Source: Eubacteriales bacterium
GTDB taxonomy: Bacteria; Bacillota; Clostridia; Lachnospirales; Lachnospiraceae
NCBI GenBank assembly: GCA_030536575.1
Contig: JAUNPS010000004.1
Coordinates: 100,812 to 164,811, forward strand
DNA: 64,000 nucleotides
Direction: 5' to 3'
Positions 1 through 64,000 of this stretch are shown in pieces. Position 1 is the first letter of the stretch, and each line of letters starts with the position of its first letter. The translations under genes were made by a program, and so were the position numbers. Below the pieces are notes generated by a model. The model was not told the origin of the DNA and searched no databases. It saw only the letters and a list, made by a program, of their open reading frames with translations.

Positions 1-1256
1 TTGCAATGTTACTTGCAGGCGGGCAAGGCAGCCGTCTTGGTGTGCTGACATCCAAGGTGGCGAAACCGGCCGTTGCATTTGGTGGAAAGTATCGAATCAT
101 TGATTTTCCTTTAAGCAACTGTATCAATTCTGGTGTAGATACAGTCGGAGTTTTGACACAGTATCAGCCCCTGCGGCTGAACAGCCATATCGGGATCGGG
201 ATTCCCTGGGACCTGGACCGAAACATCGGAGGCGTGACCATCCTCCCGCCTTACGAAAAAAGCAGTAACAGCGAATGGTATACCGGCACCGCAAATGCCA
301 TTTACCAGAACCTGAGCTACATGGAAAACTACAATCCGGAATACGTCCTGATTCTCTCAGGCGATCACATCTACAAGATGGACTACGAAGTTATGCTGGA
401 TTTCCACAAGGCGAATAACGCCGACGTCAGCATTGCCGTAATGCCCGTTCCGATGGAAGAAGCGAGCCGTTTCGGCATCGTCATCACTGACGAGAACAGC
501 AAGATCACGGAATTCCAGGAAAAGCCGGAGCACCCGAAGAGCAACTTAGCCTCCATGGGTATCTACATATTCTCATGGAAAGTCTTAAAAGAAGCCCTGA
601 TCGCCCTGAAAGACCAGAGCAACTGTGACTTCGGCAAGCATGTCATTCCCTACTGCCACGAAAACGGCAGGAAGCTGGTGGCCTACGAGTACAACGGCTA
701 TTGGAAAGACGTAGGGACACTTGGCTCCTATTGGGAAGCAAATATGGAGTTAATTGATATTATTCCGGAATTTAATTTATATGAGGAGTTTTGGAAAATT
801 TATACCAGCAGTGAGATCATTCCACCGCAGTACATTTCTGCCGACTCCACCATTGTAAAGAGCATCATCGGCGATGGCACGGAGGTTTACGGAGAAGTCT
901 ATAATTCCGTAATCGGCGCAGGCGTTACCATAGGAAAAGGAACCGTGATCCGGGATTCCATCATTATGAAGGGAGCCGTGATCAAAGACGGATGTACCGT
1001 CGACAAAGCTATCATCGCAGAAAATACAGTAGTTGGTGAAAATGTTGTTCTCGGTATCGGAGAAGACATTCCGAATAAGATGAAACCCAGCGTATATTCG
1101 TTCGGTCTGGTGACCATCGGGGAAAATTCCGTGATCCCGGCTGACGTGAAGATTGGAAAGAATACGGCGATTTCCGGAAAAACGGCGCCGGAGGATTATC
1201 CGGGCGGCGTTCTGGCCAGTGGCGAAACATTAATTAAGGCAGGTGAGTTGGCATGA
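1..1256 (+). CDS. glgC: Glucose-1-phosphate adenylyltransferase, catalytic subunit (5' truncated by window edge)
   Basis: Makes ADP-glucose from ATP and glucose-1-phosphate for glycogen synthesis in the cytoplasm. The frame is open from base 3. The nucleotide-binding loop [10 protein letters not shown] sits at the very start, so only a few N-terminal residues are missing. Other family motifs visible are the [10 protein letters not shown] region, the [11 protein letters not shown] catalytic stretch and [10 protein letters not shown], followed by a C-terminal left-handed beta-helix of hexapeptide repeats ([21 protein letters not shown]). The stop overlaps the ATG of glgD by four bases, which implies translational coupling. 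Identification is firm; the true start lies outside the window. Confidence 0.96.
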
Positions 1257-2371
1257 GGGCAGTAGGTATCATTTTGGCAGGCGGAAACAATCACCGCATG
1301 AAAGAACTTTCCAACAAACGCGCGATCGCAGCCATGCCCATTGCAGGCAGCTATCGCAGCATTGACTTTACACTGAGCAACATGACGAATTCCTCCGTAC
1401 AGAAGGTAGCGGTACTGACCCAGTACAACGCCCGTTCCCTGAACGAGCACCTAAGCTCCTCCAAATGGTGGGATTTCGGAAGAAAGCAGGGCGGCTTGTA
1501 CGTTTTCACGCCGACCATTACGAAAGAGAACAGCTTCTGGTATCAGGGAACCGCGGACGCGATCTATCAGAACCTGGATTTCCTGAAAAAATGTCATGAA
1601 CCGTATGTCATCATCGCTTCAGGCGACGGTGTTTATAAGCTGGATTATAACAAGGTGCTGGAGTACCACATTGAAAAGAAAGCGGACATTACCGTTGTAT
1701 GTAAGGAAATGCCGCCGGAGGAGGATGTGACCCGTTTCGGCGTCCTGAAGATGAACGAGGAATGCCGGATCGAAGAATTCGAAGAGAAACCCATGGTAAG
1801 TAATTCGAATCTGGTTTCCGCCGGAATTTATGTGGTTCGCCGCAGGCAGCTCATTGAAATGATCGAGCGCTGCGCCCAGGAAGACCGTTACGATTTCGTA
1901 AAGGATATCCTGATCCGCTACAAGAACCTGAAACGGATTTACGGTTATAAACTGAAGGACTACTGGAGCAATATTGCGACCGTAGAATCCTACTACAAGA
2001 CCAATATGGATTTCTTAAAACCGGAAGTGCGGGATTACTTTTTCCGTCAGTATCCCGACATTTATTCCAAGGTGGACGACCTTCCGCCAGCCAAGTACAA
2101 CCCCGGAAGCTGCGTAAAGAACAGCCTGGTTTCCAGCGGCTGTATTATCAATGGCTACGTGGAAAATTCCATATTGTTCAAGAAAACATTCGTCGGCGAA
2201 AACTGCGTGATCAAGAATTCCATTATCCTGAACGATGTTTATCTGGGGGATAATACGCATATTGAGAACTGCATTGTGGAAAGCCGCGACACGATCCGGG
2301 CGAACTCCTACCATGTAGGCGAGGACGGGATCAAGATCGTAATCGAAAAAAATGAAAGATACGTGCTTTAA
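1253..2371 (+). CDS. glgD: GlgD, second subunit of glucose-1-phosphate adenylyltransferase
   Basis: A 372-residue paralogue of the preceding GlgC. Firmicute GlgC/GlgD form a heteromeric ADP-glucose pyrophosphorylase in which GlgD modulates the catalytic subunit. The N-terminal loop reads [13 protein letters not shown] instead of the GGxGxRL of GlgC, the usual sign of the non-catalytic subunit, while the FTLSN and [11 protein letters not shown] stretches keep the fold. The C-terminus carries hexapeptide repeats. The ATG overlaps the glgC stop (ATGA), with AGGTGAG just upstream as ribosome site. The family assignment is clear; the regulatory role is known for the family and not seen directly here. 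Confidence 0.94.
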
Positions 2372-2461
2372 AGCGCGGGAACGCTCCGCATGCGGATGCG
2401 TTTGACAGGCAGAGAAATGCCTGAAAATATTGGAGAAGGTGTGAAAGGGGCTTAAGATACT

Positions 2462-2746
2462 ATGAAAATTACGGATGTCAGGGTGCGTAAAGTTGCAAAA
2501 GAAGGAAAGATGAAAGCGGTCGTTTCGATAACGATCGACGAGGAGTTTGTTGTACACGATATCAAGGTGATCGAGGGCGAAAAGGGCCTGTTTATTGCGA
2601 TGCCGAGCAGGAAGGCTTCGGATGGCGAGTACCGTGATATTGCGCATCCGATTAATTCCGGGACACGCGAGCGGATTCAGAAGATTATTCTGGAGCAGTA
2701 TGAGATTGCGGCTGCGGCGGCTGAGGAGGAAGAAGAGGCTGTCTAA
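2462..2746 (+). CDS. spoVG: SpoVG-family RNA/DNA-binding regulator
   Basis: A 94-residue SpoVG homologue, from [11 protein letters not shown] through the conserved FIAMPSRK and [12 protein letters not shown] blocks. Family members are small nucleic-acid-binding regulators linked to sporulation, cell division and envelope control in Firmicutes. The C-terminus ends in an Ala/Glu-rich acidic tail ([12 protein letters not shown]), a common variable part. It stands alone between glgD and a downstream intrinsic terminator. Its ribosome site (AAAGGGG) is rather far from the ATG. The start is supported by the family N-terminus. Confidence 0.95.
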
Positions 2747-2830
2747 AGGAATAAGGGAAATCCGGGCAGTTTTTGGCGAGATGGATTTTGCCAAATTACC
2801 GGGCGTGGATGAAAAAGAGTTATTGGAAGA

Positions 2831-2864
2831 AGAGGCTGACACGAAAGTGCGCGGCCTCTTTTTT
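2831..2864 (+). terminator. Intrinsic terminator after spoVG
   Basis: The arms AGAGGC (2831-2836) and GCCTCT (2854-2859) enclose an inner CAC-GAAA-GTG hairpin and are followed by a run of T. This separates spoVG from the ArsR-type gene. Confidence 0.8.
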
Positions 2865-2933
2865 CGCGGGGAAAATATGCTTGCCCTTCTTTCGGAAATA
2901 AAATATAATGGAGAAAATTACAGGAGTGAAATT

Positions 2934-3854
2934 ATGGCAAAGCGGAAAGAATTTGATATTGATGAGCCTGACGAGCTGTGCAGCTTGGGGCGGGCGCTGT
3001 CCTCCCCGGTGCGGCTGGAAATCCTGCGGCTCCTTTATGAGGAAAGCCTGATTATCGGGGAGATTGCGAAGCGGATGGACATTCCGGCTTCCAGTACGGC
3101 GTTTCATCTCAAGATCCTGGAGGAAGCCGGGCTGATCCGGATGGAGGAGCAGCCAGGAACCAGAGGACAGACGAAGCTGTGTACCAGGAAAGTTGACCAG
3201 GTTTCGATCAATCTGGTGAAAAAAAACAGGGATATTTCGGAAGTTTTCAGCGTGGAGATGCCGGTAGGGGCTTACACGGACTGTCGGGTGACGCCGACAT
3301 GCGGGCTGCTGGCGCAGGAAGGCGTGATTGGCAGCGAGGATCAGGAATCCTGCTTTTTCAGTCCGGAGCGGATGCGGGCCGGGCTTTTGTGGACGTCTTC
3401 CGGGTTCGTGGAGTATAAATTTGCCAATGGAATCCCGAAAAAGAACCGGGTGAAGAAGCTGATCCTGTCGATGGAAATCTGTTCGGAAGCGCCGGGGTAT
3501 CGGGAGGACTGGAAGTCGGACATTACGCTGTGGCTGAATGGCCTGGATTGCGGAACATGGACGAGTCCCGGAGATTTCGGAAGCAGGCGCGGGAGGCTGA
3601 GTCCGCCGAGCTGTCCCAATGGAATGAGCCAGTACGGGGTTCCGGTGATCTGGGAAGTCGGGCAGGAAGGAAGCCTGGTGAACGGGGAAAAGGTATCTGA
3701 GGTGACGATTGATGAGCTGAAGGTGATGGAGAATCCTTTTGTGACGGTGCGGATTGGAAATAAGCCGGATGCCCGGTATGTCGGGGGATTTAATTTGTTT
3801 GGGAAGCATTTTGGAGATTATAATCAGGATTTGATTTTGACAATGGAATATTGA
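2934..3854 (+). CDS. ArsR-type winged-helix regulator with a large C-terminal domain
   Basis: A 306-residue protein. The ATG at 2934 is chosen because CAGGAG lies 7 bases upstream; a longer frame extends back to 2595 but runs through spoVG and a terminator. Residues of about 10-85 form an ArsR-like winged helix (ALSSPVRLEILRLL, then PASSTAFHLKILEEAGLI). The remaining 200 residues are not a classical metal-sensing ArsR and contain no CxC metal motif in helix 3. Such long proteins often sit beside glycoside hydrolases in Lachnospiraceae. It is in tandem with the GH2 gene whose promoter is framed by two palindromes, so it is the natural candidate to bind them. That link is inference. Confidence 0.8.
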   Translation: MAKRKEFDIDEPDELCSLGRALSSPVRLEILRLLYEESLIIGEIAKRMDIPASSTAFHLKILEEAGLIRMEEQPGTRGQTKLCTRKVDQVSINLVKKNRDISEVFSVEMPVGAYTDCRVTPTCGLLAQEGVIGSEDQESCFFSPERMRAGLLWTSSGFVEYKFANGIPKKNRVKKLILSMEICSEAPGYREDWKSDITLWLNGLDCGTWTSPGDFGSRRGRLSPPSCPNGMSQYGVPVIWEVGQEGSLVNGEKVSEVTIDELKVMENPFVTVRIGNKPDARYVGGFNLFGKHFGDYNQDLILTMEY

Positions 3855-3861
3855 GAGACAG

Positions 3862-3900
3862 GCTGCATCGAAAGCGAAAGAAGCTGGATGCAGCTTTTTT
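3862..3900 (+). terminator. Intrinsic terminator after the ArsR-type gene
   Basis: GCTGCATC (3862-3869) pairs with GATGCAGC (3887-3894) and is followed by six T residues. Confidence 0.85.
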
Positions 3901-3935
3901 GATGCCCGGATACGAAAATGGAAAATTTTATAATA

Positions 3936-4036
3936 AAACAGTAATACTGTTTAAATAACGAAAATCAGAAAGAAAAATGGTTGACAAAATAGGAAAAATT
4001 GGTATAATAAAGGTAAATTAAACAGTAAAAATGTTT
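3936..4036 (+). promoter_or_regulatory. Promoter of the GH2 gene flanked by two matching palindromic operators
   Basis: TTGACA (3981-3986) and TATAAT (4003-4008) are 16 bases apart. AAACAGTAATACTGTTT (3936-3952) is a 17-base palindrome with a single central base. A second copy, AAACAGTAAAAATGTTT (4020-4036), shares both outer arms with small changes and ends one base before the AAGGAGG ribosome site. One site lies upstream of the -35 element and one downstream of the start point, as expected for repression by looping or roadblock. The binding protein is unknown; the ArsR-type protein just upstream is the first candidate. Confidence 0.75.
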
Positions 4037-4054
4037 AAAGGAGGAACTGAGCTC

Positions 4055-5854
4055 ATGAAATGTTATCTGAAAGATTATCCCAGGCCGCAGTTTGTGAGAA
4101 AGAACTGGGAAAATTTGAACGGACTCTGGGATTTTGCATTCGATGATGGGAATCTGGGAGAAAAGGAAAAATGGTATGCACATTTCCAGGGAAAGACGAA
4201 AATCCGCGTGCCGTTTACCTATGAAACGAAATTGAGCGGGATTCAGGATGAGAGCCGCCACGATTTTATCTGGTATCGGAGAGTTATTTCCGTGGATGGG
4301 GAACGCCTCGAAAAAAACAGGTATCTGCTGCATTTCGAGGGGAGCGATTTTCGGACGAAGCTTTGGGTGAATGGGCAGTATGCGGGCAGCCATCAGGGAG
4401 GCTATGCGCGGTTTTCTTTTGACATTACGGAACTGGTAAAGGATGGGGAAAACGAGCTGGTGGTAAAGGTGGAGGATTCCTTTGCGATGGAGCAGCCCAG
4501 AGGGAAACAGCGCTGGATAAAGGAAAATTTCGGCTGCTGGTACGTGCAGACCACTGGAATCTGGAAGACGGTGTGGACGGAATATGTTCCGCAGGTCAGC
4601 CTTGCTTCTGTGAAAATGACGCCGAATCTGGAGGATTATGCGCTGGAACTGGAGCTTGAAGTGGATGCGCCGGAGGACATGCTTGACGGGAGCCTGTTGG
4701 TGGAAACGGAGGTATCTTTTGGCGGAAAATCGGTAAACCGGGTTCTTACCACAATGATTTCGAGCCATGTGCAGGCGAAAGCAGACTTGTTTACGGAGGG
4801 GCCGGAAGGCTTTGAGTGGGGCGTGAAGACCTGGAGTCCGGAGGAACCGAATCTTTACGATGTGGTATTCCGGGTGGTGAGCCGGGGGACGGTTCTGGAT
4901 GAGGTCGGGTCTTATTTTGGAATGCGCGAAATCCGGATCGACGGGCCGAATGTTCTGCTGAATGGGCGGCCGCTGTATCAGAGGCTGATTTTGGATCAGG
5001 GCTATTGGAAGGATTCGCATATGACGCCGCCGGATGAGGAAGCGCTTGTTGAAGATCTTGAGAAAATCCAGGCGCTGGGCTACAATGGCCTGCGGAAGCA
5101 TCAGAAGATTGAGGATGAGCGGTTCCTGTACTGGTGTGATGTGAAGGGGATGCTGGTGTGGAGCGAGGCTCCGGCGGCTTACCGGTTTACGGATTATGCG
5201 GTTTGTGAGTTTACACGGGAGTGGATGGAGATTGTAAAGCAGAACTATAATCATCCGGCGATTATTGTCTGGACGCCTTTTAATGAGTCCTGGGGGATCA
5301 GTAAGGTTAAGACGAAGCGGGACGAGCAGCATTTTACGGAAAGTATTTATCATTTGACGAAGAGTATGGATAAGATGCGGCCGGTGATTGTAAATGACGG
5401 GTGGGAGCATACGGTTTCGGATATTCTTACGCTGCATGATTATGAAGAGGCGGGAGAGATCCTGAAGATGCGTTATGAGAAATGCAGGGAGGAAATTCTG
5501 GATAACAGGGTTTATCATTGCCATGACAGAGCGGCGATGGCGGATGGATATGCGTATAAGGGGCAGCCGGTGCTGATCAGCGAATATGGAGGGATTGCTT
5601 TTAATAATGATGATGCCGGATGGGGATATGGGAAGAAGGTGGATACGGAGGAGGCATTTTTGCGCAGGTTTGAGGAGGTTACGATGGCGGTGAAGGAGCT
5701 GCCGTATGTGTGTGGTTTCTGTTATACGCAGGTGACGGATGTGCAGCAGGAGATCAATGGGCTGATGGATATGGAGAGGAATTTTAAGGTGGAGCCGGAG
5801 AAGATTCGGGAGATTAATGAGAGAGAGGTGGGGTACTTAAGAAGGTTTCGATAG
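4055..5854 (+). CDS. Glycoside hydrolase family 2 enzyme (beta-galactosidase/glucuronidase-like)
   Basis: A 599-residue cytoplasmic retaining beta-glycosidase (no signal peptide). The start at 4055 follows AAAGGAGG with good spacing; an ATG at 4031 lies inside the operator. Residues 1-150 form the sugar-binding jelly-roll (FIWYRRV, HFEGSDFRTKLWVNG), then an Ig-like domain, then the TIM barrel from about residue 275. The acid/base is Glu411 in FNESWG and the nucleophile Glu510 in SEYGG. It is shorter than LacZ (about 1000 residues) and nearer the size of beta-glucuronidases, but substrate specificity cannot be read from the sequence. It is monocistronic, with its own promoter and a bidirectional terminator. 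Confidence 0.88.
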   Translation: MKCYLKDYPRPQFVRKNWENLNGLWDFAFDDGNLGEKEKWYAHFQGKTKIRVPFTYETKLSGIQDESRHDFIWYRRVISVDGERLEKNRYLLHFEGSDFRTKLWVNGQYAGSHQGGYARFSFDITELVKDGENELVVKVEDSFAMEQPRGKQRWIKENFGCWYVQTTGIWKTVWTEYVPQVSLASVKMTPNLEDYALELELEVDAPEDMLDGSLLVETEVSFGGKSVNRVLTTMISSHVQAKADLFTEGPEGFEWGVKTWSPEEPNLYDVVFRVVSRGTVLDEVGSYFGMREIRIDGPNVLLNGRPLYQRLILDQGYWKDSHMTPPDEEALVEDLEKIQALGYNGLRKHQKIEDERFLYWCDVKGMLVWSEAPAAYRFTDYAVCEFTREWMEIVKQNYNHPAIIVWTPFNESWGISKVKTKRDEQHFTESIYHLTKSMDKMRPVIVNDGWEHTVSDILTLHDYEEAGEILKMRYEKCREEILDNRVYHCHDRAAMADGYAYKGQPVLISEYGGIAFNNDDAGWGYGKKVDTEEAFLRRFEEVTMAVKELPYVCGFCYTQVTDVQQEINGLMDMERNFKVEPEKIREINEREVGYLRRFR

Positions 5855-5863
5855 GAGAGAGGG

Positions 5864-5886
5864 GAGGCTGCGCGGGGCGCAGCCTC
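5864..5886. terminator. Bidirectional terminator between convergent genes
   Basis: A perfect 10-base stem, GAGGCTGCGC (5864-5873) with GCGCAGCCTC (5877-5886), has a three-base loop. It lies between the GH2 gene and the convergent gene ending at 5896. Confidence 0.8.
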
Positions 5887-5895
5887 TTAATTGGG

Positions 5896-7140
5896 TTAGG
5901 AGGTGGGGGAGGAGAGGCGGGTTTCCAGGAGGGTGAGGCGTTCCTGGGATTGGGCGAGGGCGGCTTGGAGTTGTTCAAGCAGGGATTGCTGCTGGGTGAT
6001 GGTATCTTTCAACTGAGTATTTTCTGATCTTTGCTGTTCATTTACTGCGTTTAGACGTGCAAGCTCTTTATCTTGCTGTGAGAGCTTTTCGTTCTGCTGA
6101 GCCAACTTATCATTCTGCTGTGTCAGCAGTTGCCCCTGTTGAGCCAGCTTATCATTCTGTTGTGAAAGCTTTTCGCCCTGCTGGGCCAGCGCCTCCTTGT
6201 GTTGAACTAACGACGCCTCCTGCTGAGCCAGCTCCGCCTTCTTCTGTTCAAGCTCCACCTGCATCTCATCGATCATATACTGCGCCGTATTCCGATCCAA
6301 AATTTTCAATTCATCCGAAAAAAATCCCATAACATTCTCCATATTTCTGCATATTGCATATGCCTGCTCATACATAGCTGAGAAGTCCTGATAACGCTCG
6401 ATCAGATCCAGAATCACCTCCGGGTCATCCTCCGCCAGAAACGTCAGCCATGCGTCCAACCGGTTTCTGATACCTCTATTCTGCCGGACTTTCCGGAAGA
6501 TGTCAAGAGGAATCAGGATAAATTTTTGCAGCATTTTCATTTTCAGGCCGGTATTTGACTGCTGCTGAAAGAAATGGACATAGCGCCCTGGAAATTTTTT
6601 AAACTCCCTGGGACTTTTCGCGTAAAGGACAATGGTATAAACGTCCTTGATATCCTTATAGCTAAATTTTTTCTCGCGGTTGCTGCGGGATTTCTTATAT
6701 TGCCGCAGAAGCATGTCCGCCGAGTAGCAGGCGCACCGCTGTCCGGGAAACGCATAGCCCACCTTCTGCACCTCCACATTCGCAATGCTTCCATCCTCCA
6801 GCTTCACGATCATATCCGTAACCAGAAGCGTGCCTTCATCCGCAATGCGCGTATTATCATTCGGAAGTACCTCAACAATCGTCACCTTCCGTCCAAGGAG
6901 CAGCGAAAGGAATTCTTCCAGCCGCTCCGGCGTCGTGGAAGGATTCATAATTTCTTTAAAGAAAGAATCATAGAGCATCTTAATGCCCCTCACCCCGGTG
7001 CAGAAATCCAGAAATTCTGTTTGCTGCTCCTCGGTCCATGTCAGAAAAGTATCGTTCAGATGTGCCGTGCGTCGGATCTCCTCCAGCACCTCCGTTCTTG
7101 TGCGGATGTTGGGAAAACGTTCCCGTAAAGTTTTTGCCAT
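5896..7140 (-). CDS. PD-(D/E)XK nuclease-family (Rpn/transposase-type) protein with long C-terminal coiled coil
   Basis: A 414-residue protein starting at 7140 after AAGGAGTGA. Residues of about 45-230 resemble the PDDEXK-type family often annotated as transposase or Rpn-like. The likely core is Asp in LLVTDMIVKLEDGS followed by NVEVQ, with a later FPGQRCACYSADML stretch. The last 110 residues are a Gln-rich coiled coil built of heptads (LAQQNEKLSQ and variants) encoded by near-perfect 21-base repeats. The family is abundant in Lachnospiraceae genomes as dispersed copies, and many are not demonstrably mobile. No terminal inverted repeats were noticed here. Nuclease activity is inferred from fold only. 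Confidence 0.75.
   Translation of the reverse strand: MAKTLRERFPNIRTRTEVLEEIRRTAHLNDTFLTWTEEQQTEFLDFCTGVRGIKMLYDSFFKEIMNPSTTPERLEEFLSLLLGRKVTIVEVLPNDNTRIADEGTLLVTDMIVKLEDGSIANVEVQKVGYAFPGQRCACYSADMLLRQYKKSRSNREKKFSYKDIKDVYTIVLYAKSPREFKKFPGRYVHFFQQQSNTGLKMKMLQKFILIPLDIFRKVRQNRGIRNRLDAWLTFLAEDDPEVILDLIERYQDFSAMYEQAYAICRNMENVMGFFSDELKILDRNTAQYMIDEMQVELEQKKAELAQQEASLVQHKEALAQQGEKLSQQNDKLAQQGQLLTQQNDKLAQQNEKLSQQDKELARLNAVNEQQRSENTQLKDTITQQQSLLEQLQAALAQSQERLTLLETRLSSPTS
6062..6229 (-). repeat. Tandem 21-base repeats encoding heptads
   Basis: Eight consecutive 21-base units, with boundaries at 6062, 6083, 6104, 6125, 6146, 6167, 6188 and 6209. Each reads on the plus strand roughly AGCTTnTCnTTCTGCTGnGCC. 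On the coding (minus) strand each unit gives one heptad of the type LAQQxxK/LSQQxxK. Central units are the most alike and outer units are more diverged, as expected of repeats that expand and contract by slippage. Confidence 0.85.
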
Positions 7141-7417
7141 GGCAGGTCACTCCTTATAAAAATAAAATGGTTGTGTGAAAAATGCTTCGAAAAGAAGCGC
7201 TGAATAAAAGATTCCAAACCGAACGGTTTGAGAAATGAAATCGAGGCAGCAGGAAAGCTGCCGCAGATGACAGTTAAACCATAGCATGTTTTCTATGGAT
7301 GTGCAAGAAAATTCCATCGACGAATTGCGACGGCAATTTACACAGCCAAAAGGTTTACAATCGCCAGGAATCCATTATAATAAAAACAGGAAAGCTGTAA
7401 AAACAGGGAGAACCGGA
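7141..7417 (+). promoter_or_regulatory. Divergent intergenic region with promoter for the AraC-type sensor gene
   Basis: TTTACA (7354-7359) and TATAAT (7376-7381) are 16 bases apart and read toward the AraC-type gene. Upstream, CAAACCG-AA-CGGTTTG (7215-7230) is a near-perfect dyad, and GGCAGC/GCTGCC near 7245-7260 forms a second small dyad. These are candidate operators; no binding protein can be named. Confidence 0.55.
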
Positions 7418-9670
7418 ATGAAAGAAAAGAGAAAAGGGCGAATGGAAACATTCGCAAAGAAAATCAAAAACATAAGCAGGTCCCGCTACCGCATCCGCAT
7501 CCTGCTGGCCTTTTTTGCCGTGGCCGTACTGGCCATCGGCTTCCTGGACGTAGCCGTATTCCGCGGCCTCTCGGAGCAGATCCGGGCGGACAGCGAAAAA
7601 GACACCAGAGAAATGCTGGAAAATATGACCAGCTCCTACGAAAACCAGGTCGTACAGTACCAGGATCAGGCCCAGCTCTTATACCGGAACCTGAACGTGA
7701 AAGCATATCTGGCCACAGAGGGACGGGAAGATTCCCACATCGACACCATTTACGAATCCATGAAAGCCCTGGCCGGGAACATGACCGGAATTTCCTCCGT
7801 GATCCTGTTCTATAAAGAGGAAATCCTGGCCAGCTATGACACAGGAATGGTCATGACCTCCGCGAAGGAAGAAGTCCTGAAAAAGATTCAGGAAACCACC
7901 ACAGACAAAGAAATCCTGTACGTATGGACAGATAATAAAAAGTCCCGCAGGCAGATGGCGGTATTCTGGAGCGACCGGGAAAAGCTCTACGGCCCCAGCA
8001 TTTACGGGGTAGCCCTGATTGTCTCCATGGACGCGGTTCAGGAAAAAGTCGTTCCCTGGAATCAGAAGGCCGAAAACCCGATCTACATTTTCCACGAGAG
8101 CGGGGAACTGGCAGCCGCCCAGAAAAACGGTTATGAAGAAAAATTAAGCGATGTGTTTGCCAAAATTCAGGAACAGGAGCCGGATTTCGGAGCCTGGTAT
8201 GAAAACATCGACGGGAAAAAATGTACGGTTGCCTATGTAAGGCCGGAAGACAGCCGTTTTCTGACAGTCCGTATCCAGGAAGTGCCGGCCAGCCAGGAAA
8301 GAACCCAGCAGGCCCTCCGCACCATCTTAATATCCACGGTACTGGGAATGGGGTTAAGCCTTTTGATCGTATGGGTGGTGTCCGGCTGGATGTATCGTCC
8401 TCTGGGCGAAATTTTCCGAAACATTCTGGAAATGGCCCAGGCCTCAGAGGATGAGGAAAAAGGAGAACTGGAGCTGGTAAGCGACGCGATGGCCGATGTA
8501 AACGAAAACATGAACCTGTTAAAAAATCAGCTCCGGAATCACGCCGTGATCCGCTTCCTGCGCCAGGGAACCAGCGAAAGCGAAATTGACCGGAACATCT
8601 TTGATTTTCCGGAAAACGGGCCGGAACGGTTCCTGTTAATGACCCTGCGCTATTACCTGGAAGATTGGAAGAAAAACGATGCGCTGGCCGCTGACCTTCC
8701 GGAAATCGCGAAAAAACAGGGAGTCGGGATAAAAGCCTATCGTGCCTACCAGGGAGAAATCGTGCTCCTGTTTTACGAAAGCCGCCCGGAAGGGGAATAT
8801 TTGCTCGACCAGAGCGGGATCGGGGAAGAATGGGCGGAAGCAATTTTAGATGCCCTGGAAGCCGGTTACGGATTAAAAGGCTGCATCGGCATGGCGGGCT
8901 GCAAAACCCTTTCCGAACTTCCGGAAGCCTATAAGACCGCCGAGCTGCTGACCGAATACCACATTTTATCAAAGGAAATCCGGGTGATCTCCGAAGCATC
9001 CCTGGAACAGAAACGGCAGGGTTCCGTCAGCGGGCCGCAGCGGGAACAGCTCCTGCGTTTTGTAAAAGAAGGGCGGGAAGAGGATCTTCCGGCCTGCGTC
9101 CATGGGCTGCTGCAGAATCTTGCGTCTTACCGAATCGCCGAAGCCCAGGATTACCTGAAGGCGCTGGTGGCGGAAGTGATCCGGCTTTCGGAGAGCGTCA
9201 GCGGAGAACGGCAGGTACAGTATGAAAGCTATCTGGAAGATTTCCTGACCAATCAGATCTTTATCGGCCAGGTGGATATCGAGGAATGGCTGTGCCAGCT
9301 GTTTTTGCAGGTACAGGCGCAGATCCGGGAAGGGAGGCAGTCGAACGCTTCCCGGATTATGGGAGACGTGGCCGCATATGTGGCAGACCATTACCAGGAC
9401 TGCGATTTATCCGTGGAATCCGTGGCCGAACGGTATGGGCTGAGCGTTTCGTATTTCAGCAAGCTGTTTAACCAATACACCGGAAAAACTTTTCCGGATT
9501 ATGTAAACCAACTGCGGCTGCAGAAAGCAAAAGAATTGCTTCTTGCAGACCCAGGGATGCCGGTAGGAGAGATCGCGGAGCTGGTAGGGTTTCACAGTTC
9601 CTCCTATTTTTCGGCGGCGTTCCGGAAATATTACGGGGTTTCCCCTTCTCAGATCCGAAAAAGAAAATAG
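7418..9670 (+). CDS. Membrane-bound AraC-family sensor-regulator
   Basis: A 750-residue regulator. The ATG at 7418 follows AGGGAG at proper spacing; the longer open frame back to 7286 is not needed. A first transmembrane helix lies near residues 25-45 (ILLAFFAVAVLAIGF). An extracytoplasmic Cache-like sensor follows to about residue 300, then a second helix (TILISTVLGMGLSLLIVWVV) and a linker. The C-terminus has a double helix-turn-helix AraC domain (VESVAERYGLSVSYFSKLF, then VGEIAELVGFHSSSYFSAAF). This layout is typical of regulators that sense an extracellular carbohydrate and activate the adjacent LplB/YtcP-type importer. The next genes fit exactly. Confidence 0.88.
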   Translation: MKEKRKGRMETFAKKIKNISRSRYRIRILLAFFAVAVLAIGFLDVAVFRGLSEQIRADSEKDTREMLENMTSSYENQVVQYQDQAQLLYRNLNVKAYLATEGREDSHIDTIYESMKALAGNMTGISSVILFYKEEILASYDTGMVMTSAKEEVLKKIQETTTDKEILYVWTDNKKSRRQMAVFWSDREKLYGPSIYGVALIVSMDAVQEKVVPWNQKAENPIYIFHESGELAAAQKNGYEEKLSDVFAKIQEQEPDFGAWYENIDGKKCTVAYVRPEDSRFLTVRIQEVPASQERTQQALRTILISTVLGMGLSLLIVWVVSGWMYRPLGEIFRNILEMAQASEDEEKGELELVSDAMADVNENMNLLKNQLRNHAVIRFLRQGTSESEIDRNIFDFPENGPERFLLMTLRYYLEDWKKNDALAADLPEIAKKQGVGIKAYRAYQGEIVLLFYESRPEGEYLLDQSGIGEEWAEAILDALEAGYGLKGCIGMAGCKTLSELPEAYKTAELLTEYHILSKEIRVISEASLEQKRQGSVSGPQREQLLRFVKEGREEDLPACVHGLLQNLASYRIAEAQDYLKALVAEVIRLSESVSGERQVQYESYLEDFLTNQIFIGQVDIEEWLCQLFLQVQAQIREGRQSNASRIMGDVAAYVADHYQDCDLSVESVAERYGLSVSYFSKLFNQYTGKTFPDYVNQLRLQKAKELLLADPGMPVGEIAELVGFHSSSYFSAAFRKYYGVSPSQIRKRK

Positions 9671-9682
9671 GAAAACCAGGAA

Positions 9683-9713
9683 GAAGAGGTGCGGCTGCGC
9701 CCCTTCTTTTTTT
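9683..9713 (+). terminator. Intrinsic terminator after the AraC-type gene
   Basis: A GC-rich imperfect stem built from AGAGGTGCG and CGCCCCTTCT is followed by seven T residues. Confidence 0.7.
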
Positions 9714-9830
9714 GAACAAAATGCACAAAAAATGCCCCAAAATACGGAAAAACAATAAAAAAGATAGAAGAAAAGATAAAATTAACAATTGAAAAAAAGA
9801 GATTTTTGAAGAAAAAAGAGATCTTTATGC

Positions 9831-9859
9831 TTGAAATCCATACAACCTGACGATATGAT
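9831..9859 (+). promoter_or_regulatory. Promoter of the LplB/YtcP-type importer operon
   Basis: TTGAAA (9831-9836) and TATGAT (9854-9859) are separated by 17 bases. The preceding 110 bases are strongly A-rich and could act as an UP element or carry activator sites for the AraC-type regulator. Confidence 0.65.
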
Positions 9860-9926
9860 GCAGATATCACACATGTACATGCGTTGGAGCCAAACGAAAA
9901 TAAAAAAGAAAAAAGTAGGAGGGGCT

Positions 9927-10844
9927 ATGAAAGGGAAGAAAACCTTTAAAAAAGATTTCCCACTCTACCTGATGGCGCTTCCGGGAGTAGCGGTTCTGAT
10001 CGCGTTCGCCTACATTCCTATGGCCGGTCTGATCCTGGTCTTCAAGGATTACAATTACAAAGGCGGAATATTCGGAAGTCCGTGGGCCGATCCATTATTT
10101 AAGAATTTTGAGTTCTTCTTCAATAATATGGACAATGCCCTGCGAGCCACCAGAAACACGGTGGGGCTGAACATCCTGTTTTTTGTCTTCGGTACGATTT
10201 TCGCAGTTGCCATTGCGATCATGCTCAGCGAGGTAAAAAACAAACATTTTATTAAAATAAGCCAGAGCGTCATGTTCTTTCCGTATTTCATCTCCTGGAT
10301 GGTGATGGGCGCGATCCTGAATGCACTGCTCAGCTCCGAAGTGGGCGTCATCAGCGGAGCGCTGCAGAAGATCGGAATCAGCTTTGACTTCTATTCCAGC
10401 CCAGGCGCGTGGGTCGTGATCCTGGTATTGGTATCCGTCTGGCAGAGCACCGGATACAATTCGGTCATCTATTACGGCGTCCTGTCCGGGTTCGACACTT
10501 CCATTTATGAAGCGGCCCAGGTAGACGGGGCGAGCAAGTGGCAGCAGATTACCAAAATTACCCTGCCGCTTCTGAGGCCAACGATTACGATCATGTTCCT
10601 GCTGTCCGTCGGCAATATGCTGAAAGGCAACCTGAACATGATGATCGGCCTTACGAACCTAAACCCAATGCTGCTGGAAGTCACCGACGTCATCGACGTC
10701 TTCGTATACCGCAGCGGCGTCCAGAACGGAGATATGGCGTTTGCATCCGCCGTTTCTCTCTACCAGTCCATTTTCGGCTTTGTTCTGGTCATGGTATCGA
10801 ACAAGCTGGCAAAAATGTACGACAGCGATACGTCATTATTCTGA
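9927..10844 (+). CDS. ABC sugar importer permease, LplB/UgpA type
   Basis: A 305-residue inner-membrane permease of the CUT1 class with six hydrophobic segments. It starts at 9927 after AGGAGGGG. The N-terminal PLYLMALPGVAVLIAFAYIPMAGLILVFKDYNY pattern (described here in part only) is characteristic of LplB-type permeases that import complex oligosaccharides. The EAA loop reads YEAAQVDGASKWQQITKITL, the contact site for the ATPase. It is followed after 13 bases by its partner permease. No ATPase gene lies in the operon, so a shared MsmX-like ATPase is presumed. Confidence 0.92.
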   Translation: MKGKKTFKKDFPLYLMALPGVAVLIAFAYIPMAGLILVFKDYNYKGGIFGSPWADPLFKNFEFFFNNMDNALRATRNTVGLNILFFVFGTIFAVAIAIMLSEVKNKHFIKISQSVMFFPYFISWMVMGAILNALLSSEVGVISGALQKIGISFDFYSSPGAWVVILVLVSVWQSTGYNSVIYYGVLSGFDTSIYEAAQVDGASKWQQITKITLPLLRPTITIMFLLSVGNMLKGNLNMMIGLTNLNPMLLEVTDVIDVFVYRSGVQNGDMAFASAVSLYQSIFGFVLVMVSNKLAKMYDSDTSLF

Positions 10845-10857
10845 GAGGAGGACAGAC

Positions 10858-11748
10858 ATGACAAAGAGCGTTTCCAGGTCCGACCGGACTTTAACCCGTA
10901 TATTCTACGGAATCCTGACCGTTTTTTCTCTCATTTGCCTCCTGCCGATCATTTTGGCAATTTCCGGTTCTTTTTCCACGGAAATCGAGGTCGCCACCAA
11001 GGGCTATTCGCTGCTCCCAAGAGGATTTACCCTGGATACTTATAAATACGTATTCCAAAGCCAGGGAGCCACACTCCTGAGCGCTTACAGGGTCACGCTT
11101 TTTACCACCGTGTTCGGAACGCTTTTATCCGTGACGATCACCACCTGTTTCGCCTATGTGATTTCCGTAAAGGATTTCAAGCATGCAAACAAACTGGCTT
11201 TCTTCGCATATTTTACAATGCTTTTCAGCGGAGGGATGCTGCCGTGGTATCTGGTGTGCACGAAATACTACCATTTAAACGACACGCTGATCGGGTTGAT
11301 CTTACCCTACAGCATGAATGTGTTCTACATGTATCTGGTACGGAACTACATTAAGGGAATTCCCTATGAACTGACAGAAAGCGCGAAAATTGACGGCGCG
11401 GGCTATTTCCAGATCTTTATAAAGATCATCCTGCCGCTTTCAAAGGCGGGAATCGTAACCATTGTCCTATTTTATATGCTGACCTTTTGGAATGATTTTT
11501 ATCTGCCGCTGATGCTGGTAAACAAAGATGAGTATTATTCCATGCAATATATTCTGTATAAGATGAATGCCAATATCCAGTATTTGGCAGCAAACCCAAG
11601 TGGAATGGGAGCGGCGCACATTGTCCTGCCGACCCAAACCATCAAAATGGCTATAACCTGTATCGCAATCGGGCCCATTGCGCTGGTGTATCCATTTATA
11701 CAGAAATATTTTGTAAAAGGTGTAACTGTAGGAGCATTAAAAGGCTGA
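10858..11748 (+). CDS. ABC sugar importer permease, YtcP/UgpE type
   Basis: A 296-residue second permease of the importer. The ATG at 10858 follows GAGAGGAGGAC. Six membrane segments are visible, and the EAA loop reads ELTESAKIDGAGYFQIFIKI. It ends with FIQKYFVKGVTVGALKG, the usual C-terminus of YtcP-type proteins. It works as a heterodimer with the upstream permease and receives substrate from the binding protein 18 bases downstream. Confidence 0.92.
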   Translation: MTKSVSRSDRTLTRIFYGILTVFSLICLLPIILAISGSFSTEIEVATKGYSLLPRGFTLDTYKYVFQSQGATLLSAYRVTLFTTVFGTLLSVTITTCFAYVISVKDFKHANKLAFFAYFTMLFSGGMLPWYLVCTKYYHLNDTLIGLILPYSMNVFYMYLVRNYIKGIPYELTESAKIDGAGYFQIFIKIILPLSKAGIVTIVLFYMLTFWNDFYLPLMLVNKDEYYSMQYILYKMNANIQYLAANPSGMGAAHIVLPTQTIKMAITCIAIGPIALVYPFIQKYFVKGVTVGALKG

Positions 11749-11766
11749 GTAAGAAAGGAGAAAAAA

Positions 11767-13260
11767 ATGAAAACAATGAGAAAACTCGCAGTACTGACAC
11801 TGGCAGGAACCATGTTCGCTTCCACACTGGCGATGGGCGCTTTCGCGGACGAAGCATCCGACCCCATTCCGGTAACCCTGGTTATGTTCGGGGAAGAATC
11901 CCAGCGCATGAAAGAACTGATGGCAAATGAGATCCATCAGAAAGTCCTGGATGAGATCAATGTGGACCTTGAGATCCAGTACCTTCCCTGGAGCGAGTAC
12001 GGCGGAGGAAAATCCGAGCTGATGTTCTCTGCCGGAGAAAAATTCATGTGCTATACAAACACGGAAGTGACCGCAAAAATGGTTGGAAAAGGCTATTATG
12101 CGGACGTAACCGACCTGCTGGAGGAAAATGCGCCGGAACTCTACGAATACTGCAACGAGGCCGAAGCATCCGAAGCCTTCAAGATCAATGACCGCATCTA
12201 TTCTATTACCGTAGGCAATAAACCCAACGCCGGAGAAAACTACCTGATGATGGTGAGAAAAGACCTGATGGAAGAAGTCGGCGTAGAAGAGATCAACACC
12301 ATTGAAGACCTGGAAAACTTCTATACCCTGTGCAAAGAAATCCATCCGGATTATATCGGCCTTGGACGCGGGTTAGATCCGAGAGTGTTAAACGGCTCCA
12401 TTGCTTCGGAAAAAAATATGGATTTCGTAAACAATTTTGTCTTCACCGATGCAAACGCGGATGACAATACCCTTTACAGTTATTATGAATCCGAAGAATT
12501 TAAGCAGGTAGCAGAGATTGCCGCGCGCTGGAAAGAAATGGGAATCATTCCCTCCTACCAGTTATCAAATGGCGAACAGTCCTCCAGCGAATTCGCCGCA
12601 GGCCGCGCGATGTTCGCAGTCAGCGCAAACGACCGTATTTTCGAGATGATGGAAACCGTTCGTCCCTCTGCGCCCGACGCCCTGTTCGTAAATATTTATC
12701 TGGGCAATGAAGAAGAAAAGCCGCTGCTGAACTTTGGTGCAGGAAATTACGTGACTGCCTTTGGAATCAGTGCAGGCGTCGAAGATCCGGAAGAACTGGC
12801 CGCTTACATCCAAGTAATCAATCTCTTCCAGAAGAATCAGGAATGGGTAGACCTCTGGGTATACGGAATCGAAGATGTGGACTACACGCTGACCGAAAAC
12901 GGACGCGTAGAACGGATCTGCACCGATGAACTGATCCATAGCTGGATGCCGGTAAACGTAAACTTCCGCCGCTACCCCTCCTATGTAACGGACGAGCAGA
13001 TCGAATCCTTTAACCACCAGGCGGACAATGCCATCGACAAAAAAACGATGAACTTCATCTTCGACACCGAGCCGGTAAAATCGGAATATGCACAGCTTCA
13101 GGCCGTAGAATCCGAATATTTAACACCCATTGCAAACGGATTTAAAGACTATGACGAGAACATCGACAAAGCCATTGAAAAATTAAAAGCAGCGGGGATT
13201 GACAAGTTTATGGAAGAAGTGCAGAGACAGTTTGACGAGTTCAAGGCTTCTCAGCAGTAA
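11767..13260 (+). CDS. Extracellular solute-binding protein of the LplB/YtcP importer
   Basis: A 497-residue secreted binding protein, the size usual for LplA-type proteins that accept complex glycans. Its ribosome site is AAAGGAG. The N-terminus is a Sec signal peptide (MKTMRKLAVLTLAGTMF then a GAFA-DE cleavage site) without a lipobox cysteine, which is odd because Gram-positive binding proteins are normally lipoproteins. The mature part has the two-lobe family 1-type pattern (GKGYYADVTDLLEE, YLMMVRKDLMEEVG). It is followed by an intrinsic terminator. Confidence 0.9.
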   Translation: MKTMRKLAVLTLAGTMFASTLAMGAFADEASDPIPVTLVMFGEESQRMKELMANEIHQKVLDEINVDLEIQYLPWSEYGGGKSELMFSAGEKFMCYTNTEVTAKMVGKGYYADVTDLLEENAPELYEYCNEAEASEAFKINDRIYSITVGNKPNAGENYLMMVRKDLMEEVGVEEINTIEDLENFYTLCKEIHPDYIGLGRGLDPRVLNGSIASEKNMDFVNNFVFTDANADDNTLYSYYESEEFKQVAEIAARWKEMGIIPSYQLSNGEQSSSEFAAGRAMFAVSANDRIFEMMETVRPSAPDALFVNIYLGNEEEKPLLNFGAGNYVTAFGISAGVEDPEELAAYIQVINLFQKNQEWVDLWVYGIEDVDYTLTENGRVERICTDELIHSWMPVNVNFRRYPSYVTDEQIESFNHQADNAIDKKTMNFIFDTEPVKSEYAQLQAVESEYLTPIANGFKDYDENIDKAIEKLKAAGIDKFMEEVQRQFDEFKASQQ

Positions 13261-13267
13261 AAACAAC

Positions 13268-13305
13268 ACGCTCTGCCGGGTTTAAAGCCAGGCAGGGCGT
13301 ATTTT
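13268..13305 (+). terminator. Intrinsic terminator or read-through attenuator after the binding protein
   Basis: A 10-base stem, ACGCTCTGCC (13268-13277) with GGCAGGGCGT (13291-13300), is followed by ATTTT. The T run is short, so partial read-through into the glycosidase gene is plausible. Confidence 0.75.
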
Positions 13306-13331
13306 AAAATACCAGAATAGGGGGACGGGCA

Positions 13332-16300
13332 ATGAACAGCCAATGGACAGAACAGGAATTTCAAAATCCTCCGGCCAGGTTCCGGGGCGCGCCCTTCTGG
13401 GCGTGGAATAACCGCCTGGAAAAAGAAAAGCTCAAAAAACAGATCGGCTATTTTAAAGAAATGGGAATGGGCGGATTCCATATCCATTGCCGGACAGGGC
13501 TGGATACGGAATATCTTGGAAAGGAATTTTTAGAATGCGTCGCAGAGTGCGCCGAAGAGGGCAGAAAGCAGGGATTATATACCTATCTCTATGATGAAGA
13601 CCGCTGGCCCTCCGGCGCGGCAGGCGGAAAAGTGACGAAAGAGGAGGCGTACCGGAGCCGCTTTTTCGCGTTTGTCCCGGACGGCGAAGCAGAAGTGTGT
13701 CCGGAAGGGAAGCTTTTGGGGAGCTATCGGATTACCCTGAAGGACGGATACCTGGAAAGCTATCGTTTCGCGGAGAAAGGAGAGCAGGGAGACGGAATCT
13801 GGAGACTGTATCTTCAGACGGCAAAGCCCTCGCCCTGGTTTAATAACCAGACCTACCTGGATACGCTGAACAAAAAAGCGGTAGAACGTTTCCTGGAAGT
13901 GACCCATGAAACTTACTATACACTGCTGGGAGAGGAATTCGGCAAAACCATTCCGTCAATTTTTACCGACGAGCCCCAGTTCCAGCGAAAAGAAACCCTC
14001 GCCTTCGCGGAAGAAAAAAAGACGCTGATCCTGCCCGGTACGGATTCCTTCGAAGCATTTTACCGGGAAAGATATGGGGAAAGCTTCCTGGAACATTTCC
14101 CAGAGGTGGTCTGGGAGCTGCCGGACGGGCAGGTATCGGCGGCGCGCTACCAGTATCATGACGGGATTGCGGAGCTGTTTGCAACTTCCTTCGCAGATAC
14201 AATCGGAAGCTGGTGCAGGGAACATCATCTGATGCTGACCGGGCACATGATGGAAGAACCCACGCTTCTGAGCCAGACCTCGGCGCTGGGGGAGGCCATG
14301 CGTTCCTACCGCGGTTTTCAGCAGCCGGGAATCGATATGCTGTGCGACTGGCGGGAATATACGACCGCGAAACAGGCCCAGAGCGCGGCGCATCAGTACG
14401 GCTGTCCGGGCGTTCTAAGCGAGCTTTACGGCGTGACAAACTGGGATTTTGATTTCCGGGGGCATAAGCTGCAGGGAGACTGGCAGGCCGCCTTGGGCGT
14501 TACCAGGCGGGTGCACCATCTGGCTTGGGCGAGCATGGAAGGGGAGGCGAAACGGGACTACCCGGCTCCGATTTTTTACCAGTCTGCCTGGTATCAAGCA
14601 TATAAAATGGTGGAAGACCATTTTGCCCGTGTCAATACGGCGCTGATGCGCGGAAAGCCCAGGGTGCGCATCGGGGTCATCCACCCGGTGGAGAGCTATT
14701 GGCTGCATTTCGGCCCCAGGGAACAGACCGCCCAGATCCGGGAGATCCTGGAAAAAAATTTCCGGGATGTGACGGAGTGGCTGCTGTTCGGGAATCTGGA
14801 CTTTGATTTTCTGGCGGAGTCCCTGCTTCCGGGGCAGAACGTACATGAAGAAGACGGGAAGCTGTGCGTGGGGGATATGCGGTATGACGTGATCCTGGTT
14901 CCGGGATGCGAGACGCTCCGCAGCACGACCATTGCGTATCTGTCCGCTTACGCCGGACACGGCGGCAACGTTCTTTTTGCCGGACAGCTGCCGGAATACG
15001 TGGATGCCAGGCCGAACCCGGAAGGAAAGCGGCTCGCCGAAAGATGCACCGTGATTCCCTTCGGCCAGGCCGCCATCCTGGAAGCCCTGGAGGCGTATCG
15101 GGAACTGGAAATCCGAAAAGCCGACGGCGGGAGGGCAGACCAGTTCCTTTTCCAGATGCGGGAGGATGGAGAAAACCGCTGGCTGTTTCTGGCGAACGTG
15201 CGGAAGCCGGAAAACCCGGATCTGCCAAGGCAGGAGCCTTACCAGATTCGGATACGGGGAAGCTGGGAGGCAGAACTTTGCGATACGCAGGACGGGACTG
15301 TCCGGAAACTTGCAGTAAACCGGAGAAATGGCTGGACGATCTTCTGGCATATTTTGGATATTCACGACAGTCTGCTGCTGCGGCTGACCCCAGCAGCCCT
15401 GGACGCGGTTCGGGAGCAGGAGCCGGTGAGCCTGCAAAGGCCCGCGCCTTCCATCCGGAAAACCATACCGCAGCCGGACAGGTATGTGCTGGAAGAACCG
15501 AATGTATTGCTTCTCGATCAATGCGAATACCGTCTGGACGAAGAACCCTGGCAGGAAACGGAAGAAATTTTAAGGATTGACAACCAGTTGCGGGAACGCT
15601 TCGGCTATCCGAAACGAATGGAGGCCATGCCGCAGCCCTGGGTGGAAAATGAAGAGGGGGATACCGCCCATACAATTGAACTGCGTTTCCGCATCTTTTC
15701 GGAAATTACCTGCGAAGGGGCGGAGCTGGTGCTGGAAAATGCAGAGGATGCGGAGATTTTCTTCCGGGACGTTCCGGTAAAGGCGGCCCCCTGCGGCTGG
15801 TTTGTGGATGAAAGCCTGAAAAGAATAAGGCTGGGAACCGTGTATCCGGGGGAAAATATCCTGCGAATCCGACGGCCCTTTGGCAGGAAGACAAATTTGG
15901 AATGGCATTATCTTTGCGGGAATTTCGGAGTGCGCGTGGCAGGCAGGAGCGCTTACCTTACCAGTCTTCCGGAAAAATTAAATTTCGGGGATTTTACGGT
16001 GCAGGGCCTTCCGTTTTATGCCGGGAATCTTTGCTATGAAACCGCTTTCCCGGTGGAAAGAGAAGGGACGTACCAGCTTCAGGCCAGTAAGTTTCGCGCG
16101 CCGCTTTTGCAGGTGTCCGTGGACGGCGGAGCGTGGAAGCCTATTGCCTATGCGCCGTATCAGGCGGAGCTTGGGGTATTAAAGCCGGGTGTGCATCAAT
16201 TGAAGCTGCGCGTTTTCGGAAGCCGGGTCAATGCGTTTGGGGCCGTCCACAACTGTGACGAGACACTGGAATGGTTCGGGCCGGATGCCTGGCGGACGCA

Positions 16301-16406
16301 GGACGAGGCCTATTCCTATGAATACCAGATCAAACCCGCCGGGATCTTAAAGACGCCGGTGCTTCTGGAAAAAGCTGGACAGGATTTTGGAAACATGGCA
16401 GAATGA
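13332..16406 (+). CDS. GH106-like glycoside hydrolase (alpha-L-rhamnosidase family)
   Basis: A 1024-residue cytoplasmic protein without a signal peptide. The N-terminal RGAPFWAWNNRL, the GGFHIHCRTGLDTEYLG strand and YDEDRWPSGAAGG are hallmarks of the GH106-like clan, and FTDEPQF near residue 217 is a likely catalytic acidic stretch. A TIM barrel is followed by beta-rich domains that include a carbohydrate-binding-like C-terminus. Known GH106 members remove terminal L-rhamnose from pectic and plant glycans. Substrate here is inferred, since many GH106-like proteins are uncharacterised. It lies downstream of the importer and 30 bases before an esterase. Confidence 0.8.
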   Translation: MNSQWTEQEFQNPPARFRGAPFWAWNNRLEKEKLKKQIGYFKEMGMGGFHIHCRTGLDTEYLGKEFLECVAECAEEGRKQGLYTYLYDEDRWPSGAAGGKVTKEEAYRSRFFAFVPDGEAEVCPEGKLLGSYRITLKDGYLESYRFAEKGEQGDGIWRLYLQTAKPSPWFNNQTYLDTLNKKAVERFLEVTHETYYTLLGEEFGKTIPSIFTDEPQFQRKETLAFAEEKKTLILPGTDSFEAFYRERYGESFLEHFPEVVWELPDGQVSAARYQYHDGIAELFATSFADTIGSWCREHHLMLTGHMMEEPTLLSQTSALGEAMRSYRGFQQPGIDMLCDWREYTTAKQAQSAAHQYGCPGVLSELYGVTNWDFDFRGHKLQGDWQAALGVTRRVHHLAWASMEGEAKRDYPAPIFYQSAWYQAYKMVEDHFARVNTALMRGKPRVRIGVIHPVESYWLHFGPREQTAQIREILEKNFRDVTEWLLFGNLDFDFLAESLLPGQNVHEEDGKLCVGDMRYDVILVPGCETLRSTTIAYLSAYAGHGGNVLFAGQLPEYVDARPNPEGKRLAERCTVIPFGQAAILEALEAYRELEIRKADGGRADQFLFQMREDGENRWLFLANVRKPENPDLPRQEPYQIRIRGSWEAELCDTQDGTVRKLAVNRRNGWTIFWHILDIHDSLLLRLTPAALDAVREQEPVSLQRPAPSIRKTIPQPDRYVLEEPNVLLLDQCEYRLDEEPWQETEEILRIDNQLRERFGYPKRMEAMPQPWVENEEGDTAHTIELRFRIFSEITCEGAELVLENAEDAEIFFRDVPVKAAPCGWFVDESLKRIRLGTVYPGENILRIRRPFGRKTNLEWHYLCGNFGVRVAGRSAYLTSLPEKLNFGDFTVQGLPFYAGNLCYETAFPVEREGTYQLQASKFRAPLLQVSVDGGAWKPIAYAPYQAELGVLKPGVHQLKLRVFGSRVNAFGAVHNCDETLEWFGPDAWRTQDEAYSYEYQIKPAGILKTPVLLEKAGQDFGNMAE

Positions 16407-16436
16407 ACAAAAAGGATTTCGGAGGTTTGAAAAGAG

Positions 16437-17219
16437 ATGGGACGTGTACAGCGAATCGAAAATTTGACATATCAGCCGGAAACGGGCGCGGCAGGCCTGC
16501 TGGATCTGTATCTTCCGGAAGAAACCGACTGCCGGGCGCTTCTCCTTTATTTTCACGGAGGCGGCCTGGAGGGCGGCGATAAGCGGGACGAAGAAGCCAT
16601 TTATCAGGAAATCGCCGCAAACGGGATCGTGGTCGCAAGCGCCAACTATTGCCTGTATCCCGACGCCAGATATCCCCTGTTCGTCGAAGACGCGGCAAAA
16701 GCGGCCGCCTGGTGCCGGGAACATGTCCGCGGCTACCGGACATACGGGCAGTTTTTTATCGGGGGAACCTCCGCAGGGGCCTATCTGTCCATGATGCTCC
16801 ATTTTCAGCCGGAATTTCTGGCGGCCTGCGGGGTAGAGGAAAGAGAGACGGCGGGTTACATTTTCGACGCGGGGCAGCCCACCGTTCACTACAATGTGCT
16901 GCGGGAACGCGGCATTGATCCGGGAGCCGTCCGCATTGACGAAGCCGCACCCCTGTTCTATCTGGACGGGGAACGGCCTGCGCCTGCAGGCCAGCGCTTC
17001 CTGTTTTTCGTCTCGGACAATGATATCAAAGGAAGGCGGGAACAGAACGAACTGCTGCTTCGGACAATGGAAACCCATGGCTATTCGGAAAGCCAGCTCA
17101 CCTACTGCGTCATGGAGGGATATCCGCATGTCGGGTATGTGCACCAGCAGGACGAAAAGGGAGCGTATCCTTATGCGCAGAAGATCAGCGCCTTTTGCCT
17201 GGGAAGGCCGCTTCCTTAA
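16437..17219 (+). CDS. Alpha/beta-hydrolase carbohydrate esterase-like protein
   Basis: A 260-residue cytoplasmic alpha/beta hydrolase. The oxyanion-hole motif is YFHGGGLEGG, the nucleophile elbow is GGTSAG with Ser112, and the likely catalytic His is in YPHVGYVH near the end. Similarity in layout to small acetyl-xylan or CE10-type esterases suggests it removes ester groups from sugars imported by the operon. The start follows TTCGGAGG. Its stop overlaps the end of the convergent LacI gene by four bases, leaving no room for a terminator between them. Confidence 0.82.
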   Translation: MGRVQRIENLTYQPETGAAGLLDLYLPEETDCRALLLYFHGGGLEGGDKRDEEAIYQEIAANGIVVASANYCLYPDARYPLFVEDAAKAAAWCREHVRGYRTYGQFFIGGTSAGAYLSMMLHFQPEFLAACGVEERETAGYIFDAGQPTVHYNVLRERGIDPGAVRIDEAAPLFYLDGERPAPAGQRFLFFVSDNDIKGRREQNELLLRTMETHGYSESQLTYCVMEGYPHVGYVHQQDEKGAYPYAQKISAFCLGRPLP

Positions 17220-18241
17220 ATCGTCGTCTCCCTCCTCACCAAAATCGGCGTAACCGTCTTATGAATCGGCGTCTCCAACGGCACGGGACGCCGTTTCTTC
17301 CGCTCATCCATCTGCATCACCAAAAGCTCCATCGCCTCCCGCGCAATCGTCCCAATCTGCTGCCCCACCGTACTGATCGGCACAATCGCCTCCGAAGAAA
17401 CCGGCGAATCGTCAAATCCCACAATCTGAAAATCCGGCGGCAGCATCCCATATTTCTTAATCAAAAGATTCAGCAAAATATTCGCATAGGTATCATTGGG
17501 CATAAAAATTCCTTTTTTGCGGCCGGGATACTTTTGGATAATCTCCTCCAACACCTGGCTGATCGTCTTCCGCGCGCTCTCGTAAGTATTCCCCGTATCC
17601 ACAAGAAGCAGTTCATGGGGCACCTGCCGCTCCTGACAGATATCCAGAAAGCCCTTGATCCGCCCGTAAGCAGGCGTTTTCTCCGGAACATCCGAATTCA
17701 TATGGATCAAAATGTCGCATCCGCTCTTCAGAAGAAGGCTGGTCGCCTGCACGCCTCCCATATAGTTATCGGTGTTTACGCTGCACACAAATTCGTCTTC
17801 CCGCTCGATGGTAACAAGCGGAATGTTATAAGAAGCCAGCTCCTTCGAAGAAATCGTGTGGCTCAGAATAATCATGCCCTCAATCTTATAAGCCAGCAGC
17901 TCCTGAATATACTGGCGCTCAATGTCCTTCTTTTCATTTCCGACAAAAACCAGAAACTTATAACCAAAGGTCTCATAGGTAGACAAAATCTGATTCAGCA
18001 TCTCCGAATAATAATGCAGAAACAGGTTCGGGATCAGGATTCCCACGAACTCCGTTTTCCCGTTCGCGAGAATGCGCGCCACCTTATTTTCCTTATAATT
18101 CAGGGCCTCCAAAGCCTCGGCAATGATCTGCTGGTTTTTCAGAGTCAGAGAATCCGGGTTATTAAAATAGCGGGAAATCGTGGTCTTGGAGAAATGCGTA
18201 TAGCGGGCAATATCATCAAACGTTATATTTTTCTTTTCCAT
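17216..18241 (-). CDS. LacI-family repressor of the sucrose operon
   Basis: A 341-residue regulator. The Met at 18241 is preferred because GGAG lies 8 bases upstream and the family N-terminus begins there (MEKKNITFDDIARYTHFSKT). The DNA-binding domain ends with TISRYFNN, a variant of the usual TVSRVLN. The periplasmic-binding-like effector domain follows (FVGILIPNLFLHYYSEML, IVGFDDSPVSSEAIVPISTV). It is divergent from the sugar importer. Four ACCGGT-centred sites in the shared intergenic region overlap its own promoter and that of the operon, so it probably represses both. Confidence 0.92.
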   Translation of the reverse strand: MEKKNITFDDIARYTHFSKTTISRYFNNPDSLTLKNQQIIAEALEALNYKENKVARILANGKTEFVGILIPNLFLHYYSEMLNQILSTYETFGYKFLVFVGNEKKDIERQYIQELLAYKIEGMIILSHTISSKELASYNIPLVTIEREDEFVCSVNTDNYMGGVQATSLLLKSGCDILIHMNSDVPEKTPAYGRIKGFLDICQERQVPHELLLVDTGNTYESARKTISQVLEEIIQKYPGRKKGIFMPNDTYANILLNLLIKKYGMLPPDFQIVGFDDSPVSSEAIVPISTVGQQIGTIAREAMELLVMQMDERKKRRPVPLETPIHKTVTPILVRRETTI

Positions 18242-18271
18242 AAGAGTACTCCATATCAATTATAATGTACT

Positions 18272-18438
18272 ATTATAGCAGAAATTGAGAAACCGGTAAA
18301 GTAACCGGTTTTGTGCAAAGTAAATAAAATTCAAACCGGGAATTTGACGCTTTTCACGAAAAGGAAATAGGGTATTGACGGAACGGGAAAAAGGGATTAT
18401 GATGAAATCACAAAGTAACCGGTTACTTTACCGGTTAC
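18272..18438. promoter_or_regulatory. Divergent LacI/sucrose-operon promoters with paired ACCGGT operators
   Basis: Plus strand: TTGACG (18375-18380), 17 bases, TATGAT (18398-18403), then tandem operators GTAACCGGTTAC (18415-18426) and TTACCGGTTAC (18428-18438) just after the start point. Minus strand: -35 TTTACC (18300-18295) and -10 TATAAT (18277-18272), 17 apart, with operators AAACCGGTAA and GTAACCGGTTTT (18290-18312) over the -35. The central CCGG is typical of LacI-family sites. Confidence 0.88.
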
Positions 18439-18476
18439 ACAAGGTAAAAAAAGAAAACCAAATGGAGGAACGTAAC

Positions 18477-19754
18477 ATGAAGAAAAGAATGTGGAAAATC
18501 ATGATGACCATGGCGATTGCATCTCTGGCGACCAGCGCCGTACCCTTTGCAGCATCCGCGGAAGAACCCGTAGAACTGACCATCTGGGTACACGAAACCG
18601 AGTCCACGAACGAAGGCCAGTTATACGCCGCCCTGGTCGAAGAGTTCAACGCCCAGTTCGAAGGCCAGTATCACGCCACGATCACCCAGATCGCCAGAAG
18701 CGGCGACGCCGGCGGATACGACGATAAAGTAAACGCAGCGATTTCCAATGGCGGCCTGCCCGACGTCTTCACCGTAGACGGCGTAACCGTAGCCGAATAC
18801 GCAGACGCCGAAGCCATCGTTCCCATCGAAGAATATTTCACCGAAGAAGAACTGGCCGATTTTAACGATTCCATCATCCAGCAGGGAACCTACGAAGGCC
18901 AGCTCTACACCCTGGGCGCCATGGACTCCTCCGTCGGTCTCTTCTATAATAAAGACATGTTCGAAGCAGCCGGCATCGAGCCCGCCACCGTGGACGATCC
19001 CTGGACCCTGGCCGAACTGGAAGAAGCGGCAGCCAAACTGACCACCGACGACTGCTACGGCATCACCATGAGCCTGGACGCGAAAGATGAGACGGCGATC
19101 TATTTCTTCCTGCCGCTGGTATACTCCCAGGGGAGCAGCGTCATTGCAGACGACGGCGAAACCGCAGAAGGCTACTTAAACGGCGAAGCGATGGTAAACC
19201 TCTTCACCTGGATCAAAGAAATGGCGGACAACGGCTACGCAAGCGCCACCCCGGCAGAAAACAGCTTCGAACTGGGACAGGCCGCCATGGCCCTCTCCGG
19301 CTCCTGGGAACCGGGCAACCTGGCCAAATTCGATATCAACTGGGGCTTAATGCCAATGCCGATCTACGATGAAAACTCCACAGCCGTTTCCGCCTGCGGT
19401 TCCTGGACATTTGCCATGAGCGCCAACTGCACAGATGAGAAAAAAGAAGGCGCAGCCGAACTGATCCGCTTCATGACCAGCGCCGACGCCGGCAGCAGAA
19501 TGTACGAAGCAAACGCCATGCCGCCCTCCAGAGGAAGCGCCTTCGACGCCATCGACGCTTTCAATGAAGAACCGTTAAGCGTCTTCAACTACCAGCTTCA
19601 GAACACCGCCGCGGCAAGACCGGTATCCGTATACTACTCCATGTTAAGCGACCAGTTTGCCACCGCAATGCAGAACGTCCTGACCGGCATGGATGTAACC
19701 GACGCCCTGAACCAGGCAGTCGAGCAGTACAACTTCCTGGCAGACATTTTCTAA
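18477..19754 (+). CDS. Sugar-binding protein of the sucrose/fructo-oligosaccharide importer
   Basis: A 425-residue secreted family 1 solute-binding protein. The ATG at 18477 follows ATGGAGGAA; longer frames back to 18375 overlap the promoter and operators. The signal peptide MKKRMWKIMMTMAIASLA ends at an AASA-EE site with no lipobox cysteine. The mature chain begins with VELTIWVHETES and contains GQLYTLGAMDSSVGLFYNKD, the usual pattern for CUT1 binding proteins. It is first gene of the operon and is followed by a stable hairpin that likely keeps its transcript more abundant than the permease genes. Confidence 0.92.
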   Translation: MKKRMWKIMMTMAIASLATSAVPFAASAEEPVELTIWVHETESTNEGQLYAALVEEFNAQFEGQYHATITQIARSGDAGGYDDKVNAAISNGGLPDVFTVDGVTVAEYADAEAIVPIEEYFTEEELADFNDSIIQQGTYEGQLYTLGAMDSSVGLFYNKDMFEAAGIEPATVDDPWTLAELEEAAAKLTTDDCYGITMSLDAKDETAIYFFLPLVYSQGSSVIADDGETAEGYLNGEAMVNLFTWIKEMADNGYASATPAENSFELGQAAMALSGSWEPGNLAKFDINWGLMPMPIYDENSTAVSACGSWTFAMSANCTDEKKEGAAELIRFMTSADAGSRMYEANAMPPSRGSAFDAIDAFNEEPLSVFNYQLQNTAAARPVSVYYSMLSDQFATAMQNVLTGMDVTDALNQAVEQYNFLADIF

Positions 19755-19767
19755 GGGAGCATCTCCT

Positions 19768-19791
19768 GCGTCCGGAACCCCTTCCGGGCGC
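19768..19791 (+). promoter_or_regulatory. Intercistronic hairpin, no T run
   Basis: GCGTCCGGAA (19768-19777) pairs with TTCCGGGCGC (19782-19791) around four C residues. It lacks a T tract, so it is more likely a 3'-end stabilising structure for the binding-protein mRNA than a terminator. Confidence 0.6.
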
Positions 19792-19826
19792 GGGAACCCG
19801 CCTGAAAGAAAAGGAGGAATTTTAAA

Positions 19827-20717
19827 ATGAAGACTGCGAAGAAAAAAATGACAAAAGAAAACTGGACAGGCCTGGCCTTCATTGCCCCGGCGGTGATCCT
19901 GCTGTTCGTCTTTCTGTTCATTCCCTTTCTTCTGACTGTGGGATACAGCTTTACAAACTATAACATCCTGAAACCGGACAAAACCACCTTTACCGGCCTT
20001 ACGAACTTCATCCGGCTGACCCAGGACAGCGTTTTCCTGAAAAGCATTGTAAACACCTTCGTATTCGTAATCCTGGTCGTACCGCTTCAGGTTGGCCTGG
20101 CTCTGGGCCTGGCGCTTCTGGTAAACCGGAAACTGAAAGGAATTTCCATCTTTCGTCTGGCCTTTTTCGCCCCGACCGTATTATCCCTGGTTGTAGTATC
20201 CATTCTGTGGAGCTACATCTATAATCCGAACAATGGCCTGTTAAATTCTCTGCTCGCGAACTTCGGACTTGGCCCGTTCAAATTTTTGAATGACCCGAAA
20301 ACGGCAATGCTCTGCATTGTTATCATGTCCGCATGGCAGGGCTGCGGCTTCCAGATGATGATTTTCCTGTCCGGGCTGCAGGATATTCCGACCTATCTGT
20401 ACGAAGCGGCCGCGGTGGACGGCGCGACGAAATGGTCGCAGTTCTGGCACATCACGATTCCGGGACTGAAAAACATTACGGTATTCATTTCCCTGCAGAT
20501 TGTCGTGAGCGCATTCCAGTTGATTATCCAGCCGATGATGATGACGGCAGGCGGCCCGCAGAATTCTACGATGACCATCGTATACGAAATCTATCAGACC
20601 GGCTTTAAATACAATAAAATGGGCTACGGTTCCGCCATGGCACTGGTCTTCACCGTCCTGGTGCTGATCCTGACCCTGATCCAGAACAAACTCACCAACA
20701 AGAGCAACGAAGACTAG
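19827..20717 (+). CDS. ABC sugar importer permease, MalF/LacF type
   Basis: A 296-residue CUT1 permease starting after AAAGGAGG. It opens with GLAFIAPAVILLFVFLFIPF, has six membrane helices, and carries the EAA loop YLYEAAAVDGATKWSQFWHI. It pairs with the next permease to bring sucrose or related sugars into the cytoplasm. As in the first importer of this window, no ATP-binding subunit is encoded nearby. Confidence 0.93.
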   Translation: MKTAKKKMTKENWTGLAFIAPAVILLFVFLFIPFLLTVGYSFTNYNILKPDKTTFTGLTNFIRLTQDSVFLKSIVNTFVFVILVVPLQVGLALGLALLVNRKLKGISIFRLAFFAPTVLSLVVVSILWSYIYNPNNGLLNSLLANFGLGPFKFLNDPKTAMLCIVIMSAWQGCGFQMMIFLSGLQDIPTYLYEAAAVDGATKWSQFWHITIPGLKNITVFISLQIVVSAFQLIIQPMMMTAGGPQNSTMTIVYEIYQTGFKYNKMGYGSAMALVFTVLVLILTLIQNKLTNKSNED

Positions 20718-20729
20718 GAGGAACGAAAA

Positions 20730-21575
20730 ATGGATAAGAAAATGCCTGTATCGAAAAAAATCATTACTTATCTCTGCATGACCATTATCGCCCTGGTCTT
20801 CATGTTCCCGCTGATCTGGATGGTCGTTTCCTCCTTCAAGGACGACGCCATGATCTTCACGGATATTTCCAGCCTGAAAGCCTTTGTTCCAGCCTTCAAA
20901 GACGACATCCTTTTCAACTATAAAGAAGTGATGAGCAAGCTTCCGCTGGTGAAGGCAATGCTGAACTCCTTCAGCTACATTTTCTTCATTATCCTGTTCG
21001 GCCTGATCATCAATTCCATGGCCGGCTACGCCTTCGCCAGACTGGATTTCCCGAAAAAGAACCTGATCTTTTCCGTGATCCTGGCCGTCATGGTCATCCC
21101 GGCGCAGACCGTTATGCTGCCGCAGTTTTCCATTATTTATAAAATGGGACTGGCAAACTCCTACCTGGCCCTGATTTTACCGGCCCTGGCAAGCCCGATG
21201 TATATCTTCCTGTTCCGTCAGAATTTCATGGGAATCCCGGAGAGCATTGAAGAGGCGGCGAAGCTGGATGGAGCCAGCGCGGTGCGGACGTTCTTCCAGT
21301 TAATTGTGCCCCTGGCGAAGCCCGTGTACGCGACGGTAGCGATTCTGATGTTCATTGCTTACTGGAACGATTTCGTATGGCCGGTTATGGTCATTTCGGA
21401 CAGCTCGAAGCAGACGATTCAGATGGCATTGAGCGCACTGTTCAGCATCCAGCCGGTGAATTATGGCAATGTAATGGCAGGCCTGACCCTCGTAACAATC
21501 CCGGTACTTGTAATCTTCCTGAGCTTACAGAAATATTACGTAGCCGGTATCGCCTCCACAGGCGCAAAGAACTGA
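20730..21575 (+). CDS. ABC sugar importer permease, MalG type
   Basis: A 281-residue CUT1 permease starting after CTAGGAGGAAC, 12 bases downstream of its partner. MFPLIWMVVSSFK at the N-terminus and the EAA loop SIEEAAKLDGASAVRTFFQL are family signatures. The C-terminus, LQKYYVAGIASTGAKN, is typical of MalG-like subunits. Confidence 0.93.
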   Translation: MDKKMPVSKKIITYLCMTIIALVFMFPLIWMVVSSFKDDAMIFTDISSLKAFVPAFKDDILFNYKEVMSKLPLVKAMLNSFSYIFFIILFGLIINSMAGYAFARLDFPKKNLIFSVILAVMVIPAQTVMLPQFSIIYKMGLANSYLALILPALASPMYIFLFRQNFMGIPESIEEAAKLDGASAVRTFFQLIVPLAKPVYATVAILMFIAYWNDFVWPVMVISDSSKQTIQMALSALFSIQPVNYGNVMAGLTLVTIPVLVIFLSLQKYYVAGIASTGAKN

Positions 21576-21606
21576 TAACCCTCAAAACGGATGACAGGAG
21601 CATACT

Positions 21607-23094
21607 ATGATCAGTCAAACTTTACGCGAAGCCCGCAAATATGAAGAGGCTTCCGCAAAAATGATAAAAAAAGAAGACCGTCCGGCTTTCCACCTGTCTG
21701 CCAGAACCGGATGGATGAACGACCCTAATGGATTTTCCATTTACGATGGAAAATACCACATGTTCTATCAATATCACCCGTATGATTCCCATTGGGGGCC
21801 CATGCATTGGGGCCATGCGGTCAGCGAAGACCTCCTTCACTGGACGTACCTCCCGGCGGCTCTGGCGCCGGATGAATTTTACGACCGGGACGGCTGTTTC
21901 TCCGGAAGCGCCGTCACCCTCCCGGACGGCAGACAGCTTCTGATGTATACGGGCGTGCAGAAAGAATACCAGAGAAACGGCGGCGTCTGCGATGTGCAGA
22001 CCCAGTGTCTCGCGGTGGGAGACGGGCTGGATTATGAGAAATATGAGCAGAATCCGGTCCTGGACGAAAAAGACCTGCCGGAGGGCAGCAGCCGGAACGA
22101 CTTCCGCGACCCGAAAATGTGGCGGAAACCGGACGGAACCTACCGCTGTGTCATCGGAAACCGCCCGGCGGATGGCAGCGGCCAGATTTTACTCTATTCC
22201 AGCGAGGACGGATTTCATTGGAAATTCGAAAAAGTTTTCGCGGTAAATGAAAACCGTTTCGGAAAAATGTGGGAATGCCCGGACGTCTTCGAATTGGACG
22301 GAAAACAAGTGCTGCTTATAAGCCCCCAGGATATGCTTCCCCAGGATTTCGAGTACCACAATGGAAACGGCACGCTTTGCCTGATCGGCAGCTACGACGA
22401 AGAAACCGACACGTTTACCGAAGAATCCAACCAGTCCATCGACTACGGAATCGACTTTTACGCGCCCCAGACCGTGCTGACGCCGGACGGCCGCCGGGTC
22501 ATGATCGGATGGATGCAGAACTGGGATACCTGTACGTTCCGCGCGCCCTATCAGCCCTGGTACGGCCAGATGAGCCTTCCGCGGGAGCTGTCCGTCAAGG
22601 ACGGACGTTTATACCAGAAACCCATCCGGGAATTGGAAGCATTGCGCACCGAAAAAGTGGAATACCGCGATGTGAATTTTACCGGGACGATCAGCCTGGA
22701 CGGAATCTATGGCCGCATGATTGACCTGGAACTTACCCTTCGTCCGGGCAATGCAGAGAAGCTCTATCAGAAATTTGCAATCCGCTTCGCCCAGGACGAC
22801 ACCTATCAGACCGCCTTAAGCTTCCGGCCCCATGAACGGATTCTGAAAGTTGACCGAAAATTTTCCGGTTCCCGCCGGGCCATTATCCATCAGCGCCGGA
22901 GCCGGGTGAACAGCGAAAACGGCGAGCTGAAAATGCGGCTGATCCTGGATCGCTTCAGCGTCGAAGTATTTATCAACGACGGCGAGCAGGTGATGACCGC
23001 TACGATGTACACCGATTTGACGGCAGATAAAATTTCCTTTTTTGCGGATGGCGCTGTGGCCATGGATGTGGTAAAATATACGTTGACGATATAG
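21607..23094 (+). CDS. GH32 beta-fructofuranosidase / sucrose hydrolase
   Basis: A 495-residue cytoplasmic GH32 enzyme that cleaves terminal beta-fructosyl bonds in sucrose or fructo-oligosaccharides. The five-bladed propeller carries the nucleophile Asp39 in GWMNDPNG, the transition-state stabiliser Asp168 in FRDPKMW and the acid/base Glu223 in WECPDVF. A C-terminal beta-sandwich follows (VEVFINDGEQVMTA). It is annotated in many genomes as sucrose-6-phosphate hydrolase. Because uptake here is by an ABC importer and not a PTS, free sucrose is the more likely substrate. Confidence 0.95.
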   Translation: MISQTLREARKYEEASAKMIKKEDRPAFHLSARTGWMNDPNGFSIYDGKYHMFYQYHPYDSHWGPMHWGHAVSEDLLHWTYLPAALAPDEFYDRDGCFSGSAVTLPDGRQLLMYTGVQKEYQRNGGVCDVQTQCLAVGDGLDYEKYEQNPVLDEKDLPEGSSRNDFRDPKMWRKPDGTYRCVIGNRPADGSGQILLYSSEDGFHWKFEKVFAVNENRFGKMWECPDVFELDGKQVLLISPQDMLPQDFEYHNGNGTLCLIGSYDEETDTFTEESNQSIDYGIDFYAPQTVLTPDGRRVMIGWMQNWDTCTFRAPYQPWYGQMSLPRELSVKDGRLYQKPIRELEALRTEKVEYRDVNFTGTISLDGIYGRMIDLELTLRPGNAEKLYQKFAIRFAQDDTYQTALSFRPHERILKVDRKFSGSRRAIIHQRRSRVNSENGELKMRLILDRFSVEVFINDGEQVMTATMYTDLTADKISFFADGAVAMDVVKYTLTI

Positions 23095-23140
23095 AGAGAA
23101 CACGACGTGTTGTCCCGGAATTTTGGAGGAAAGAAGCCAT

Positions 23141-24112
23141 ATGAAAAATTATGATGTAGTTGCGTTAGGAGAATTGCTGATCGATTTCACGGAAAACGGC
23201 GCAAGCGCCCAGGGAAACCCGCTCTTCGAAGCGAACCCCGGAGGAGCCCCCTGCAATGTGCTCGCCATGCTGACAAAGCTTGGATGCAGGACGGCCTTCA
23301 TCGGAAAAGTAGGAAAGGATTTCTTTGGCAGCCAGCTAAAAGACGCGCTGGTCGAAGTAGGAATCGACGCGGCGGCCCTGCGGATGGATGAAGAAGTCCA
23401 CACCACCCTGGCGCTGGTACATACCTTTCCGGACGGAGACCGGGACTTTTCCTTCTATCGGAACCCCGGAGCCGACATGATGCTTTCCGAGGCCGAGGTG
23501 CCCGAAGAACTGATTACGGATACGAAAATTTTCCACTTCGGAACCCTGTCCATGACCCACGAAGGCGTTCGGAACGCCACGAAAAAAGCGCTCCGTATTG
23601 CAAAAGAACACGGCGTGACCATTTCCTTTGACCCGAACCTGCGCCCGCCCCTGTGGAAATCCCTGGACGACGCGAAAGAACAGATCCTGTACGGACTGGG
23701 TTACTGCGACGTCCTGAAAATTTCCGACAATGAAATCCAGTGGCTGACCGGAGAAGAGGAGTTCGACGCAGGTGTCCGCTGGATCAAGGAGCGCTACCCG
23801 CAGATCGCGCTGATCCTGGTTTCCATGGGGAAAGAGGGCAGCCGCGCTTACTATGGCGAGACGATTGTAGAAGCGCCGGCCTTTGTACAGAAGAACACCA
23901 TCGAAACCACAGGTGCGGGGGATACGTTCTGCGGCTGCGTGCTGGAATATGTATGCCGGAATGGGCTGGAAAACCTGTCCGAAGAAATGTTAAAAGAAAT
24001 GCTTACCTTCGCGAATGCGGCGGCGGCGCTGATTACGACCCGGAAAGGGGCGCTCAGGGTGATGCCGGAGAAGGCGGAGGTTGAGGAGTTGGTGGGAGCT
24101 GCGGCGCGGTAA
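23141..24112 (+). CDS. PfkB-family fructokinase
   Basis: A 323-residue sugar kinase that phosphorylates the fructose released by the upstream GH32 enzyme. The ATG at 23141 follows TTGGAGGAAAG. It shows PfkB signatures: the N-terminal NPGGAPCNVLAMLTKLG with GKVGKDFFG, and near the C-terminus TTGAGDTFCGCVLEY, which holds the catalytic Asp. ADP/ATP-site residues follow in FANAAAALITTRKGA. The product enters glycolysis. The stop codon lies in the loop of an intrinsic terminator, marking the operon end. Confidence 0.93.
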   Translation: MKNYDVVALGELLIDFTENGASAQGNPLFEANPGGAPCNVLAMLTKLGCRTAFIGKVGKDFFGSQLKDALVEVGIDAAALRMDEEVHTTLALVHTFPDGDRDFSFYRNPGADMMLSEAEVPEELITDTKIFHFGTLSMTHEGVRNATKKALRIAKEHGVTISFDPNLRPPLWKSLDDAKEQILYGLGYCDVLKISDNEIQWLTGEEEFDAGVRWIKERYPQIALILVSMGKEGSRAYYGETIVEAPAFVQKNTIETTGAGDTFCGCVLEYVCRNGLENLSEEMLKEMLTFANAAAALITTRKGALRVMPEKAEVEELVGAAAR

Positions 24113-24127
24113 GCGCGGCAGCTCTTT
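24097..24127. terminator. Terminator enclosing the fructokinase stop codon
   Basis: AGCTGCGGCGC (24097-24107) pairs with GCGCGGCAGCT (24113-24123) with one G-G mismatch; the TAA stop is in the loop and CTTTT follows. It may serve both convergent genes. Confidence 0.75.
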
Positions 24128-24162
24128 TGGCGGTGGTGCGGCGGCGCGGGGGCCTTTGTCGC

Positions 24163-24564
24163 CTATTTCGTTGGGCTTTGGGGGGATTCCGAGGATTCCC
24201 GCCGCAGGCTGGAGTCCGCGCTTTTCAAGAGTTCTTCCGAAGAAATTCCGTAGAGTTTTGCCAGGGCGATCAGGTTCGAGGTGCTGGGGTCGGAGGTTCC
24301 GTTTTCCCACTTCGAGACGGCCTGGCGGCTGACGCTCAGGGACTCGGCCACAAATTCCTGGGTCATTTTGCAGCGGAGGCGGTTTTCTTTCAGAACCTCG
24401 CCAAGGGATTTACAGATACTCTTCTTTTCTTCCCGCACGTCTTTGGAACCGATATACTTTTTCAGTGCCCGGACGATCAGCACAAAGAGATAGATGAGCG
24501 CGCCGAGAACTGCGAGCTGGACGAGAAAATTCACGATAATGATGAGAATTCCTAATGCGTTCAT
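24163..24564 (-). CDS. Membrane-tethered Cro/C1-type HTH protein
   Basis: A 133-residue protein with an unusual order: an N-terminal transmembrane helix (residues of about 5-33, ILIIIVNFLVQLAVLGALIY) and then a cytoplasmic helix-turn-helix (MTQEFVAESLSVSRQAVSKWENG, quoted in part). The start at 24564 has AAAGGAG upstream. Small HTH proteins with the membrane helix at the C-terminus are common in Firmicutes; the N-terminal version is less so. Candidate self-regulatory dyads lie upstream of it. Its target and signal are unknown. Confidence 0.75.
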   Translation of the reverse strand: MNALGILIIIVNFLVQLAVLGALIYLFVLIVRALKKYIGSKDVREEKKSICKSLGEVLKENRLRCKMTQEFVAESLSVSRQAVSKWENGTSDPSTSNLIALAKLYGISSEELLKSADSSLRRESSESPQSPTK

Positions 24565-24628
24565 AAGTGCTCCTTTCGAGATGTAAGGTTTGTGGGCTTT
24601 GATGACTTTATTTTACTACAGATTGCCG

Positions 24629-24754
24629 GTTGCGGCCAGCAACTATTGCGCAATTTTCAGTTGCGGGAACACATTGCATGAAATTTGTTTGCATATATCG
24701 GAGCAGAAGAAAGAAAAAATAATCCTTGAAGGCTGTCAGACGATAGGATAAAAT
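24629..24754. promoter_or_regulatory. Intergenic region with dyads and promoter for the AAA ATPase gene
   Basis: Toward the AAA gene: TTGAAG (24726-24731), 17 bases, TAAAAT (24749-24754). Toward the HTH gene: dyads GTTGC-ggcca-GCAAC (24629-24643) and ATTGCGCAAT (24645-24654), plus another TTGCGG at about 24660. The repeated TTGCG elements could be an operator of the HTH protein; this is inference. Confidence 0.5.
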
Positions 24755-24812
24755 GAAGGGGAGTGAAAAGCGGACAGAGTGCGCCTGTCCGGGAGCAAAG
24801 GAGTGAGGAAGC

Positions 24813-26141
24813 GTGCATAGGCTGGTCATTCATAAGCTTGGGCCGATTGATCATTGTGAGCTGGAATGTTCGGAATTTATGACTTTTACAGGGTTTCAGG
24901 CGTCGGGGAAAAGCACAATTGCGAAAGCGATCTACTACTTTCGGACGATAAAAGAGGATATTGTCGAGCTGGCGAAGGGCCAAGCTTTGAGAACCGCTGC
25001 GATAAGCGGGGCAGAAGTGAAGCTTGTGCCAGAATATAACTCCGGACTGAAAAAAGATTTGGAAAATTCGTTAAGAGAAAAGTTCCTGAGAACTTTTGGC
25101 TCTTCCTGGGGAATGGCGAATGAAATGTATATGGAGTATCATTTCACAGAGAGCTGCTTTGTGCGGATTTCGCTGAGAGATGACATTACCTACGCGACGC
25201 CAAATTATATTTGGATAACATGCAGCCGGGAATTAAGAGATTTTCTGTACCGAAAAAATGGTAGTTTGTCTGTTACGGCGCTGGGCGTATCAGAGGAGAA
25301 ACTGAAAAAGTTTAAAGAAGAGCTATTCGAGTTGTTTGATGACCACTGCTCGATTGTTTATATTCCGGCCGGGCGCAGCATGATAACCTTGTTGTCGCAG
25401 CAGCTTGGATATATTTATGCGACGATGGACGATATGCAGAAACGTTCCCTGGACAGTTGTACAAAAGATTATCTGGAACGGATTTTGCGGTTAAAGCCGG
25501 AATTCTCGGAAGGATTGCAGGGAATGGCTTCTTATCCGGCAAGAAGGGGAGCGCTGCCGCCGAAAATTGTGAGACAGGCATTAGACCTGATTAAAAAGGT
25601 TTTAAGAGGAACCTACCGTTACCGGGATGGGGAAGAACAGATTGTTTTGGATGATGGGAGATATGTCAAAATAAACTTTTCGTCTTCTGGCCAGCAGGAG
25701 TGCGTATGGATTCTAAATCTGCTTTTTTATTATCTGCTTCAGTCGCAAAAGACATTATTTATTATAGAAGAACCGGAATCGCACTTGTTCCCGGAATCGC
25801 AGAAATATATTACGGAACTGATTGCTCTGGCAGCGAATTGCGGTCATTCGATTTTGCTTACAACCCATAGCCCGTATGTTCTTGGAACGTTAAATAATTT
25901 GTTGTATGCGCATGCAATTCCGAAAGAATATACGGAAGCGGCGGGTGAAGTGATACCAGCCAATTTGTGGCTTGACGATGCGTTTTTTGATTCCTGGTTT
26001 GTAAAAAACGGAACCATTGAAAACTGCATGGATCAGGAAATTCATATGATTCAGAATGAAAGAATTGATGAAATTTCGAAGGTGATTAACGAAGAATTTG
26101 AGGAGCTTTTGAATTTGCAGGATACGGAAGGGGCGGGATGA
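24813..26141 (+). CDS. AAA-family ATPase (ABC-type/OLD-like head), standalone
   Basis: A 442-residue protein beginning with GTG at 24813 after AAAGGAG. Walker A is GFQASGKST (residues 27-35). An ABC-like signature SSSGQQECVWIL comes near residue 290, Walker B IIEEPESHLFPES near 317, and a switch histidine in TTHSPYVLG. The layout matches the ATPase heads of the SMC/Rad50/OLD group with a short insertion and no long coiled coil. No TOPRIM or other nuclease domain is visible at the C-terminus, and no nuclease gene is adjacent. Such proteins occur in defence systems and as orphan genes; its relation to the lanthipeptide genes downstream is unknown. Confidence 0.75.
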   Translation: MHRLVIHKLGPIDHCELECSEFMTFTGFQASGKSTIAKAIYYFRTIKEDIVELAKGQALRTAAISGAEVKLVPEYNSGLKKDLENSLREKFLRTFGSSWGMANEMYMEYHFTESCFVRISLRDDITYATPNYIWITCSRELRDFLYRKNGSLSVTALGVSEEKLKKFKEELFELFDDHCSIVYIPAGRSMITLLSQQLGYIYATMDDMQKRSLDSCTKDYLERILRLKPEFSEGLQGMASYPARRGALPPKIVRQALDLIKKVLRGTYRYRDGEEQIVLDDGRYVKINFSSSGQQECVWILNLLFYYLLQSQKTLFIIEEPESHLFPESQKYITELIALAANCGHSILLTTHSPYVLGTLNNLLYAHAIPKEYTEAAGEVIPANLWLDDAFFDSWFVKNGTIENCMDQEIHMIQNERIDEISKVINEEFEELLNLQDTEGAG

Positions 26142-26181
26142 TTTTGTAGGAAGCGGACAGGACATAAATTTGAAACATTAA

Positions 26182-26251
26182 AACGACATAATGAGGTCAG
26201 AAATCGACAATTCAAGGATATTTCACCCAAAATCTTATTTTCTGTTATACT
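26182..26251 (+). promoter_or_regulatory. Candidate LytTR-controlled promoter of the lanthipeptide locus
   Basis: The element CGACA occurs at 26184-26188 and 26205-26209, a direct repeat with a 21-base period (two helical turns), which is the spacing typical of LytTR-domain sites. A -10 TATACT lies at 26246-26251 with no recognisable -35, as expected for an activator-dependent promoter. The 150-base region otherwise holds no gene. Confidence 0.45.
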
Positions 26252-26291
26252 GTTTTATAGGAAATCAGAGGAGTTACGACAGGAGAAAAAA

Positions 26292-27011
26292 GTGATAAGA
26301 ATAGCAGCGTTAGACGATGATTTCACGATTCTGGAACGGATTCGGAAGGCGACGGATCAGTTTTTTGCAGACACCGGGATTTCATATAAGCTGGAAACCT
26401 ATCAGAACACGAAGGCGTTTTATCAGGATCTGGAAGAGGATGTGTGTTATGACATTTATCTTTTGGATGTGGAATTGCCGGATACGAATGGGCTGGAGGT
26501 GGCCAGGCAGATCCGTCGGTACTACTGTGAACCATTCCTGATCTATATTACGAATCATACGGAATATGCGATCGAAGCATTCGAAGTGAATGCATTTCGC
26601 TACATACCGAAGAAAATTCTGGAAGAACAGCTTCCCAAGGCTTATGCGCTGATGTCCTCGAAGATTCTGGACTACGACGAGCATGCGATTGTGGTGGAGA
26701 ACGGCGGTCGCCGGGAGAGGATTGAGCATAAAAACATTTACTATCTGAAAAAGGATCGGAAGTATGTGATTTTGGTTCATCGCTATGGGGAGAGTCGGAT
26801 TCGGGGGACGCTTCAGATGGTTTTGGAGGAGTTGGACCCGGAAGAGTTTATGTATATTGATAAAGGGTGTGTGGTAAGTATTCGTCATGTTATGTCCTTG
26901 AAGCAGCAGCAGGTTCTCATGCGGAACGAGCAGGTGCTTCCGGTAAGCCGTCCGCGGTTGAGAGGTGTGAAGATGCGGATTTCGGATTACTGGAGAAGAG
27001 GGAAATGGTGA
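26292..27011 (+). CDS. LytTR response regulator (AgrA/ComE type)
   Basis: A 239-residue two-component regulator. GTG at 26292 follows AGGAG by 7 bases. The receiver domain has the acidic pocket LDDD (residues 7-10), phospho-acceptor Asp59 in LLDVELPD and the conserved Lys in RYIPKK. A LytTR DNA-binding domain follows from about residue 140 (IYYLKKDRKYVILVH, FMYIDKGCVVSIRHV). This class controls peptide-induced systems such as bacteriocins. The stop overlaps the next gene's start region by seven bases, so the kinase is translationally coupled. It probably regulates the lanA-lanM genes downstream. Confidence 0.92.
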   Translation: MIRIAALDDDFTILERIRKATDQFFADTGISYKLETYQNTKAFYQDLEEDVCYDIYLLDVELPDTNGLEVARQIRRYYCEPFLIYITNHTEYAIEAFEVNAFRYIPKKILEEQLPKAYALMSSKILDYDEHAIVVENGGRRERIEHKNIYYLKKDRKYVILVHRYGESRIRGTLQMVLEELDPEEFMYIDKGCVVSIRHVMSLKQQQVLMRNEQVLPVSRPRLRGVKMRISDYWRRGKW

Positions 27012-27301
27012 GAGGACTGTTTTTTGTTGAGCAGGTGCTGGAGTGGGGACTGGGTGTTTACCTGGTGGCGTATGAGGAGATTACAGAGAGTGAGTGGAGT
27101 TGGAAGAAGAAGGCAGCGAGCGTTTTATTTTTGCTCGTGTTTTGTGCCTTTACAGCACGAAATTTAAGCCTATACTTTTGCTCTACGATCGATATGGTAT
27201 TTCTTTCACTTATACTTTCAGCATATATTCGAATTATGTGGAAAGTACCCTGGATAACAGCATTCATATGTGAAAGTTTTTATAATATTACATGGGTTTA
27301 G
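27005..27301 (+). CDS. N-terminal membrane part of a GHKL sensor kinase, ended by an in-frame TAG
   Basis: A 98-codon frame beginning ATGGTGA inside the end of the response regulator gene. It contains about three hydrophobic segments, such as SVLFLLVFCAFTA and MVFLSLILSAYI, and then stops at TAG 27299-27301. The next codon is ATG in the same reading frame and opens the rest of the kinase. Together the two parts would give about 430 residues, the normal length of AgrC-type kinases with a six-helix sensor. I read this as one gene split by a single nonsense codon. Reinitiation at the adjacent ATG is possible but there is no good ribosome site. Confidence 0.8.
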   Translation: MVRGLFFVEQVLEWGLGVYLVAYEEITESEWSWKKKAASVLFLLVFCAFTARNLSLYFCSTIDMVFLSLILSAYIRIMWKVPWITAFICESFYNITWV

Positions 27302-28300
27302 ATGAGAATGTCATTTGTAATTCTTGAGGGATTACATAAAGATCAGACGTTCTATGAAGTGAACTATGGCGAACGGACGTGGGGAGAACTTATTTTTTGT
27401 TTTGCATTAATATCTATCTTGAGTGGCTTTGTATATCGCTACGGTCGGAAAATAGAATTATTTTTTAAGTGGGCAAGGCAGAAAAAGAGTGTCTTCTTAA
27501 CGGCTATTGTACTCGAAAACTTTATTGTTGTAGAGATTATGAGCTTTTCCAAAGATGAGCTTGATCGGCAGATATTGGGATTTAATTTTGCAATGCTGAT
27601 TTGTACAGGACTAGCTGTATTTAGTTTTTTAATTTATACACAGATGCAGGAGTTGAGAAAAGAAAATAGCATACTGGATATGAGACATGATGTACTTGAA
27701 AAACAATATGTGGGTTTGAAAAAGCAGTATGACTTGAAAAATAAACAGCTTCATGATCGAAAATATGAATTACAATATCTTTCCGAGTGTTTTACAGAAA
27801 AGAAATATGCAGAAGGAGCAGATTATATACGGAAATTGCAAGGCGAAGTAATGGTTCAGCAGAAAAGGCAAATCTGGACTGGTAATGGATTTGCTGATTT
27901 CCTTTTAGATACAGCAAAAGAACAGATGGATCGGAAGGGTATTAAAAATTTGTTTGATATTGCAGTACAGCAGATTCCAATAGAAATATCAGATTTTTGT
28001 ATACTCTTAGGGAATTTATTGGATAATGCTGTGGAAGCAGCAGAACAATGTGCAGCAGACCAACGTTGGATTCGGGTTGAACTGAAAAATATGAATCAAA
28101 TGCTGACGTTAATTATTGAAAATAGTTATGCTAACGAACCTATTTTAAAGAATGGCCGGTTTCTGTCCTCAAAGAAACATCCGGAAGGACATGGATGGGG
28201 AATTGAGAACGTAAAGAAAATTGTGGAGGAATCGGGAGGGTGGCATACATTTGAGTATAAAGACAAAAGATTTATCGCAACTATTGCGCTAAATGAATAA
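27302..28300 (+). CDS. C-terminal part of the split GHKL (AgrC-like) sensor kinase
   Basis: A 332-residue frame starting at the ATG directly after the TAG. Two or three further membrane helices (ELIFCFALISILSGF, AMLICTGLAVFSFLIY) lead into a coiled region. A likely phospho-acceptor His lies in QLHDRKYELQ (residue 151 here, about 250 in the joined frame). The ATP-binding GHKL domain shows the N-box LLGNLLDNAVEAAEQC and the glycine motif GHGWGIENVKK. The catalytic half is complete, so only the sensor region is affected by the stop. The sequence is more AT-rich than the neighbouring sugar operons, consistent with acquisition. In function it would phosphorylate the LytTR regulator. Confidence 0.85.
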   Translation: MRMSFVILEGLHKDQTFYEVNYGERTWGELIFCFALISILSGFVYRYGRKIELFFKWARQKKSVFLTAIVLENFIVVEIMSFSKDELDRQILGFNFAMLICTGLAVFSFLIYTQMQELRKENSILDMRHDVLEKQYVGLKKQYDLKNKQLHDRKYELQYLSECFTEKKYAEGADYIRKLQGEVMVQQKRQIWTGNGFADFLLDTAKEQMDRKGIKNLFDIAVQQIPIEISDFCILLGNLLDNAVEAAEQCAADQRWIRVELKNMNQMLTLIIENSYANEPILKNGRFLSSKKHPEGHGWGIENVKKIVEESGGWHTFEYKDKRFIATIALNE

Positions 28301-28323
28301 GAGTAAGAAAGGAAGAATGATGC

Positions 28324-28464
28324 ATGGAGAAAGAACTTTGTGTAGCAGGGGATATTCTGCAGGAAGTAAAAGAGAGTGAACGTGGGTTCAAGGAAAATGG
28401 AGAAGATATTTCAACATATTCTTCAACGTGCGGTGGTTTTATTTCGCTTATTTGCTGCTATTAA
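28324..28464 (+). CDS. Class II lanthipeptide precursor (LanA)
   Basis: A 46-residue peptide not usually called because of its size. ATG 28324 has AAGGAAG at 28309-28315, 8 bases upstream. The leader (about residues 1-28) is acidic and contains DILQEVKESER, matching the LLEEVQEDEL-type leader motif of lacticin-481-group precursors. The core STYSSTCGGFISLICCY (residues 30-46) has six Ser/Thr and three Cys (36, 44, 45) and ends in Cys-Cys-Tyr, suitable for up to three thioether rings. It lies directly before a LanM gene and after a sensor pair. Odd points are a Cys in the leader (residue 6) and no clear double-Gly cleavage site. The leader/core border is inferred. Confidence 0.85.
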   Translation: MEKELCVAGDILQEVKESERGFKENGEDISTYSSTCGGFISLICCY

Positions 28465-28475
28465 GAAAAACATTG

Positions 28476-28515
28476 AAAATGCTGTCTGATCCGGAAACGG
28501 CGGACAGCATTTTTT
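28476..28515 (+). terminator. Attenuator-like terminator between lanA and lanM
   Basis: AAAATGCTGTC (28476-28486) pairs with GACAGCATTTT (28503-28513). Within the loop CCG-GAAA-CGG (28491-28500) makes a second short stem with a GNRA tetraloop. Six T residues follow. Position and strength suit partial termination that keeps lanA mRNA well above lanM mRNA. Confidence 0.85.
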
Positions 28516-28542
28516 CTATCATTTGAACGGGAGCCGATGATT

Positions 28543-31449
28543 ATGGATTTTTGGAAAGACCTTTTAGGGGAAACGCTGGCCGCGGAAGAGATTTCTGTTT
28601 TGGATAGCGATTTAAAGATGCGGGCGGATGTTTGTGAGATAAAGGGTATCTTTAACAGCATTACGCAGGAAGAAGTGGAGCGAGAAAAAGAAGAACTGGA
28701 AAGTATCGTTGGCGAGGCTACTTTCGGGAATTTTTTTGATCCGTTTCTTTTGGCGGCGGTGGAGTATGGGAAAAGGCGGTCGGTTGTTTCCTTTGTAAAA
28801 AAGAATGTTTTTCGGCAAATTTATGGGATGCCGCTTCGGACGCTGGTGTATGAACAGCATATGGAAGATGTGCAGGGGAATTTGGCTGGCGGCGATTCAA
28901 AGGAAAAATATCAGGATTTTGAGGCGCGTTTGGGGCAGATTGCGTATGTCAGAGGGCTTTGCGAAAAGTATCCGGAGATGTTTCGGCTGATTCTGCTGAA
29001 ATGCGTGGAGATTGTTCAATATATTGGGGAAATCCTGCGGGAGTTTTTGGAGGACAAGCGGGAAATTGAAGGAAAACTTTGCGAGGGCGTAAGTTTCCGA
29101 GAGATTAAAAATCTGGAACTTGGATTGTCTGATACGCATTGTGCCGGAAAAACGACCGTGAAAATAGATCTTGATAATGGGATGAGCATTATTTATAAAC
29201 CGCATGGTTTGCAGAAAGAAAACAGCTATCAGAAAGCATATGCCTGGCTGTGCAAAAAGGCGGACAAAGAAACCTGTGACCTTCCGATGCTTGACAAGAA
29301 AAGCTATGGCTGGGAGCGGTTTTTAGAGAAGGCGGCGTGCAAAAATGAAAGGGAAGTGGAACGATATTTCTATCGGATTGGCGTGCATCTTTTCTTGTGC
29401 AGGTTGTTGGGAGCGTCTGACATTCACAGGGAAAATATTTTGGCGGTTGGGGAATTTCCGGTTTTCCTGGATGCGGAGACGATACCGGGAGTAGAAAAGT
29501 CGGAGGAAGCGGACAGTGCGGAGCAGAAAATTTCGCGGTATGCGATGGATTCCGTGATGCCTTGTGGAATTTTGCCGGTTTTTCTGTGGGGGCAGGGTGA
29601 GGGCGTAAACCTGAGTGTTCTGAGCGAGGAAGAGCGGCAGGAAACACCGATGAAAATGCCTGTAATCATAAATGATAAAACCTCTGATATGAAGGTTGTT
29701 TATCAGACGAAGTGGCTTGGGGCCGCGGAGAGTATGCCGGTGTTGGAAGGGAAAAAGATTCGCATTGCAGATTATACCGAAATGATTTGCAAGGGATTTG
29801 CGGAAGCTTATCAGAATGGAATGAAGGACAGGGAGGGCCTGATGCGGCCGTTCCGGGAAATTGATGACCTTGATACGAGGTATCTGTTTCGGCATACACA
29901 ACAGTATGATATGTTTTTGTCGAGCTCTTTTCATCCGGCGTTTTTGACGGATACGGGGAAGAGAAAGCGGTTTTTGCAGGTTTTGAAGAAGGGGGAGAGC
30001 CAGGCGGAGAATCCAGCGGTGGAATATGAAATTCGGGAATTGTTAAATATGGATATTCCATTGTTCTCGCTGTCAAAAGAGGAGATTTTGAAAAATTCGG
30101 ACGGGGAAGAAATTGGAGAGCTGGAGAAGAAAAACAGGATTGCGGTTTGGAAGAGAATTGAAGGGCTGAGCGAGGAGGATTTACGGAGGCAGGTCGGATT
30201 TATTAAGGCGACGGTGGAGGCTTATTCGCATTGCCCGATTGAAGTTAAGGCGAAGGAATCTCAGAAGGGCAGTCGGGAGGAAGCAGTCAGGGCGGAGCTT
30301 CGGGAGATTGCGGAGCTGATTTGCAGACAGGCGGTCTGGTGCGGGGAAGATGTGAATTGGTTATCGATCCGGTTTTTAGGGAAAAGGCAATGGAGATGGG
30401 AGCCGTTGGAAATGTCTTTGTATGACGGACTTTCGGGGATTACTGTTTTTCTGGCGCTTGTGAAGGAGGTTTTTCCGGAGGAGAAGTATCAGAAGTTGTT
30501 TTCAGCGGTTGAGAAAAAATTGCTTCAATATACGGACCGGGTGCTGGCGGGCGGCGAGGAGCCGAAGTCGGCGCAGACGGGCGCATTTTTAGGAGAAAGT
30601 TCGATTGTTTATGCATATTTGCTTTTGCGTGAGATTACGGGGGAGCGGAAGTATCTGGAATATGCGAAAAGGCATGCCGTGATTGTGGGAAGGTTGATGC
30701 CGCAGGATACGAAAAGGGATTTTCTGGTGGGGAATGCGGGGGCGATTTGGGTTCTGTGCAGGTTGTACCGGGAGACGGGGGAGGAGTGTTATCGGGAGAT
30801 TGCGGTTAAAGCGGGAGATGCGCTTTTGAGTCAGGCTGAGGAGCAGGAGACGGGAATTGGATGGAAAGCGGCAGGTGAGAAGGCGCCGTTAGCGGGGATG
30901 GCTCACGGAAACAGCGGGTTTCTTAGGGCGTATGCGGCGCTTTTGAAGGAGACAGGGAATGGAAAGTATGTGGAGGTGATCCGGAAGGTTCTGGAATATG
31001 AGGATTCGTTGTATTCGGAGGAGCTGGAGAATTGGAGGGATGTTCGGAAGGATACGCCGGGGGAATATATGAATGCGTGGTGTAATGGGGCGCCGGGGAT
31101 TTTGGTGGCGCGGATGGAATTGCGGGAGCTGGAGGAATTTCGGAAGGATGAAATGGTGGAACGGGATTTGGTGAGGGCTGGAAATGCGGTGATGGGGCAG
31201 GAACCGGGGATGCAGACGTGTATTTGCCATGGGGCGGCGGGGAATTACTGGATTGCGCGGGAGTTTGTGTGGAGGAGTGGAAGTGGGGAGTGGAAGGAGA
31301 GACTTGGGGAGATAATGGATGGGCTGCTGGGAGCGGCGAAAGAGGAGAGGGTGAGGTTTCCGGAGGGGAGATATATGTGGGGGATGATGAATGGATTGGC
31401 GGGGGTTGGGGTGGTTTTGTGTGGGATTGTTTTGGGGGACAAAGGATGA
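28543..31449 (+). CDS. Class II lanthipeptide synthetase LanM
   Basis: A 968-residue bifunctional enzyme that dehydrates Ser/Thr of the precursor and forms lanthionine rings. ATG 28543 is preferred over 28537 because GGGAG is then 9 bases away. The dehydratase half (about residues 100-560) shows the LanM motifs GLSDTHCAGKTTVKI, IIYKPHG and DIHRENILAVGEFPVFLDAET. The LanC-like cyclase half shows YDGLSGITVFLALV, GMAHGNSGF, then zinc ligands Cys847 in WCNGAPG and Cys895-His896 in CHGAAG. All key positions look intact and the length is normal. The 3' half of the gene is extremely rich in G on the coding strand. It probably modifies the peptide encoded at 28324. Confidence 0.95.
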   Translation: MDFWKDLLGETLAAEEISVLDSDLKMRADVCEIKGIFNSITQEEVEREKEELESIVGEATFGNFFDPFLLAAVEYGKRRSVVSFVKKNVFRQIYGMPLRTLVYEQHMEDVQGNLAGGDSKEKYQDFEARLGQIAYVRGLCEKYPEMFRLILLKCVEIVQYIGEILREFLEDKREIEGKLCEGVSFREIKNLELGLSDTHCAGKTTVKIDLDNGMSIIYKPHGLQKENSYQKAYAWLCKKADKETCDLPMLDKKSYGWERFLEKAACKNEREVERYFYRIGVHLFLCRLLGASDIHRENILAVGEFPVFLDAETIPGVEKSEEADSAEQKISRYAMDSVMPCGILPVFLWGQGEGVNLSVLSEEERQETPMKMPVIINDKTSDMKVVYQTKWLGAAESMPVLEGKKIRIADYTEMICKGFAEAYQNGMKDREGLMRPFREIDDLDTRYLFRHTQQYDMFLSSSFHPAFLTDTGKRKRFLQVLKKGESQAENPAVEYEIRELLNMDIPLFSLSKEEILKNSDGEEIGELEKKNRIAVWKRIEGLSEEDLRRQVGFIKATVEAYSHCPIEVKAKESQKGSREEAVRAELREIAELICRQAVWCGEDVNWLSIRFLGKRQWRWEPLEMSLYDGLSGITVFLALVKEVFPEEKYQKLFSAVEKKLLQYTDRVLAGGEEPKSAQTGAFLGESSIVYAYLLLREITGERKYLEYAKRHAVIVGRLMPQDTKRDFLVGNAGAIWVLCRLYRETGEECYREIAVKAGDALLSQAEEQETGIGWKAAGEKAPLAGMAHGNSGFLRAYAALLKETGNGKYVEVIRKVLEYEDSLYSEELENWRDVRKDTPGEYMNAWCNGAPGILVARMELRELEEFRKDEMVERDLVRAGNAVMGQEPGMQTCICHGAAGNYWIAREFVWRSGSGEWKERLGEIMDGLLGAAKEERVRFPEGRYMWGMMNGLAGVGVVLCGIVLGDKG

Positions 31450-31479
31450 AAATAGAAAGAAGGCGGGAGGTGTGATGGG

Positions 31480-32145
31480 ATGTGGAAGGGTTGGAAAATT
31501 GCAGGGGCGGCGATTTGTCTGGTGGGGAGCGGGATGGCTGCTTCGGCGGAAAAGAATGTGGAATTTCGGGAGCCGGTTGTTTGTGTGGAAAGACAGGATG
31601 GGGTTTTGAAGGGGGAGATTGATGCGCTTTTGAAGAAGGGCGGTGTTCCATATGTTCCGGAGGAGGGGTATCCAGTGACGGTTTCGGGGATGGAGCGTGT
31701 GAATATTCAGCCGGAGTTTATGGATGAGGATGGATATGTGTTTTATTTTCAGGAGGAAATGATTGAGGAGGATGGGTATACGCTTTACACGGTAGAAAAG
31801 GATTATCGGGATTTTCAGGTGCTGGCGGAGGTGGTTACGCGGAGTTGGGAGGATGCGGAACGGGTTGTGGGGGTTCGGGTGGAGCTGAAGGATGGGACAG
31901 AGGACGTGCATATTGAGACGCCGACGGTGACGTTTGGGGAAGGGGAGGATGTTTTGGCGATGACGTGTGCGTATCGTTTGTGTGTTGCGGGGGATGGGAG
32001 TGAGGAGTTGGAGGCCAGAAATTTCCGGTATGATGAGGAAAAAGGGGAATGGAGCCGATTGGAGTATGTGCATGGGTATTATCTTTCGGAGTATGGGGAA
32101 AAGAATGAGGAAAAAACAAAAAGAGGACAAAATTTGACAAAATGA
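31480..32145 (+). CDS. Unknown exported protein of the lanthipeptide locus
   Basis: A 221-residue protein that I do not recognise. ATG 31480 follows GGGAGGTG by 7 bases and sits 30 bases after lanM, so it is likely in the same transcript. A signal peptide (WKIAGAAICLVGSGMAASA) ends near residue 23. The mature part is acidic and rich in Tyr, Val and Glu, with a GKVxx-free beta-like pattern and no Cys cluster or membrane helix. Gly codons are mostly GGG/GGA as in the end of lanM. Possible roles are immunity, leader processing aid or an unrelated secreted factor; none is shown by sequence. A promoter for the downstream small RNA begins inside its last codons. Confidence 0.7.
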   Translation: MWKGWKIAGAAICLVGSGMAASAEKNVEFREPVVCVERQDGVLKGEIDALLKKGGVPYVPEEGYPVTVSGMERVNIQPEFMDEDGYVFYFQEEMIEEDGYTLYTVEKDYRDFQVLAEVVTRSWEDAERVVGVRVELKDGTEDVHIETPTVTFGEGEDVLAMTCAYRLCVAGDGSEELEARNFRYDEEKGEWSRLEYVHGYYLSEYGEKNEEKTKRGQNLTK

Positions 32146-32169
32146 GGTCTGGATGGAATAATGGGAAAA

Positions 32170-32307
32170 AAGGTGTATAATGAAGGTGTCCCAGTTATTG
32201 GGGATCAGTATAGCGGGCCATGAGAGTCACCTGCCCGTGTGGAACGCTTGCTGATAAATTGGAAAGGCTGCGCATGTCCCTCCGAAACAGAGCGCAGTCT
32301 TTTTTTG
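32170..32307 (+). ncRNA. Candidate orphan small RNA with own promoter and terminator
   Basis: A promoter TTGACA (32134-32139), 17 bases, AATAAT (32157-32162), with an alternative -10 TATAAT at 32176-32181, is followed by about 110-135 bases without a credible gene. The segment can form small stems TCCC/GGGGA (near 32190-32205) and CGGGC/GCCCG (near 32214-32237). It ends in a strong terminator, AGGCTGCGC (32265-32273) with GCGCAGTCT (32292-32300) and seven T residues. It matches no riboswitch or housekeeping RNA consensus I know. The exact 5' end is uncertain. Confidence 0.55.
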
Positions 32308-32571
32308 TCGTGATAAGATCGCCAAACATCGGAATAAAATTTCGTCAAACATCGGAATAGGTTTATGCCAAATATGGAAAAGAGCGAGAAGGTGTCAGAA
32401 AATGATGCCTTTTTCTTTTGGACAAAATTTTAAAATGCTTCTAAACAAATGTCTAATACAAAGATAAAGGAAAGGGAAAATCATGCGACAGGCGGTGAGT
32501 GCTGTTTTTGAACCATTTCGATAGAATAGAAATAGAAAAAGTGATTGCATCACAGAAGAAAGGAGATTTTT
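32308..32571 (+). promoter_or_regulatory. Upstream region of the esterase locus with a promoter-like element shared with 37468
   Basis: A 264-base gap without a gene. GATAGAATAGAAATAGAAAA at 32520-32539 contains TAGAAT as a likely -10 and is nearly repeated at 37468, before the importer of the same locus. No good -35 is visible, which suggests an activator. The CATCGGAATA-type phrase occurs twice (around 32326 and 32350) as a short direct repeat. Confidence 0.5.
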
Positions 32572-34263
32572 ATGAAAAAGAGAGTAAAAGCGCTGGCATG
32601 TTTGCTGGCAGCATCCATGCTGGCGGTGCCGACTGCCGCCTATGCCGGTTTTGAGACAGAGGTTACATATGTCGGTACGGACGGACCAGTTGTTGCAACG
32701 ACAGGCGGGGATGTGCTGGGGTACAAAGTGGACGGCACATACCGTTTCCTGGGTATTCCTTATGCAACCGCGGGGCGCTTTGAAGAGCCGCAGCCCATCT
32801 CCTGGGAGAATACTTATTATGCGCTGACTTATGGTACGGTTTGCCCAGTTGACAGTATTGATTCAATTAATTTTACAGAATTTGTGACGCCTTCAGCGGT
32901 AACAAACCAACTGTACAATGAAGATTGCCAGAATTTGAATATCTGGACAAACTCTGTTGACAGCAGTGCAAAAAAACCAGTTATTGTCTGGCTGCATGGC
33001 GGCGGCTTTTCCAATGGATCATCCACAGAACTGAAATACTATGATGGAGAGAATCTGGCTAAGGAAGGCGATGTGGTATTTGTTTCAATTAACCACCGTC
33101 TGAATATGCTTGGCTTTTTGGATTTGTCCGAATATGGCGAGGAATATGCAAATTCCGGAAATCTGGGTACAATGGATATGGTAGCCGCCCTGCAGTGGGT
33201 ACATGACAATATTGAACAGTTTGGCGGAGATCCCGACAATGTAACAATTATCGGTCAGTCGGGCGGCGGAGCGAAAGTTACCACACTCTGTGCCCTTCCG
33301 GCTGCACAGGGACTTTTCCAAAAAGCGATTGTGGAATCCACTGCTCATGATGATTACGCAGAGGGCAACAATCAGGAGACCGCCCGTGAAGTAGCCGCTT
33401 TGACAATGGAAAATCTGGGCGTTACGACGGTAGAAGAACTCCAGAATGTGGAGTATGCAAAGCTGATTGCAGCCGGCAGCGAAGCGATCGCTGCTGTAAA
33501 AGAGGAAGGCTCCTCCTATAACTGGGGACCTGTGGTGGATGGCAGTTATTATCCGGAACGGAGTCTTGTGGACGGCGAATTCAGTGAGTATGGAAAAGAT
33601 ATCACGATGATCGTCGCTTCTGTTCTGGGAGAAATGTCCGGAAACAGTATCCAGCTTAGTAAGGGACTGGGCATGCCTGAGATGTGGCAGGGCTCGTCGC
33701 TGAGTGAAGAAGAAGCGCTTGCAAAACTGGAGGAAACCTATGGGGAACAGGCACAGGCAATCGCGGACGCATTCCTTGCCGCTTACCCGGATCACGAACT
33801 GGGTGACGCTCTGTGGGTAGACACGACTTTTCTGGAAAAATCCACGGAGATTGTGGAGGCAAAGGCAAAACAGACGGAGGAAGGCGGAGCAAAGGTATAT
33901 CAGTACGTATTTGCGCAGGATTATGCCTGCTTCGGCGGCGTTACACCGTCTCATTGTGCAGAGATTCCTTACTGGACCCATAATGTAGAAATGATTCCTG
34001 AATTAACTTATGACAGGGATGAGGCTTATGCACTGGAGGGGATACTGAGCACAGCCTATGTCAATTTCGCCTATACAGGGGACCCGTCCCAGGATGGGCT
34101 TGAATGGCAGAATTATACTCTTGAAGAACCGGCTCTGATGGTCTTTGATACAAACAGCCATCTGACAAGTACGGAAGTTTATAATCTGTGCGATTTGATG
34201 ACCGGTGCGGGAGCGTTGACTACAGATGAATCAAAGGCTGCTATTAGTAACGCGGCTGACTGA
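32572..34263 (+). CDS. Secreted type-B carboxylesterase (first copy)
   Basis: A 563-residue exported alpha/beta hydrolase of the carboxylesterase/PnbA family, hydrolysing carboxylic esters outside the membrane. ATG 32572 follows AAAGGAG. The signal peptide MKKRVKALACLLAASMLAV ends at AYA-GF. The oxyanion hole is LHGGGFSNGSS, nucleophile Ser230 lies in GQSGGGA, and the catalytic His is probably in SHCAEIPYW. The N-terminal FLGIPYATAGRFEEP stretch is the standard family opening. A close paralogue lies at 44708 in the same locus, which suggests different acyl specificities or tandem acquisition. The natural substrate is unknown. Confidence 0.92.
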   Translation: MKKRVKALACLLAASMLAVPTAAYAGFETEVTYVGTDGPVVATTGGDVLGYKVDGTYRFLGIPYATAGRFEEPQPISWENTYYALTYGTVCPVDSIDSINFTEFVTPSAVTNQLYNEDCQNLNIWTNSVDSSAKKPVIVWLHGGGFSNGSSTELKYYDGENLAKEGDVVFVSINHRLNMLGFLDLSEYGEEYANSGNLGTMDMVAALQWVHDNIEQFGGDPDNVTIIGQSGGGAKVTTLCALPAAQGLFQKAIVESTAHDDYAEGNNQETAREVAALTMENLGVTTVEELQNVEYAKLIAAGSEAIAAVKEEGSSYNWGPVVDGSYYPERSLVDGEFSEYGKDITMIVASVLGEMSGNSIQLSKGLGMPEMWQGSSLSEEEALAKLEETYGEQAQAIADAFLAAYPDHELGDALWVDTTFLEKSTEIVEAKAKQTEEGGAKVYQYVFAQDYACFGGVTPSHCAEIPYWTHNVEMIPELTYDRDEAYALEGILSTAYVNFAYTGDPSQDGLEWQNYTLEEPALMVFDTNSHLTSTEVYNLCDLMTGAGALTTDESKAAISNAAD

Positions 34264-34295
34264 TCGAAGGAATTGAGAAAGGAATGGAATATTGT

Positions 34296-35963
34296 ATGAA
34301 AAATAAGGCTATTAGAAAATCAAATTTCATTTTTGCATGTGCGGCTGTGTCAGTTATGCTGCCGAATATGTGTGGGGCGGCTGCGGAATTGAACGATATT
34401 GGGAATGACGCGTATGTCGTTACGGAAGACAGCGTCGTTGAGGGGTATGTTCTTGTTGGCAGTGATCAGGCTCTGGCTATCTCATTTACGGAGGATGATC
34501 TGAATGTCCCGGATACGGAATTACTGACGGATAAGGAGCTTCTTTTTGTAAATACGCTTCAGGAGGAACAGGGCAGCTATGATCTCGGAGACAGAACTAT
34601 TCGCGCAGAGAAATTAAACGGCGCGGAATCCCTTGCCAGGATTCGTTATCCGGAGCAGGGGACGCCTTCGGATAGTTTGGTGTATGTGGATGAAGCGTCG
34701 AATACGGCATACACGGATTTGTCCATTGGCAATGGCATGGCAATCTGCGGAGGTGATGACAGCAGTTATATGGCATGGGGAGATTCCTACTATAAACTGC
34801 TTGCCCTGCAGTCCGCTGCACATAAGCTGACTGCATTGACAGAAGACATGACGGATGCTGTTGTGATGGATGGAGAGGGCAATTCTGTTTCTACGGCGTA
34901 TATCGCAGATATGACAGAGCTGGTTGACCGTGTGATGAATTTTGATAATGATCTGATCTATGAGTATGATCATGACAAGATCACCGCGAATTACATTGCT
35001 GTGAACGGAACGGCAACTTTGGAATTCCATCTTCCCCAGACGGGTTTCCTTGGATATCTGCTGATGGGGACTGGCTTTGTCGAGGAAAGTTATATTAATC
35101 ATCAGATATTTGCTGTGAGATATTCCGATTGGCTTTATTTTATACGCGATACAGATGTGCAGGGTTCTTATTTGATTATGGATGACGAGGAAGCACTTTT
35201 GATTGACGTTGGGCACTGGAATGGCCCTGCGATGTGGGAGAAAGTGCAGACTCTGATAGGAGAAAGAAGTCTCTCTGTTTATATCACGCATGCGCATGGC
35301 GACCATTGGTACAATCTTCAGTATTTTGATGCGGACAGAATTGACCAGGTTTATTTCCCTGCTGATGAGGTCGCTACCCGTGTACAGGAAAATGAAGGCG
35401 TTTACGACCTCAATGAGGATCTTGAGAATCGTTTTGCAGGAAAAACAGTTCGCGTAAAGGATGGAGATGTCCTGAATGTTGCGGGAAAATCATTGGAAGT
35501 AATCGGGGTGACAGGACATACGCCTTATGGTACAGTGCTGCTGGACATTGAGGATAAGACATTATTCTGCGGAGACGCATTGGGAACCCAGACTTTTGGA
35601 GGAGGTTCTTCATTAAAAACCAGCACGGTTGATACCTGGTCATCAGGGCTGCACCATTTAAATGAAGTGTTAAAGACCGGGACAGATGAGTGCCGTGTAG
35701 AAGTGATTTATCCCGGACATCAGGCGTATGCGCTGGGCGTAGACTATCTGCAGGGCCTGACTGCCTGTGTAGATGCACTTTCTGAGAATGGAATGGATGC
35801 AACACTGTATGCTCCAATGGGAAAAGGAAGCCAGCTTGTTGTTGCCAAAAATGGCGAATTGATTACCCAGGAAGAATTGGATGAATTGTTTGCCAGCAAT
35901 ATCACAGATGCTGAAGCGGTCGCTTATGCTTCGGTTTCCTTTGTAGATGACACAGTACAATAA
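34296..35963 (+). CDS. Secreted metallo-beta-lactamase-fold hydrolase
   Basis: A 555-residue exported protein. ATG 34296 is preferred because the AAAGGA site directly abuts the ATG at 34284. The signal peptide ends near GAAA-EL. Residues of about 40-260 form an unassigned N-terminal region. The C-terminal half is an MBL fold with the metal motif THAHGDHW (His332, His334, Asp336, His337), a further His in VTGHTPYG, Asp in FCGDALG and His in IYPGHQ. All ligands for a dinuclear metal site are present. Members of this superfamily cleave esters, lactones, amides or sulfates, so the substrate remains open. It lies between two esterases in one direction. Confidence 0.85.
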   Translation: MKNKAIRKSNFIFACAAVSVMLPNMCGAAAELNDIGNDAYVVTEDSVVEGYVLVGSDQALAISFTEDDLNVPDTELLTDKELLFVNTLQEEQGSYDLGDRTIRAEKLNGAESLARIRYPEQGTPSDSLVYVDEASNTAYTDLSIGNGMAICGGDDSSYMAWGDSYYKLLALQSAAHKLTALTEDMTDAVVMDGEGNSVSTAYIADMTELVDRVMNFDNDLIYEYDHDKITANYIAVNGTATLEFHLPQTGFLGYLLMGTGFVEESYINHQIFAVRYSDWLYFIRDTDVQGSYLIMDDEEALLIDVGHWNGPAMWEKVQTLIGERSLSVYITHAHGDHWYNLQYFDADRIDQVYFPADEVATRVQENEGVYDLNEDLENRFAGKTVRVKDGDVLNVAGKSLEVIGVTGHTPYGTVLLDIEDKTLFCGDALGTQTFGGGSSLKTSTVDTWSSGLHHLNEVLKTGTDECRVEVIYPGHQAYALGVDYLQGLTACVDALSENGMDATLYAPMGKGSQLVVAKNGELITQEELDELFASNITDAEAVAYASVSFVDDTVQ

Positions 35964-35988
35964 AAAATGAATGTAAGGAGATAGCAAA

Positions 35989-37302
35989 ATGAAGAAGACA
36001 ATCGTAATAACCTTATCAAGCATACTGTTAACGATGGGACTTGCGGGAAGCTGCACGGCGGAAGAAGCGGAAGCAAAAATTGTTGCCGCAATTCCTGTAA
36101 CAGAGGTTCAGAACAGTGGAGAGACACTTGCTGGAGTCCGAATTGAATTTTCAGAGGAAGTACCGGCTACAGAGGTATATTCTACTGCACTGGGAGATGC
36201 ATTTACAGCCCGGGTAGACCGCGAAGTAGAATACATCTATATCAGTGAGAGCGGCGAGTGGGGAGATGTGGCGGCAGAGTCAGGAAAATACTGTTTCATT
36301 GATTTTGCGGATGGCTCTTCCAATGTGCAGAATTATGTGAATGATATTACCTTCAGCGAGCCGGATAAAACCAGAGGAAAGATTCAGTTTTTTGTGGGGC
36401 AGAATAAACCGATTACAACGGTTTCCGGAACTGTGATCGGGTCGGGTGCAACGATGTGCAGTTCCAATAATGGAGAGATGCGTCTTCTGATTGATGATTT
36501 TGAGGAATTCATCTGGACAGACGAGGAGACGGGAACCGAGATTTACGGATATCTTTATAAACCGGAAGGTTATGAAGAAAATACATATCCTATGGTCGTA
36601 CACTTCCCGGCGGGGGATCGTCTTTATACAGAGTGGAACGGCGGCTACCGCGGCGCGCTCTTTACCCATCAGGATGTTGTGGTGTGGGCTTCCGATGAGG
36701 TACAGGCTGAGAATCCCTGTTTTGTCCTGACGATTGGAGAACCGGTAAAAGACAGCATTACATCAGAAATGTATCTGAAAATGGTGGATGAAGTAGTCGC
36801 ACAGTATGGCATTGACACCAGTCGGCTTTATGCCGTTGCCCCAGCCAGCGGCGCTGCGCTGATGTTCCCGGCAGTGCTGGAGAATCCGGATAAATTTGCC
36901 GCGCTTCTGCAGTGCTCGGATAACGTATATCATGAGTTCGAGACGGAGGAAGAGACAGAGCAAGCATTTATTCAGATGACGGACAGCATGCCGACATGGT
37001 TTTTCGCCGCAAGCGATTACAATGATGTAAGAGTCCAGCAGTTGGCTCTGGCTGTTAATGAGCAGGGCAGCAATATCGATGTCACAGTCGGCGAACAGAT
37101 GTGGAACGGTCAGCTTCGGGGAGAAGCGGCTGCAGAACTGGCACGGGAGCAGGTTGCGCGGGCGCAGGCAAACGGTTCCGATGATATGGTCACGATTTTC
37201 CGCGCGAATACCGTAAAGGGTGTTGGCCATTGGAGCTGGAATGAGAGCTTCACAAATGCCGGAGTTTGGGAATGGCTGTTTGCGCAGTCCCTTGATAAGT
37301 AA
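35989..37302 (+). CDS. Secreted alpha/beta-hydrolase-like protein with altered nucleophile elbow
   Basis: A 437-residue exported protein, starting after AAGGAGA. A signal peptide precedes residue 25, and an Ig-like beta domain spans about residues 25-165. The hydrolase domain has YGYLYKPEGYEENTYPMVVHFP and IDTSRLYAVAPASGAAL. In relatives this last segment reads RIYLTGLSMGG. Aligning the Arg-x-Tyr and the Gly places Ala where the catalytic Ser should be, with a Ser one position later. A possible catalytic His is in VGHWSWNE. It may be a pseudoenzyme or use a shifted Ser. It ends the first transcript of the locus at a strong terminator. Confidence 0.75.
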   Translation: MKKTIVITLSSILLTMGLAGSCTAEEAEAKIVAAIPVTEVQNSGETLAGVRIEFSEEVPATEVYSTALGDAFTARVDREVEYIYISESGEWGDVAAESGKYCFIDFADGSSNVQNYVNDITFSEPDKTRGKIQFFVGQNKPITTVSGTVIGSGATMCSSNNGEMRLLIDDFEEFIWTDEETGTEIYGYLYKPEGYEENTYPMVVHFPAGDRLYTEWNGGYRGALFTHQDVVVWASDEVQAENPCFVLTIGEPVKDSITSEMYLKMVDEVVAQYGIDTSRLYAVAPASGAALMFPAVLENPDKFAALLQCSDNVYHEFETEEETEQAFIQMTDSMPTWFFAASDYNDVRVQQLALAVNEQGSNIDVTVGEQMWNGQLRGEAAAELAREQVARAQANGSDDMVTIFRANTVKGVGHWSWNESFTNAGVWEWLFAQSLDK

Positions 37303-37328
37303 GAAAATATAAATATGCAATAAGGCTG

Positions 37329-37373
37329 GCAAAGCCCCGGAGACATGGCAATTCCCCGGGGCTTTGCTATTTT
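37329..37373 (+). terminator. Strong intrinsic terminator
   Basis: A perfect 12-base stem, GCAAAGCCCCGG (37329-37340) with CCGGGGCTTTGC (37356-37367), is followed by TATTTTTT. It splits the esterase half of the locus from the importer half. Confidence 0.92.
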
Positions 37374-37467
37374 TTGCCAATACCGGACACTGTACAGATG
37401 TCGCAAATGTAATCGCGATTCCACCGTTTTTTTCGATTGATGTACCGTGATTAAAAAAGGGCGTCTT

Positions 37468-37489
37468 GATAGAATAGGGACAGAAAAAA
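37468..37489 (+). promoter_or_regulatory. Promoter-like element shared with the esterase gene upstream region
   Basis: GATAGAATAGGGACAGAAAA starts at 37468 and matches the element at 32520 in all but about three of 21 positions. It holds the likely -10 TAGAAT (37470-37475). Shared sequence before two transcripts of one locus suggests common control, perhaps by the PucR-type regulator at 47840. Confidence 0.5.
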
Positions 37490-37525
37490 GGTAATACAGC
37501 AGTGTATGAAGAGCCGGAGGAAATT

Positions 37526-39031
37526 ATGGAGAAAGAATTATTGGTTGAAGTACGGAACATGAGTAAAAATTTCGGACCAACAAAAGCGCTGAAACAGGTA
37601 AATATGAAATTTTACCGTGGGGAGATCCGCGGTCTGATCGGAGAGAATGGAAGCGGGAAATCTACGGTGACTTCCATTATTGCCGGAATGCAGCAGCCCA
37701 CATCCGGAGAGATGTTTTTTAAGGGAAAGGCCTGGAAACCGCAGAACATGGTGGATGCCCAAAAACAGGGGATCAGCATGGTTCTTCAGGAGGCGAATAC
37801 CATACCGGACTGCACTGTGGCAGAAAACTTGATGGCAGGGAGATTTGACGAATTCAGCCGGTTTGGATTTATCAATGCGAAAAAAATGAATGAAGAGGCG
37901 GACAGAATGCTGGAGAGCTTCGGTATTACAAATATCCACGCCTGCGACAGCATCAACCAATATGCCTTTGAAGACAGAAAACTGATCGAGATCGTTCGCT
38001 GTGTTTCTGAAGAGACGGAAGTATTCGTGGTGGATGAGACGACAACCGCACTGTCTCTGGAAGGGCGGGAGATCTTGTACAAGCTGATTCATAAGCTGAA
38101 AGATCAGGGGAAATGCGTTATCTTCATATCCCATGATATGGATGAGATCCTGGCCCAGTGTACAGATCTGACAGTCTTGCGGGATGGAGACATTATTGGA
38201 CATCTGGACAGAGCAGAAATGGATAAGCCGAACGCGGTTCAGAAAATCCGCTATATGATGGTTGGAAGGGAAATCGGGGAGGCTTATTACCGGGAAGATT
38301 ATGACAGCAGCCACAGTGGGGAAGCAGCGCTTTTGATTCAGGATATTTCCTTTGGACCCATACGGCATTTTTCGCTGGAACTCCATAAAGGAGAAATTAT
38401 TGGCTTTGGAGGCTTAAGCGGATGCGGCATGCATGAGATTGGCCGGGCTGCCTTTGGGCTTGAAAAACTGGAATCGGGAAGTGTCATCAGAAATGGGAAA
38501 ACCATAAAAACCCCGCTGCAGGCCATCACAGAAGGAATTGGGTATATTTCGAAAAACAGGGATACAGAAGCACTGATTCTGGAGGGGTCGATACAGGAAA
38601 ACATTGTATTACCGCTGCTGCCGGAGATGAGCCGCCGGACTTTTATCAGCCCTTCCGAGGAACGGAAACGGTCCGACCGGGAAATCGATGCTTTTCGGAT
38701 TAAATGCAATCATGGAAAACAGTGGGTAAATACTTTAAGCGGTGGAAATAAGCAGAAGGTTTCCTTTGCAAAGTGGACGGCCAAGGGCTCCGAGGTACTG
38801 ATTATGGACTGCCCTACCAGAGGCGTGGATATTGGTGTAAAGCAGGCAATGTATGCACTGATTGCCCGGATGAAAAAAGAAGGAAAGGCGATCCTGCTGA
38901 TCAGTGAGGAGATGGCGGAACTGATCGGAATGGCGGATAAAATCATTATCATGAAGGATTTTGTCAAAACAGGCGAGGTTATGCGCAGCGCAGATCTAAA
39001 GGAAACGGACATGATTGAATACATGATCTGA
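37526..39031 (+). CDS. Ribose/galactoside-type ABC importer ATPase (two nucleotide-binding domains)
   Basis: A 501-residue CUT2-class ATPase related to RbsA/MglA. ATG 37526 follows CGGAGGAA; a GTG frame at 37502 is less likely. Domain 1 has Walker A GENGSGKST and Walker B FVVDETTTALS. Domain 2 has the degenerate loop SGCGMHEIG, the signature LSGGNKQKV and Walker B LIMDCPTRGVDIG. In domain 2 the usual catalytic Glu is Cys (DCPT instead of DEPT), so this site is likely inactive. Domain 1 lacks a canonical LSGGQ, as is common in the family. It drives the two permeases at 39052 and 41246. Confidence 0.92.
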   Translation: MEKELLVEVRNMSKNFGPTKALKQVNMKFYRGEIRGLIGENGSGKSTVTSIIAGMQQPTSGEMFFKGKAWKPQNMVDAQKQGISMVLQEANTIPDCTVAENLMAGRFDEFSRFGFINAKKMNEEADRMLESFGITNIHACDSINQYAFEDRKLIEIVRCVSEETEVFVVDETTTALSLEGREILYKLIHKLKDQGKCVIFISHDMDEILAQCTDLTVLRDGDIIGHLDRAEMDKPNAVQKIRYMMVGREIGEAYYREDYDSSHSGEAALLIQDISFGPIRHFSLELHKGEIIGFGGLSGCGMHEIGRAAFGLEKLESGSVIRNGKTIKTPLQAITEGIGYISKNRDTEALILEGSIQENIVLPLLPEMSRRTFISPSEERKRSDREIDAFRIKCNHGKQWVNTLSGGNKQKVSFAKWTAKGSEVLIMDCPTRGVDIGVKQAMYALIARMKKEGKAILLISEEMAELIGMADKIIIMKDFVKTGEVMRSADLKETDMIEYMI

Positions 39032-39051
39032 GAAAAAGAGGTGGAATAAAA

Positions 39052-40014
39052 ATGAAAGACAACTGGATAAAAAAACATATTTACGATATAGCGGCTTATG
39101 CGGGTCTGTTGGTGACATTGATTCTCTTCTTTGTTTTCAGCAGAAACCGGCTGCTGTATAATGCGACAACGGTAATCCAGACGGCGGCGCCCTATGCGGT
39201 TCTTTCCCTGGGTGCGGTATTTGTCTATTCCATGGGATTTATGGATGTGAGCGTAGGTCAGCAGGTAGGTGTATATGCAATACTGATTATCTTAATATCC
39301 AATGCTCTGGGAGGAACAACCTTTGGCGTGTTCGTCGGTTTCTTGGTGGTGCTCGCAATCGCATTGCTGTGCGGAGCCTTTAACGGAGCCGTCGCGGTAT
39401 GGCTGGGGCTTCCATCCATCGTAACATCCCTGTTTTTGATGTTCTTTTTTACCGGCGCACAGTACCTTTTGATGGAGAGCACGGGGATTAACAGTATATC
39501 GATTCAGGCAGCGATCAAACCCTCCGACAGAAATATTTATACGCTCCTGTTGATTGCAGTTGTCGCCCTTACCGCTCTTGTGGTGTTTTACCTGTTTAAG
39601 TTTACAAAACTTGGCAAATATACCAGAGCGATCGGGGCAAATGAGAAAACCGCGGTACAGGCCGGCGTGAATACAACCAAATGGAAGGTGTACGCATATA
39701 TGGCTTTTGGAGCAACTGTGGCTCTTGGTGCCTTCCTTATGCTGACCAGGACAGGGAGCGCAGGGAAAGGAACCGGGAGCGGATATGCGATGGATATCAT
39801 GATCTGCCTGATCCTAGGCGGGATGCCGTTATCCGGCGGAATGCTTTCAAAAGCAGGCAGCGCACTGATCGGCACCTTTACCTATATTCTGCTTACGAAC
39901 GATCTGACCACAATGGGGGTCAGCCTGAATACGATTAATTTCGTAAAAGCAGTCATTTTTATCATTATTATTCTGGTAACCTGCCGCAAGCAGACAAATC
40001 TGCTTCCGCGGTAA
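39052..40014 (+). CDS. CUT2 ABC importer permease (first)
   Basis: A 320-residue hydrophobic RbsC/BPD_transp_2-type permease with eight to ten membrane helices. It starts after AAGAGGTGGAA. Family landmarks are PYAVLSLGAVFVYSMGFMDVSVGQ, given in part, and KFTKLGKYTRAIGANEKTA. It forms the channel with a second, separate permease downstream. The sugar-binding protein gene lies between them, an order unlike the classical rbs operon. Confidence 0.9.
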   Translation: MKDNWIKKHIYDIAAYAGLLVTLILFFVFSRNRLLYNATTVIQTAAPYAVLSLGAVFVYSMGFMDVSVGQQVGVYAILIILISNALGGTTFGVFVGFLVVLAIALLCGAFNGAVAVWLGLPSIVTSLFLMFFFTGAQYLLMESTGINSISIQAAIKPSDRNIYTLLLIAVVALTALVVFYLFKFTKLGKYTRAIGANEKTAVQAGVNTTKWKVYAYMAFGATVALGAFLMLTRTGSAGKGTGSGYAMDIMICLILGGMPLSGGMLSKAGSALIGTFTYILLTNDLTTMGVSLNTINFVKAVIFIIIILVTCRKQTNLLPR

Positions 40015-40047
40015 ATTATAAAAAACACATAATGAAGGAGGAACAAC

Positions 40048-41226
40048 ATGAAAACAAGAATGAAAAGAGCAGGAGCAATGATTTTGGCGGGGGCAATGGC
40101 GATGTCCTGTCTGGGCAGCGTGAGTGCGTCGGCGGCGGAGCCAAAGAAGACCGTCATCGGCGTGGCATTTTATAACGATTCCAGTAAGCCGACCACGGCA
40201 ACAAAGGCCTATCTGGAATCCCTGGCAGACGCACTGAATGTGGAATTCAAATACACCGTGTTCACACAGACAGATGAATCCGCGAATCTGACCAAAATCC
40301 AGGAACTGATCTCAGCCGGAGCAGAGGGAATTATCGGCACCATTGACCTGGGAACCACAGCTATTGTGGAGGAATGTGAAGCAGCAGGCGTTTATTACGC
40401 CGGATATCTGTGTGACTTTGATACCTCTTACCAGACTGCGTATGAAGCTGTTTATGAGAATCCGTATTTCCTGGGGACGATTTCCGATGGACATAATCCC
40501 GATGATATTGTCCTGGGAACACAGACCTTTGAGAGCGTTATGGAATATAACGAGAGAAATCCCGAGAACCCGCTGACTCATATGGCTATGATCATTTTCC
40601 CGGATTGGGCATATCCGGCTCAGGCAAAGCAGGCGGAACAGTTTGTGGAAGAGATTGAAAAATATAATGAGACGGCGGAAACTCCCATCACGGTGGATCC
40701 CATTGATGCGGAATCGGATGTGATCCCGTTCACACCCCTTGACAGCACCTATTTCTCCAAACATCCGGATATTGACGCGATCGCAAGCTTTGCTGCAGGC
40801 ACCAGCTTTGTTTATCCGACGATGGTTGCTTCCGGCGTGGATGGAGATTTGAAGTTATTCACAACCGGATTTGAAGGCGGTGAGGAAGAAAACTTTGGCT
40901 CTGCCGGAAAAGGAACCTTCCAGCAGAATGTGATCACCGCGATTGAGACAGTTACTTATCCGTTGGTACTGCTTTTAAATCAGATTAATGGCGTGGAATT
41001 TGCGGATATGCCGGAAACAGCAGAGCGCATTGGATGTGACCAGATTATTATTAACAGCGACGAAGACCTTGAAAAATTCCTTGTGAATATCTACAACACC
41101 GGGGATGCGGCGGGCGCATGCTGGACAGGAGAAGACGTGCTGAAGATGACAGCATTTGGCAACCCGGATGCGACTTACGCAGATCTGGTAGAAGCGGTGA
41201 CAAATCTGACACTGGATAACATGTAA
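40048..41226 (+). CDS. Periplasmic-binding-protein-like sugar receptor of the CUT2 importer
   Basis: A 392-residue exported receptor of the type-1 periplasmic binding fold, starting after GAAGGAGGAAC. The signal peptide (MKTRMKRAGAMILAGAMAM) ends near SASA-AE. The one nearby Cys is not in a lipobox context. The mature chain opens with KKTVIGVAFYNDSSKP and includes LISAGAEGIIGTIDLG, typical of the family. It is somewhat longer than ribose receptors (about 300 residues) and closer to simple-sugar/nucleoside-type receptors. The ligand is unknown; context suggests a deacylated glycoside. Confidence 0.88.
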   Translation: MKTRMKRAGAMILAGAMAMSCLGSVSASAAEPKKTVIGVAFYNDSSKPTTATKAYLESLADALNVEFKYTVFTQTDESANLTKIQELISAGAEGIIGTIDLGTTAIVEECEAAGVYYAGYLCDFDTSYQTAYEAVYENPYFLGTISDGHNPDDIVLGTQTFESVMEYNERNPENPLTHMAMIIFPDWAYPAQAKQAEQFVEEIEKYNETAETPITVDPIDAESDVIPFTPLDSTYFSKHPDIDAIASFAAGTSFVYPTMVASGVDGDLKLFTTGFEGGEEENFGSAGKGTFQQNVITAIETVTYPLVLLLNQINGVEFADMPETAERIGCDQIIINSDEDLEKFLVNIYNTGDAAGACWTGEDVLKMTAFGNPDATYADLVEAVTNLTLDNM

Positions 41227-41245
41227 GCTGGTCGGGGTGAGTGCC

Positions 41246-42238
41246 ATGAAGATTTTAAAGAAAATACTGCTGTCGCTGGCTTTTCCGGCGCTGATGTTTC
41301 TGGTTATGCTGGCGATTACAGCCAGCAGCGAAAAGTGCTATGTAAACGGACATTTCATTTTTATAGGAAAGGATCTGATAAACCAGGTGCTGATGAACAG
41401 CTGCATGACAATCTGCGTGGCACTTGCCATCTGGATGCAGTTAAAAAACGGAAGGTTTGATTTTTCCGGAGGCGCTTCCATGGTGCTGGCTGCGATTGCG
41501 GCTGGTTATGTGGGGAAAAATACAGGCAGCATGTGGGCTGCCTTCGGAACCGCGCTTGTTATGGGACTGCTCCTTTGTATGCTTACGGCGTTGGTCTATA
41601 TTATCGGGCGGGTGCCGATCATCATCACCACCATTGGTATGACGCTCCTGTATGAATCACTGACCTATATCCTGTTTGGAGGAGAGGGAGTCCGGGCATT
41701 TTATTCCAACCCCAAACTCTGCGCACTGGGAAGAGTGCCGGGCATTTTCCTCCCTGTAGGGATCGCTATGGCGGTGTTTGTAATCTATACTTATTTTACA
41801 GCTTCCGGCCGCAGAGCAAAAATACTGGCGAATAATCAGAGCGCGGGAGTGAACATCGGGATCGATGAAAGGAAAAATACCTTTGTTTCCTATGTATTTA
41901 CCGGCATCATTATTGGAATGGCAGCCATTATTTATATATCCCAGAACGATGTGACGCCACAGTCGGGACTGTCAACTTCCAGTATCCTGTTCTCTTATAT
42001 TGTTCCGGTATTCATGGGTACTTTTATTGGTCTGGCAAGCAATGATGTGATCGGCATCGCCATTGCGGCTGTGGGAATGGAGATTATGAACTATGGTCTG
42101 AACTGTCTGAATCTGGGTTCCGGCGGATGGCAGCAGATTATTATGGGGGTGTTTGTGCTTTGTTTCTATACGTTTTCCTCTCAGTCCTATAAGATCAATG
42201 CCTTTTTGAATGGACTGAAACGGAAAAAAACTGCATGA
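41246..42238 (+). CDS. CUT2 ABC importer permease (second)
   Basis: A 330-residue permease. ATG 41246 is preferred, with GGGGTGA six bases before it; GTG 41237 is an alternative. It has multiple membrane helices, and the central RVPIIITTIGMTLLYESLTY and SGRRAKILANNQSAGVNIGI stretches mark the BPD_transp_2 family. Two different permeases per importer point to a heterodimeric channel, seen in nucleoside and autoinducer-2-type systems. The stop is 15 bases before pgmB. Confidence 0.9.
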   Translation: MKILKKILLSLAFPALMFLVMLAITASSEKCYVNGHFIFIGKDLINQVLMNSCMTICVALAIWMQLKNGRFDFSGGASMVLAAIAAGYVGKNTGSMWAAFGTALVMGLLLCMLTALVYIIGRVPIIITTIGMTLLYESLTYILFGGEGVRAFYSNPKLCALGRVPGIFLPVGIAMAVFVIYTYFTASGRRAKILANNQSAGVNIGIDERKNTFVSYVFTGIIIGMAAIIYISQNDVTPQSGLSTSSILFSYIVPVFMGTFIGLASNDVIGIAIAAVGMEIMNYGLNCLNLGSGGWQQIIMGVFVLCFYTFSSQSYKINAFLNGLKRKKTA

Positions 42239-42253
42239 CGAAAGGAGGCCGAA

Positions 42254-42907
42254 ATGAAAGCGTTTATTTTTGATCTGGACGGTGTAATTGTCTTTACCGA
42301 CAGATACCACTATCTGGCCTGGAAAAGAATGGCGGATCGGATCGGGGTTTACTTCGATGAAACGATCAATAACCGTCTGCGCGGAGTAAGCAGAGCGAAG
42401 AGCCTGGAGATCATCCTGGAAAGAAGCGAAGAAAAAAGGTTTTCAGATGCCCAAAAGCAGGAGCTGATGGAAGAGAAAAACAGTTACTATAAAGAACTGC
42501 TCCAATCGATGACCCCGAAAGACGTGGATCAGGAGGTACGGGAGACGCTTGAGGTTCTGCGCCGGAGAGGATATAAGCTGGCGATTGGTTCTTCCAGTAA
42601 GAACGCTGGCTTTATTCTGGAGAGAATCGGTTTGACAGGTGTCTTTGACGCGGTTTCTGACGGCAATCTTATCACACACTCCAAACCGAACCCGGAGGTT
42701 TTTCTGAAAGCGGCTGAACTTTTGGAGGTCAGTCCGGTGGAGTGTTGTGTTGTAGAGGATGCGTTTGCAGGAATCGATGCGGCGAAAGCAGCAGGCATGC
42801 TCGCGATAGGAATCGGAGACGCGGCGGGGTATGAAGCCGCGGATATTCGGATACGGTCTTTGGCGGAATTAAAAAACAGAAATTTTGGAGGGGAAAAAAG
42901 TGGTTGA
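42254..42907 (+). CDS. pgmB: Beta-phosphoglucomutase
   Basis: A 217-residue HAD-superfamily enzyme converting beta-glucose-1-phosphate to glucose-6-phosphate. It starts after AAAGGAGG. The catalytic loop FDLDGVIVFTDRYHY, the cap motif RGVSRAKSLEIIL (diagnostic for this enzyme against other HAD phosphatases), GSSSKNAGFIL and the acidic VVEDAFAGIDAAKAAG motif are all present. It normally accompanies a disaccharide phosphorylase making beta-glucose-1-phosphate. Here the partner is a GH3 gene that overlaps its stop codon, which is informative about that enzyme. Confidence 0.93.
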   Translation: MKAFIFDLDGVIVFTDRYHYLAWKRMADRIGVYFDETINNRLRGVSRAKSLEIILERSEEKRFSDAQKQELMEEKNSYYKELLQSMTPKDVDQEVRETLEVLRRRGYKLAIGSSSKNAGFILERIGLTGVFDAVSDGNLITHSKPNPEVFLKAAELLEVSPVECCVVEDAFAGIDAAKAAGMLAIGIGDAAGYEAADIRIRSLAELKNRNFGGEKSG

Positions 42908-44675
42908 TTTAATGGCGAATCCGTTCTATTTGGACACGGAAGATGTACTATGGGTGACAGAAACACTTAGGGCAATGTCACTTGAGGAAAAAGTGGGTCA
43001 GTTGTTTTGCCCGATGGGTTTTAACAGCGATGAGGCATTTCTGAATCATTTGATCTGTGAAAAACATGTGGGGGCTATGATGTACCGTCCGGACAGTGCG
43101 AAGAACATTCGGAATGCACATCAGATGATACAGAATATGACAAAGATTCCGCTTCTGTTAGCCGCAAACACGGAGTGTGGAGGAAACGGGCTGGCGGCTG
43201 AAGGGACTTCTTTTGGAAAACCGATGGCGGTGGCAGCCACCGGGGACCCGGAAAATGCCTACCGGATGGGTTTTACAGCCTGCAAAGAAGGGGCGGCCCT
43301 TGGCATGAACTGGTCCTTTGCGCCCATCGTTGACCTCGATCTGGAATTCCACAATCCGATTACAAATGTGAGAACCTTTGGGAGCAATGTGGAGACTGTG
43401 ATTGAATGTGCCAGCGCCTATATGCGCGGAGCAGACGAAAACCATGTGGCGGTTGCCATCAAGCACTTCCCGGGGGACGGTACGGACGAACGTGATCAGC
43501 ATATTTTGACCTCCGTGAATCAGCTCTCCTGTGAGGAATGGGATGCTTCCTATGGGAAAGTGTACCAGACCTTGATCGATCAGGGGGCAAAAACCGTAAT
43601 GGTTGGTCATATTGCGCAGCCGGAATACGTAAAACGGATCAATCCGGAGGCATCCATCCGGGAACAGTATCTGCCGGCTAGTCTTTCCGGAGAACTGCTT
43701 ACAGGGCTGCTTCGGGGCAGGCTGAACTTTAACGGTCTGATCTCTTCCGATGCGACTCCAATGGTAGGGTTTACCTCAGCAATGCCGAGGAAAGATGCGA
43801 TTCCTCGGATGATTGCGGCCGGATGCGATATGATTTTATTTAATAAATCGCTGGACGAGGATTTTGAGTATTTGATGGAAGGCATCAAGGCCGGCATTGT
43901 GACGGAGGAAAGGCTGGATGAGGCGGTCACGAGAATCCTGGCGACAAAAGCATCTCTGAAGCTTCACAAAAAGCAAAAATGGGGGACGCTGGTGCCCGCA
44001 GAGGATTCCATGCAGATCATCGGATGCGAAGAGTTTTGTGAATGGGCTCGCCAGACGGCGGATGATTCGATTACGCTGGTAAAGGATACGAATCATTTGC
44101 TGCCCATTTCTCCCAAAAAGTATAAAAGGGTGTACTTGAACGTCATTCAGAAAGACCTAAATCCGGATAACCCGGTGGCATTGGCGTGGAAAGAACGGTT
44201 TGAAAAAGAAGGCTTTGAAGTGACCTTAAGAGACAGGACCGTTTCGGTCACTCCCAGGGAACTGGGGAATCCGGCATCGGCTACCCAGGCACAGAGGGAG
44301 CTGATCCATGAAATGTACCGCGGAATCGAAGAAATGAAGAAAAGTTATGACCTGTATGTCTACATATGTAATATGGAGAATGCTTCGAATAATACAACTC
44401 TTCGTCTAAACTGGAATGTAGCCTTTGGATTGGGAGACGATGCGCCCTGGCATGCTTCGGAGATTCCCATGCTGATGATCAGTACGGCGTATCCATATCA
44501 TCTGTTTGACGCGCCCATGATTCCGACTTATATCAATGCCTACAGTTCGGAACCAGAGTTCTGCCAGGCAGTGATGGAAAAGATTATGGGGAGAAGCGAG
44601 TTCAAAGGAAGAAGTCCGGTGGACCCATTCTGTGGGAAGGACTATATCCGAAAATATGCGGAGATGGAGGCATAA
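42900..44675 (+). CDS. GH3 enzyme of the NagZ clade, likely retaining beta-glycoside phosphorylase
   Basis: A 591-residue cytoplasmic protein. GTG 42900 is chosen because GGAGGGG lies 6 bases upstream; it overlaps the pgmB stop. The barrel carries KHFPGDGTDERDQH (residues 188-201), the Asp199-His201 acid/base dyad of the NagZ clade, and the nucleophile Asp284 in LISSDATPM. In this clade Nag3 of Cellulomonas fimi was shown to be a retaining phosphorylase giving beta-sugar-1-phosphate. Coupling to beta-phosphoglucomutase fits that chemistry with glucose. A C-terminal GH3 sandwich domain from about residue 370 is longer than in NagZ. Plain hydrolysis by a beta-N-acetylhexosaminidase is the alternative. 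Confidence 0.85.
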   Translation: MVDLMANPFYLDTEDVLWVTETLRAMSLEEKVGQLFCPMGFNSDEAFLNHLICEKHVGAMMYRPDSAKNIRNAHQMIQNMTKIPLLLAANTECGGNGLAAEGTSFGKPMAVAATGDPENAYRMGFTACKEGAALGMNWSFAPIVDLDLEFHNPITNVRTFGSNVETVIECASAYMRGADENHVAVAIKHFPGDGTDERDQHILTSVNQLSCEEWDASYGKVYQTLIDQGAKTVMVGHIAQPEYVKRINPEASIREQYLPASLSGELLTGLLRGRLNFNGLISSDATPMVGFTSAMPRKDAIPRMIAAGCDMILFNKSLDEDFEYLMEGIKAGIVTEERLDEAVTRILATKASLKLHKKQKWGTLVPAEDSMQIIGCEEFCEWARQTADDSITLVKDTNHLLPISPKKYKRVYLNVIQKDLNPDNPVALAWKERFEKEGFEVTLRDRTVSVTPRELGNPASATQAQRELIHEMYRGIEEMKKSYDLYVYICNMENASNNTTLRLNWNVAFGLGDDAPWHASEIPMLMISTAYPYHLFDAPMIPTYINAYSSEPEFCQAVMEKIMGRSEFKGRSPVDPFCGKDYIRKYAEMEA

Positions 44676-44707
44676 AAACAAATCGGAATTTGAAAAAGGA
44701 GAATAGG

Positions 44708-46417
44708 ATGAAAAGTAATTTATTAAAGGCATTTGTGCCGGCGATGGCGTTGGCGATGTTTCTGGGAACCTCAGTGGTTCATGCAGAGGAAGCTGAGACA
44801 GTAAATACGGCAGCCACAGCGCCGGTGACAGTAAAAACGGATGACGGGTGGATGATGGGCGCCGAAATAGACGGTGTTTACACCTTTAAAGGGATACCCT
44901 ATGCGAAAGCGGAACGTTTCCAGATGCCGGAGGACCCGGATTCATGGGACGGCCTGCGTATCTGCTCTGTATATGGAGAAAGCTGCCCCAATGGTTCTAC
45001 GATCGTAAGCGCTGCTGATTTTCTCACACCGTCCGGTACAGACAACGTTTCAAACGAAGACTGTCAGTATCTGAATGTCTGGACCACCTCTATGGATACG
45101 GAGGCGAAAAAACCTGTGATTTTCTGGCTGCATGGAGGCGGCTGGCAGAACGGTTCCGCCAGTGAATTAGCTTATTATGAAGGTGAGAACTTAAGCCGAA
45201 GCCAGGATGTGGTATTTGTATCGATTAACCACCGCTTAAATGTGCTTGGTTTTACGGATCTGTCTGCTTATGGAGAAGAATATCAATATTCCGGAAATGT
45301 TGGCGTGGCGGATATGGTGAAAGCACTGGAGTGGGTGCAGGATAATATTGCACTGTTTGGCGGCGATCCGGACAATGTGACGATTGTTGGTCAGTCCGGA
45401 GGCGGCGGAAAAGTGGGTCTCCTCTGTGCCCTGCCGGCTGCGGAAGGGTTATTCCAGAAAGGAGTTATCTGCAGCGGCGGAGGCTGGAACGGTTTAAGCC
45501 AGGATGAGACACAGGCAGCGGGAGTGGCGCTGGTGGAAAAGACAAAAGAAACCTATGGTCTGGAAACGGATGAAGAAGCGCTGGAAAAACTGAAGACGAT
45601 TTCTTACGATGAACTGAAATCACTGTCATCAGGAACGGGCGTCGGACAGGGTCCCGTAGTGGATGGGGATTACTATCCGCAGCCTCTTGTGGGAGAAGAT
45701 GGACGGATGGCGGAGAGCGCAAATGACATTCCGCTGATCGTGACAACCACTTATGCGGAAACGATGCTGAATCTGTCTTTCCTGTCTGTTACTCAGGCGG
45801 CAGGTTCCGTTACACAGGGAATGGAGAATCCGGATGATTTTCTGGCAGCTTACAGTCAGACATATGCCACGGAAGAAGGCGTTCGTTCCCAACTGGAGGC
45901 AAAGTATGGAGATAAAACAGACGCATTGCTGGAGCTGTTCCACGAAGCTTATCCGGGCCATACGGATTTTGACCTGTTGTGGTTAAATACGGGTTCTTTG
46001 TATGAAAGCGCGAAAGAGATTGTCAATGCCCGTGTGGAGGCAGGGGGCGCGCCCCTTTACCGTGGGGTATGGTCCTATGAATTCCCCATATTTGGCGGAT
46101 GTCCGGCATGGCATACCGGAGGCGATCTTCCCTTCCTTTTTGCGAACACAGACAAAATCGATTACCTGATCGCCGGAGATGAAGAGGCGGCACAGGCACT
46201 CAGCGATCTTGCGGCAACCGCGCTCTGCAATTTTGCACGAACCGGTGATCCCAGCCAGGAAGGACTTGAGTGGGAGTCCTATACGGCGGATAACAAGGCG
46301 GAAATGGTCTTTGATCACAATACGGAGCTGCGGGTAGATTTTGATACGGAACTGCGGGAGTTGATCGGCTATGATGACGGATGGGGAAGCAAAGCCGATG
46401 CACAGCATGGAAAATAA
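44708..46417 (+). CDS. Secreted type-B carboxylesterase (second copy)
   Basis: A 569-residue exported esterase, paralogous to the protein at 32572. ATG 44708 follows AAAAAGGAG by 6-7 bases. A signal peptide ends near VVHA-EE. Motifs are FKGIPYAKAERFQ, WLHGGGWQNGSA and nucleophile Ser230 in GQSGGGG, at the same residue number as in the first copy. In the region holding the first copy's SHCAEIPYW this protein has AWHTGGDLPFLF, so the local acid/His environment differs and the substrate may too. It sits between the GH3 and the ceramidase-like gene. Confidence 0.9.
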   Translation: MKSNLLKAFVPAMALAMFLGTSVVHAEEAETVNTAATAPVTVKTDDGWMMGAEIDGVYTFKGIPYAKAERFQMPEDPDSWDGLRICSVYGESCPNGSTIVSAADFLTPSGTDNVSNEDCQYLNVWTTSMDTEAKKPVIFWLHGGGWQNGSASELAYYEGENLSRSQDVVFVSINHRLNVLGFTDLSAYGEEYQYSGNVGVADMVKALEWVQDNIALFGGDPDNVTIVGQSGGGGKVGLLCALPAAEGLFQKGVICSGGGWNGLSQDETQAAGVALVEKTKETYGLETDEEALEKLKTISYDELKSLSSGTGVGQGPVVDGDYYPQPLVGEDGRMAESANDIPLIVTTTYAETMLNLSFLSVTQAAGSVTQGMENPDDFLAAYSQTYATEEGVRSQLEAKYGDKTDALLELFHEAYPGHTDFDLLWLNTGSLYESAKEIVNARVEAGGAPLYRGVWSYEFPIFGGCPAWHTGGDLPFLFANTDKIDYLIAGDEEAAQALSDLAATALCNFARTGDPSQEGLEWESYTADNKAEMVFDHNTELRVDFDTELRELIGYDDGWGSKADAQHGK

Positions 46418-46428
46418 GGAGAGACACT

Positions 46429-47775
46429 GTGAAAAAATTAAAAAAAGTATTTGTTAATGTTATTTGTTTCTGTGTGCTGACAGCGGCGATGGGGATCACT
46501 TCCTTTGCCGGGGAGGTAGAAGAGGAACAAAACCTGATGGTCGGCGCGGCTGTCCGGGATATTACGCCGACGGAAGACATGTTTCCGATGCCTGCGGTGG
46601 CGGGGCTTGAAGTAGCAGGGGTTGTGGACTCTCTTCACACCCGGATTATTGCCATAGGCGATGGAGAGGAAACAGCTCTGATCGTATCCAATGAGACGGG
46701 AAAGGGACCTTATGGACCTACATTTACAGCTGCTCTTTCGGAGCATACGGGAATACCTGTGGAGAATATTTTCTATACAGCCACCCATGCTCATGCGGTT
46801 CCCGAAATCGTGGAGGAGATTGATCTTGACTTTGATGAAGATGATCCGGAGGTGACCAGCCTGCAAAAGTGGGGGAAACTCTGCATGGGACAGATCCTGG
46901 AAGCCGCGGATGAGGCCCTGAATTCCATGCAGCCGGCAACCGTAGGAGTTGGCTACAGCGATTGCTATGTAAATGTAAACAGAAGCGCGGAGTATGTTCA
47001 CGAGGATGGAACCAGTTATTACGCGCAGGGCGTAAACTGGGAAAGACCTTCGGATAAAACACTTGCAGTAATCCGTTTCTGCGACCTTGAGGGAAATCCC
47101 ATTGCGTTTATCGTAAATTATGCGGTGCATGGAATTGTTATGTACTACAATCAGCTGATCGACGGCCAGATGGGAGTAAGCGCGGATCTTCCGGGATTTG
47201 TTTCCACCCAAATTGAGACAAAGTATGAAGGAAGCGTGGCTCTGTGGCTCAGCGGGGCAGCAGGGGATCAGAATCCCATCGTAACGACCGGATATTTTGC
47301 GCCTACTCTGGAGAGCGGCGACTTTATGCCCGGATTGCTGGGAAACAGTGAAGCGGTTCTGGACTATATGGGGCGCATGCAGTTTGCCGATGTGCTGACA
47401 GCAATCCGCAGCATTGAGGAACAGAATGGTACGGCAGCTATTTCAAGCGCGAATGGCTCCACCGCGATACCGGGAGTGGAAGAGGAGGAATTTGAACTGC
47501 ATTTGAGTGTGCTGCGGATTGGCGATATTGCATTGGTCGGTTCTCCGGGGGAACTATTTAATTCCATTGGGATCGGTTTGAAGGAGAACTCTTTGCTGCA
47601 GGATACGATTATTGTGAACCATGTGTGGACACAGGAAGGGCAGTATAATGGCTATATTCCGGATGATTTTGGACTGGAAACAAAAGGCTTTAACGTACCG
47701 GAAATCTATCAGCAGGGATATGTAGATGATGCGCTGGTTACTTTGATGAATCAGCTGATCGAAGAAACGGATTGA
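46429..47775 (+). CDS. Secreted neutral/alkaline ceramidase-like hydrolase
   Basis: A 448-residue exported protein, GTG start at 46429 after AAGGAGAG. A signal peptide (VKKLKKVFVNVICFCVLTAAM) ends near SFA-GE. It opens with VGAAVRDITP, the standard beginning of neutral-ceramidase-like proteins. Likely zinc ligands are the His residues of ATHAHAVPE and VNYAVHGIVM, and LSGAAGDQNPI matches the family GD-x-NP segment. True ceramidases are longer (650 or more residues) with a C-terminal Ig domain that is lacking here. Bacterial short members are common in sugar-degradation loci and their substrates are largely unknown. Amide or ester hydrolysis is likely. Confidence 0.8.
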   Translation: MKKLKKVFVNVICFCVLTAAMGITSFAGEVEEEQNLMVGAAVRDITPTEDMFPMPAVAGLEVAGVVDSLHTRIIAIGDGEETALIVSNETGKGPYGPTFTAALSEHTGIPVENIFYTATHAHAVPEIVEEIDLDFDEDDPEVTSLQKWGKLCMGQILEAADEALNSMQPATVGVGYSDCYVNVNRSAEYVHEDGTSYYAQGVNWERPSDKTLAVIRFCDLEGNPIAFIVNYAVHGIVMYYNQLIDGQMGVSADLPGFVSTQIETKYEGSVALWLSGAAGDQNPIVTTGYFAPTLESGDFMPGLLGNSEAVLDYMGRMQFADVLTAIRSIEEQNGTAAISSANGSTAIPGVEEEEFELHLSVLRIGDIALVGSPGELFNSIGIGLKENSLLQDTIIVNHVWTQEGQYNGYIPDDFGLETKGFNVPEIYQQGYVDDALVTLMNQLIEETD

Positions 47776-47794
47776 TTCTGAAGCAATCCATAAG

Positions 47795-47840
47795 GCAGCC
47801 AGAGTCACTTATGCATGGGTGGCTTTGGCTGCTCCTTTTT
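47795..47840. terminator. Terminator between convergent ceramidase-like and regulator genes
   Basis: GCAGCCAGAGTCAC (47795-47808) pairs with GTGGCTTTGGCTGC (47819-47832) with two wobble or mismatched positions; CCTTTTTTT follows. Confidence 0.85.
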
Positions 47841-49402
47841 TATGAAAGTCTGCTCTCAGATGCAATTTGCTGTTCTCTAAACTGATAGTCCATGATTTTT
47901 AAAGAAAATTCGTAATAATAGAGCTTGTGCGTATCGGTAAGGCTGAAATCGATCAGCTCCGATATTTTATTAATCCGGAAGAAAAAGGTACTTTTATGTA
48001 TATGGAGCGCCTGCGCTGTTTTTACAGCATTGCGCTCGTTTTCAAAGTAGGCGCGGAGGGTAGGAATGTATTCCGTATGATGAAGCTGGTCATAGCTGTA
48101 AAGCTCCTTAATGTCGGGATGAATCAACAGTCTCAACCGGTTGGAGTAGGGATTATGGAACAAAAGAAGCTGATCCAGGCAATCCGCAGCGTTAATAATT
48201 GGCTCCGTCATTTTCTGGCCTTCATGGAGCTTTAAAAGTTCCTGGACCTGCTGAAAATAATCCGGCGCATGGGAAATATCATGGAAGCAGGAACTGATGG
48301 CGCAGACAAAATTCCGCTCCTCCATATAATTTTTGAAAGGCTCAAATTCCTCCTGCGGCATAAGCTCGTATTTACTGTCGGATGAAAGCAGGACAATGGA
48401 ATCCTGATACTTTGCGACAAGGCGGCGGGTATGGAAACGTTTGAGAAAACCAATGGTTCCATCGATGGTGCGATCCGTATCTTTTTGCCGGAGGCGCATA
48501 AGCATAAGCCAGTTATGGCTGCTGATTTTAAAATGAATCATACTGCTGCGCAATTCCAGCATTTCCGGATCATCTAAATTTCCATTAATTAAGTCAATTA
48601 AAAAGTGGTCGCGGCTTTCAATAGAATAAGAACTGATAGAGGAATTCTTCTGAAGCTCCAGACAGATAATATCGGAAAGCATAGCGACATATTCCACATC
48701 ATTTTCATCGAAAGGCCGATTTACCTGTGAGACACAGACATAACCCAGAACAGAATTCTGGGTATGCATGGGAGCCTGGAGCAGAGTTTCACCCATGATT
48801 TTTTCCGGGAAAATAAAGGGAACCCGGCTTGAAGTGATCCGCTCGAAAAAGTTCTGTTCCCGAAGGATTTTATAATCAGCCTCAAAATATTCTATGCCTT
48901 CTTTGGAACGGAGATTTTTCGGTGTGAATCCCGGAGAATATTTTGCATGAACATGGAGGGTCATGCTGCATATAAAGATTGGGTTGTTTAAATGCGCATA
49001 TGCAGTTTTCAGAATAGCTTCCAGACCCAGGTTATTTTTTATCAGAGAGAGCAGTTTTTCTTTATTGGAAATGAACGCCAGATCCTGGTGGACTGCGGAC
49101 AGAATGAAGGCATAGATTTTCTCTGCCATGTCCGGGGAAACCCTGCAGTGCGGATAATTTTCCATACCGGAAGGAGCGCTTCCAGACGTTTGAAGAATTA
49201 GAAGCGGCGCCGGAAATTTGGCCGGTACAGATGCGGGGGAAATCGCAACGTACAGGCAGTCTTGAAAAGGTTCAGAGATCTCTTGATCTGCGAAAGAGAT
49301 TTTCTGACACATACATATTTGAGGAGAACTCTGGTAATTCTGGGTGATTTGAACCGGGAAATTCTTTTCAATTTTATACAGAATCATAGAAAGATAAAGC
49401 AT
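47840..49402 (-). CDS. PucR/CdaR-type transcriptional regulator
   Basis: A 520-residue regulator starting at 49402 with AGGAAGGAG upstream. The N-terminal 130 residues are unassigned. A GAF-like sensor follows at about 140-270 (ENDVEYVAMLSDIICLELQ), then a CdaR central region, and a C-terminal PucR helix-turn-helix (NERNAVKTAQALHIHKSTFFFRI, quoted in part). Such proteins control use of purines, sugar acids and other small organic molecules. As the only regulator of the 32572-47775 locus, convergent with its end, it probably responds to its substrate. The motif repeated at 32520 and 37468 is a candidate target region. Confidence 0.85.
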   Translation of the reverse strand: MLYLSMILYKIEKNFPVQITQNYQSSPQICMCQKISFADQEISEPFQDCLYVAISPASVPAKFPAPLLILQTSGSAPSGMENYPHCRVSPDMAEKIYAFILSAVHQDLAFISNKEKLLSLIKNNLGLEAILKTAYAHLNNPIFICSMTLHVHAKYSPGFTPKNLRSKEGIEYFEADYKILREQNFFERITSSRVPFIFPEKIMGETLLQAPMHTQNSVLGYVCVSQVNRPFDENDVEYVAMLSDIICLELQKNSSISSYSIESRDHFLIDLINGNLDDPEMLELRSSMIHFKISSHNWLMLMRLRQKDTDRTIDGTIGFLKRFHTRRLVAKYQDSIVLLSSDSKYELMPQEEFEPFKNYMEERNFVCAISSCFHDISHAPDYFQQVQELLKLHEGQKMTEPIINAADCLDQLLLFHNPYSNRLRLLIHPDIKELYSYDQLHHTEYIPTLRAYFENERNAVKTAQALHIHKSTFFFRINKISELIDFSLTDTHKLYYYEFSLKIMDYQFREQQIASESRLS

Positions 49403-50006
49403 TTTCGCAACTCCTTCCTTTATGGGTACTGTTCATTTGTAGCATTCTGATGAGACTGGCTTATCCATGTCGCACAGTAACTAATGGTAAAATTACTATA
49501 TCACGAATAAAATTTCCATGCAAGACAAACAAAGTAAAGAGATTCCGATTAGACAAATGTACAGAACTTTGCGGTAAGTCGTATTCTGTCAAATTACTGA
49601 GTGCGGGCAAAATAGGGGCAAAATGCGAAAGAATAGGGCTGAGGTGGAATCGGTGAAAACAGAGCATAGCCTTTCTTTTTTTGCGCGAAGATAAAAGGGC
49701 GGGAACGGAGCCAAAGGAGCGCCCAGGCGCGGCTGTCCTTTTTCAGCAAAATTTGTCGGGAAAAAGAAATGGACATTTCGCGTTTTATCCTGTAAAATAG
49801 TTACAATTTCAGCAAGTGAAAACGACTGGCCCGGCTTTGCGCGCCTGCGGAAAAAATCCCAGGGGCGGCAGAGGTGGGCGAAACGCTGTGAGAGAAAGCC
49901 CCAAAGGCTGGCAGGAATAAAAAAAGGCCCAAAAGGCAAAAGAAAAGGAATAGAAAAAGGCCATGACGCCTTGGAATCAATTGACGCGAAAGGATGAAGA
50001 GAAACG
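49403..50006. other. 604-base region without a convincing gene
   Basis: Between the PucR-type gene and pth. Short open frames on both strands have neither ribosome sites nor family features. The first half is AT-rich. The second half contains a possible promoter for pth around 49765-49800 (TTTCGC, then TAAAAT) and runs of A and G. Nothing resembling a structured RNA or mobile element was recognised. Confidence 0.5.
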
Positions 50007-50582
50007 ATGTATATCATTGCAGGACTTGGGAATCCGGGCGGGAAATACGCCCACACCCGCCACAATGTGGGGTTCGATACCGTGGACTATCTGGCGGATT
50101 ATTATGGAATCGACGTGGAGACGAAGAAATTTAAGGCGCTGGTGGGGCAGGGAATGATCGCGGGAAATAAGGTGCTGCTGGTGAAGCCCCAGACGTTTAT
50201 GAATTTGAGTGGTGAAAGCATCCGGGAGGTCATAGACTTTTATAAGATCGACCCGGAGGAGGAGCTGATCGTGATCTACGACGACATCAGCCTGGAACCG
50301 GGACAGCTCCGTCTCCGGGGCAAAGGCAGCGCTGGCGGCCACAACGGCATCAAGAACATCATCCAGCACCTCGGCACCCAAACCTTCAAACGCATCAAGG
50401 TCGGCATCGGCGAAAAGCCCGTCGGCTTCGACCTGGCGGACTATGTCCTGAGCCGGTTCCACGGGGAAGAGAAGGAAAAAATGGAGGAAGCCAGAAAACG
50501 GGCGGCGAAGGCGGCGGTCATGATCATGAACGACGGGCTGCAGGCCGCAATGAACGAATATAATAAGAAGGTCGAAGAATGA
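50007..50582 (+). CDS. pth: Peptidyl-tRNA hydrolase
   Basis: A 191-residue enzyme that recycles tRNA from aborted peptidyl-tRNA. Family motifs are GLGNPGGKYAHTRHNVGF with the catalytic His in its middle (quoted in two blocks: GLGNPGGKY, TRHNVGF), LVKPQTFMNLSGES, IVIYDDISLEPG and KGSAGGHNGIKNIIQHLGT quoted in part. Length is normal. The stop overlaps the mfd ATG by four bases, the usual gene order in Clostridia. Confidence 0.97.
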   Translation: MYIIAGLGNPGGKYAHTRHNVGFDTVDYLADYYGIDVETKKFKALVGQGMIAGNKVLLVKPQTFMNLSGESIREVIDFYKIDPEEELIVIYDDISLEPGQLRLRGKGSAGGHNGIKNIIQHLGTQTFKRIKVGIGEKPVGFDLADYVLSRFHGEEKEKMEEARKRAAKAAVMIMNDGLQAAMNEYNKKVEE

Positions 50583-53500
50583 AAGCATTTATGGAACCCC
50601 TGACAAGGCTTGGAGAATTTCCGAAGATTCAGGAAAGCCTGGAACGGGGCAGGGGGATGACGCAGGTACAGGGGTGCCTGGACTCCCAGAAGGCGCATTT
50701 TATTTATGGGGCGGGGGAACATTTCCCGTTCAAGGTTATTTTGACGTACAGTGAGCTGCGGGCGAAGGAAATCTATGACAATTACCGCTTTTTTGACAAG
50801 GATGTGTGCTTGTTTCCGGCGCGGGATCTGATTTTTTACAGTGCGGATATTCACAGTAATCTGATTGTGGAGCAGAGAATCCGGGTCATGAAGGCTATTT
50901 TGGAGCGCAGGGAGCTGACGGTGATTACGACGATGGGCGGCTGCATGGATCACCTGATTCCGTTGGAGGAATTTCAGAGCCGCGTCGTGTGGCTGGAAGG
51001 CGGGAGTACGCTGAATCTGGCTGAATTGCAGGAAAAGCTGGTGGATATGGGCTATGAACGCACGGCGCAGGTGGAAGGCAGCGGGCAGTTTGCCGTCCGC
51101 GGCGGAATTGTTGACATTTTTCCGCTGACGGAGGAAAATCCGGTGCGTGTGGAATTGTGGGGGGACGAGGTGGATTCCATCCGCAGTTTTGACGTGGAGA
51201 GCCAGCGTTCCATTGAAAATCTGGACTTCCTTGCGGTTTATCCGGCGTGCGAGGTGGCTGCGGACAGGCAGCGCATTGCCAGGGGCATTTCCCGGATGGA
51301 AAAGGATGCGAAAAAAGCCGCGGACGCCCTGCAAAAGGCCGGAAAAACGGAGGAAGCGGGACGGCTTACACGCCTGATGGAAGAGACAAGAGAGAATCTG
51401 GAGGAAGTGAACCAGGCGTCGGGGCTGGAAATTTATATTGATTACCTGTTTGACCGGACGGTGGGCTTTCCGGATTATTTTAAGGATAAGAAGACGCTGT
51501 TTGTGCTGGATGAACCGAACCGGCTGTTCCAGGAGGGGCAGGCCATTGAGGCGGAGTTTCGGGAGAGCATGAGTGCCCGGCTGGAAAAGGGCTATTTGCT
51601 GCCGGGACAGATGGGCGTCCTGTACAGCGCGGCGGAAACGGCCACATTGCTCCAAAAGGGAAGCTGCCTGGGATTCTGTACGCTGGAATCGGCGCGTGCC
51701 CCGTGGAAAGTGACGGCTCCGTTCGGAGTGGACGTGCGGGCGGTGAACCCTTACAATAACAGTTTTGAGCTTCTGGTGAAGGATTTGAAAACCTGGAAGA
51801 AGGACGGCTATCAGGTGATTTTGCTTTCCGGTTCCAGGACACGGGCGGCCAGACTTGCGCAGGATTTGCGGGAAAATGATCTGAACAGCTTTTATACGGA
51901 AGATCTTGACCGGGTGGTCGCGCCGGGGGAGGTGCTGGTGGCCCATGGCAATGTGCACCGGGGCTATGAGTATCCATTGCTGAAGTTCGTGGTGATTTCG
52001 GAAAGCGACATTTTCGGGAAGGAAAAAAAGAAGAAGAAAAAGCCGAAGACTTACGAGGGCAGGAAAATTCAGAGTTTTTCCGAGCTGTCCGTAGGGGATT
52101 TTGTTGTGCACGAAAATCATGGGCTCGGCATTTACAAAGGCATCGAGAAGATCAATGTGGACGGGATTTCCAAGGATTATATGAAAATCGAATATGCGGG
52201 CGGAAGTAACCTGTATATTCTTGCAACGCAGCTGGACGTGATCCAGAAATATGCCGGGGCGGAGGCGAAAGCGCCGAAGCTGAACAAGCTTGGAACCCAG
52301 GAATGGAATAAAACGAAGACCAGGGTGCGCACGGCGGTGAAGGAGATTGCGCAGGATCTGGTGAAATTGTATGCGGCAAGGCAGAAGGAGAACGGGTATG
52401 TTTACGGGCCGGATACGATTTGGCAGAAGGAGTTTGAGGAGGCGTTTCCTTATGAGGAGACGGACGACCAGCTTCTGGCGATCGAGGCGACGAAGAAGGA
52501 TATGGAGAGCCGGAAGATTATGGATCGGCTGATCTGCGGGGACGTGGGTTATGGGAAGACGGAGATTGCGATCCGGGCGGCGTTTAAGGCGGTGCAGGAG
52601 AGCAAGCAGGTGGTTTTTCTGGTGCCGACAACGATCCTGGCCCAGCAGCATTACAATAATTTCGTCCAGCGGATGAAGGATTTTCCGGTGCGGATCGATC
52701 TGCTGTGCCGGTTCCGGACAGCAAAGGAGCAGGCGAAGACGCTGGCGGATCTGAAGAAGGGGCAGGTGGACATTGTTATCGGGACGCATCGGGTGCTGTC
52801 GAAGGATGTGCAGTTTAAGGATTTGGGGCTGCTGGTGATCGACGAGGAACAGCGTTTCGGGGTGACGCATAAGGAGAAGATTAAGCGGCTCCGGGAAAAT
52901 GTGGATGTGCTGACGCTGACGGCGACGCCGATTCCGCGGACGCTGCATATGAGCCTGGTAGGAATCCGGGATATGAGTGTGCTGGAGGAAGCGCCCCAGG
53001 AGCGGGTTCCGATTCAGACGTATGTGATGGAGTACAATGAGGAGATGGTGCGGGAGGCCATCAGCCGGGAGCTGGCCAGGGGCGGGCAGGTGTATTATGT
53101 CTATAACCGGGTCAATACCATTGTGGAAGTGACGAATATGGTTGCGAAGCTGGTTCCGGAGGCCAATGTGGCGTTCGCCCACGGCCAGATGAAGGAGCGG
53201 GAGCTGGAACGGATCATGTACGATTTCATTAATGGGGAAATCGATGTGCTGGTGTCTACGACGATTATCGAAACCGGGCTGGATATTTCCAATGTTAATA
53301 CAATGATTATCCACGACGCGGACAATATGGGCCTGTCCCAGCTTTATCAGCTTCGGGGGCGCGTGGGGCGTTCGAACCGGACGGCGTATGCGTTTTTGAT
53401 GTATCGGCGCAACAAGATGCTGAAGGAAGTGGCGGAGAAGCGTTTGCAGGCGATCCGGGAGTTTACGGAGCTTGGGAGCGGGTTTAAGATTGCCATGCGC

Positions 53501-54118
53501 GACCTGGAGATCCGGGGTGCGGGGAATCTGCTGGGGGCGCAGCAGCACGGGCATATGGAGGCGGTTGGGTACGACCTTTACTGCAAGATGCTGAATGAGT
53601 CTGTGAAGGAGCTGAAGGGTGAGACGGAGCCGGGCGAGGAGTTTAATACGGCGATTGACCTGGATGTGGATGCGTTTATTCCGGAGAAATATATTCGCAA
53701 TGAGTTTCAGAAGCTGGATATTTATAAGCGGATTGCGGGTATTGAGAGTGAAGAGGAATATGACGATATGCTGGAAGAGCTGGTAGACCGGTTTGGGGAG
53801 CCGCCAAGGCCGGTGCAGAATCTGCTGGCGATTGCGAATCTGAAGGCGATGGCCCATCGGGTGTGGCTGACGGAGGTTGCGCAGAAGGGGGAGACGATTC
53901 GGTTTACGTTGTTTGAGCGGGCGAAGGTGGATCCGGCGGGGATTGAGGAGCTGGTGAGGGTGAGCAATGGGAAGCTGAAGTTTACTGTGGAGGCGAATCC
54001 GTATTTTGCATACAGCAGGCCGAGGAAGGGGAAGGAGCGGGAGGATGTGCTGCGGACGGTGCGGGAGGTGCTGGAAAAGATGGAGTTGCATTTAGGAAAA
54101 AGTGCGAAAAATGTATGA
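50579..54118 (+). CDS. mfd: Transcription-repair coupling factor Mfd
   Basis: A 1179-residue ATP-dependent translocase that removes stalled RNA polymerase and recruits UvrA. In order: a UvrB-like N-terminal module (residues of about 1-400, with SGQFAVRGGIVDIFPL), the CarD-like RNA-polymerase interaction domain near 490-560 (LSVGDFVVHENHGLGIYKG), and the RecG-like motor with Walker A GDVGYGKTE near 655-663 and DEEQRFGV near 755. TATPIPRTL and QLRGRVGRS follow, then the C-terminal TRCF domain. Length and motifs are complete. A very long antisense open frame lies opposite it but is a by-product of codon bias. Confidence 0.98.
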   Translation: MKAFMEPLTRLGEFPKIQESLERGRGMTQVQGCLDSQKAHFIYGAGEHFPFKVILTYSELRAKEIYDNYRFFDKDVCLFPARDLIFYSADIHSNLIVEQRIRVMKAILERRELTVITTMGGCMDHLIPLEEFQSRVVWLEGGSTLNLAELQEKLVDMGYERTAQVEGSGQFAVRGGIVDIFPLTEENPVRVELWGDEVDSIRSFDVESQRSIENLDFLAVYPACEVAADRQRIARGISRMEKDAKKAADALQKAGKTEEAGRLTRLMEETRENLEEVNQASGLEIYIDYLFDRTVGFPDYFKDKKTLFVLDEPNRLFQEGQAIEAEFRESMSARLEKGYLLPGQMGVLYSAAETATLLQKGSCLGFCTLESARAPWKVTAPFGVDVRAVNPYNNSFELLVKDLKTWKKDGYQVILLSGSRTRAARLAQDLRENDLNSFYTEDLDRVVAPGEVLVAHGNVHRGYEYPLLKFVVISESDIFGKEKKKKKKPKTYEGRKIQSFSELSVGDFVVHENHGLGIYKGIEKINVDGISKDYMKIEYAGGSNLYILATQLDVIQKYAGAEAKAPKLNKLGTQEWNKTKTRVRTAVKEIAQDLVKLYAARQKENGYVYGPDTIWQKEFEEAFPYEETDDQLLAIEATKKDMESRKIMDRLICGDVGYGKTEIAIRAAFKAVQESKQVVFLVPTTILAQQHYNNFVQRMKDFPVRIDLLCRFRTAKEQAKTLADLKKGQVDIVIGTHRVLSKDVQFKDLGLLVIDEEQRFGVTHKEKIKRLRENVDVLTLTATPIPRTLHMSLVGIRDMSVLEEAPQERVPIQTYVMEYNEEMVREAISRELARGGQVYYVYNRVNTIVEVTNMVAKLVPEANVAFAHGQMKERELERIMYDFINGEIDVLVSTTIIETGLDISNVNTMIIHDADNMGLSQLYQLRGRVGRSNRTAYAFLMYRRNKMLKEVAEKRLQAIREFTELGSGFKIAMRDLEIRGAGNLLGAQQHGHMEAVGYDLYCKMLNESVKELKGETEPGEEFNTAIDLDVDAFIPEKYIRNEFQKLDIYKRIAGIESEEEYDDMLEELVDRFGEPPRPVQNLLAIANLKAMAHRVWLTEVAQKGETIRFTLFERAKVDPAGIEELVRVSNGKLKFTVEANPYFAYSRPRKGKEREDVLRTVREVLEKMELHLGKSAKNV

Positions 54119-54197
54119 ATTTCACACAAAAACATTGCGGCGGTTCTCAAAAGGGGATATAATAGAAAAAGTGAGATTTTGTTCGAGGAGGATATTT

Positions 54198-55382
54198 ATG
54201 TACAAGAAATTATTGGCTGCCGGCCTGTGCGTTTGTCTGGCGGCAGGAACATTGACCGGATGCGGTTCGGATGCCGGAAAAACCGTTGCGCAGGTAGACG
54301 ATACGAAGATTGAATATAGCCTGTTGAATTTTATGCTCCGCTATAACCAGGCGCAGATGCAGACTTACTATGGTTCGTTTTTGGGAACGGATTACTGGAC
54401 CAGCTACGGGGAATCGTCCCGTGACGGCGTTCTGGAAGATCTGGAGACGATGATCCTGCTGGAGAAGCATATGGATGATTACGGCGTGAGCCTGAGTGAT
54501 GAGGAGAAGTCTGCGGTTACGGAGGCGGCGACGGCGTTTATGGAAGCGAATGATGCGGAGACGCTGGAGGCGATGACGGCGACGCAGGAGATTGTGGAGC
54601 GTGTGCTGACGCTGTATACTGTTCAGAGTAAGATGTATTACGCGATTATTGCGGATGTGGATACGAATGTGACGGATGAGGAAGCGGCTCAGAAGACGGT
54701 GCAGTATGTCTTCTTCAGTACGGCAGATACCACGGACGATGATGGAAATACGGTAGCGCGCACGGATGAAGAGAAGGCGGAGATTAAGGCTCAGGCCCAG
54801 GAAGTGCTGGATGCTGTGAAGGCGGGCACGGATATGGATGAGGCTCTGGAAGCGGTCGATGACAGCAAGACTTCGTATACGACTTCTTATGGTGCGGACA
54901 ATGGAACGCTGAATGATACGCTGAAGGAAGAGGCGGAGAAGCTGACTGAGGACGGCCAGGCGGCCGAGGAGGTCATCGAGACAGACAGCGGGTATTATGT
55001 CCTGAAGATGGTGACGCTCTTTGATGAGGAAGAGACGGATGAGTATAAAGAGACGATTATTTCCGAGAGAAAGAGCGATCTGTATTCTGAGGTGACGGAC
55101 GGTTATCTGGAAGCGGCGACGGTTACGAAGAATGATAAGGTGCTGGAGAAGATGGATTTCGTGGATACGTGGGAGCTGAAGGTAGAGACGGAGTCCGAGG
55201 CTGAGACGGAAGATGTAAGTGAGGCAGAAACCGAGAGCGCGGTAGAGACGGAAGTTGTGACGGATGCGGCGGAAACAGAAACCGCATCGGAGAGTGAAAC
55301 GGAAGTTGTGACGGATGCAGAGACTGACGCAGCGGAAACGGCAGCAGAGACTGAGACAGAGTCTGAAACCGCAGCAGAATAA
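54198..55382 (+). CDS. PrsA/SurA-like foldase lipoprotein
   Basis: A 394-residue lipoprotein, ATG 54198 after GAGGAGG. Lipobox LTGC places the lipidated Cys at residue 22. The body has a SurA-N-like helical region (residues of about 40-150) and a parvulin-type rotamase region (EEAAQKTVQYVFFST, then the LKEEAEKL and SGYYVLKMV segments). PrsA-type proteins assist folding of exported proteins, of which this window encodes many. The last 65 residues are a low-complexity Glu/Thr/Ala tail (repeats of the type ETES/VVTDAE), probably a surface spacer. Gene order after mfd is usual for the family. Confidence 0.88.
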   Translation: MYKKLLAAGLCVCLAAGTLTGCGSDAGKTVAQVDDTKIEYSLLNFMLRYNQAQMQTYYGSFLGTDYWTSYGESSRDGVLEDLETMILLEKHMDDYGVSLSDEEKSAVTEAATAFMEANDAETLEAMTATQEIVERVLTLYTVQSKMYYAIIADVDTNVTDEEAAQKTVQYVFFSTADTTDDDGNTVARTDEEKAEIKAQAQEVLDAVKAGTDMDEALEAVDDSKTSYTTSYGADNGTLNDTLKEEAEKLTEDGQAAEEVIETDSGYYVLKMVTLFDEEETDEYKETIISERKSDLYSEVTDGYLEAATVTKNDKVLEKMDFVDTWELKVETESEAETEDVSEAETESAVETEVVTDAAETETASESETEVVTDAETDAAETAAETETESETAAE

Positions 55383-55395
55383 AAAAGATCACCAC

Positions 55396-55424
55396 TTGAC
55401 AGCAGGGGCTGCCTGCTGTACACT
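55396..55424 (+). promoter_or_regulatory. Promoter of the thiamine-precursor transport operon
   Basis: TTGACA (55396-55401), 17 bases, TACACT (55419-55424), directly upstream of the riboswitch. Confidence 0.8.
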
Positions 55425-55431
55425 AACACTG

Positions 55432-55523
55432 TAACAGGGGTGCTGGATGAAGTCCGGCTGAGATTAGAGCCTTATGCTCTTGACCCATAACCTGATCTGG
55501 ATAATGCCAGCGTAGGGATCATA
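55432..55523 (+). promoter_or_regulatory. TPP riboswitch (THI element)
   Basis: Conserved blocks are all present in order: AGGGGTGCT near 55436-55444, GGCTGAGAT near 55456, then TGACCCATAACCTGATCTGG and ATAATGCCAGCGTAGGGAT. These form the pyrimidine and pyrophosphate sensor arms of the thiamine-pyrophosphate riboswitch. It lies between a promoter and an intrinsic terminator, so TPP would cause premature termination and shut off the transporter genes. Confidence 0.96.
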
Positions 55524-55546
55524 CAGAAAGATTCAGATATGATTCG

Positions 55547-55573
55547 TCCGCCGGGCTTCCCGGCGGATTTTTT
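55547..55573 (+). terminator. Riboswitch-controlled terminator
   Basis: A perfect 9-base stem, TCCGCCGGG (55547-55555) with CCCGGCGGA (55559-55567), is followed by six T residues. It is the expression platform of the TPP riboswitch. Confidence 0.92.
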
Positions 55574-55640
55574 ACGCAAAAACGGGCACACATTTGGCCC
55601 GAAATTGGACTGTCCATAAAAAATAAGGAGGAAACACAAA

Positions 55641-55937
55641 ATGAACGCAAGCGTAGCAATCCAATCATTACCCGAAGCAAAAGACGACGAGGAACTGATC
55701 CGCATCGTAGACGAAGTCATCGACTACATCAAAAGCACTGGCCTGAACTATTATGTAGGGCCCTTCGAGACGGCCATCGAGGGAGACTATGACGAACTGA
55801 TGGACATTGTAAAAGAATGCCAGCACATTGCGATCCGTGCAGGCGCACCGTCCGTAGCCGCTTACATTAAAGTGACTTACAAGCCCGAAGGAGATGTGCT
55901 GACGATTGAGAAAAAAGTTACAAAACACCACCAGTAA
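55641..55937 (+). CDS. Thiamine-binding-family protein (MTH1187/YkoF-like)
   Basis: A 98-residue protein of the Thiamine_BP fold, starting after AAGGAGGAAAC. It has IQSLPEAKDDEELIRIVDEV and GPFETAIEGDYDELMDIVKE (in two blocks), which are family hallmarks. Members bind thiamine or its pyrimidine moiety in the cytoplasm and often join HMP importers. It is the first gene behind the TPP riboswitch. The downstream permease starts inside its 3' end (32 bases overlap). Confidence 0.88.
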   Translation: MNASVAIQSLPEAKDDEELIRIVDEVIDYIKSTGLNYYVGPFETAIEGDYDELMDIVKECQHIAIRAGAPSVAAYIKVTYKPEGDVLTIEKKVTKHHQ

Positions 55938-56670
55938 ACTCTGGGCGCTGGCCGCGGTCGCCGCGCTTCTGGCCGTCTGGCAGATTGCGTGCAGCACGGG
56001 AATGATCTCGAAATTTATGCTGCCGTCGCCGGTGGATGTGGTGAAAGCCTTTATCGGGGATTTCCCGCTTCTGATGGAGAATCTGAAGGTGACGCTGATC
56101 GAGGCCTTTCTGGGGCTGGCCATCGGCGTGGCGCTGGGGTTTGTGATGGCGGCGGCCATGGATCGTTTTGACCGGCTGTACCAGGCGCTGTATCCGCTGG
56201 TGATTCTGACGCAGACGATTCCGACGGTGGCCATTGCGCCGCTTCTGGTGCTGTGGTTCGGCTATGAGATGACGCCCAAGGTTATCCTGATCGTGATCGT
56301 GACCTTTTTCCCGATCACGGTATCCCTGCTGGACGGTTTCCGTTCGGCGGACGTGGACACGATGAACCTGCTCCGGTCCATGGGGGCTACCAGGCTTCAG
56401 GTTTTCCGCTATGTGAAGCTGCCGGGTTCCCTGGGGGCGTTTTTTTCGAGCCTGCGCATTTCGGTTTCCTATGCGGTGGTAGGCGCGGTGATTTCCGAAT
56501 GGCTGGGCGGCTTCAGCGGTCTGGGCGTTTATATGACAAAAGTAAAGAAAGCATTTTCATTTGATAAGATGTTTGCAGTTATTTTTCTGATTTCCGGCAT
56601 CAGCCTGTTTCTGATGTGGCTGGTGGACGTATTGCAGAAAAAATGTATGCCATGGGAGGACAAAAAATGA
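55906..56670 (+). CDS. thiX: ABC permease for thiamine precursor (ThiX-like)
   Basis: A 254-residue permease with TTG start at 55906; AAGGAG lies about 12 bases upstream inside the preceding gene. It has six membrane segments. The EAA loop region reads VDTMNLLRSMGATRLQVFRY, typical of the SsuC/TauC/ThiX group. Given the riboswitch and the THI5-like binding protein next to it, the cargo is likely formylaminopyrimidine or HMP. The stop overlaps the next gene by four bases. Confidence 0.88.
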   Translation: MRKKLQNTTSKLWALAAVAALLAVWQIACSTGMISKFMLPSPVDVVKAFIGDFPLLMENLKVTLIEAFLGLAIGVALGFVMAAAMDRFDRLYQALYPLVILTQTIPTVAIAPLLVLWFGYEMTPKVILIVIVTFFPITVSLLDGFRSADVDTMNLLRSMGATRLQVFRYVKLPGSLGAFFSSLRISVSYAVVGAVISEWLGGFSGLGVYMTKVKKAFSFDKMFAVIFLISGISLFLMWLVDVLQKKCMPWEDKK

Positions 56671-57659
56671 AAAAGAGATTATTTGCGGCGTGTCTGGCCG
56701 GTGTGCTGGCCGTTGGGATGATCGGCGGCGGGCTGACCGCCTGCGCGGAAGAGACGAAGGACATTACCTTTGTGCTGGACTGGACGCCGAACACGAATCA
56801 TACGGGGCTGTATGTGGCCCAGGCAAAGGGCTATTTTGAAGAGGCCGGGCTGAACGTGGAGATTGTGCAGCCGCCGGAAGACGGGGCGGAGCTGCTGGTT
56901 GCGTCCGGGAAAGCGGAATTTGGCGTTTCGTTCCAGGATACGATGGCTCCGGCGCTGATCGGGGATGCCGCGCTGCCGATCACGGCTGTGGCCGCATTGA
57001 TCCAGCATAATACGTCCGGAATCGTTTCAAGGGCAGGCGAAGGCATGGATACCCCGAAAGGACTGGAAGGGAAGAAGTATGCGACCTGGGATCTGGAAGT
57101 GGAAAAGGCCATGATGCAGAATGTGGTAGAGGCTGACGGCGGCGATTTCTCGAAGGTGGAGCTGATTCCCAGCACGGTTACGGATGAGGTTTCCGCGCTT
57201 GAGTCGAAGTCGGTGGATGCGATTTGGATTTTCTATGCATGGGCCGGCATTGCCACGGAAGTGGCCGGACTGGATACGGATTATTTTGCTTTTAAGGATA
57301 TCAATGAGGTATTTGATTATTATACCCCGGTTCTGATTGCGAACAATGATTTCCTGGCCGAAGACCCGGAGACCGCGAAAGCGTTTTTAAATGCGCTGAA
57401 AAAAGGGTATGAAGACGCCATTGCAGACCCGGAAGAGGCGGCGGAAATCCTGTGCGCCGCAGCGCCGGAACTGAGCGAAGACCTCGTTCTGGCAAGCCAG
57501 AAATACCTTGCCGACCAGTATAAAGCCGAGGTAGATCAGTGGGGCTACATTGACCCGGAAAGATGGAATGCGTTCTATAACTGGCTGAATGAAAACGGCC
57601 TGACCGAAGAGGAAATCCCGGAGAACACCGGATTTTCCAATGAGTATCTCCCGGAGTAG
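56667..57659 (+). CDS. thiY: Thiamine-precursor binding lipoprotein (ThiY-like)
   Basis: A 330-residue lipoprotein, ATG 56667 after GGGAGGAC; lipobox LTAC with the lipidated Cys at residue 26. The mature chain starts with ITFVLDWTPNTNHTGLYVAQ and includes KGYFEEAGLNVEIVQPPEDG, the NMT1/THI5 signature for pyrimidine-precursor binding. It lacks the Cys-rich iron site of fungal THI5 enzymes, so it is a receptor and not a synthase. It is a proper lipoprotein, unlike the three sugar receptors in this window. Confidence 0.93.
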   Translation: MKKRLFAACLAGVLAVGMIGGGLTACAEETKDITFVLDWTPNTNHTGLYVAQAKGYFEEAGLNVEIVQPPEDGAELLVASGKAEFGVSFQDTMAPALIGDAALPITAVAALIQHNTSGIVSRAGEGMDTPKGLEGKKYATWDLEVEKAMMQNVVEADGGDFSKVELIPSTVTDEVSALESKSVDAIWIFYAWAGIATEVAGLDTDYFAFKDINEVFDYYTPVLIANNDFLAEDPETAKAFLNALKKGYEDAIADPEEAAEILCAAAPELSEDLVLASQKYLADQYKAEVDQWGYIDPERWNAFYNWLNENGLTEEEIPENTGFSNEYLPE

Positions 57660-57670
57660 ACTGAGGCGTT

Positions 57671-58405
57671 ATGGCAGAATTAACGGTATCAAATGTGACG
57701 AAATCCTTTGACGGGGTGGAGATCATCAAGGATGTGAGCATCCATCTGCGGGACGGGGAGCTGGTGAGCCTGCTGGGGGCCAGCGGCGGCGGGAAGACCA
57801 CGTTGTTTAACGTGATTTCCGGCCTTCAGCTCCCCGATCAGGGGAAGATTTTGATGGATGGCGAGGATATTACCGGGAAGCCGGGGAAGATCAGCTATAT
57901 GCTTCAGAAGGATTTATTGCTCCCGTATCGGACGATTGAGGACAATGTGGCGCTTCCGCTGCTGATTAAAGGCGAGAAGAAGAAGGCGGCCAGGGAGAAG
58001 GTGCGGCCCTATTTCGAGGAGTTTGGGCTGGAGGGGACGCAGAAAAAGTATCCGGGCCAGCTTTCCGGAGGGATGCGCCAGAGGGCGGCGCTGCTTAGGA
58101 CGTATATGTTTTCGGAGAAGATTGCGCTGCTGGATGAGCCGTTTTCGGCGCTGGATACGCTGACGAAGAGTGCGATTCATCAGTGGTATTTGGGGATTAT
58201 GGAGCAGATTCATTTGTCGACGCTGTTTGTGACGCATGATATTGATGAGGCGGTTTTTTTGTCGGATCGGATTTATTTGCTGACGGGGAAGCCGGGGAGG
58301 ATTACGGATGAGATTGTGGTGAGGGAGGAGAGGCCCCGGAGGGAGGAGTTCCGGGTGAGCGGGGCGTTTTTGGAGTATAAGAAGGAGATTTTGAAGAAGT
58401 TGTAG
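57671..58405 (+). CDS. thiZ: ABC ATPase for thiamine precursor (ThiZ-like)
   Basis: A 244-residue ATPase with Walker A GASGGGKTT, signature LSGGMRQRAAL, Walker B IALLDEPFSALD and switch His in FVTHDIDEAVFLS. It belongs to the nitrate/sulfonate/taurine group like its partner permease. It is the last gene of the riboswitch operon. Codon use changes visibly in the last third toward G- and T-ending codons. Confidence 0.92.
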   Translation: MAELTVSNVTKSFDGVEIIKDVSIHLRDGELVSLLGASGGGKTTLFNVISGLQLPDQGKILMDGEDITGKPGKISYMLQKDLLLPYRTIEDNVALPLLIKGEKKKAAREKVRPYFEEFGLEGTQKKYPGQLSGGMRQRAALLRTYMFSEKIALLDEPFSALDTLTKSAIHQWYLGIMEQIHLSTLFVTHDIDEAVFLSDRIYLLTGKPGRITDEIVVREERPRREEFRVSGAFLEYKKEILKKL

Positions 58406-58483
58406 ATAGAGCGACCAGGGCCTGACGAAGTTTAGAGAATATCTCTATACTTTGCCGGGTTCTTTTTCTTTGGGCGTTTCTAC

Positions 58484-58589
58484 TTTTGCTCAAAATAGTT
58501 GCTGTGACGCTCATTTTGTGTAAATCTGAAAACATTCGTTTCTGTTTTTGCACAAAATGGTTGTAAATACTATCGTTTTGCGCTATAAT
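58484..58589 (+). promoter_or_regulatory. AbiE promoter with repeated operator-like elements
   Basis: TTGTAA (58561-58566), 17 bases, TATAAT (58584-58589). The element TTTTGCTCAAAATAGTTG (58484-58501) recurs as TTTTGCACAAAATGGTTG (58546-58563), the second overlapping the -35, and a reverse copy TTTACACAAAATG lies on the minus strand at 58524-58512. AbiEi antitoxins are known to bind repeats in their own promoter, and these fit. Confidence 0.75.
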
Positions 58590-58610
58590 AAAAACGAAGG
58601 CGGTGATAAG

Positions 58611-59375
58611 ATGGATTTATATAAAGAGCTTGCGGCCATGCGCTGCTTTACGCGGGAGGAACTTGCCAAATTGATCGGTTCGGACAGTGCGGCAGCCTGG
58701 CAGATACGAAAGTTTTTAGAAAAAGGATATATTGAGCGAGTGCGCCGTGATTTATATGCGGTTATGAGTTTGGAAACCGGACAGCCGATTCCAAACCGTT
58801 TTCAGATTGCGTCCAGTGTGACGGCGGATGCGTGTGTTTCCCATCATAGTGCATTTGAATATTATGGCTACGCAAACCAGGTGTTTTACGAGGTGTATGT
58901 GGCAACAGAAAAGCGGGTACGACCATTTTCTTATGACGGGATTGATTATTACCCCGTGAGCTATCGGGGAACAGAAGGCGTTATGGAAATGGAAAATGAC
59001 GTGCGTGTGACTTCCTTAGAACGGACGGTAATTGATGGTATTGCAGATTTTGAAAAAATTGGCGGCATTGAAGAACTGCTGCGTTGTATGCTGCTCATTC
59101 CATCTCTTTCACCGGAGTATCTGCTTTCTGCCTTGGATTTGTATCATTGCGGAAAACTTTATCAAAAAACTGGATATATCCTTGAAATGTTTCAAGAGGA
59201 TTTGGGATTGCCGGATTCTTTTCTTGATGAATGTGAGAAACATTTGCCGGACAGCAAAACATATTTCAGCGCAGAAAAGGATGGATTTGTGATTCATAAG
59301 CGGTGGCGGCTTTTTGCCCCGGAAAATTTAAGGACACTGATTGATAAGGGGGTAAATGACTATGATGCAATATGA
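58611..59375 (+). CDS. abiEi: AbiEi-type antitoxin
   Basis: A 254-residue antitoxin and autoregulator of a type IV toxin-antitoxin system. ATG 58611 follows GGCGGTGATAAG; the longer frame from 58548 crosses the promoter. An N-terminal winged helix (MRCFTREELAKLIGSDS, WQIRKFLEKGYIERVRRDLYAV in part) binds DNA. The C-terminal AbiEi domain shows SSVTADACVSHHSAFEYYG and VRVTSLERTVIDGI. It overlaps the toxin gene by 14 bases. AbiE pairs give abortive phage resistance in lactococci and streptococci. Confidence 0.9.
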   Translation: MDLYKELAAMRCFTREELAKLIGSDSAAAWQIRKFLEKGYIERVRRDLYAVMSLETGQPIPNRFQIASSVTADACVSHHSAFEYYGYANQVFYEVYVATEKRVRPFSYDGIDYYPVSYRGTEGVMEMENDVRVTSLERTVIDGIADFEKIGGIEELLRCMLLIPSLSPEYLLSALDLYHCGKLYQKTGYILEMFQEDLGLPDSFLDECEKHLPDSKTYFSAEKDGFVIHKRWRLFAPENLRTLIDKGVNDYDAI

Positions 59376-60333
59376 CCGAATCACACTTGGACGGCAGGCA
59401 AAGGAACTTGGGTTTGTACGTGATACTTTAGAAAAAGTATGCCGGCTTGCGGATGTTTTAGCCTTCATGGAAAAAGACCCGCTGTTGTCAGACAGTCTTG
59501 CGCTCAAAGGCGGAACGGCAATCAACCTTACGATTTTTGACCTGCCCCGGCTGTCGGTTGATATAGACCTTGATTTCTCAAAAGAGGTTGAACGTGCGGC
59601 TATGCTGGAGGAAAGAAAAAAGATTACAGAACATATCCAGAAATATATGACTGCGGCAGATTATCAGCTTAGCGCCAAATCAAAACAGTATCATGCGTTG
59701 GACTCTTTTGTTTATGAATATGTGAATGCCGGAGGGATGAAGGATAATCTGAAAATTGAGATCAATTATATGCTTCGGGTTCATATCCTTCCCATGTCCA
59801 AGAGGCGGGTAAATCTGCCCTGGCAGAAAGAACCTCTTACCGTATTAAGCGTTGATCCTCTTGAAATTTTTGGAGCTAAGATCGTAGCGCTTTTAAGCCG
59901 GACCGCAGCCAGGGACTTATATGATATTTTCAATCTGCAAAAGTATGGATTGTTTGACGAGAGCGAAGAACCGCTGTTACGCAAGTGCGTTGTGTTTTAT
60001 AGCGCTATTGCGGCAGAGAAAGCACCGGAATGTTTTGCTTTCGATCATATCATGCAGCTTGCTCCGCAGAGGATCAAAACGGATCTGATTCCGGTTCTGC
60101 GCCGTGGAGAACATTTTGACCTGGAATCTGCACAGAAAAAAACGATGGAATATTTGAAAGGTTTTCTGCTTCCTGAAAACAGCAGCGAACTTGAATTCTG
60201 GCATTCATTTAATAATCAGGAGTACCGCCCCGATCTGTTGTTTCTTGATGATGAATTTCTGGATAGAATCAGACGGCATCCTATGGCACTTTGGAAATGT
60301 GGCGGCAGAGAAAAAAGCGGTCCGAAGAATTGA
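59362..60333 (+). CDS. abiEii: AbiEii-type nucleotidyltransferase toxin
   Basis: A 323-residue nucleotidyltransferase toxin. ATG 59362 is favoured, with AAGGGGGT 9 bases upstream; 59356 and 59365 are alternatives. The catalytic core is LKGGTAINL, then RLSVDIDLDF, the GG...DxD pattern of the DUF1814/AbiEii fold. A later LSVDPLEIFGAKIVALLSRTAARDLYD segment (quoted here in the parts LEIFGAKIVALL and RTAARDLYD) matches the family. Related toxins transfer nucleotides onto tRNA ends. The antitoxin is the preceding overlapping gene. Confidence 0.9.
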   Translation: MMQYDRITLGRQAKELGFVRDTLEKVCRLADVLAFMEKDPLLSDSLALKGGTAINLTIFDLPRLSVDIDLDFSKEVERAAMLEERKKITEHIQKYMTAADYQLSAKSKQYHALDSFVYEYVNAGGMKDNLKIEINYMLRVHILPMSKRRVNLPWQKEPLTVLSVDPLEIFGAKIVALLSRTAARDLYDIFNLQKYGLFDESEEPLLRKCVVFYSAIAAEKAPECFAFDHIMQLAPQRIKTDLIPVLRRGEHFDLESAQKKTMEYLKGFLLPENSSELEFWHSFNNQEYRPDLLFLDDEFLDRIRRHPMALWKCGGREKSGPKN

Positions 60334-60339
60334 AACTAC

Positions 60340-60893
60340 ATAAAACCGTAAAAGATCTGTCCATAGGGCAGCTACTTTTTAACCTTTCCATCGTTCCATT
60401 CCCAGACGGGAACGGTAGAAGTTCCAGGTTCGGATGAAATTTCGCCGATGTTGTTTGAGGTACTGGAAAGATTTGGGGAAAGGTATGGGATTCCAGCTTT
60501 GAAGGAGAAGAGTTAAGCTGTCGGAAGACTTCTTCCAGGGCCTGTGGCTTAAGCTTATCCCGCTGCTGGTTTAGGGCAGACAGAGAAGGGGCATCACACT
60601 GGGAGTCAAAGAAATCGACGAATTCATTTCCTGTGCTGGAAGCTCCCTGGGAAACGAGGATTTAATTTGATTAAAAAATATGACAAAACCTCCTTGGATT
60701 AGAATGACATGATTGGTTCTAATACCAAGGGCCGCTCTCGCTGTATGAACAGCAACAACATTTCACGAATGGTATAGGTTGACGCACGAATGGTCGTTTC
60801 AGTCTGCTCGAAAATATGATAAAATATCTCTGAATAATTATGCAGGAAATGAGAAACATCCTCAAAATTTTTCATAAAGAGACTTGAGAGCAA
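60340..60893 (-). pseudogene. Decayed IS4-like transposase fragment
   Basis: Conceptual translation of the minus strand in one frame from about 60660 down to 60400 gives NEFVDFFDSQCDAPSLSALNQQ, quoted in the parts NEFVDFFDSQ and SLSALNQQRDKLKPQALEEVF, which resembles the N-terminal domain of IS4-family transposases. A 64-codon frame at 60893-60699 could be the preceding N-terminus, in a different frame and ended by a stop. Frameshifts and the absence of the DDE region show it is dead. No inverted repeats were identified. It marks an insertion hot spot next to the toxin-antitoxin genes. Confidence 0.55.
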
Positions 60894-60914
60894 TGCTGAC
60901 TGGTGCCGGAATCA

Positions 60915-60938
60915 GACAGGATAAGCCTGTCTATTTTT
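60915..60938 (+). terminator. Small intrinsic terminator
   Basis: GACAGG (60915-60920) pairs with CCTGTC (60926-60931) around a five-base loop, followed by TATTTTT. It would stop read-through from the AbiE side into the LytTR gene. Confidence 0.6.
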
Positions 60939-61032
60939 AATATTACGCAGTATGGCGGCAGGCCGGATGCATGAACACGCGCCGGGGTTTGCTGCTTTTT
61001 TGTTTCGTTTATCGGAAGGAGGGGGGAGCAAA

Positions 61033-61761
61033 ATGAGGATTGCCCTATGTGACGATGACCGGAGGGAGCGGGAACTGTTTCTTCATGCCCTCCACGGGTG
61101 GGATCCCACCCAGCAGCCGGAATGCTTTTCCGACGGAGCCTCTTTTCTGGAGGCGGCCAGGATGGAACCGCCTTTTGATATCGCATTCCTGGACATCTAC
61201 ATGCCGGGAGAAGACGGCATGGATGTGGCTGGGGCGCTGCGGGAGATCTCACCGGAAACCGGCGTCGTGTTCGTCACCATCAGCGAAGCCCATGCGGTGG
61301 ACGCCTTTTCTCTCCATGCCCTGCACTACCTGGTGAAGCCGGTGACGACGGAGGGCGTGGCGGAGTGCTTCCGCCGCCTGACACAGATCCAGACGAAAAA
61401 ACGCAGGGAGCTGACCCTATCCTCCGGACGGGAGAGCCGCACGGTGTACCAGGACGAAATCCTGTACATCCAGAGCGACAGACACGCCAAGGAAATACAT
61501 CTGACCGGCGGGCGGCGCATCCGGGTGTGGATATCGATGGAGGAGCTGGAAGAAAAGCTGGATGGAACTTTCTTAAGGTTAGGCCGCAGCGCCATCGTCA
61601 ACATGGAACAGATCGAGCAGATGGGCACGGAAAGCTGCCTTTTGCGGAACGGAATCCGGCTGGAGTTTTCACGCCGGGAGCGCGCCGCCGTAAGGGCGGC
61701 TTATGACAACTACCTGTTCGCCCGGCTTTCCAGGCAGGGCGGTTTTGGCGGGGGGGGGTGA
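61033..61761 (+). CDS. LytTR response regulator (second pair)
   Basis: A 242-residue regulator. ATG 61033 follows GGAGGGGGGAGC. The receiver has CDDD at residues 6-9, phospho-acceptor Asp54 in FLDIYMPGEDG and the conserved Lys in YLVKPV. The LytTR domain from about residue 135 shows ILYIQSDRHAKEIHL and FLRLGRSAIVNMEQI. The C-terminus GGFGGGG is encoded by a nine-G tract that also serves as ribosome site for the kinase gene. It probably controls the membrane and surface protein genes that follow. Confidence 0.92.
   Translation: MRIALCDDDRRERELFLHALHGWDPTQQPECFSDGASFLEAARMEPPFDIAFLDIYMPGEDGMDVAGALREISPETGVVFVTISEAHAVDAFSLHALHYLVKPVTTEGVAECFRRLTQIQTKKRRELTLSSGRESRTVYQDEILYIQSDRHAKEIHLTGGRRIRVWISMEELEEKLDGTFLRLGRSAIVNMEQIEQMGTESCLLRNGIRLEFSRRERAAVRAAYDNYLFARLSRQGGFGGGG
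61750..61758 (+). repeat. Nine-G homopolymer at the regulator/kinase junction
   Basis: Nine consecutive G residues lie directly before the TGA of the regulator and 7 bases before the kinase ATG, and act as its Shine-Dalgarno sequence. Length change by slippage would alter both the regulator C-terminus and kinase translation. Confidence 0.85.
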
Positions 61762-61765
61762 AACC

Positions 61766-63130
61766 ATGAGCTTTTATTTCCGCCATGCGGCGGGCTTTTT
61801 CCTCCAGCTTGCTCCCTGCGGAGTGCTGTGTTTCCTGCCCTTTTCCGAGGGCGTGTTCCGCTGGCCGAAACGGCGGACGATGGGCGCAGTCACCCTTTGC
61901 GAGCTGCTGCTGGCGCTGCTGTTCCCGCTGGTCCTGCGGGCCACCCGGTTCCAGCAGCTCACCGGGAACCTGTATATGCTCGGTGCGGTGCTGCTGCTGG
62001 CAGCGGCGTACTTTCGGCTCCTGCGGGACGCTTCGGCCAAAAAGCTGCTGGTGCTCTTTCTGGTGATGTTCTATGCTCTGACCCAGTATTGCGCGGTGAT
62101 ACTGGCCCTCCCCCTGGTCAATGGCGGCGTGTTCAGCAGCGAGATGTATACCCTCCGCTGCCTGCTGCTCTGGGCCGTCACTACGGCGGTGATGTTCCCC
62201 GTCGGGGTGCTGGTGTCCCTGAAAATCGTCCGGGACTACCTGGCGGAGATCGCGCCGGAGCACATGGGGCGGGATTTTGTGTGGGTCATGTTTTTCACTG
62301 TGGCCTACTTTGCCCTGATCATCCGTTACAATACACTGATTGATTACTCCAGGCCTGATCAGATCATCCTTTTCGCACCGCTGCTGCTTCTGCTGTTTTG
62401 GCAGCAGGGCCTGGCCTGGTGGCTGCTCCTGCGGGAATCTGTGCGGCGCAGACGGGACGCTGAGCAGCAAAAGGCTCTGGAAATCCAGCAGCTTCAATAC
62501 GATAACCTTACCCGTGAGATGGAAAATGCACGGCGGATGCGCCACGATATGCGCCACTACCTGAACGGTCTGGCTGACCTGATGGAGCAGGGCAAGACGG
62601 CGGAGATGAAGAAATATTTAAGCGAAGTCATCGGCCAGACAGCCAGCCGTGAAAATACGGTCTATTGCAAAAACCCTACGGTCAACGGTCTGCTGCAATA
62701 CTATGCGGGACTGGCAGCGGAGGCGGGCATCCGCTGTGAGATTCAGGCGAACTGTGGGGAGCTGAGCATTTCTCCTGCCGATTTAACGGTACTATTTGGA
62801 AACGCTATGGAAAACGCCATCCGCGCCTGCAAAGCTTTCTCAGAGGGCCGCTGGCTCCGGGTACAGGCGGGAGTTATCGGCGGAAGCCTGGCGATACAGA
62901 TTGAAAACCCCTGCGCCGGTGCTCCCCCTTCCGGGCTTTACCGGTTGGAGGACGGTTTTCTCCCGGCGGCGGCCTTTTTAAGCGTCCGTTCCGGCGGCGG
63001 CTACGGCCTGAGAAGTATTGAGCATACGGCGGGGAAGTACGGCGGCGACGCCCGGTTCCGATATGACGAAACCACACACATCTTTACTATCCGTATCCGG
63101 CTGAACCTTTACCCGGATGCGCTTAAATAG
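61766..63130 (+). CDS. GHKL sensor histidine kinase (second pair)
   Basis: A 454-residue membrane kinase, complete in contrast to the split kinase at 27005. Six or more helices occupy residues of about 1-225 (LLALLFPLVLRA, LFAPLLLLLFWQQGLAWWLL). Phospho-acceptor His260 lies in RRMRHDMRHYL. The GHKL domain has the N-box VLFGNAMENAIRACK and the glycine motif GGGYGLRSIEH. It pairs with the LytTR regulator upstream. Ligand unknown; such sensors often detect peptides. Confidence 0.92.
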   Translation: MSFYFRHAAGFFLQLAPCGVLCFLPFSEGVFRWPKRRTMGAVTLCELLLALLFPLVLRATRFQQLTGNLYMLGAVLLLAAAYFRLLRDASAKKLLVLFLVMFYALTQYCAVILALPLVNGGVFSSEMYTLRCLLLWAVTTAVMFPVGVLVSLKIVRDYLAEIAPEHMGRDFVWVMFFTVAYFALIIRYNTLIDYSRPDQIILFAPLLLLLFWQQGLAWWLLLRESVRRRRDAEQQKALEIQQLQYDNLTREMENARRMRHDMRHYLNGLADLMEQGKTAEMKKYLSEVIGQTASRENTVYCKNPTVNGLLQYYAGLAAEAGIRCEIQANCGELSISPADLTVLFGNAMENAIRACKAFSEGRWLRVQAGVIGGSLAIQIENPCAGAPPSGLYRLEDGFLPAAAFLSVRSGGGYGLRSIEHTAGKYGGDARFRYDETTHIFTIRIRLNLYPDALK

Positions 63131-63161
63131 AAAGCATCGAAAAAAGGAGGTATCCATACAT

Positions 63162-63698
63162 ATGAAGCAAGAAACCAGGGGACAGGGAGTGACCCTTTCC
63201 CGGAGGACGCTGGGAACCCTTCTCATCCTCGTCCTGCTGCTGATCGCCGGGGGTGTGATCTTGGGGCTGAACTGGCAGAACTGGTTCGGCGGGGAGGAAC
63301 CGGCCGCAAGTCAGTTCACCCCGAATCTGGATTCAGATGCCCAGGACTGGACAGGTGAGGAACTGGAGGATAAGTCGGAGGGCGAAAGCGTGGGCATCAA
63401 GATTCCCGGTTATCCCTCTATTACCATCCCGGCGGACGAGTCGGAGGTTACTCTGTCCCTCTTAAACCCGGAGGGCAACCCTTGCTATTTTACCTTTGAG
63501 CTGGTTTTGAGTGACACGGACGAGGTGCTTTATACCTCCCAGATGGTGGCTCCCGGCCAGGTCATCACAGACGTTACCCTGAGCCGGGCTTTACCCGCCG
63601 GGGAATATAACGCGGTCATCCGTATCAGCACAGCCTCTTTGGAGGATGGCAGCGCTATGAATGGCGCGAATGTGGAGACGGTTCTCATCGTACAGTAA
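63162..63698 (+). CDS. Membrane-anchored protein of unknown function
   Basis: A 178-residue protein, ATG 63162 after AAAAGGAGG. A short cytoplasmic N-terminus is followed by one helix (TLLILVLLLIAGGVILGLNW). The extracytoplasmic domain (residues of about 45-178) has a beta-sandwich-like pattern: IKIPGYPSITIPADESEV, LLNPEGNPCYFTFELVLS, then GEYNAVIRISTASLEDGS. Similar small proteins with the phrase NPEGNPCYF are seen beside LytTR pairs and large surface proteins in gut Clostridia. No function is proposed beyond possible role at the cell surface. Confidence 0.8.
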   Translation: MKQETRGQGVTLSRRTLGTLLILVLLLIAGGVILGLNWQNWFGGEEPAASQFTPNLDSDAQDWTGEELEDKSEGESVGIKIPGYPSITIPADESEVTLSLLNPEGNPCYFTFELVLSDTDEVLYTSQMVAPGQVITDVTLSRALPAGEYNAVIRISTASLEDGSAMNGANVETVLIVQ

Positions 63699-63712
63699 GG
63701 AGGTGTGAGAAT

Positions 63713-64000
63713 TTGAACAAAAAACGATTGCTTTCCCTGCTTTTAAGCCTTGCGTTGGTGCTTTCCCTGTTTCCGGCGCCGACGATGGCTGAAGGGGAAA
63801 GCGCAGACCCGGAAGAAATCCTCTGTACCCGGAGTGAGGACTGCGCCGCGGCGGAGCATGAGGAAGGCTGTCCGCTGTTAAACATTGTGGAGAATCCCAC
63901 GGAAGAAGCCCAGCCGGAAGCTACGGGACTGGAAGCCACGGAGTCGGTGGAAACGGAATCAGCAGCGACGGAGCCGGTGGAAACGGAACCAGTAGTGACG
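63713..64000 (+). CDS. Exported repeat-containing surface protein (3' truncated by window edge)
   Basis: A TTG start at 63713 with AAGGAGGTG at 63698-63706. The signal peptide MNKKRLLSLLLSLALVLSLF is followed by PAPTMA-EG. A short Cys-containing stretch follows (ILCTRSEDCAAAEHEEGCPL), of a kind often at the N-terminus of large surface proteins in gut Clostridia. Then come Glu/Thr-rich repeats of ten residues (TESVETESAA, TEPVETEPVV). The gene continues past the window, so domain content and anchoring signal are unseen. Confidence 0.75.
   Translation, partial: MNKKRLLSLLLSLALVLSLFPAPTMAEGESADPEEILCTRSEDCAAAEHEEGCPLLNIVENPTEEAQPEATGLEATESVETESAATEPVETEPVVT
63938..64000 (+). repeat. 30-base tandem repeats, continuing out of the window
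   Basis: Two complete 30-base units (63938-63967 and 63968-63997) of the form ACGGAGnCGGTGGAAACGGA plus ten bases, and the first bases of a third. Each encodes TE(S/P)VETE(S/P) plus two small residues. Confidence 0.85.

Follow-up and report, generated by a model that had tools for sequence, protein, structure and literature searches.

A LanM locus with its own LytTR/GHKL pair as a candidate Agr-like signalling cassette in gut Lachnospiraceae

Described systems and the layout of the locus

The agr system is known for P2/P3 and RNAIII, and nisin for its LanB/C, T, P, I and FEG proteins and its antibiotic role. In the lacticin 481/ruminococcin A group the core peptide has about 27 residues, and in the case of ruminococcin A the regulators adjoin the genes. 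At the level of components, agr quorum sensing is described as AgrB-AgrD-AgrC-AgrA, and the same account presents CA_C0082 of Clostridium, a LanM-family gene which adjoins an agr-type kinase-regulator pair, lacks the catalytic residues and works with AgrBD (PMC10301443). For the lacticin 481 group a TVSx[ED]C-like motif, an FTCC end and a GG/GA site are given as features (PMC13289728). In streptococcal sil, tandem LytTR repeats are reported at peptide-induced promoters, the LytTR norm being 9-bp repeats with a 12-bp spacer (PMC2766830), and the peptide is described as of the competence-stimulating type, with its own export genes (PMC5222867).

The locus analysed here lies in a stretch of 64,000 nt from a Eubacteriales bacterium of the Lachnospiraceae (GCA_030536575.1, contig JAUNPS010000004.1); this whole stretch is called the window. 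The following features were found, all on the plus strand:

26185..26219 (+): site A, two LytTR-type half-sites in tandem at a distance of 21 bp, ahead of the response regulator operon; -10-like TATACT at 26246-26251
26292..27011 (+): response regulator, 239 aa, with LytTR DNA-binding domain (Pfam Response_reg 57 bits, LytTR 51 bits)
27005..27301 (+): 98-aa ORF, probably the N-terminal membrane part of the GHKL kinase; ATG at 27005, ended by an in-frame TAG, frame shared with the 332-aa ORF
27302..28300 (+): remainder of the GHKL histidine kinase, 332 aa, with more membrane segments and HATPase_c_5 (Pfam, 83 bits)
28324..28464 (+): lanthipeptide precursor, 46 aa; leader MEKELCVAGDILQEVKESERGFKENGED(I), probable core STYSSTCGGFISLICCY; homologues in the same position
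28475..28514 (+): hairpin and T run in the gap between the precursor gene and LanM, probably acting as a partial terminator or attenuator (fold z -3.9)
28537..31449 (+): LanM class II lanthipeptide synthetase, 970 aa (TIGR03897 698 bits; DUF4135 and LANC_like; dehydratase and zinc-cyclase residues intact)
31480..32145 (+): 221-aa ORF 30 bp behind LanM, with a signal-peptide-like start (by eye); candidate immunity or effector gene
32115..32149 (+): site B, second tandem LytTR-type site; -10-like TATAAT at 32176-32181, at a spacing of 52 bp, equal to that of site A
32186..32312 (+): RNA of about 115 nt following site B, structured by prediction (-46.5 kcal/mol, z -2.9) and ending in an intrinsic-terminator-like hairpin at about 32261-32304

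All four genes of the original prediction, namely those for the LytTR regulator, the GHKL kinase, the 46-aa precursor and LanM, are present where it had placed them. It had described them as a minimal self-contained unit; the genes were confirmed, but the locus has further parts in the LytTR-type sites on both sides, the attenuator-like hairpin and the predicted structured RNA. The 221-aa ORF belongs to no Pfam or NCBIfam family and has one weak match in PHROGs. According to the ORF map, on which this statement is based, no LanFEG genes are recognised adjoining the locus.

Like agr, the locus groups a GHKL kinase and a LytTR regulator, identified by Pfam and sharing one operon (with the kinase frame interrupted in the window), with a short peptide gene. 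As in agr, LytTR-type tandem sites precede both the operon and a putative output, in the window the structured RNA. It differs from agr in that the peptide is of LanM type and not AgrD, the modifying enzyme is LanM, and AgrB (PF04647) has no match in the genome of the window, although this control is weak, since only 1 of 14 control genomes matched, and that below the cut-off. An AgrD/AgrB system was rejected because of the missing AgrB match. From CA_C0082 as described (PMC10301443), the window locus is set apart by a complete LanM and by its precursor. With nisin/NisRK it would have in common a lanthipeptide inducing itself via a two-component pair, but the nisin system has the additional genes and the antibiotic role named above. 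With sil it shares the tandem LytTR-type repeats. New here is a pair of such tandem sites, one ahead of the regulator operon and one following the LanM operon, where the predicted structured RNA comes next.

The two-component pair was expected directly upstream of the precursor; both genes are there, but the kinase frame is interrupted by an in-frame TAG (27299-27301), immediately followed by the start codon of the 332-aa ORF. The 332-aa piece aligns with residues 101-410 of a 414-aa kinase from a relative (G003), and the uncut kinases of relatives, with 414-502 aa, start about 100 residues earlier than this ORF. Compared on its own with two relatives, the 98-aa piece gave nothing significant (best E 0.2), and it is its frame, position, length and hydrophobic segments which suggest that it is the missing, probably N-terminal membrane part of the kinase. 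The stop could mean that the locus is decaying in the window strain and the circuit no longer senses, in line with other broken frames among relatives (regulator ORF split in L162, kinase ORF split in L165, LanM interrupted in G324). We consider this somewhat unlikely, since the remaining ORFs of the window locus are open, re-initiation is possible because an ATG directly follows the TAG, and an error in the draft assembly may account for the stop. Decay in this strain would be compatible with a signalling role in the family.

The precursor family and its LanM

The precursor frame at 28324-28464 is more than a chance ORF, because a homologous short ORF is present before LanM and behind a GHKL kinase in many other genera; it is thus conserved beside LanM in relatives. 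An adjacent precursor with a leader and a Ser/Thr/Cys core, as used to recognise class II, is found in the window. No Pfam or NCBIfam family matched the precursor above the cut-off, PHROGs gave nothing, and the leader resembles the plantaricin C model only weakly (14 bits, cut-off 29). The proposal that the core matches nothing known holds for these three collections, but the precursor itself belongs to a family with at least 41 members. In this count L149, L158, L206 and L213 were added by eye, and L157 and the LanT-linked L171 were left out. Its assignment to the lacticin 481 group can be kept in part: LanM, the [S/T]x[S/T]xxC motif (TxSxxC, here TYSSTC) and the terminal CC are shared with lacticin 481/ruminococcin A, but the window core has only about 17 residues, SLICCY replaces the FTCC end, and there is neither a GG/GA site nor LanT. 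A double-Gly site is indeed absent from the window precursor, and GG, GA, GS and AG are all absent between residue 20 and 15 from the end in 37 of the 41 precursors.

In a first search, 13 of 299 genomes matched at E <= 0.1. The hits in the window genome and five others were supported by neighbouring genes and those in the other seven genomes were not (two of these seven, and a second hit in G003, were judged by the reading frame or the ORF list only). With the precursor profile, hits at E <= 3.9e-7 were then obtained in 16 of 397 genomes of the family; six of these 16 had contributed to the profile. A hit in L086 (G136) proved false. The precursor ends in CC in 36 of the 37 loci with a kinase adjacent to LanM (32 by profile, four by eye), a count that is partly due to construction because the profile was built on CC-ending peptides. 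As a partial check of this bias, five kinase-adjacent loci have no profile hit, and in four of them a small ORF carries CC at its end or close to it. In L157 the kinase is present and a CC-ending precursor absent; the small ORF there ends in a single Cys, which is why this locus was left out of the 41. The family has a constant [S/T]xxCC end and a variable [S/T]x[S/T]xxC upstream of it.

In the 90 nt after the precursor, a hairpin with z <= -2 is present in 25 of 35 loci, the window included, vs 7 of 70 random stretches; the loci counted are those with a precursor profile hit, minus L159, L171 and L199 and the precursors found by eye. The window hairpin is probably a partial terminator or an attenuator.

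LanM was predicted to be intact, and this is borne out by the retained dehydratase and zinc-cyclase residues and by a TIGR03897 score of 698 bits against a cut-off of 304; a degenerate LanM was thereby ruled out. The window LanM as a lone query matched nothing in genome contigs or viral contigs. In the LanM tree, 18 cassette LanMs form one clade (100/99) against 16 others, 14 of these from LanT loci and two (G147) on a 6.4-kb contig where LanT presence is not checkable. An interrupted LanM (G324) and a short one (G025 C23) were left out of the tree, and G223, a lone LanM of the clade found without kinase or precursor and with two aspartates changed, was placed in neither group. The catalytic residues are kept in all 18 cassette LanMs, which have 942-1061 aa (one cut by the contig end). 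This bears on the idea that LanM is a regulatory protein and not a peptide modifier, as considered for the Agr-linked CA_C0082 of Clostridium acetobutylicum. Agr-controlled LanM-like genes beside agrCA are documented (PMC10301443), but the CA_C0082 homologues are described there as having 670-728 aa and lacking the zinc and dehydratase residues, whereas the 18 cassette LanMs are longer, keep them and have a precursor nearby, which makes a purely regulatory LanM very improbable. In G163 the end of the contig hides any kinase, and in G696 precursor and LanM are separated by further ORFs.

The cassette in relatives and the missing transporter

Of 80 LanM loci taken from named genomes, 37 have a kinase immediately in front of LanM and 33 a LanT-size C39 ABC transporter; no locus has both, and 10 have neither, four of the latter carrying a precursor. 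In 35 of these 37, the kinase is itself preceded by a response regulator. Divergence is correlated between LanM, regulator, kinase sensor and kinase domain (Mantel r 0.82-0.91, 30 loci), the kinase sensor being the most variable part (17.7% mean identity vs 31.7% for the kinase domain). The transporterless kind was found in 16 of 27 sampled family genomes with a full LanM, and carriers of the cassette include Blautia, Dorea, Faecalicatena and others, the cultured strain Blautia caecimuris DSM 29492 being one of them.

No LanT had been seen nearby in the window. A genome-wide check for Peptidase_C39 agrees with this, giving no match in the genome of the window (90.7% complete). A LanT-size C39 transporter was found in none of the 37 kinase-adjacent loci within the fetched stretches, 13 of which are under 15 kb; a 572-aa ABC transporter about 7 kb away in L161 (LanT profile 264 bits) was counted as not LanT-size. 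In 16 of 19 carrier genomes there is no strong LanT-size C39 hit, and in 10 of 19 no C39 match at all. The cassette holds no recognisable exporter, and the analysis yielded no export route.

One explanation is a conventional self-induced antimicrobial lantibiotic, with exporter, protease and immunity genes elsewhere in the genome or with general ABC exporters serving it. LanM and the core appear catalytically ordinary, immunity could be the role of the exported-looking proteins encoded behind LanM in relatives, and nisin O of Blautia obeum is described as missing its own leader protease (PMC11811420). Some LanT-linked precursors have a similar C-terminus (MTIICC in G320 and G025, FFTLICCK in L171). 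Further, in the LanT-linked L134, which is outside the 80 loci, a regulator and a kinase lie 0.6 kb before LanM; this is one of 12 comparison loci scanned with the same profiles, and others of these loci have a pair a few kb away. Against this explanation stand the transporter counts given above and cores which shrink to very short forms, such as SLSGGLLSLICC in L158, and we regard it as unlikely. The exporterless set looks more like a cell-to-cell signalling circuit than like an ordinary antibiotic.

The lack of a recognised exporter in the cassette and of C39 in the genome would also fit a modified peptide which is not released but acts within the cell that makes it, from the cytoplasm or at the membrane, for instance as a timer or self-sensor that binds the kinase from within. 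The very hydrophobic end of the window core (FISLICCY) and a leader without a cleavage motif point in the same direction. However, the kinases of 12 relatives have 5-7 hydrophobic segments each and in this resemble peptide-sensing GHKL kinases, and no case of internal sensing of such a type is known. We therefore consider an unreleased peptide quite improbable.

LytTR-type sites and the proposed circuit

Besides sites A and B, no third site with up to three mismatches was found in the 4.81 Mb genome (control 0). Since the search pattern was derived from both sites, their two exact matches follow by construction, and what is informative is that no others turned up. Taken in the window by itself, the site pair has a score (24) equal to the maximum of eight shuffles (24) and is not beyond chance. 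The half-site AGGWCA was found by pairwise comparison of upstream and downstream regions and then counted in 36 of the 37 kinase-adjacent relatives and the window, with L172 left out (LanM reaches the contig end). LytTR-type sites with a -10 occur at 4.0 per 10 kb upstream and 2.65 per 10 kb behind LanM, compared to 0.21 elsewhere and 0.10 on the minus strand, an enrichment that is not an independent test because the half-site was read off some of these loci. With a strict criterion, 16 of the 37 loci so counted (36 relatives and the window) have an upstream site, 8 a downstream site and 5 both. The fixed half-site GACAWAAT was rejected as the operator of the relatives, since it is unspecific (18 matches in 0.65 Mb of cassette loci vs 12 in 0.55 Mb of LanT loci).

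We judge it more probable than not that the locus is a self-contained Agr-like autoinduction cassette, the signal of which is a small class II lanthipeptide. From the sequence we infer ring formation, export, sensing and regulator binding as follows. The regulator operon would give the response regulator, the membrane GHKL kinase, the precursor and then, past the hairpin, LanM, and the hairpin should hold the precursor level above that of LanM. LanM would dehydrate Ser/Thr residues of the C-terminal core and close (methyl)lanthionine rings on Cys; the constant [S/T]xxCC suggests two rings at the C-terminal end, and the variable [S/T]x[S/T]xxC upstream suggests a third. The modified peptide would reach the membrane or the outside by a route other than LanT and would be sensed by the kinase, leading to phosphorylation of the LytTR regulator. 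Bound to site A, the phosphorylated regulator would cause autoinduction, while at site B it would drive the output; this may be the structured RNA in the window, whereas relatives often have the gene of a small exported protein in its place.

That the product is its own inducer was part of the original prediction; this has become likelier through the single LanM clade, the co-inheritance of the cassette and the LytTR-type sites, and is still to be read as a proposal. Autoinduction does not exclude an antibiotic, because known lantibiotics such as nisin are also autoinducers. With nearly even chances, the cassettes could make lanthipeptide pheromones, forming a family that is widespread among gut Lachnospiraceae. 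In such Agr-like circuits LanM would replace AgrB, the peptide would combine a variable stretch with a constant [S/T]xxCC ring end and be released without LanT, and the autoinducing LytTR regulator would also drive a dedicated output promoter, for an RNAIII-like RNA in the window and for exported proteins in relatives. If this is true, a quorum-sensing language of chemically modified peptides has gone unrecognised in common commensals (Blautia, Dorea, Faecalicatena and others). LanM clusters are usually read as antibiotic clusters, and counts of gut 'bacteriocins' would need correction if such clusters are signalling cassettes. The concrete question raised is how a class II lanthipeptide without LanT exits the cell and loses its leader.

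Rfam gave no match in 26000-32700, and the structured RNA at 32186-32312 is a putative transcript. A further match to the LytTR-type site is located on the minus strand of the window at about 59820.

The transporterless, kinase-linked LanM clade

The ORFs named or implied in the original prediction of a self-contained lanthipeptide locus were all found in the ORF map of the window. Pfam assigned the following domains:

26292-27011, response regulator (RR), Response_reg and LytTR
27302-28300, kinase ORF, HATPase_c_5
28537-31449, LanM, DUF4135 and LANC_like

The LanM matches TIGR03897 of NCBIfam (698 bits, cut-off 304) and is the single LanM match in the genome, a 4.81-Mb draft of 100 contigs with 90.7% completeness. 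Among the solved LanMs, those closest in sequence were LicM2 with 266 bits and CylM with 184 bits. The sole NCBIfam match of the precursor was plantaricin C with 14 bits, which is below threshold.

A search with the precursor in 299 genomes of the same family revealed 13 genomes with a match at E <= 0.1. In G030, G163, G032, G085 and G003 the match is located directly 5' of LanM and is preceded by a GHKL-type kinase where the contig extends (the G163 contig stops at the precursor, so that the kinase position is not covered). The original prediction depended in part on conservation of the precursor frame beside lanM, and homologous precursors before LanM were indeed found in relatives. G299, which belongs to the same genus, also has the precursor, and the other compared genome of this genus, G204, has no LanM. 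A seven-row precursor profile detected 17 places in 16 of 397 family genomes (6 of these 16 had contributed rows) at E <= 3.9e-7, clearly set apart from the match that came next (0.003); when 392 genomes of the order were searched, just 4 had a match better than 1e-8, every one of the same family. LanM exceeded the cut-off in 27 of the 397 genomes, 16 of which harbor the precursor family, and the order RR-kinase-precursor-LanM recurs repeatedly in the ORF maps of relatives. In G324 (L078:9045-17636), inserted transposase-like genes interrupt the LanM of the cassette, while precursor, kinase and RR are still there.

A contig scan with an 18-row LanM alignment yielded 230 loci, and the best 80 were scored for kinase, C39 ABC transporter and other genes with profiles built in this analysis. 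Among these best 80, a kinase directly 5' of LanM was present in 37 and an ABC transporter with C39 domain of LanT size in 33; no locus had both and ten had neither. An RR precedes the kinase in 35 of the 37 kinase-adjacent loci, and 36 have a short precursor that ends in CC or carries it close to the end (32 by profile, four by eye; the exception is L157), the fetched stretches covering at most 9 kb per side and less than 15 kb in total in 13 of the 37. Four of the ten loci with neither gene carry the precursor: in L155 and L180 the contig starts at the locus, L159 has 1.4 kb upstream without a kinase, and in L199 RR and kinase lie farther upstream. According to database labels, the 37 records belong mostly to Lachnospiraceae or its genera, and some just to Clostridia or Eubacteriales. 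Carriers include Blautia wexlerae MSK.20.46 (precursor by eye), Blautia caecimuris, Faecalicatena orotica, Faecalicatena contorta, Dorea sp., Diplocloster agilis, Frisingicoccus caecimuris, Sellimonas caecigallum, Schaedlerella arabinosiphila and Drancourtella massiliensis.

For comparison, 12 stretches (L131-L142) were taken from the remaining LanM loci of the family. Ten contain a LanT-profile ORF of 706-732 aa; the contig of L133 is too short, and L140 (G223) lacks LanT and kinase. Since the LanT-linked L134 (11286-16877) has an RR-kinase pair 0.6 kb 5' of LanM, and a kinase-like ORF is present at greater distance in L131, L132, L135, L137 and L139, the conventional type can be kinase-linked too, and a kinase next to LanM does not by itself define the family. 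What defines it is the missing LanT together with the short, CC-ended precursor. In a phylogenetic tree, 18 cassette LanMs are separated by a branch with support 100/99 from 16 others, 14 of which come from LanT-containing loci. The locus in the window belongs to this LanM clade, which is delimited here and is transporterless and kinase-linked. No description of such a family was found in the titles and abstract openings returned by a search of open-access papers. Among these papers, the closest case is CA_C0082 (PMC10301443), and the main text of a large lanthipeptide mining paper (PMC7268733) mentions neither LytTR, histidine kinase, Lachnospiraceae nor signaling.

The LanM proteins of L131 (G320) and L132 (G025), which belong to different genera, are identical and their gene surroundings very similar, suggesting recent transfer. 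In addition, a family of 180-233-aa proteins is present in 19 of the 80 loci (L147:5949-6554, L169:6054-6611, L198:5988-6665 and 16 more), typically directly 5' of the RR and in L151 beside a second RR. Four members scanned gave no Pfam family over cut-off, and none was seen 5' of the RR in the window. It is probably a further cassette gene.

Precursor core and LanM active site

The motif [S/T]xxCC close to the C-terminus is shared by 40 of 41 distinct precursors (the window and 40 relatives), a count that is partly by construction, since the profile was built on CC-ending peptides. The longer form [S/T]x[S/T]xxC...[S/T]xxCC, which the core in the window, STYSSTCGGFISLICCY, matches, is present in 24, and a third Cys at most 15 residues before CC in 25. 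In the shortest versions of the core, for example SLSGGLLSLICC of L158, the last motif element alone is retained. The TxSxxC...CC logic is common with the lacticin 481 group, but the frame of the family is shorter; the lacticin-481-type motifs were taken from excerpts of the Hungate1000 survey (PMC13289728). The LanT-linked precursors L131:11008-11238, L132:6073-6303 (G320, G025) and L171:983-1228 have a GAG-type site and cores ending with MTIICC or FFTLICCK, and it is possible that they represent an evolutionary link to the transporterless family.

The dehydratase residues and zinc ligands are conserved in all 18 cassette LanMs, apart from one protein that is cut by the contig end. Dehydratase residues were mapped by alignment to CylM positions, with the invariant R448 taken as R506. 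An orphan LanM within the cassette clade (L140:3248-6253, G223), with no kinase or precursor seen nearby, has two catalytic aspartates replaced. It is reminiscent of CA_C0082 and is possibly a repurposed LanM.

Suggested precursor excess, kinase and export

Of 35 loci, 25 have a structured stretch (z <= -2) in the 90 nt 3' of the precursor stop, versus 7 of 70 random stretches; the hairpin in the window has z -3.9. This suggests an excess of precursor over enzyme, of the kind known from other lantibiotic operons. Across 30 loci, LanM, RR, kinase sensor and kinase domain diverge in step (distance correlations r 0.82-0.91, at most 0.27 after shuffling), the sensor being the most variable of these parts. 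Such correlation shows co-inheritance, not binding.

A 98-aa ORF starting at ATG 27005 overlaps the RR stop in the frame of the 332-aa kinase ORF. Because these two ORFs are split solely by an in-frame TAG (27299-27301), and the alignment of the 332-aa piece begins at residue 101 of the 414-aa G003 kinase, the sensor part is, as judged from the frames, interrupted in this assembly. The 98-aa piece alone gave no significant match to the G003 and G299 kinases. Relatives have uninterrupted kinases, with 5-7 hydrophobic segments in the 12 examined. By eye, the coding strand of the lanM 3' part and a 221-aa ORF (30900-32150) is strongly G-rich with GGG runs. The kinase gene is not, which hints that the two have different origins.

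A LanT elsewhere in the genome, proposed earlier as a check, was sought, and the 90.7% complete genome gave no C39 peptidase match; AgrB gave no match either, with a weak control. In 19 carrier genomes, C39 was without match in ten, weak (21-28 bits) in six and strong in three (G015, G025 and G341, frames of 715-745 aa), that of G025 adjoining a second, LanT-linked LanM. LanT is thus an unlikely exporter for most carriers. The most economical mechanism would be peptide autoinduction with the lanthipeptide as signal. The product may also have antibiotic activity.

LytTR-type sites and candidate output genes

Two tandem LytTR-type sites with a 21-bp period lie at equal distance to a -10, upstream of the RR operon (26185-26219) and behind the LanM operon (32115-32149). 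According to excerpts of PMC2766830, LytTR regulators bind 9-bp repeats with 12 bp between them. No third site with up to three mismatches was found in the whole genome, and the control gave no site. The half-site AGGWCA recurs in relatives: with a -10, there are 16 sites in 39.6 kb upstream and nine in 33.9 kb behind LanM, against 13 in 611 kb elsewhere, seven in 684 kb of the minus strand and nine in 1.10 Mb of LanT-linked loci (both strands). Sites are upstream in 16 of 37 loci, downstream in eight and on both sides in five.

Upstream and downstream regions were also compared pairwise in 34 loci, with eight shuffles each. The best pair was at least 3 above the shuffled maximum in L152, L156, L162, L186 and L198, all LytTR-type pairs, and in L151, where it is a terminator-like repeat; in L147 and L150 it was 2 above. 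In most other loci, including the window (24 versus 24 shuffled), it did not stand out. The inverted repeats flanking the cassette in L151 (6076-6111 and 11662-11697) are equal in 32 of 36 bases.

Behind the downstream site in the window, a structured RNA is predicted (z -2.9), which ends like a terminator and has no Rfam match. It is followed by three exported hydrolase-like genes in a row (32545-37302), which by eye are esterase-like, metallo-beta-lactamase-fold-like and esterase-like. In five of seven relatives with a strict downstream site (L156, L177, L181, L184, L186; by eye), the next gene encodes an exported-looking protein of 127-249 aa. Homologous gene pairs behind LanM, preceded by LytTR-type repeats, start at L147:12175 and L186:12021 and encode an exported-looking protein (162 and 167 aa) and a second ORF (344 and 336 aa); they are candidate output genes.
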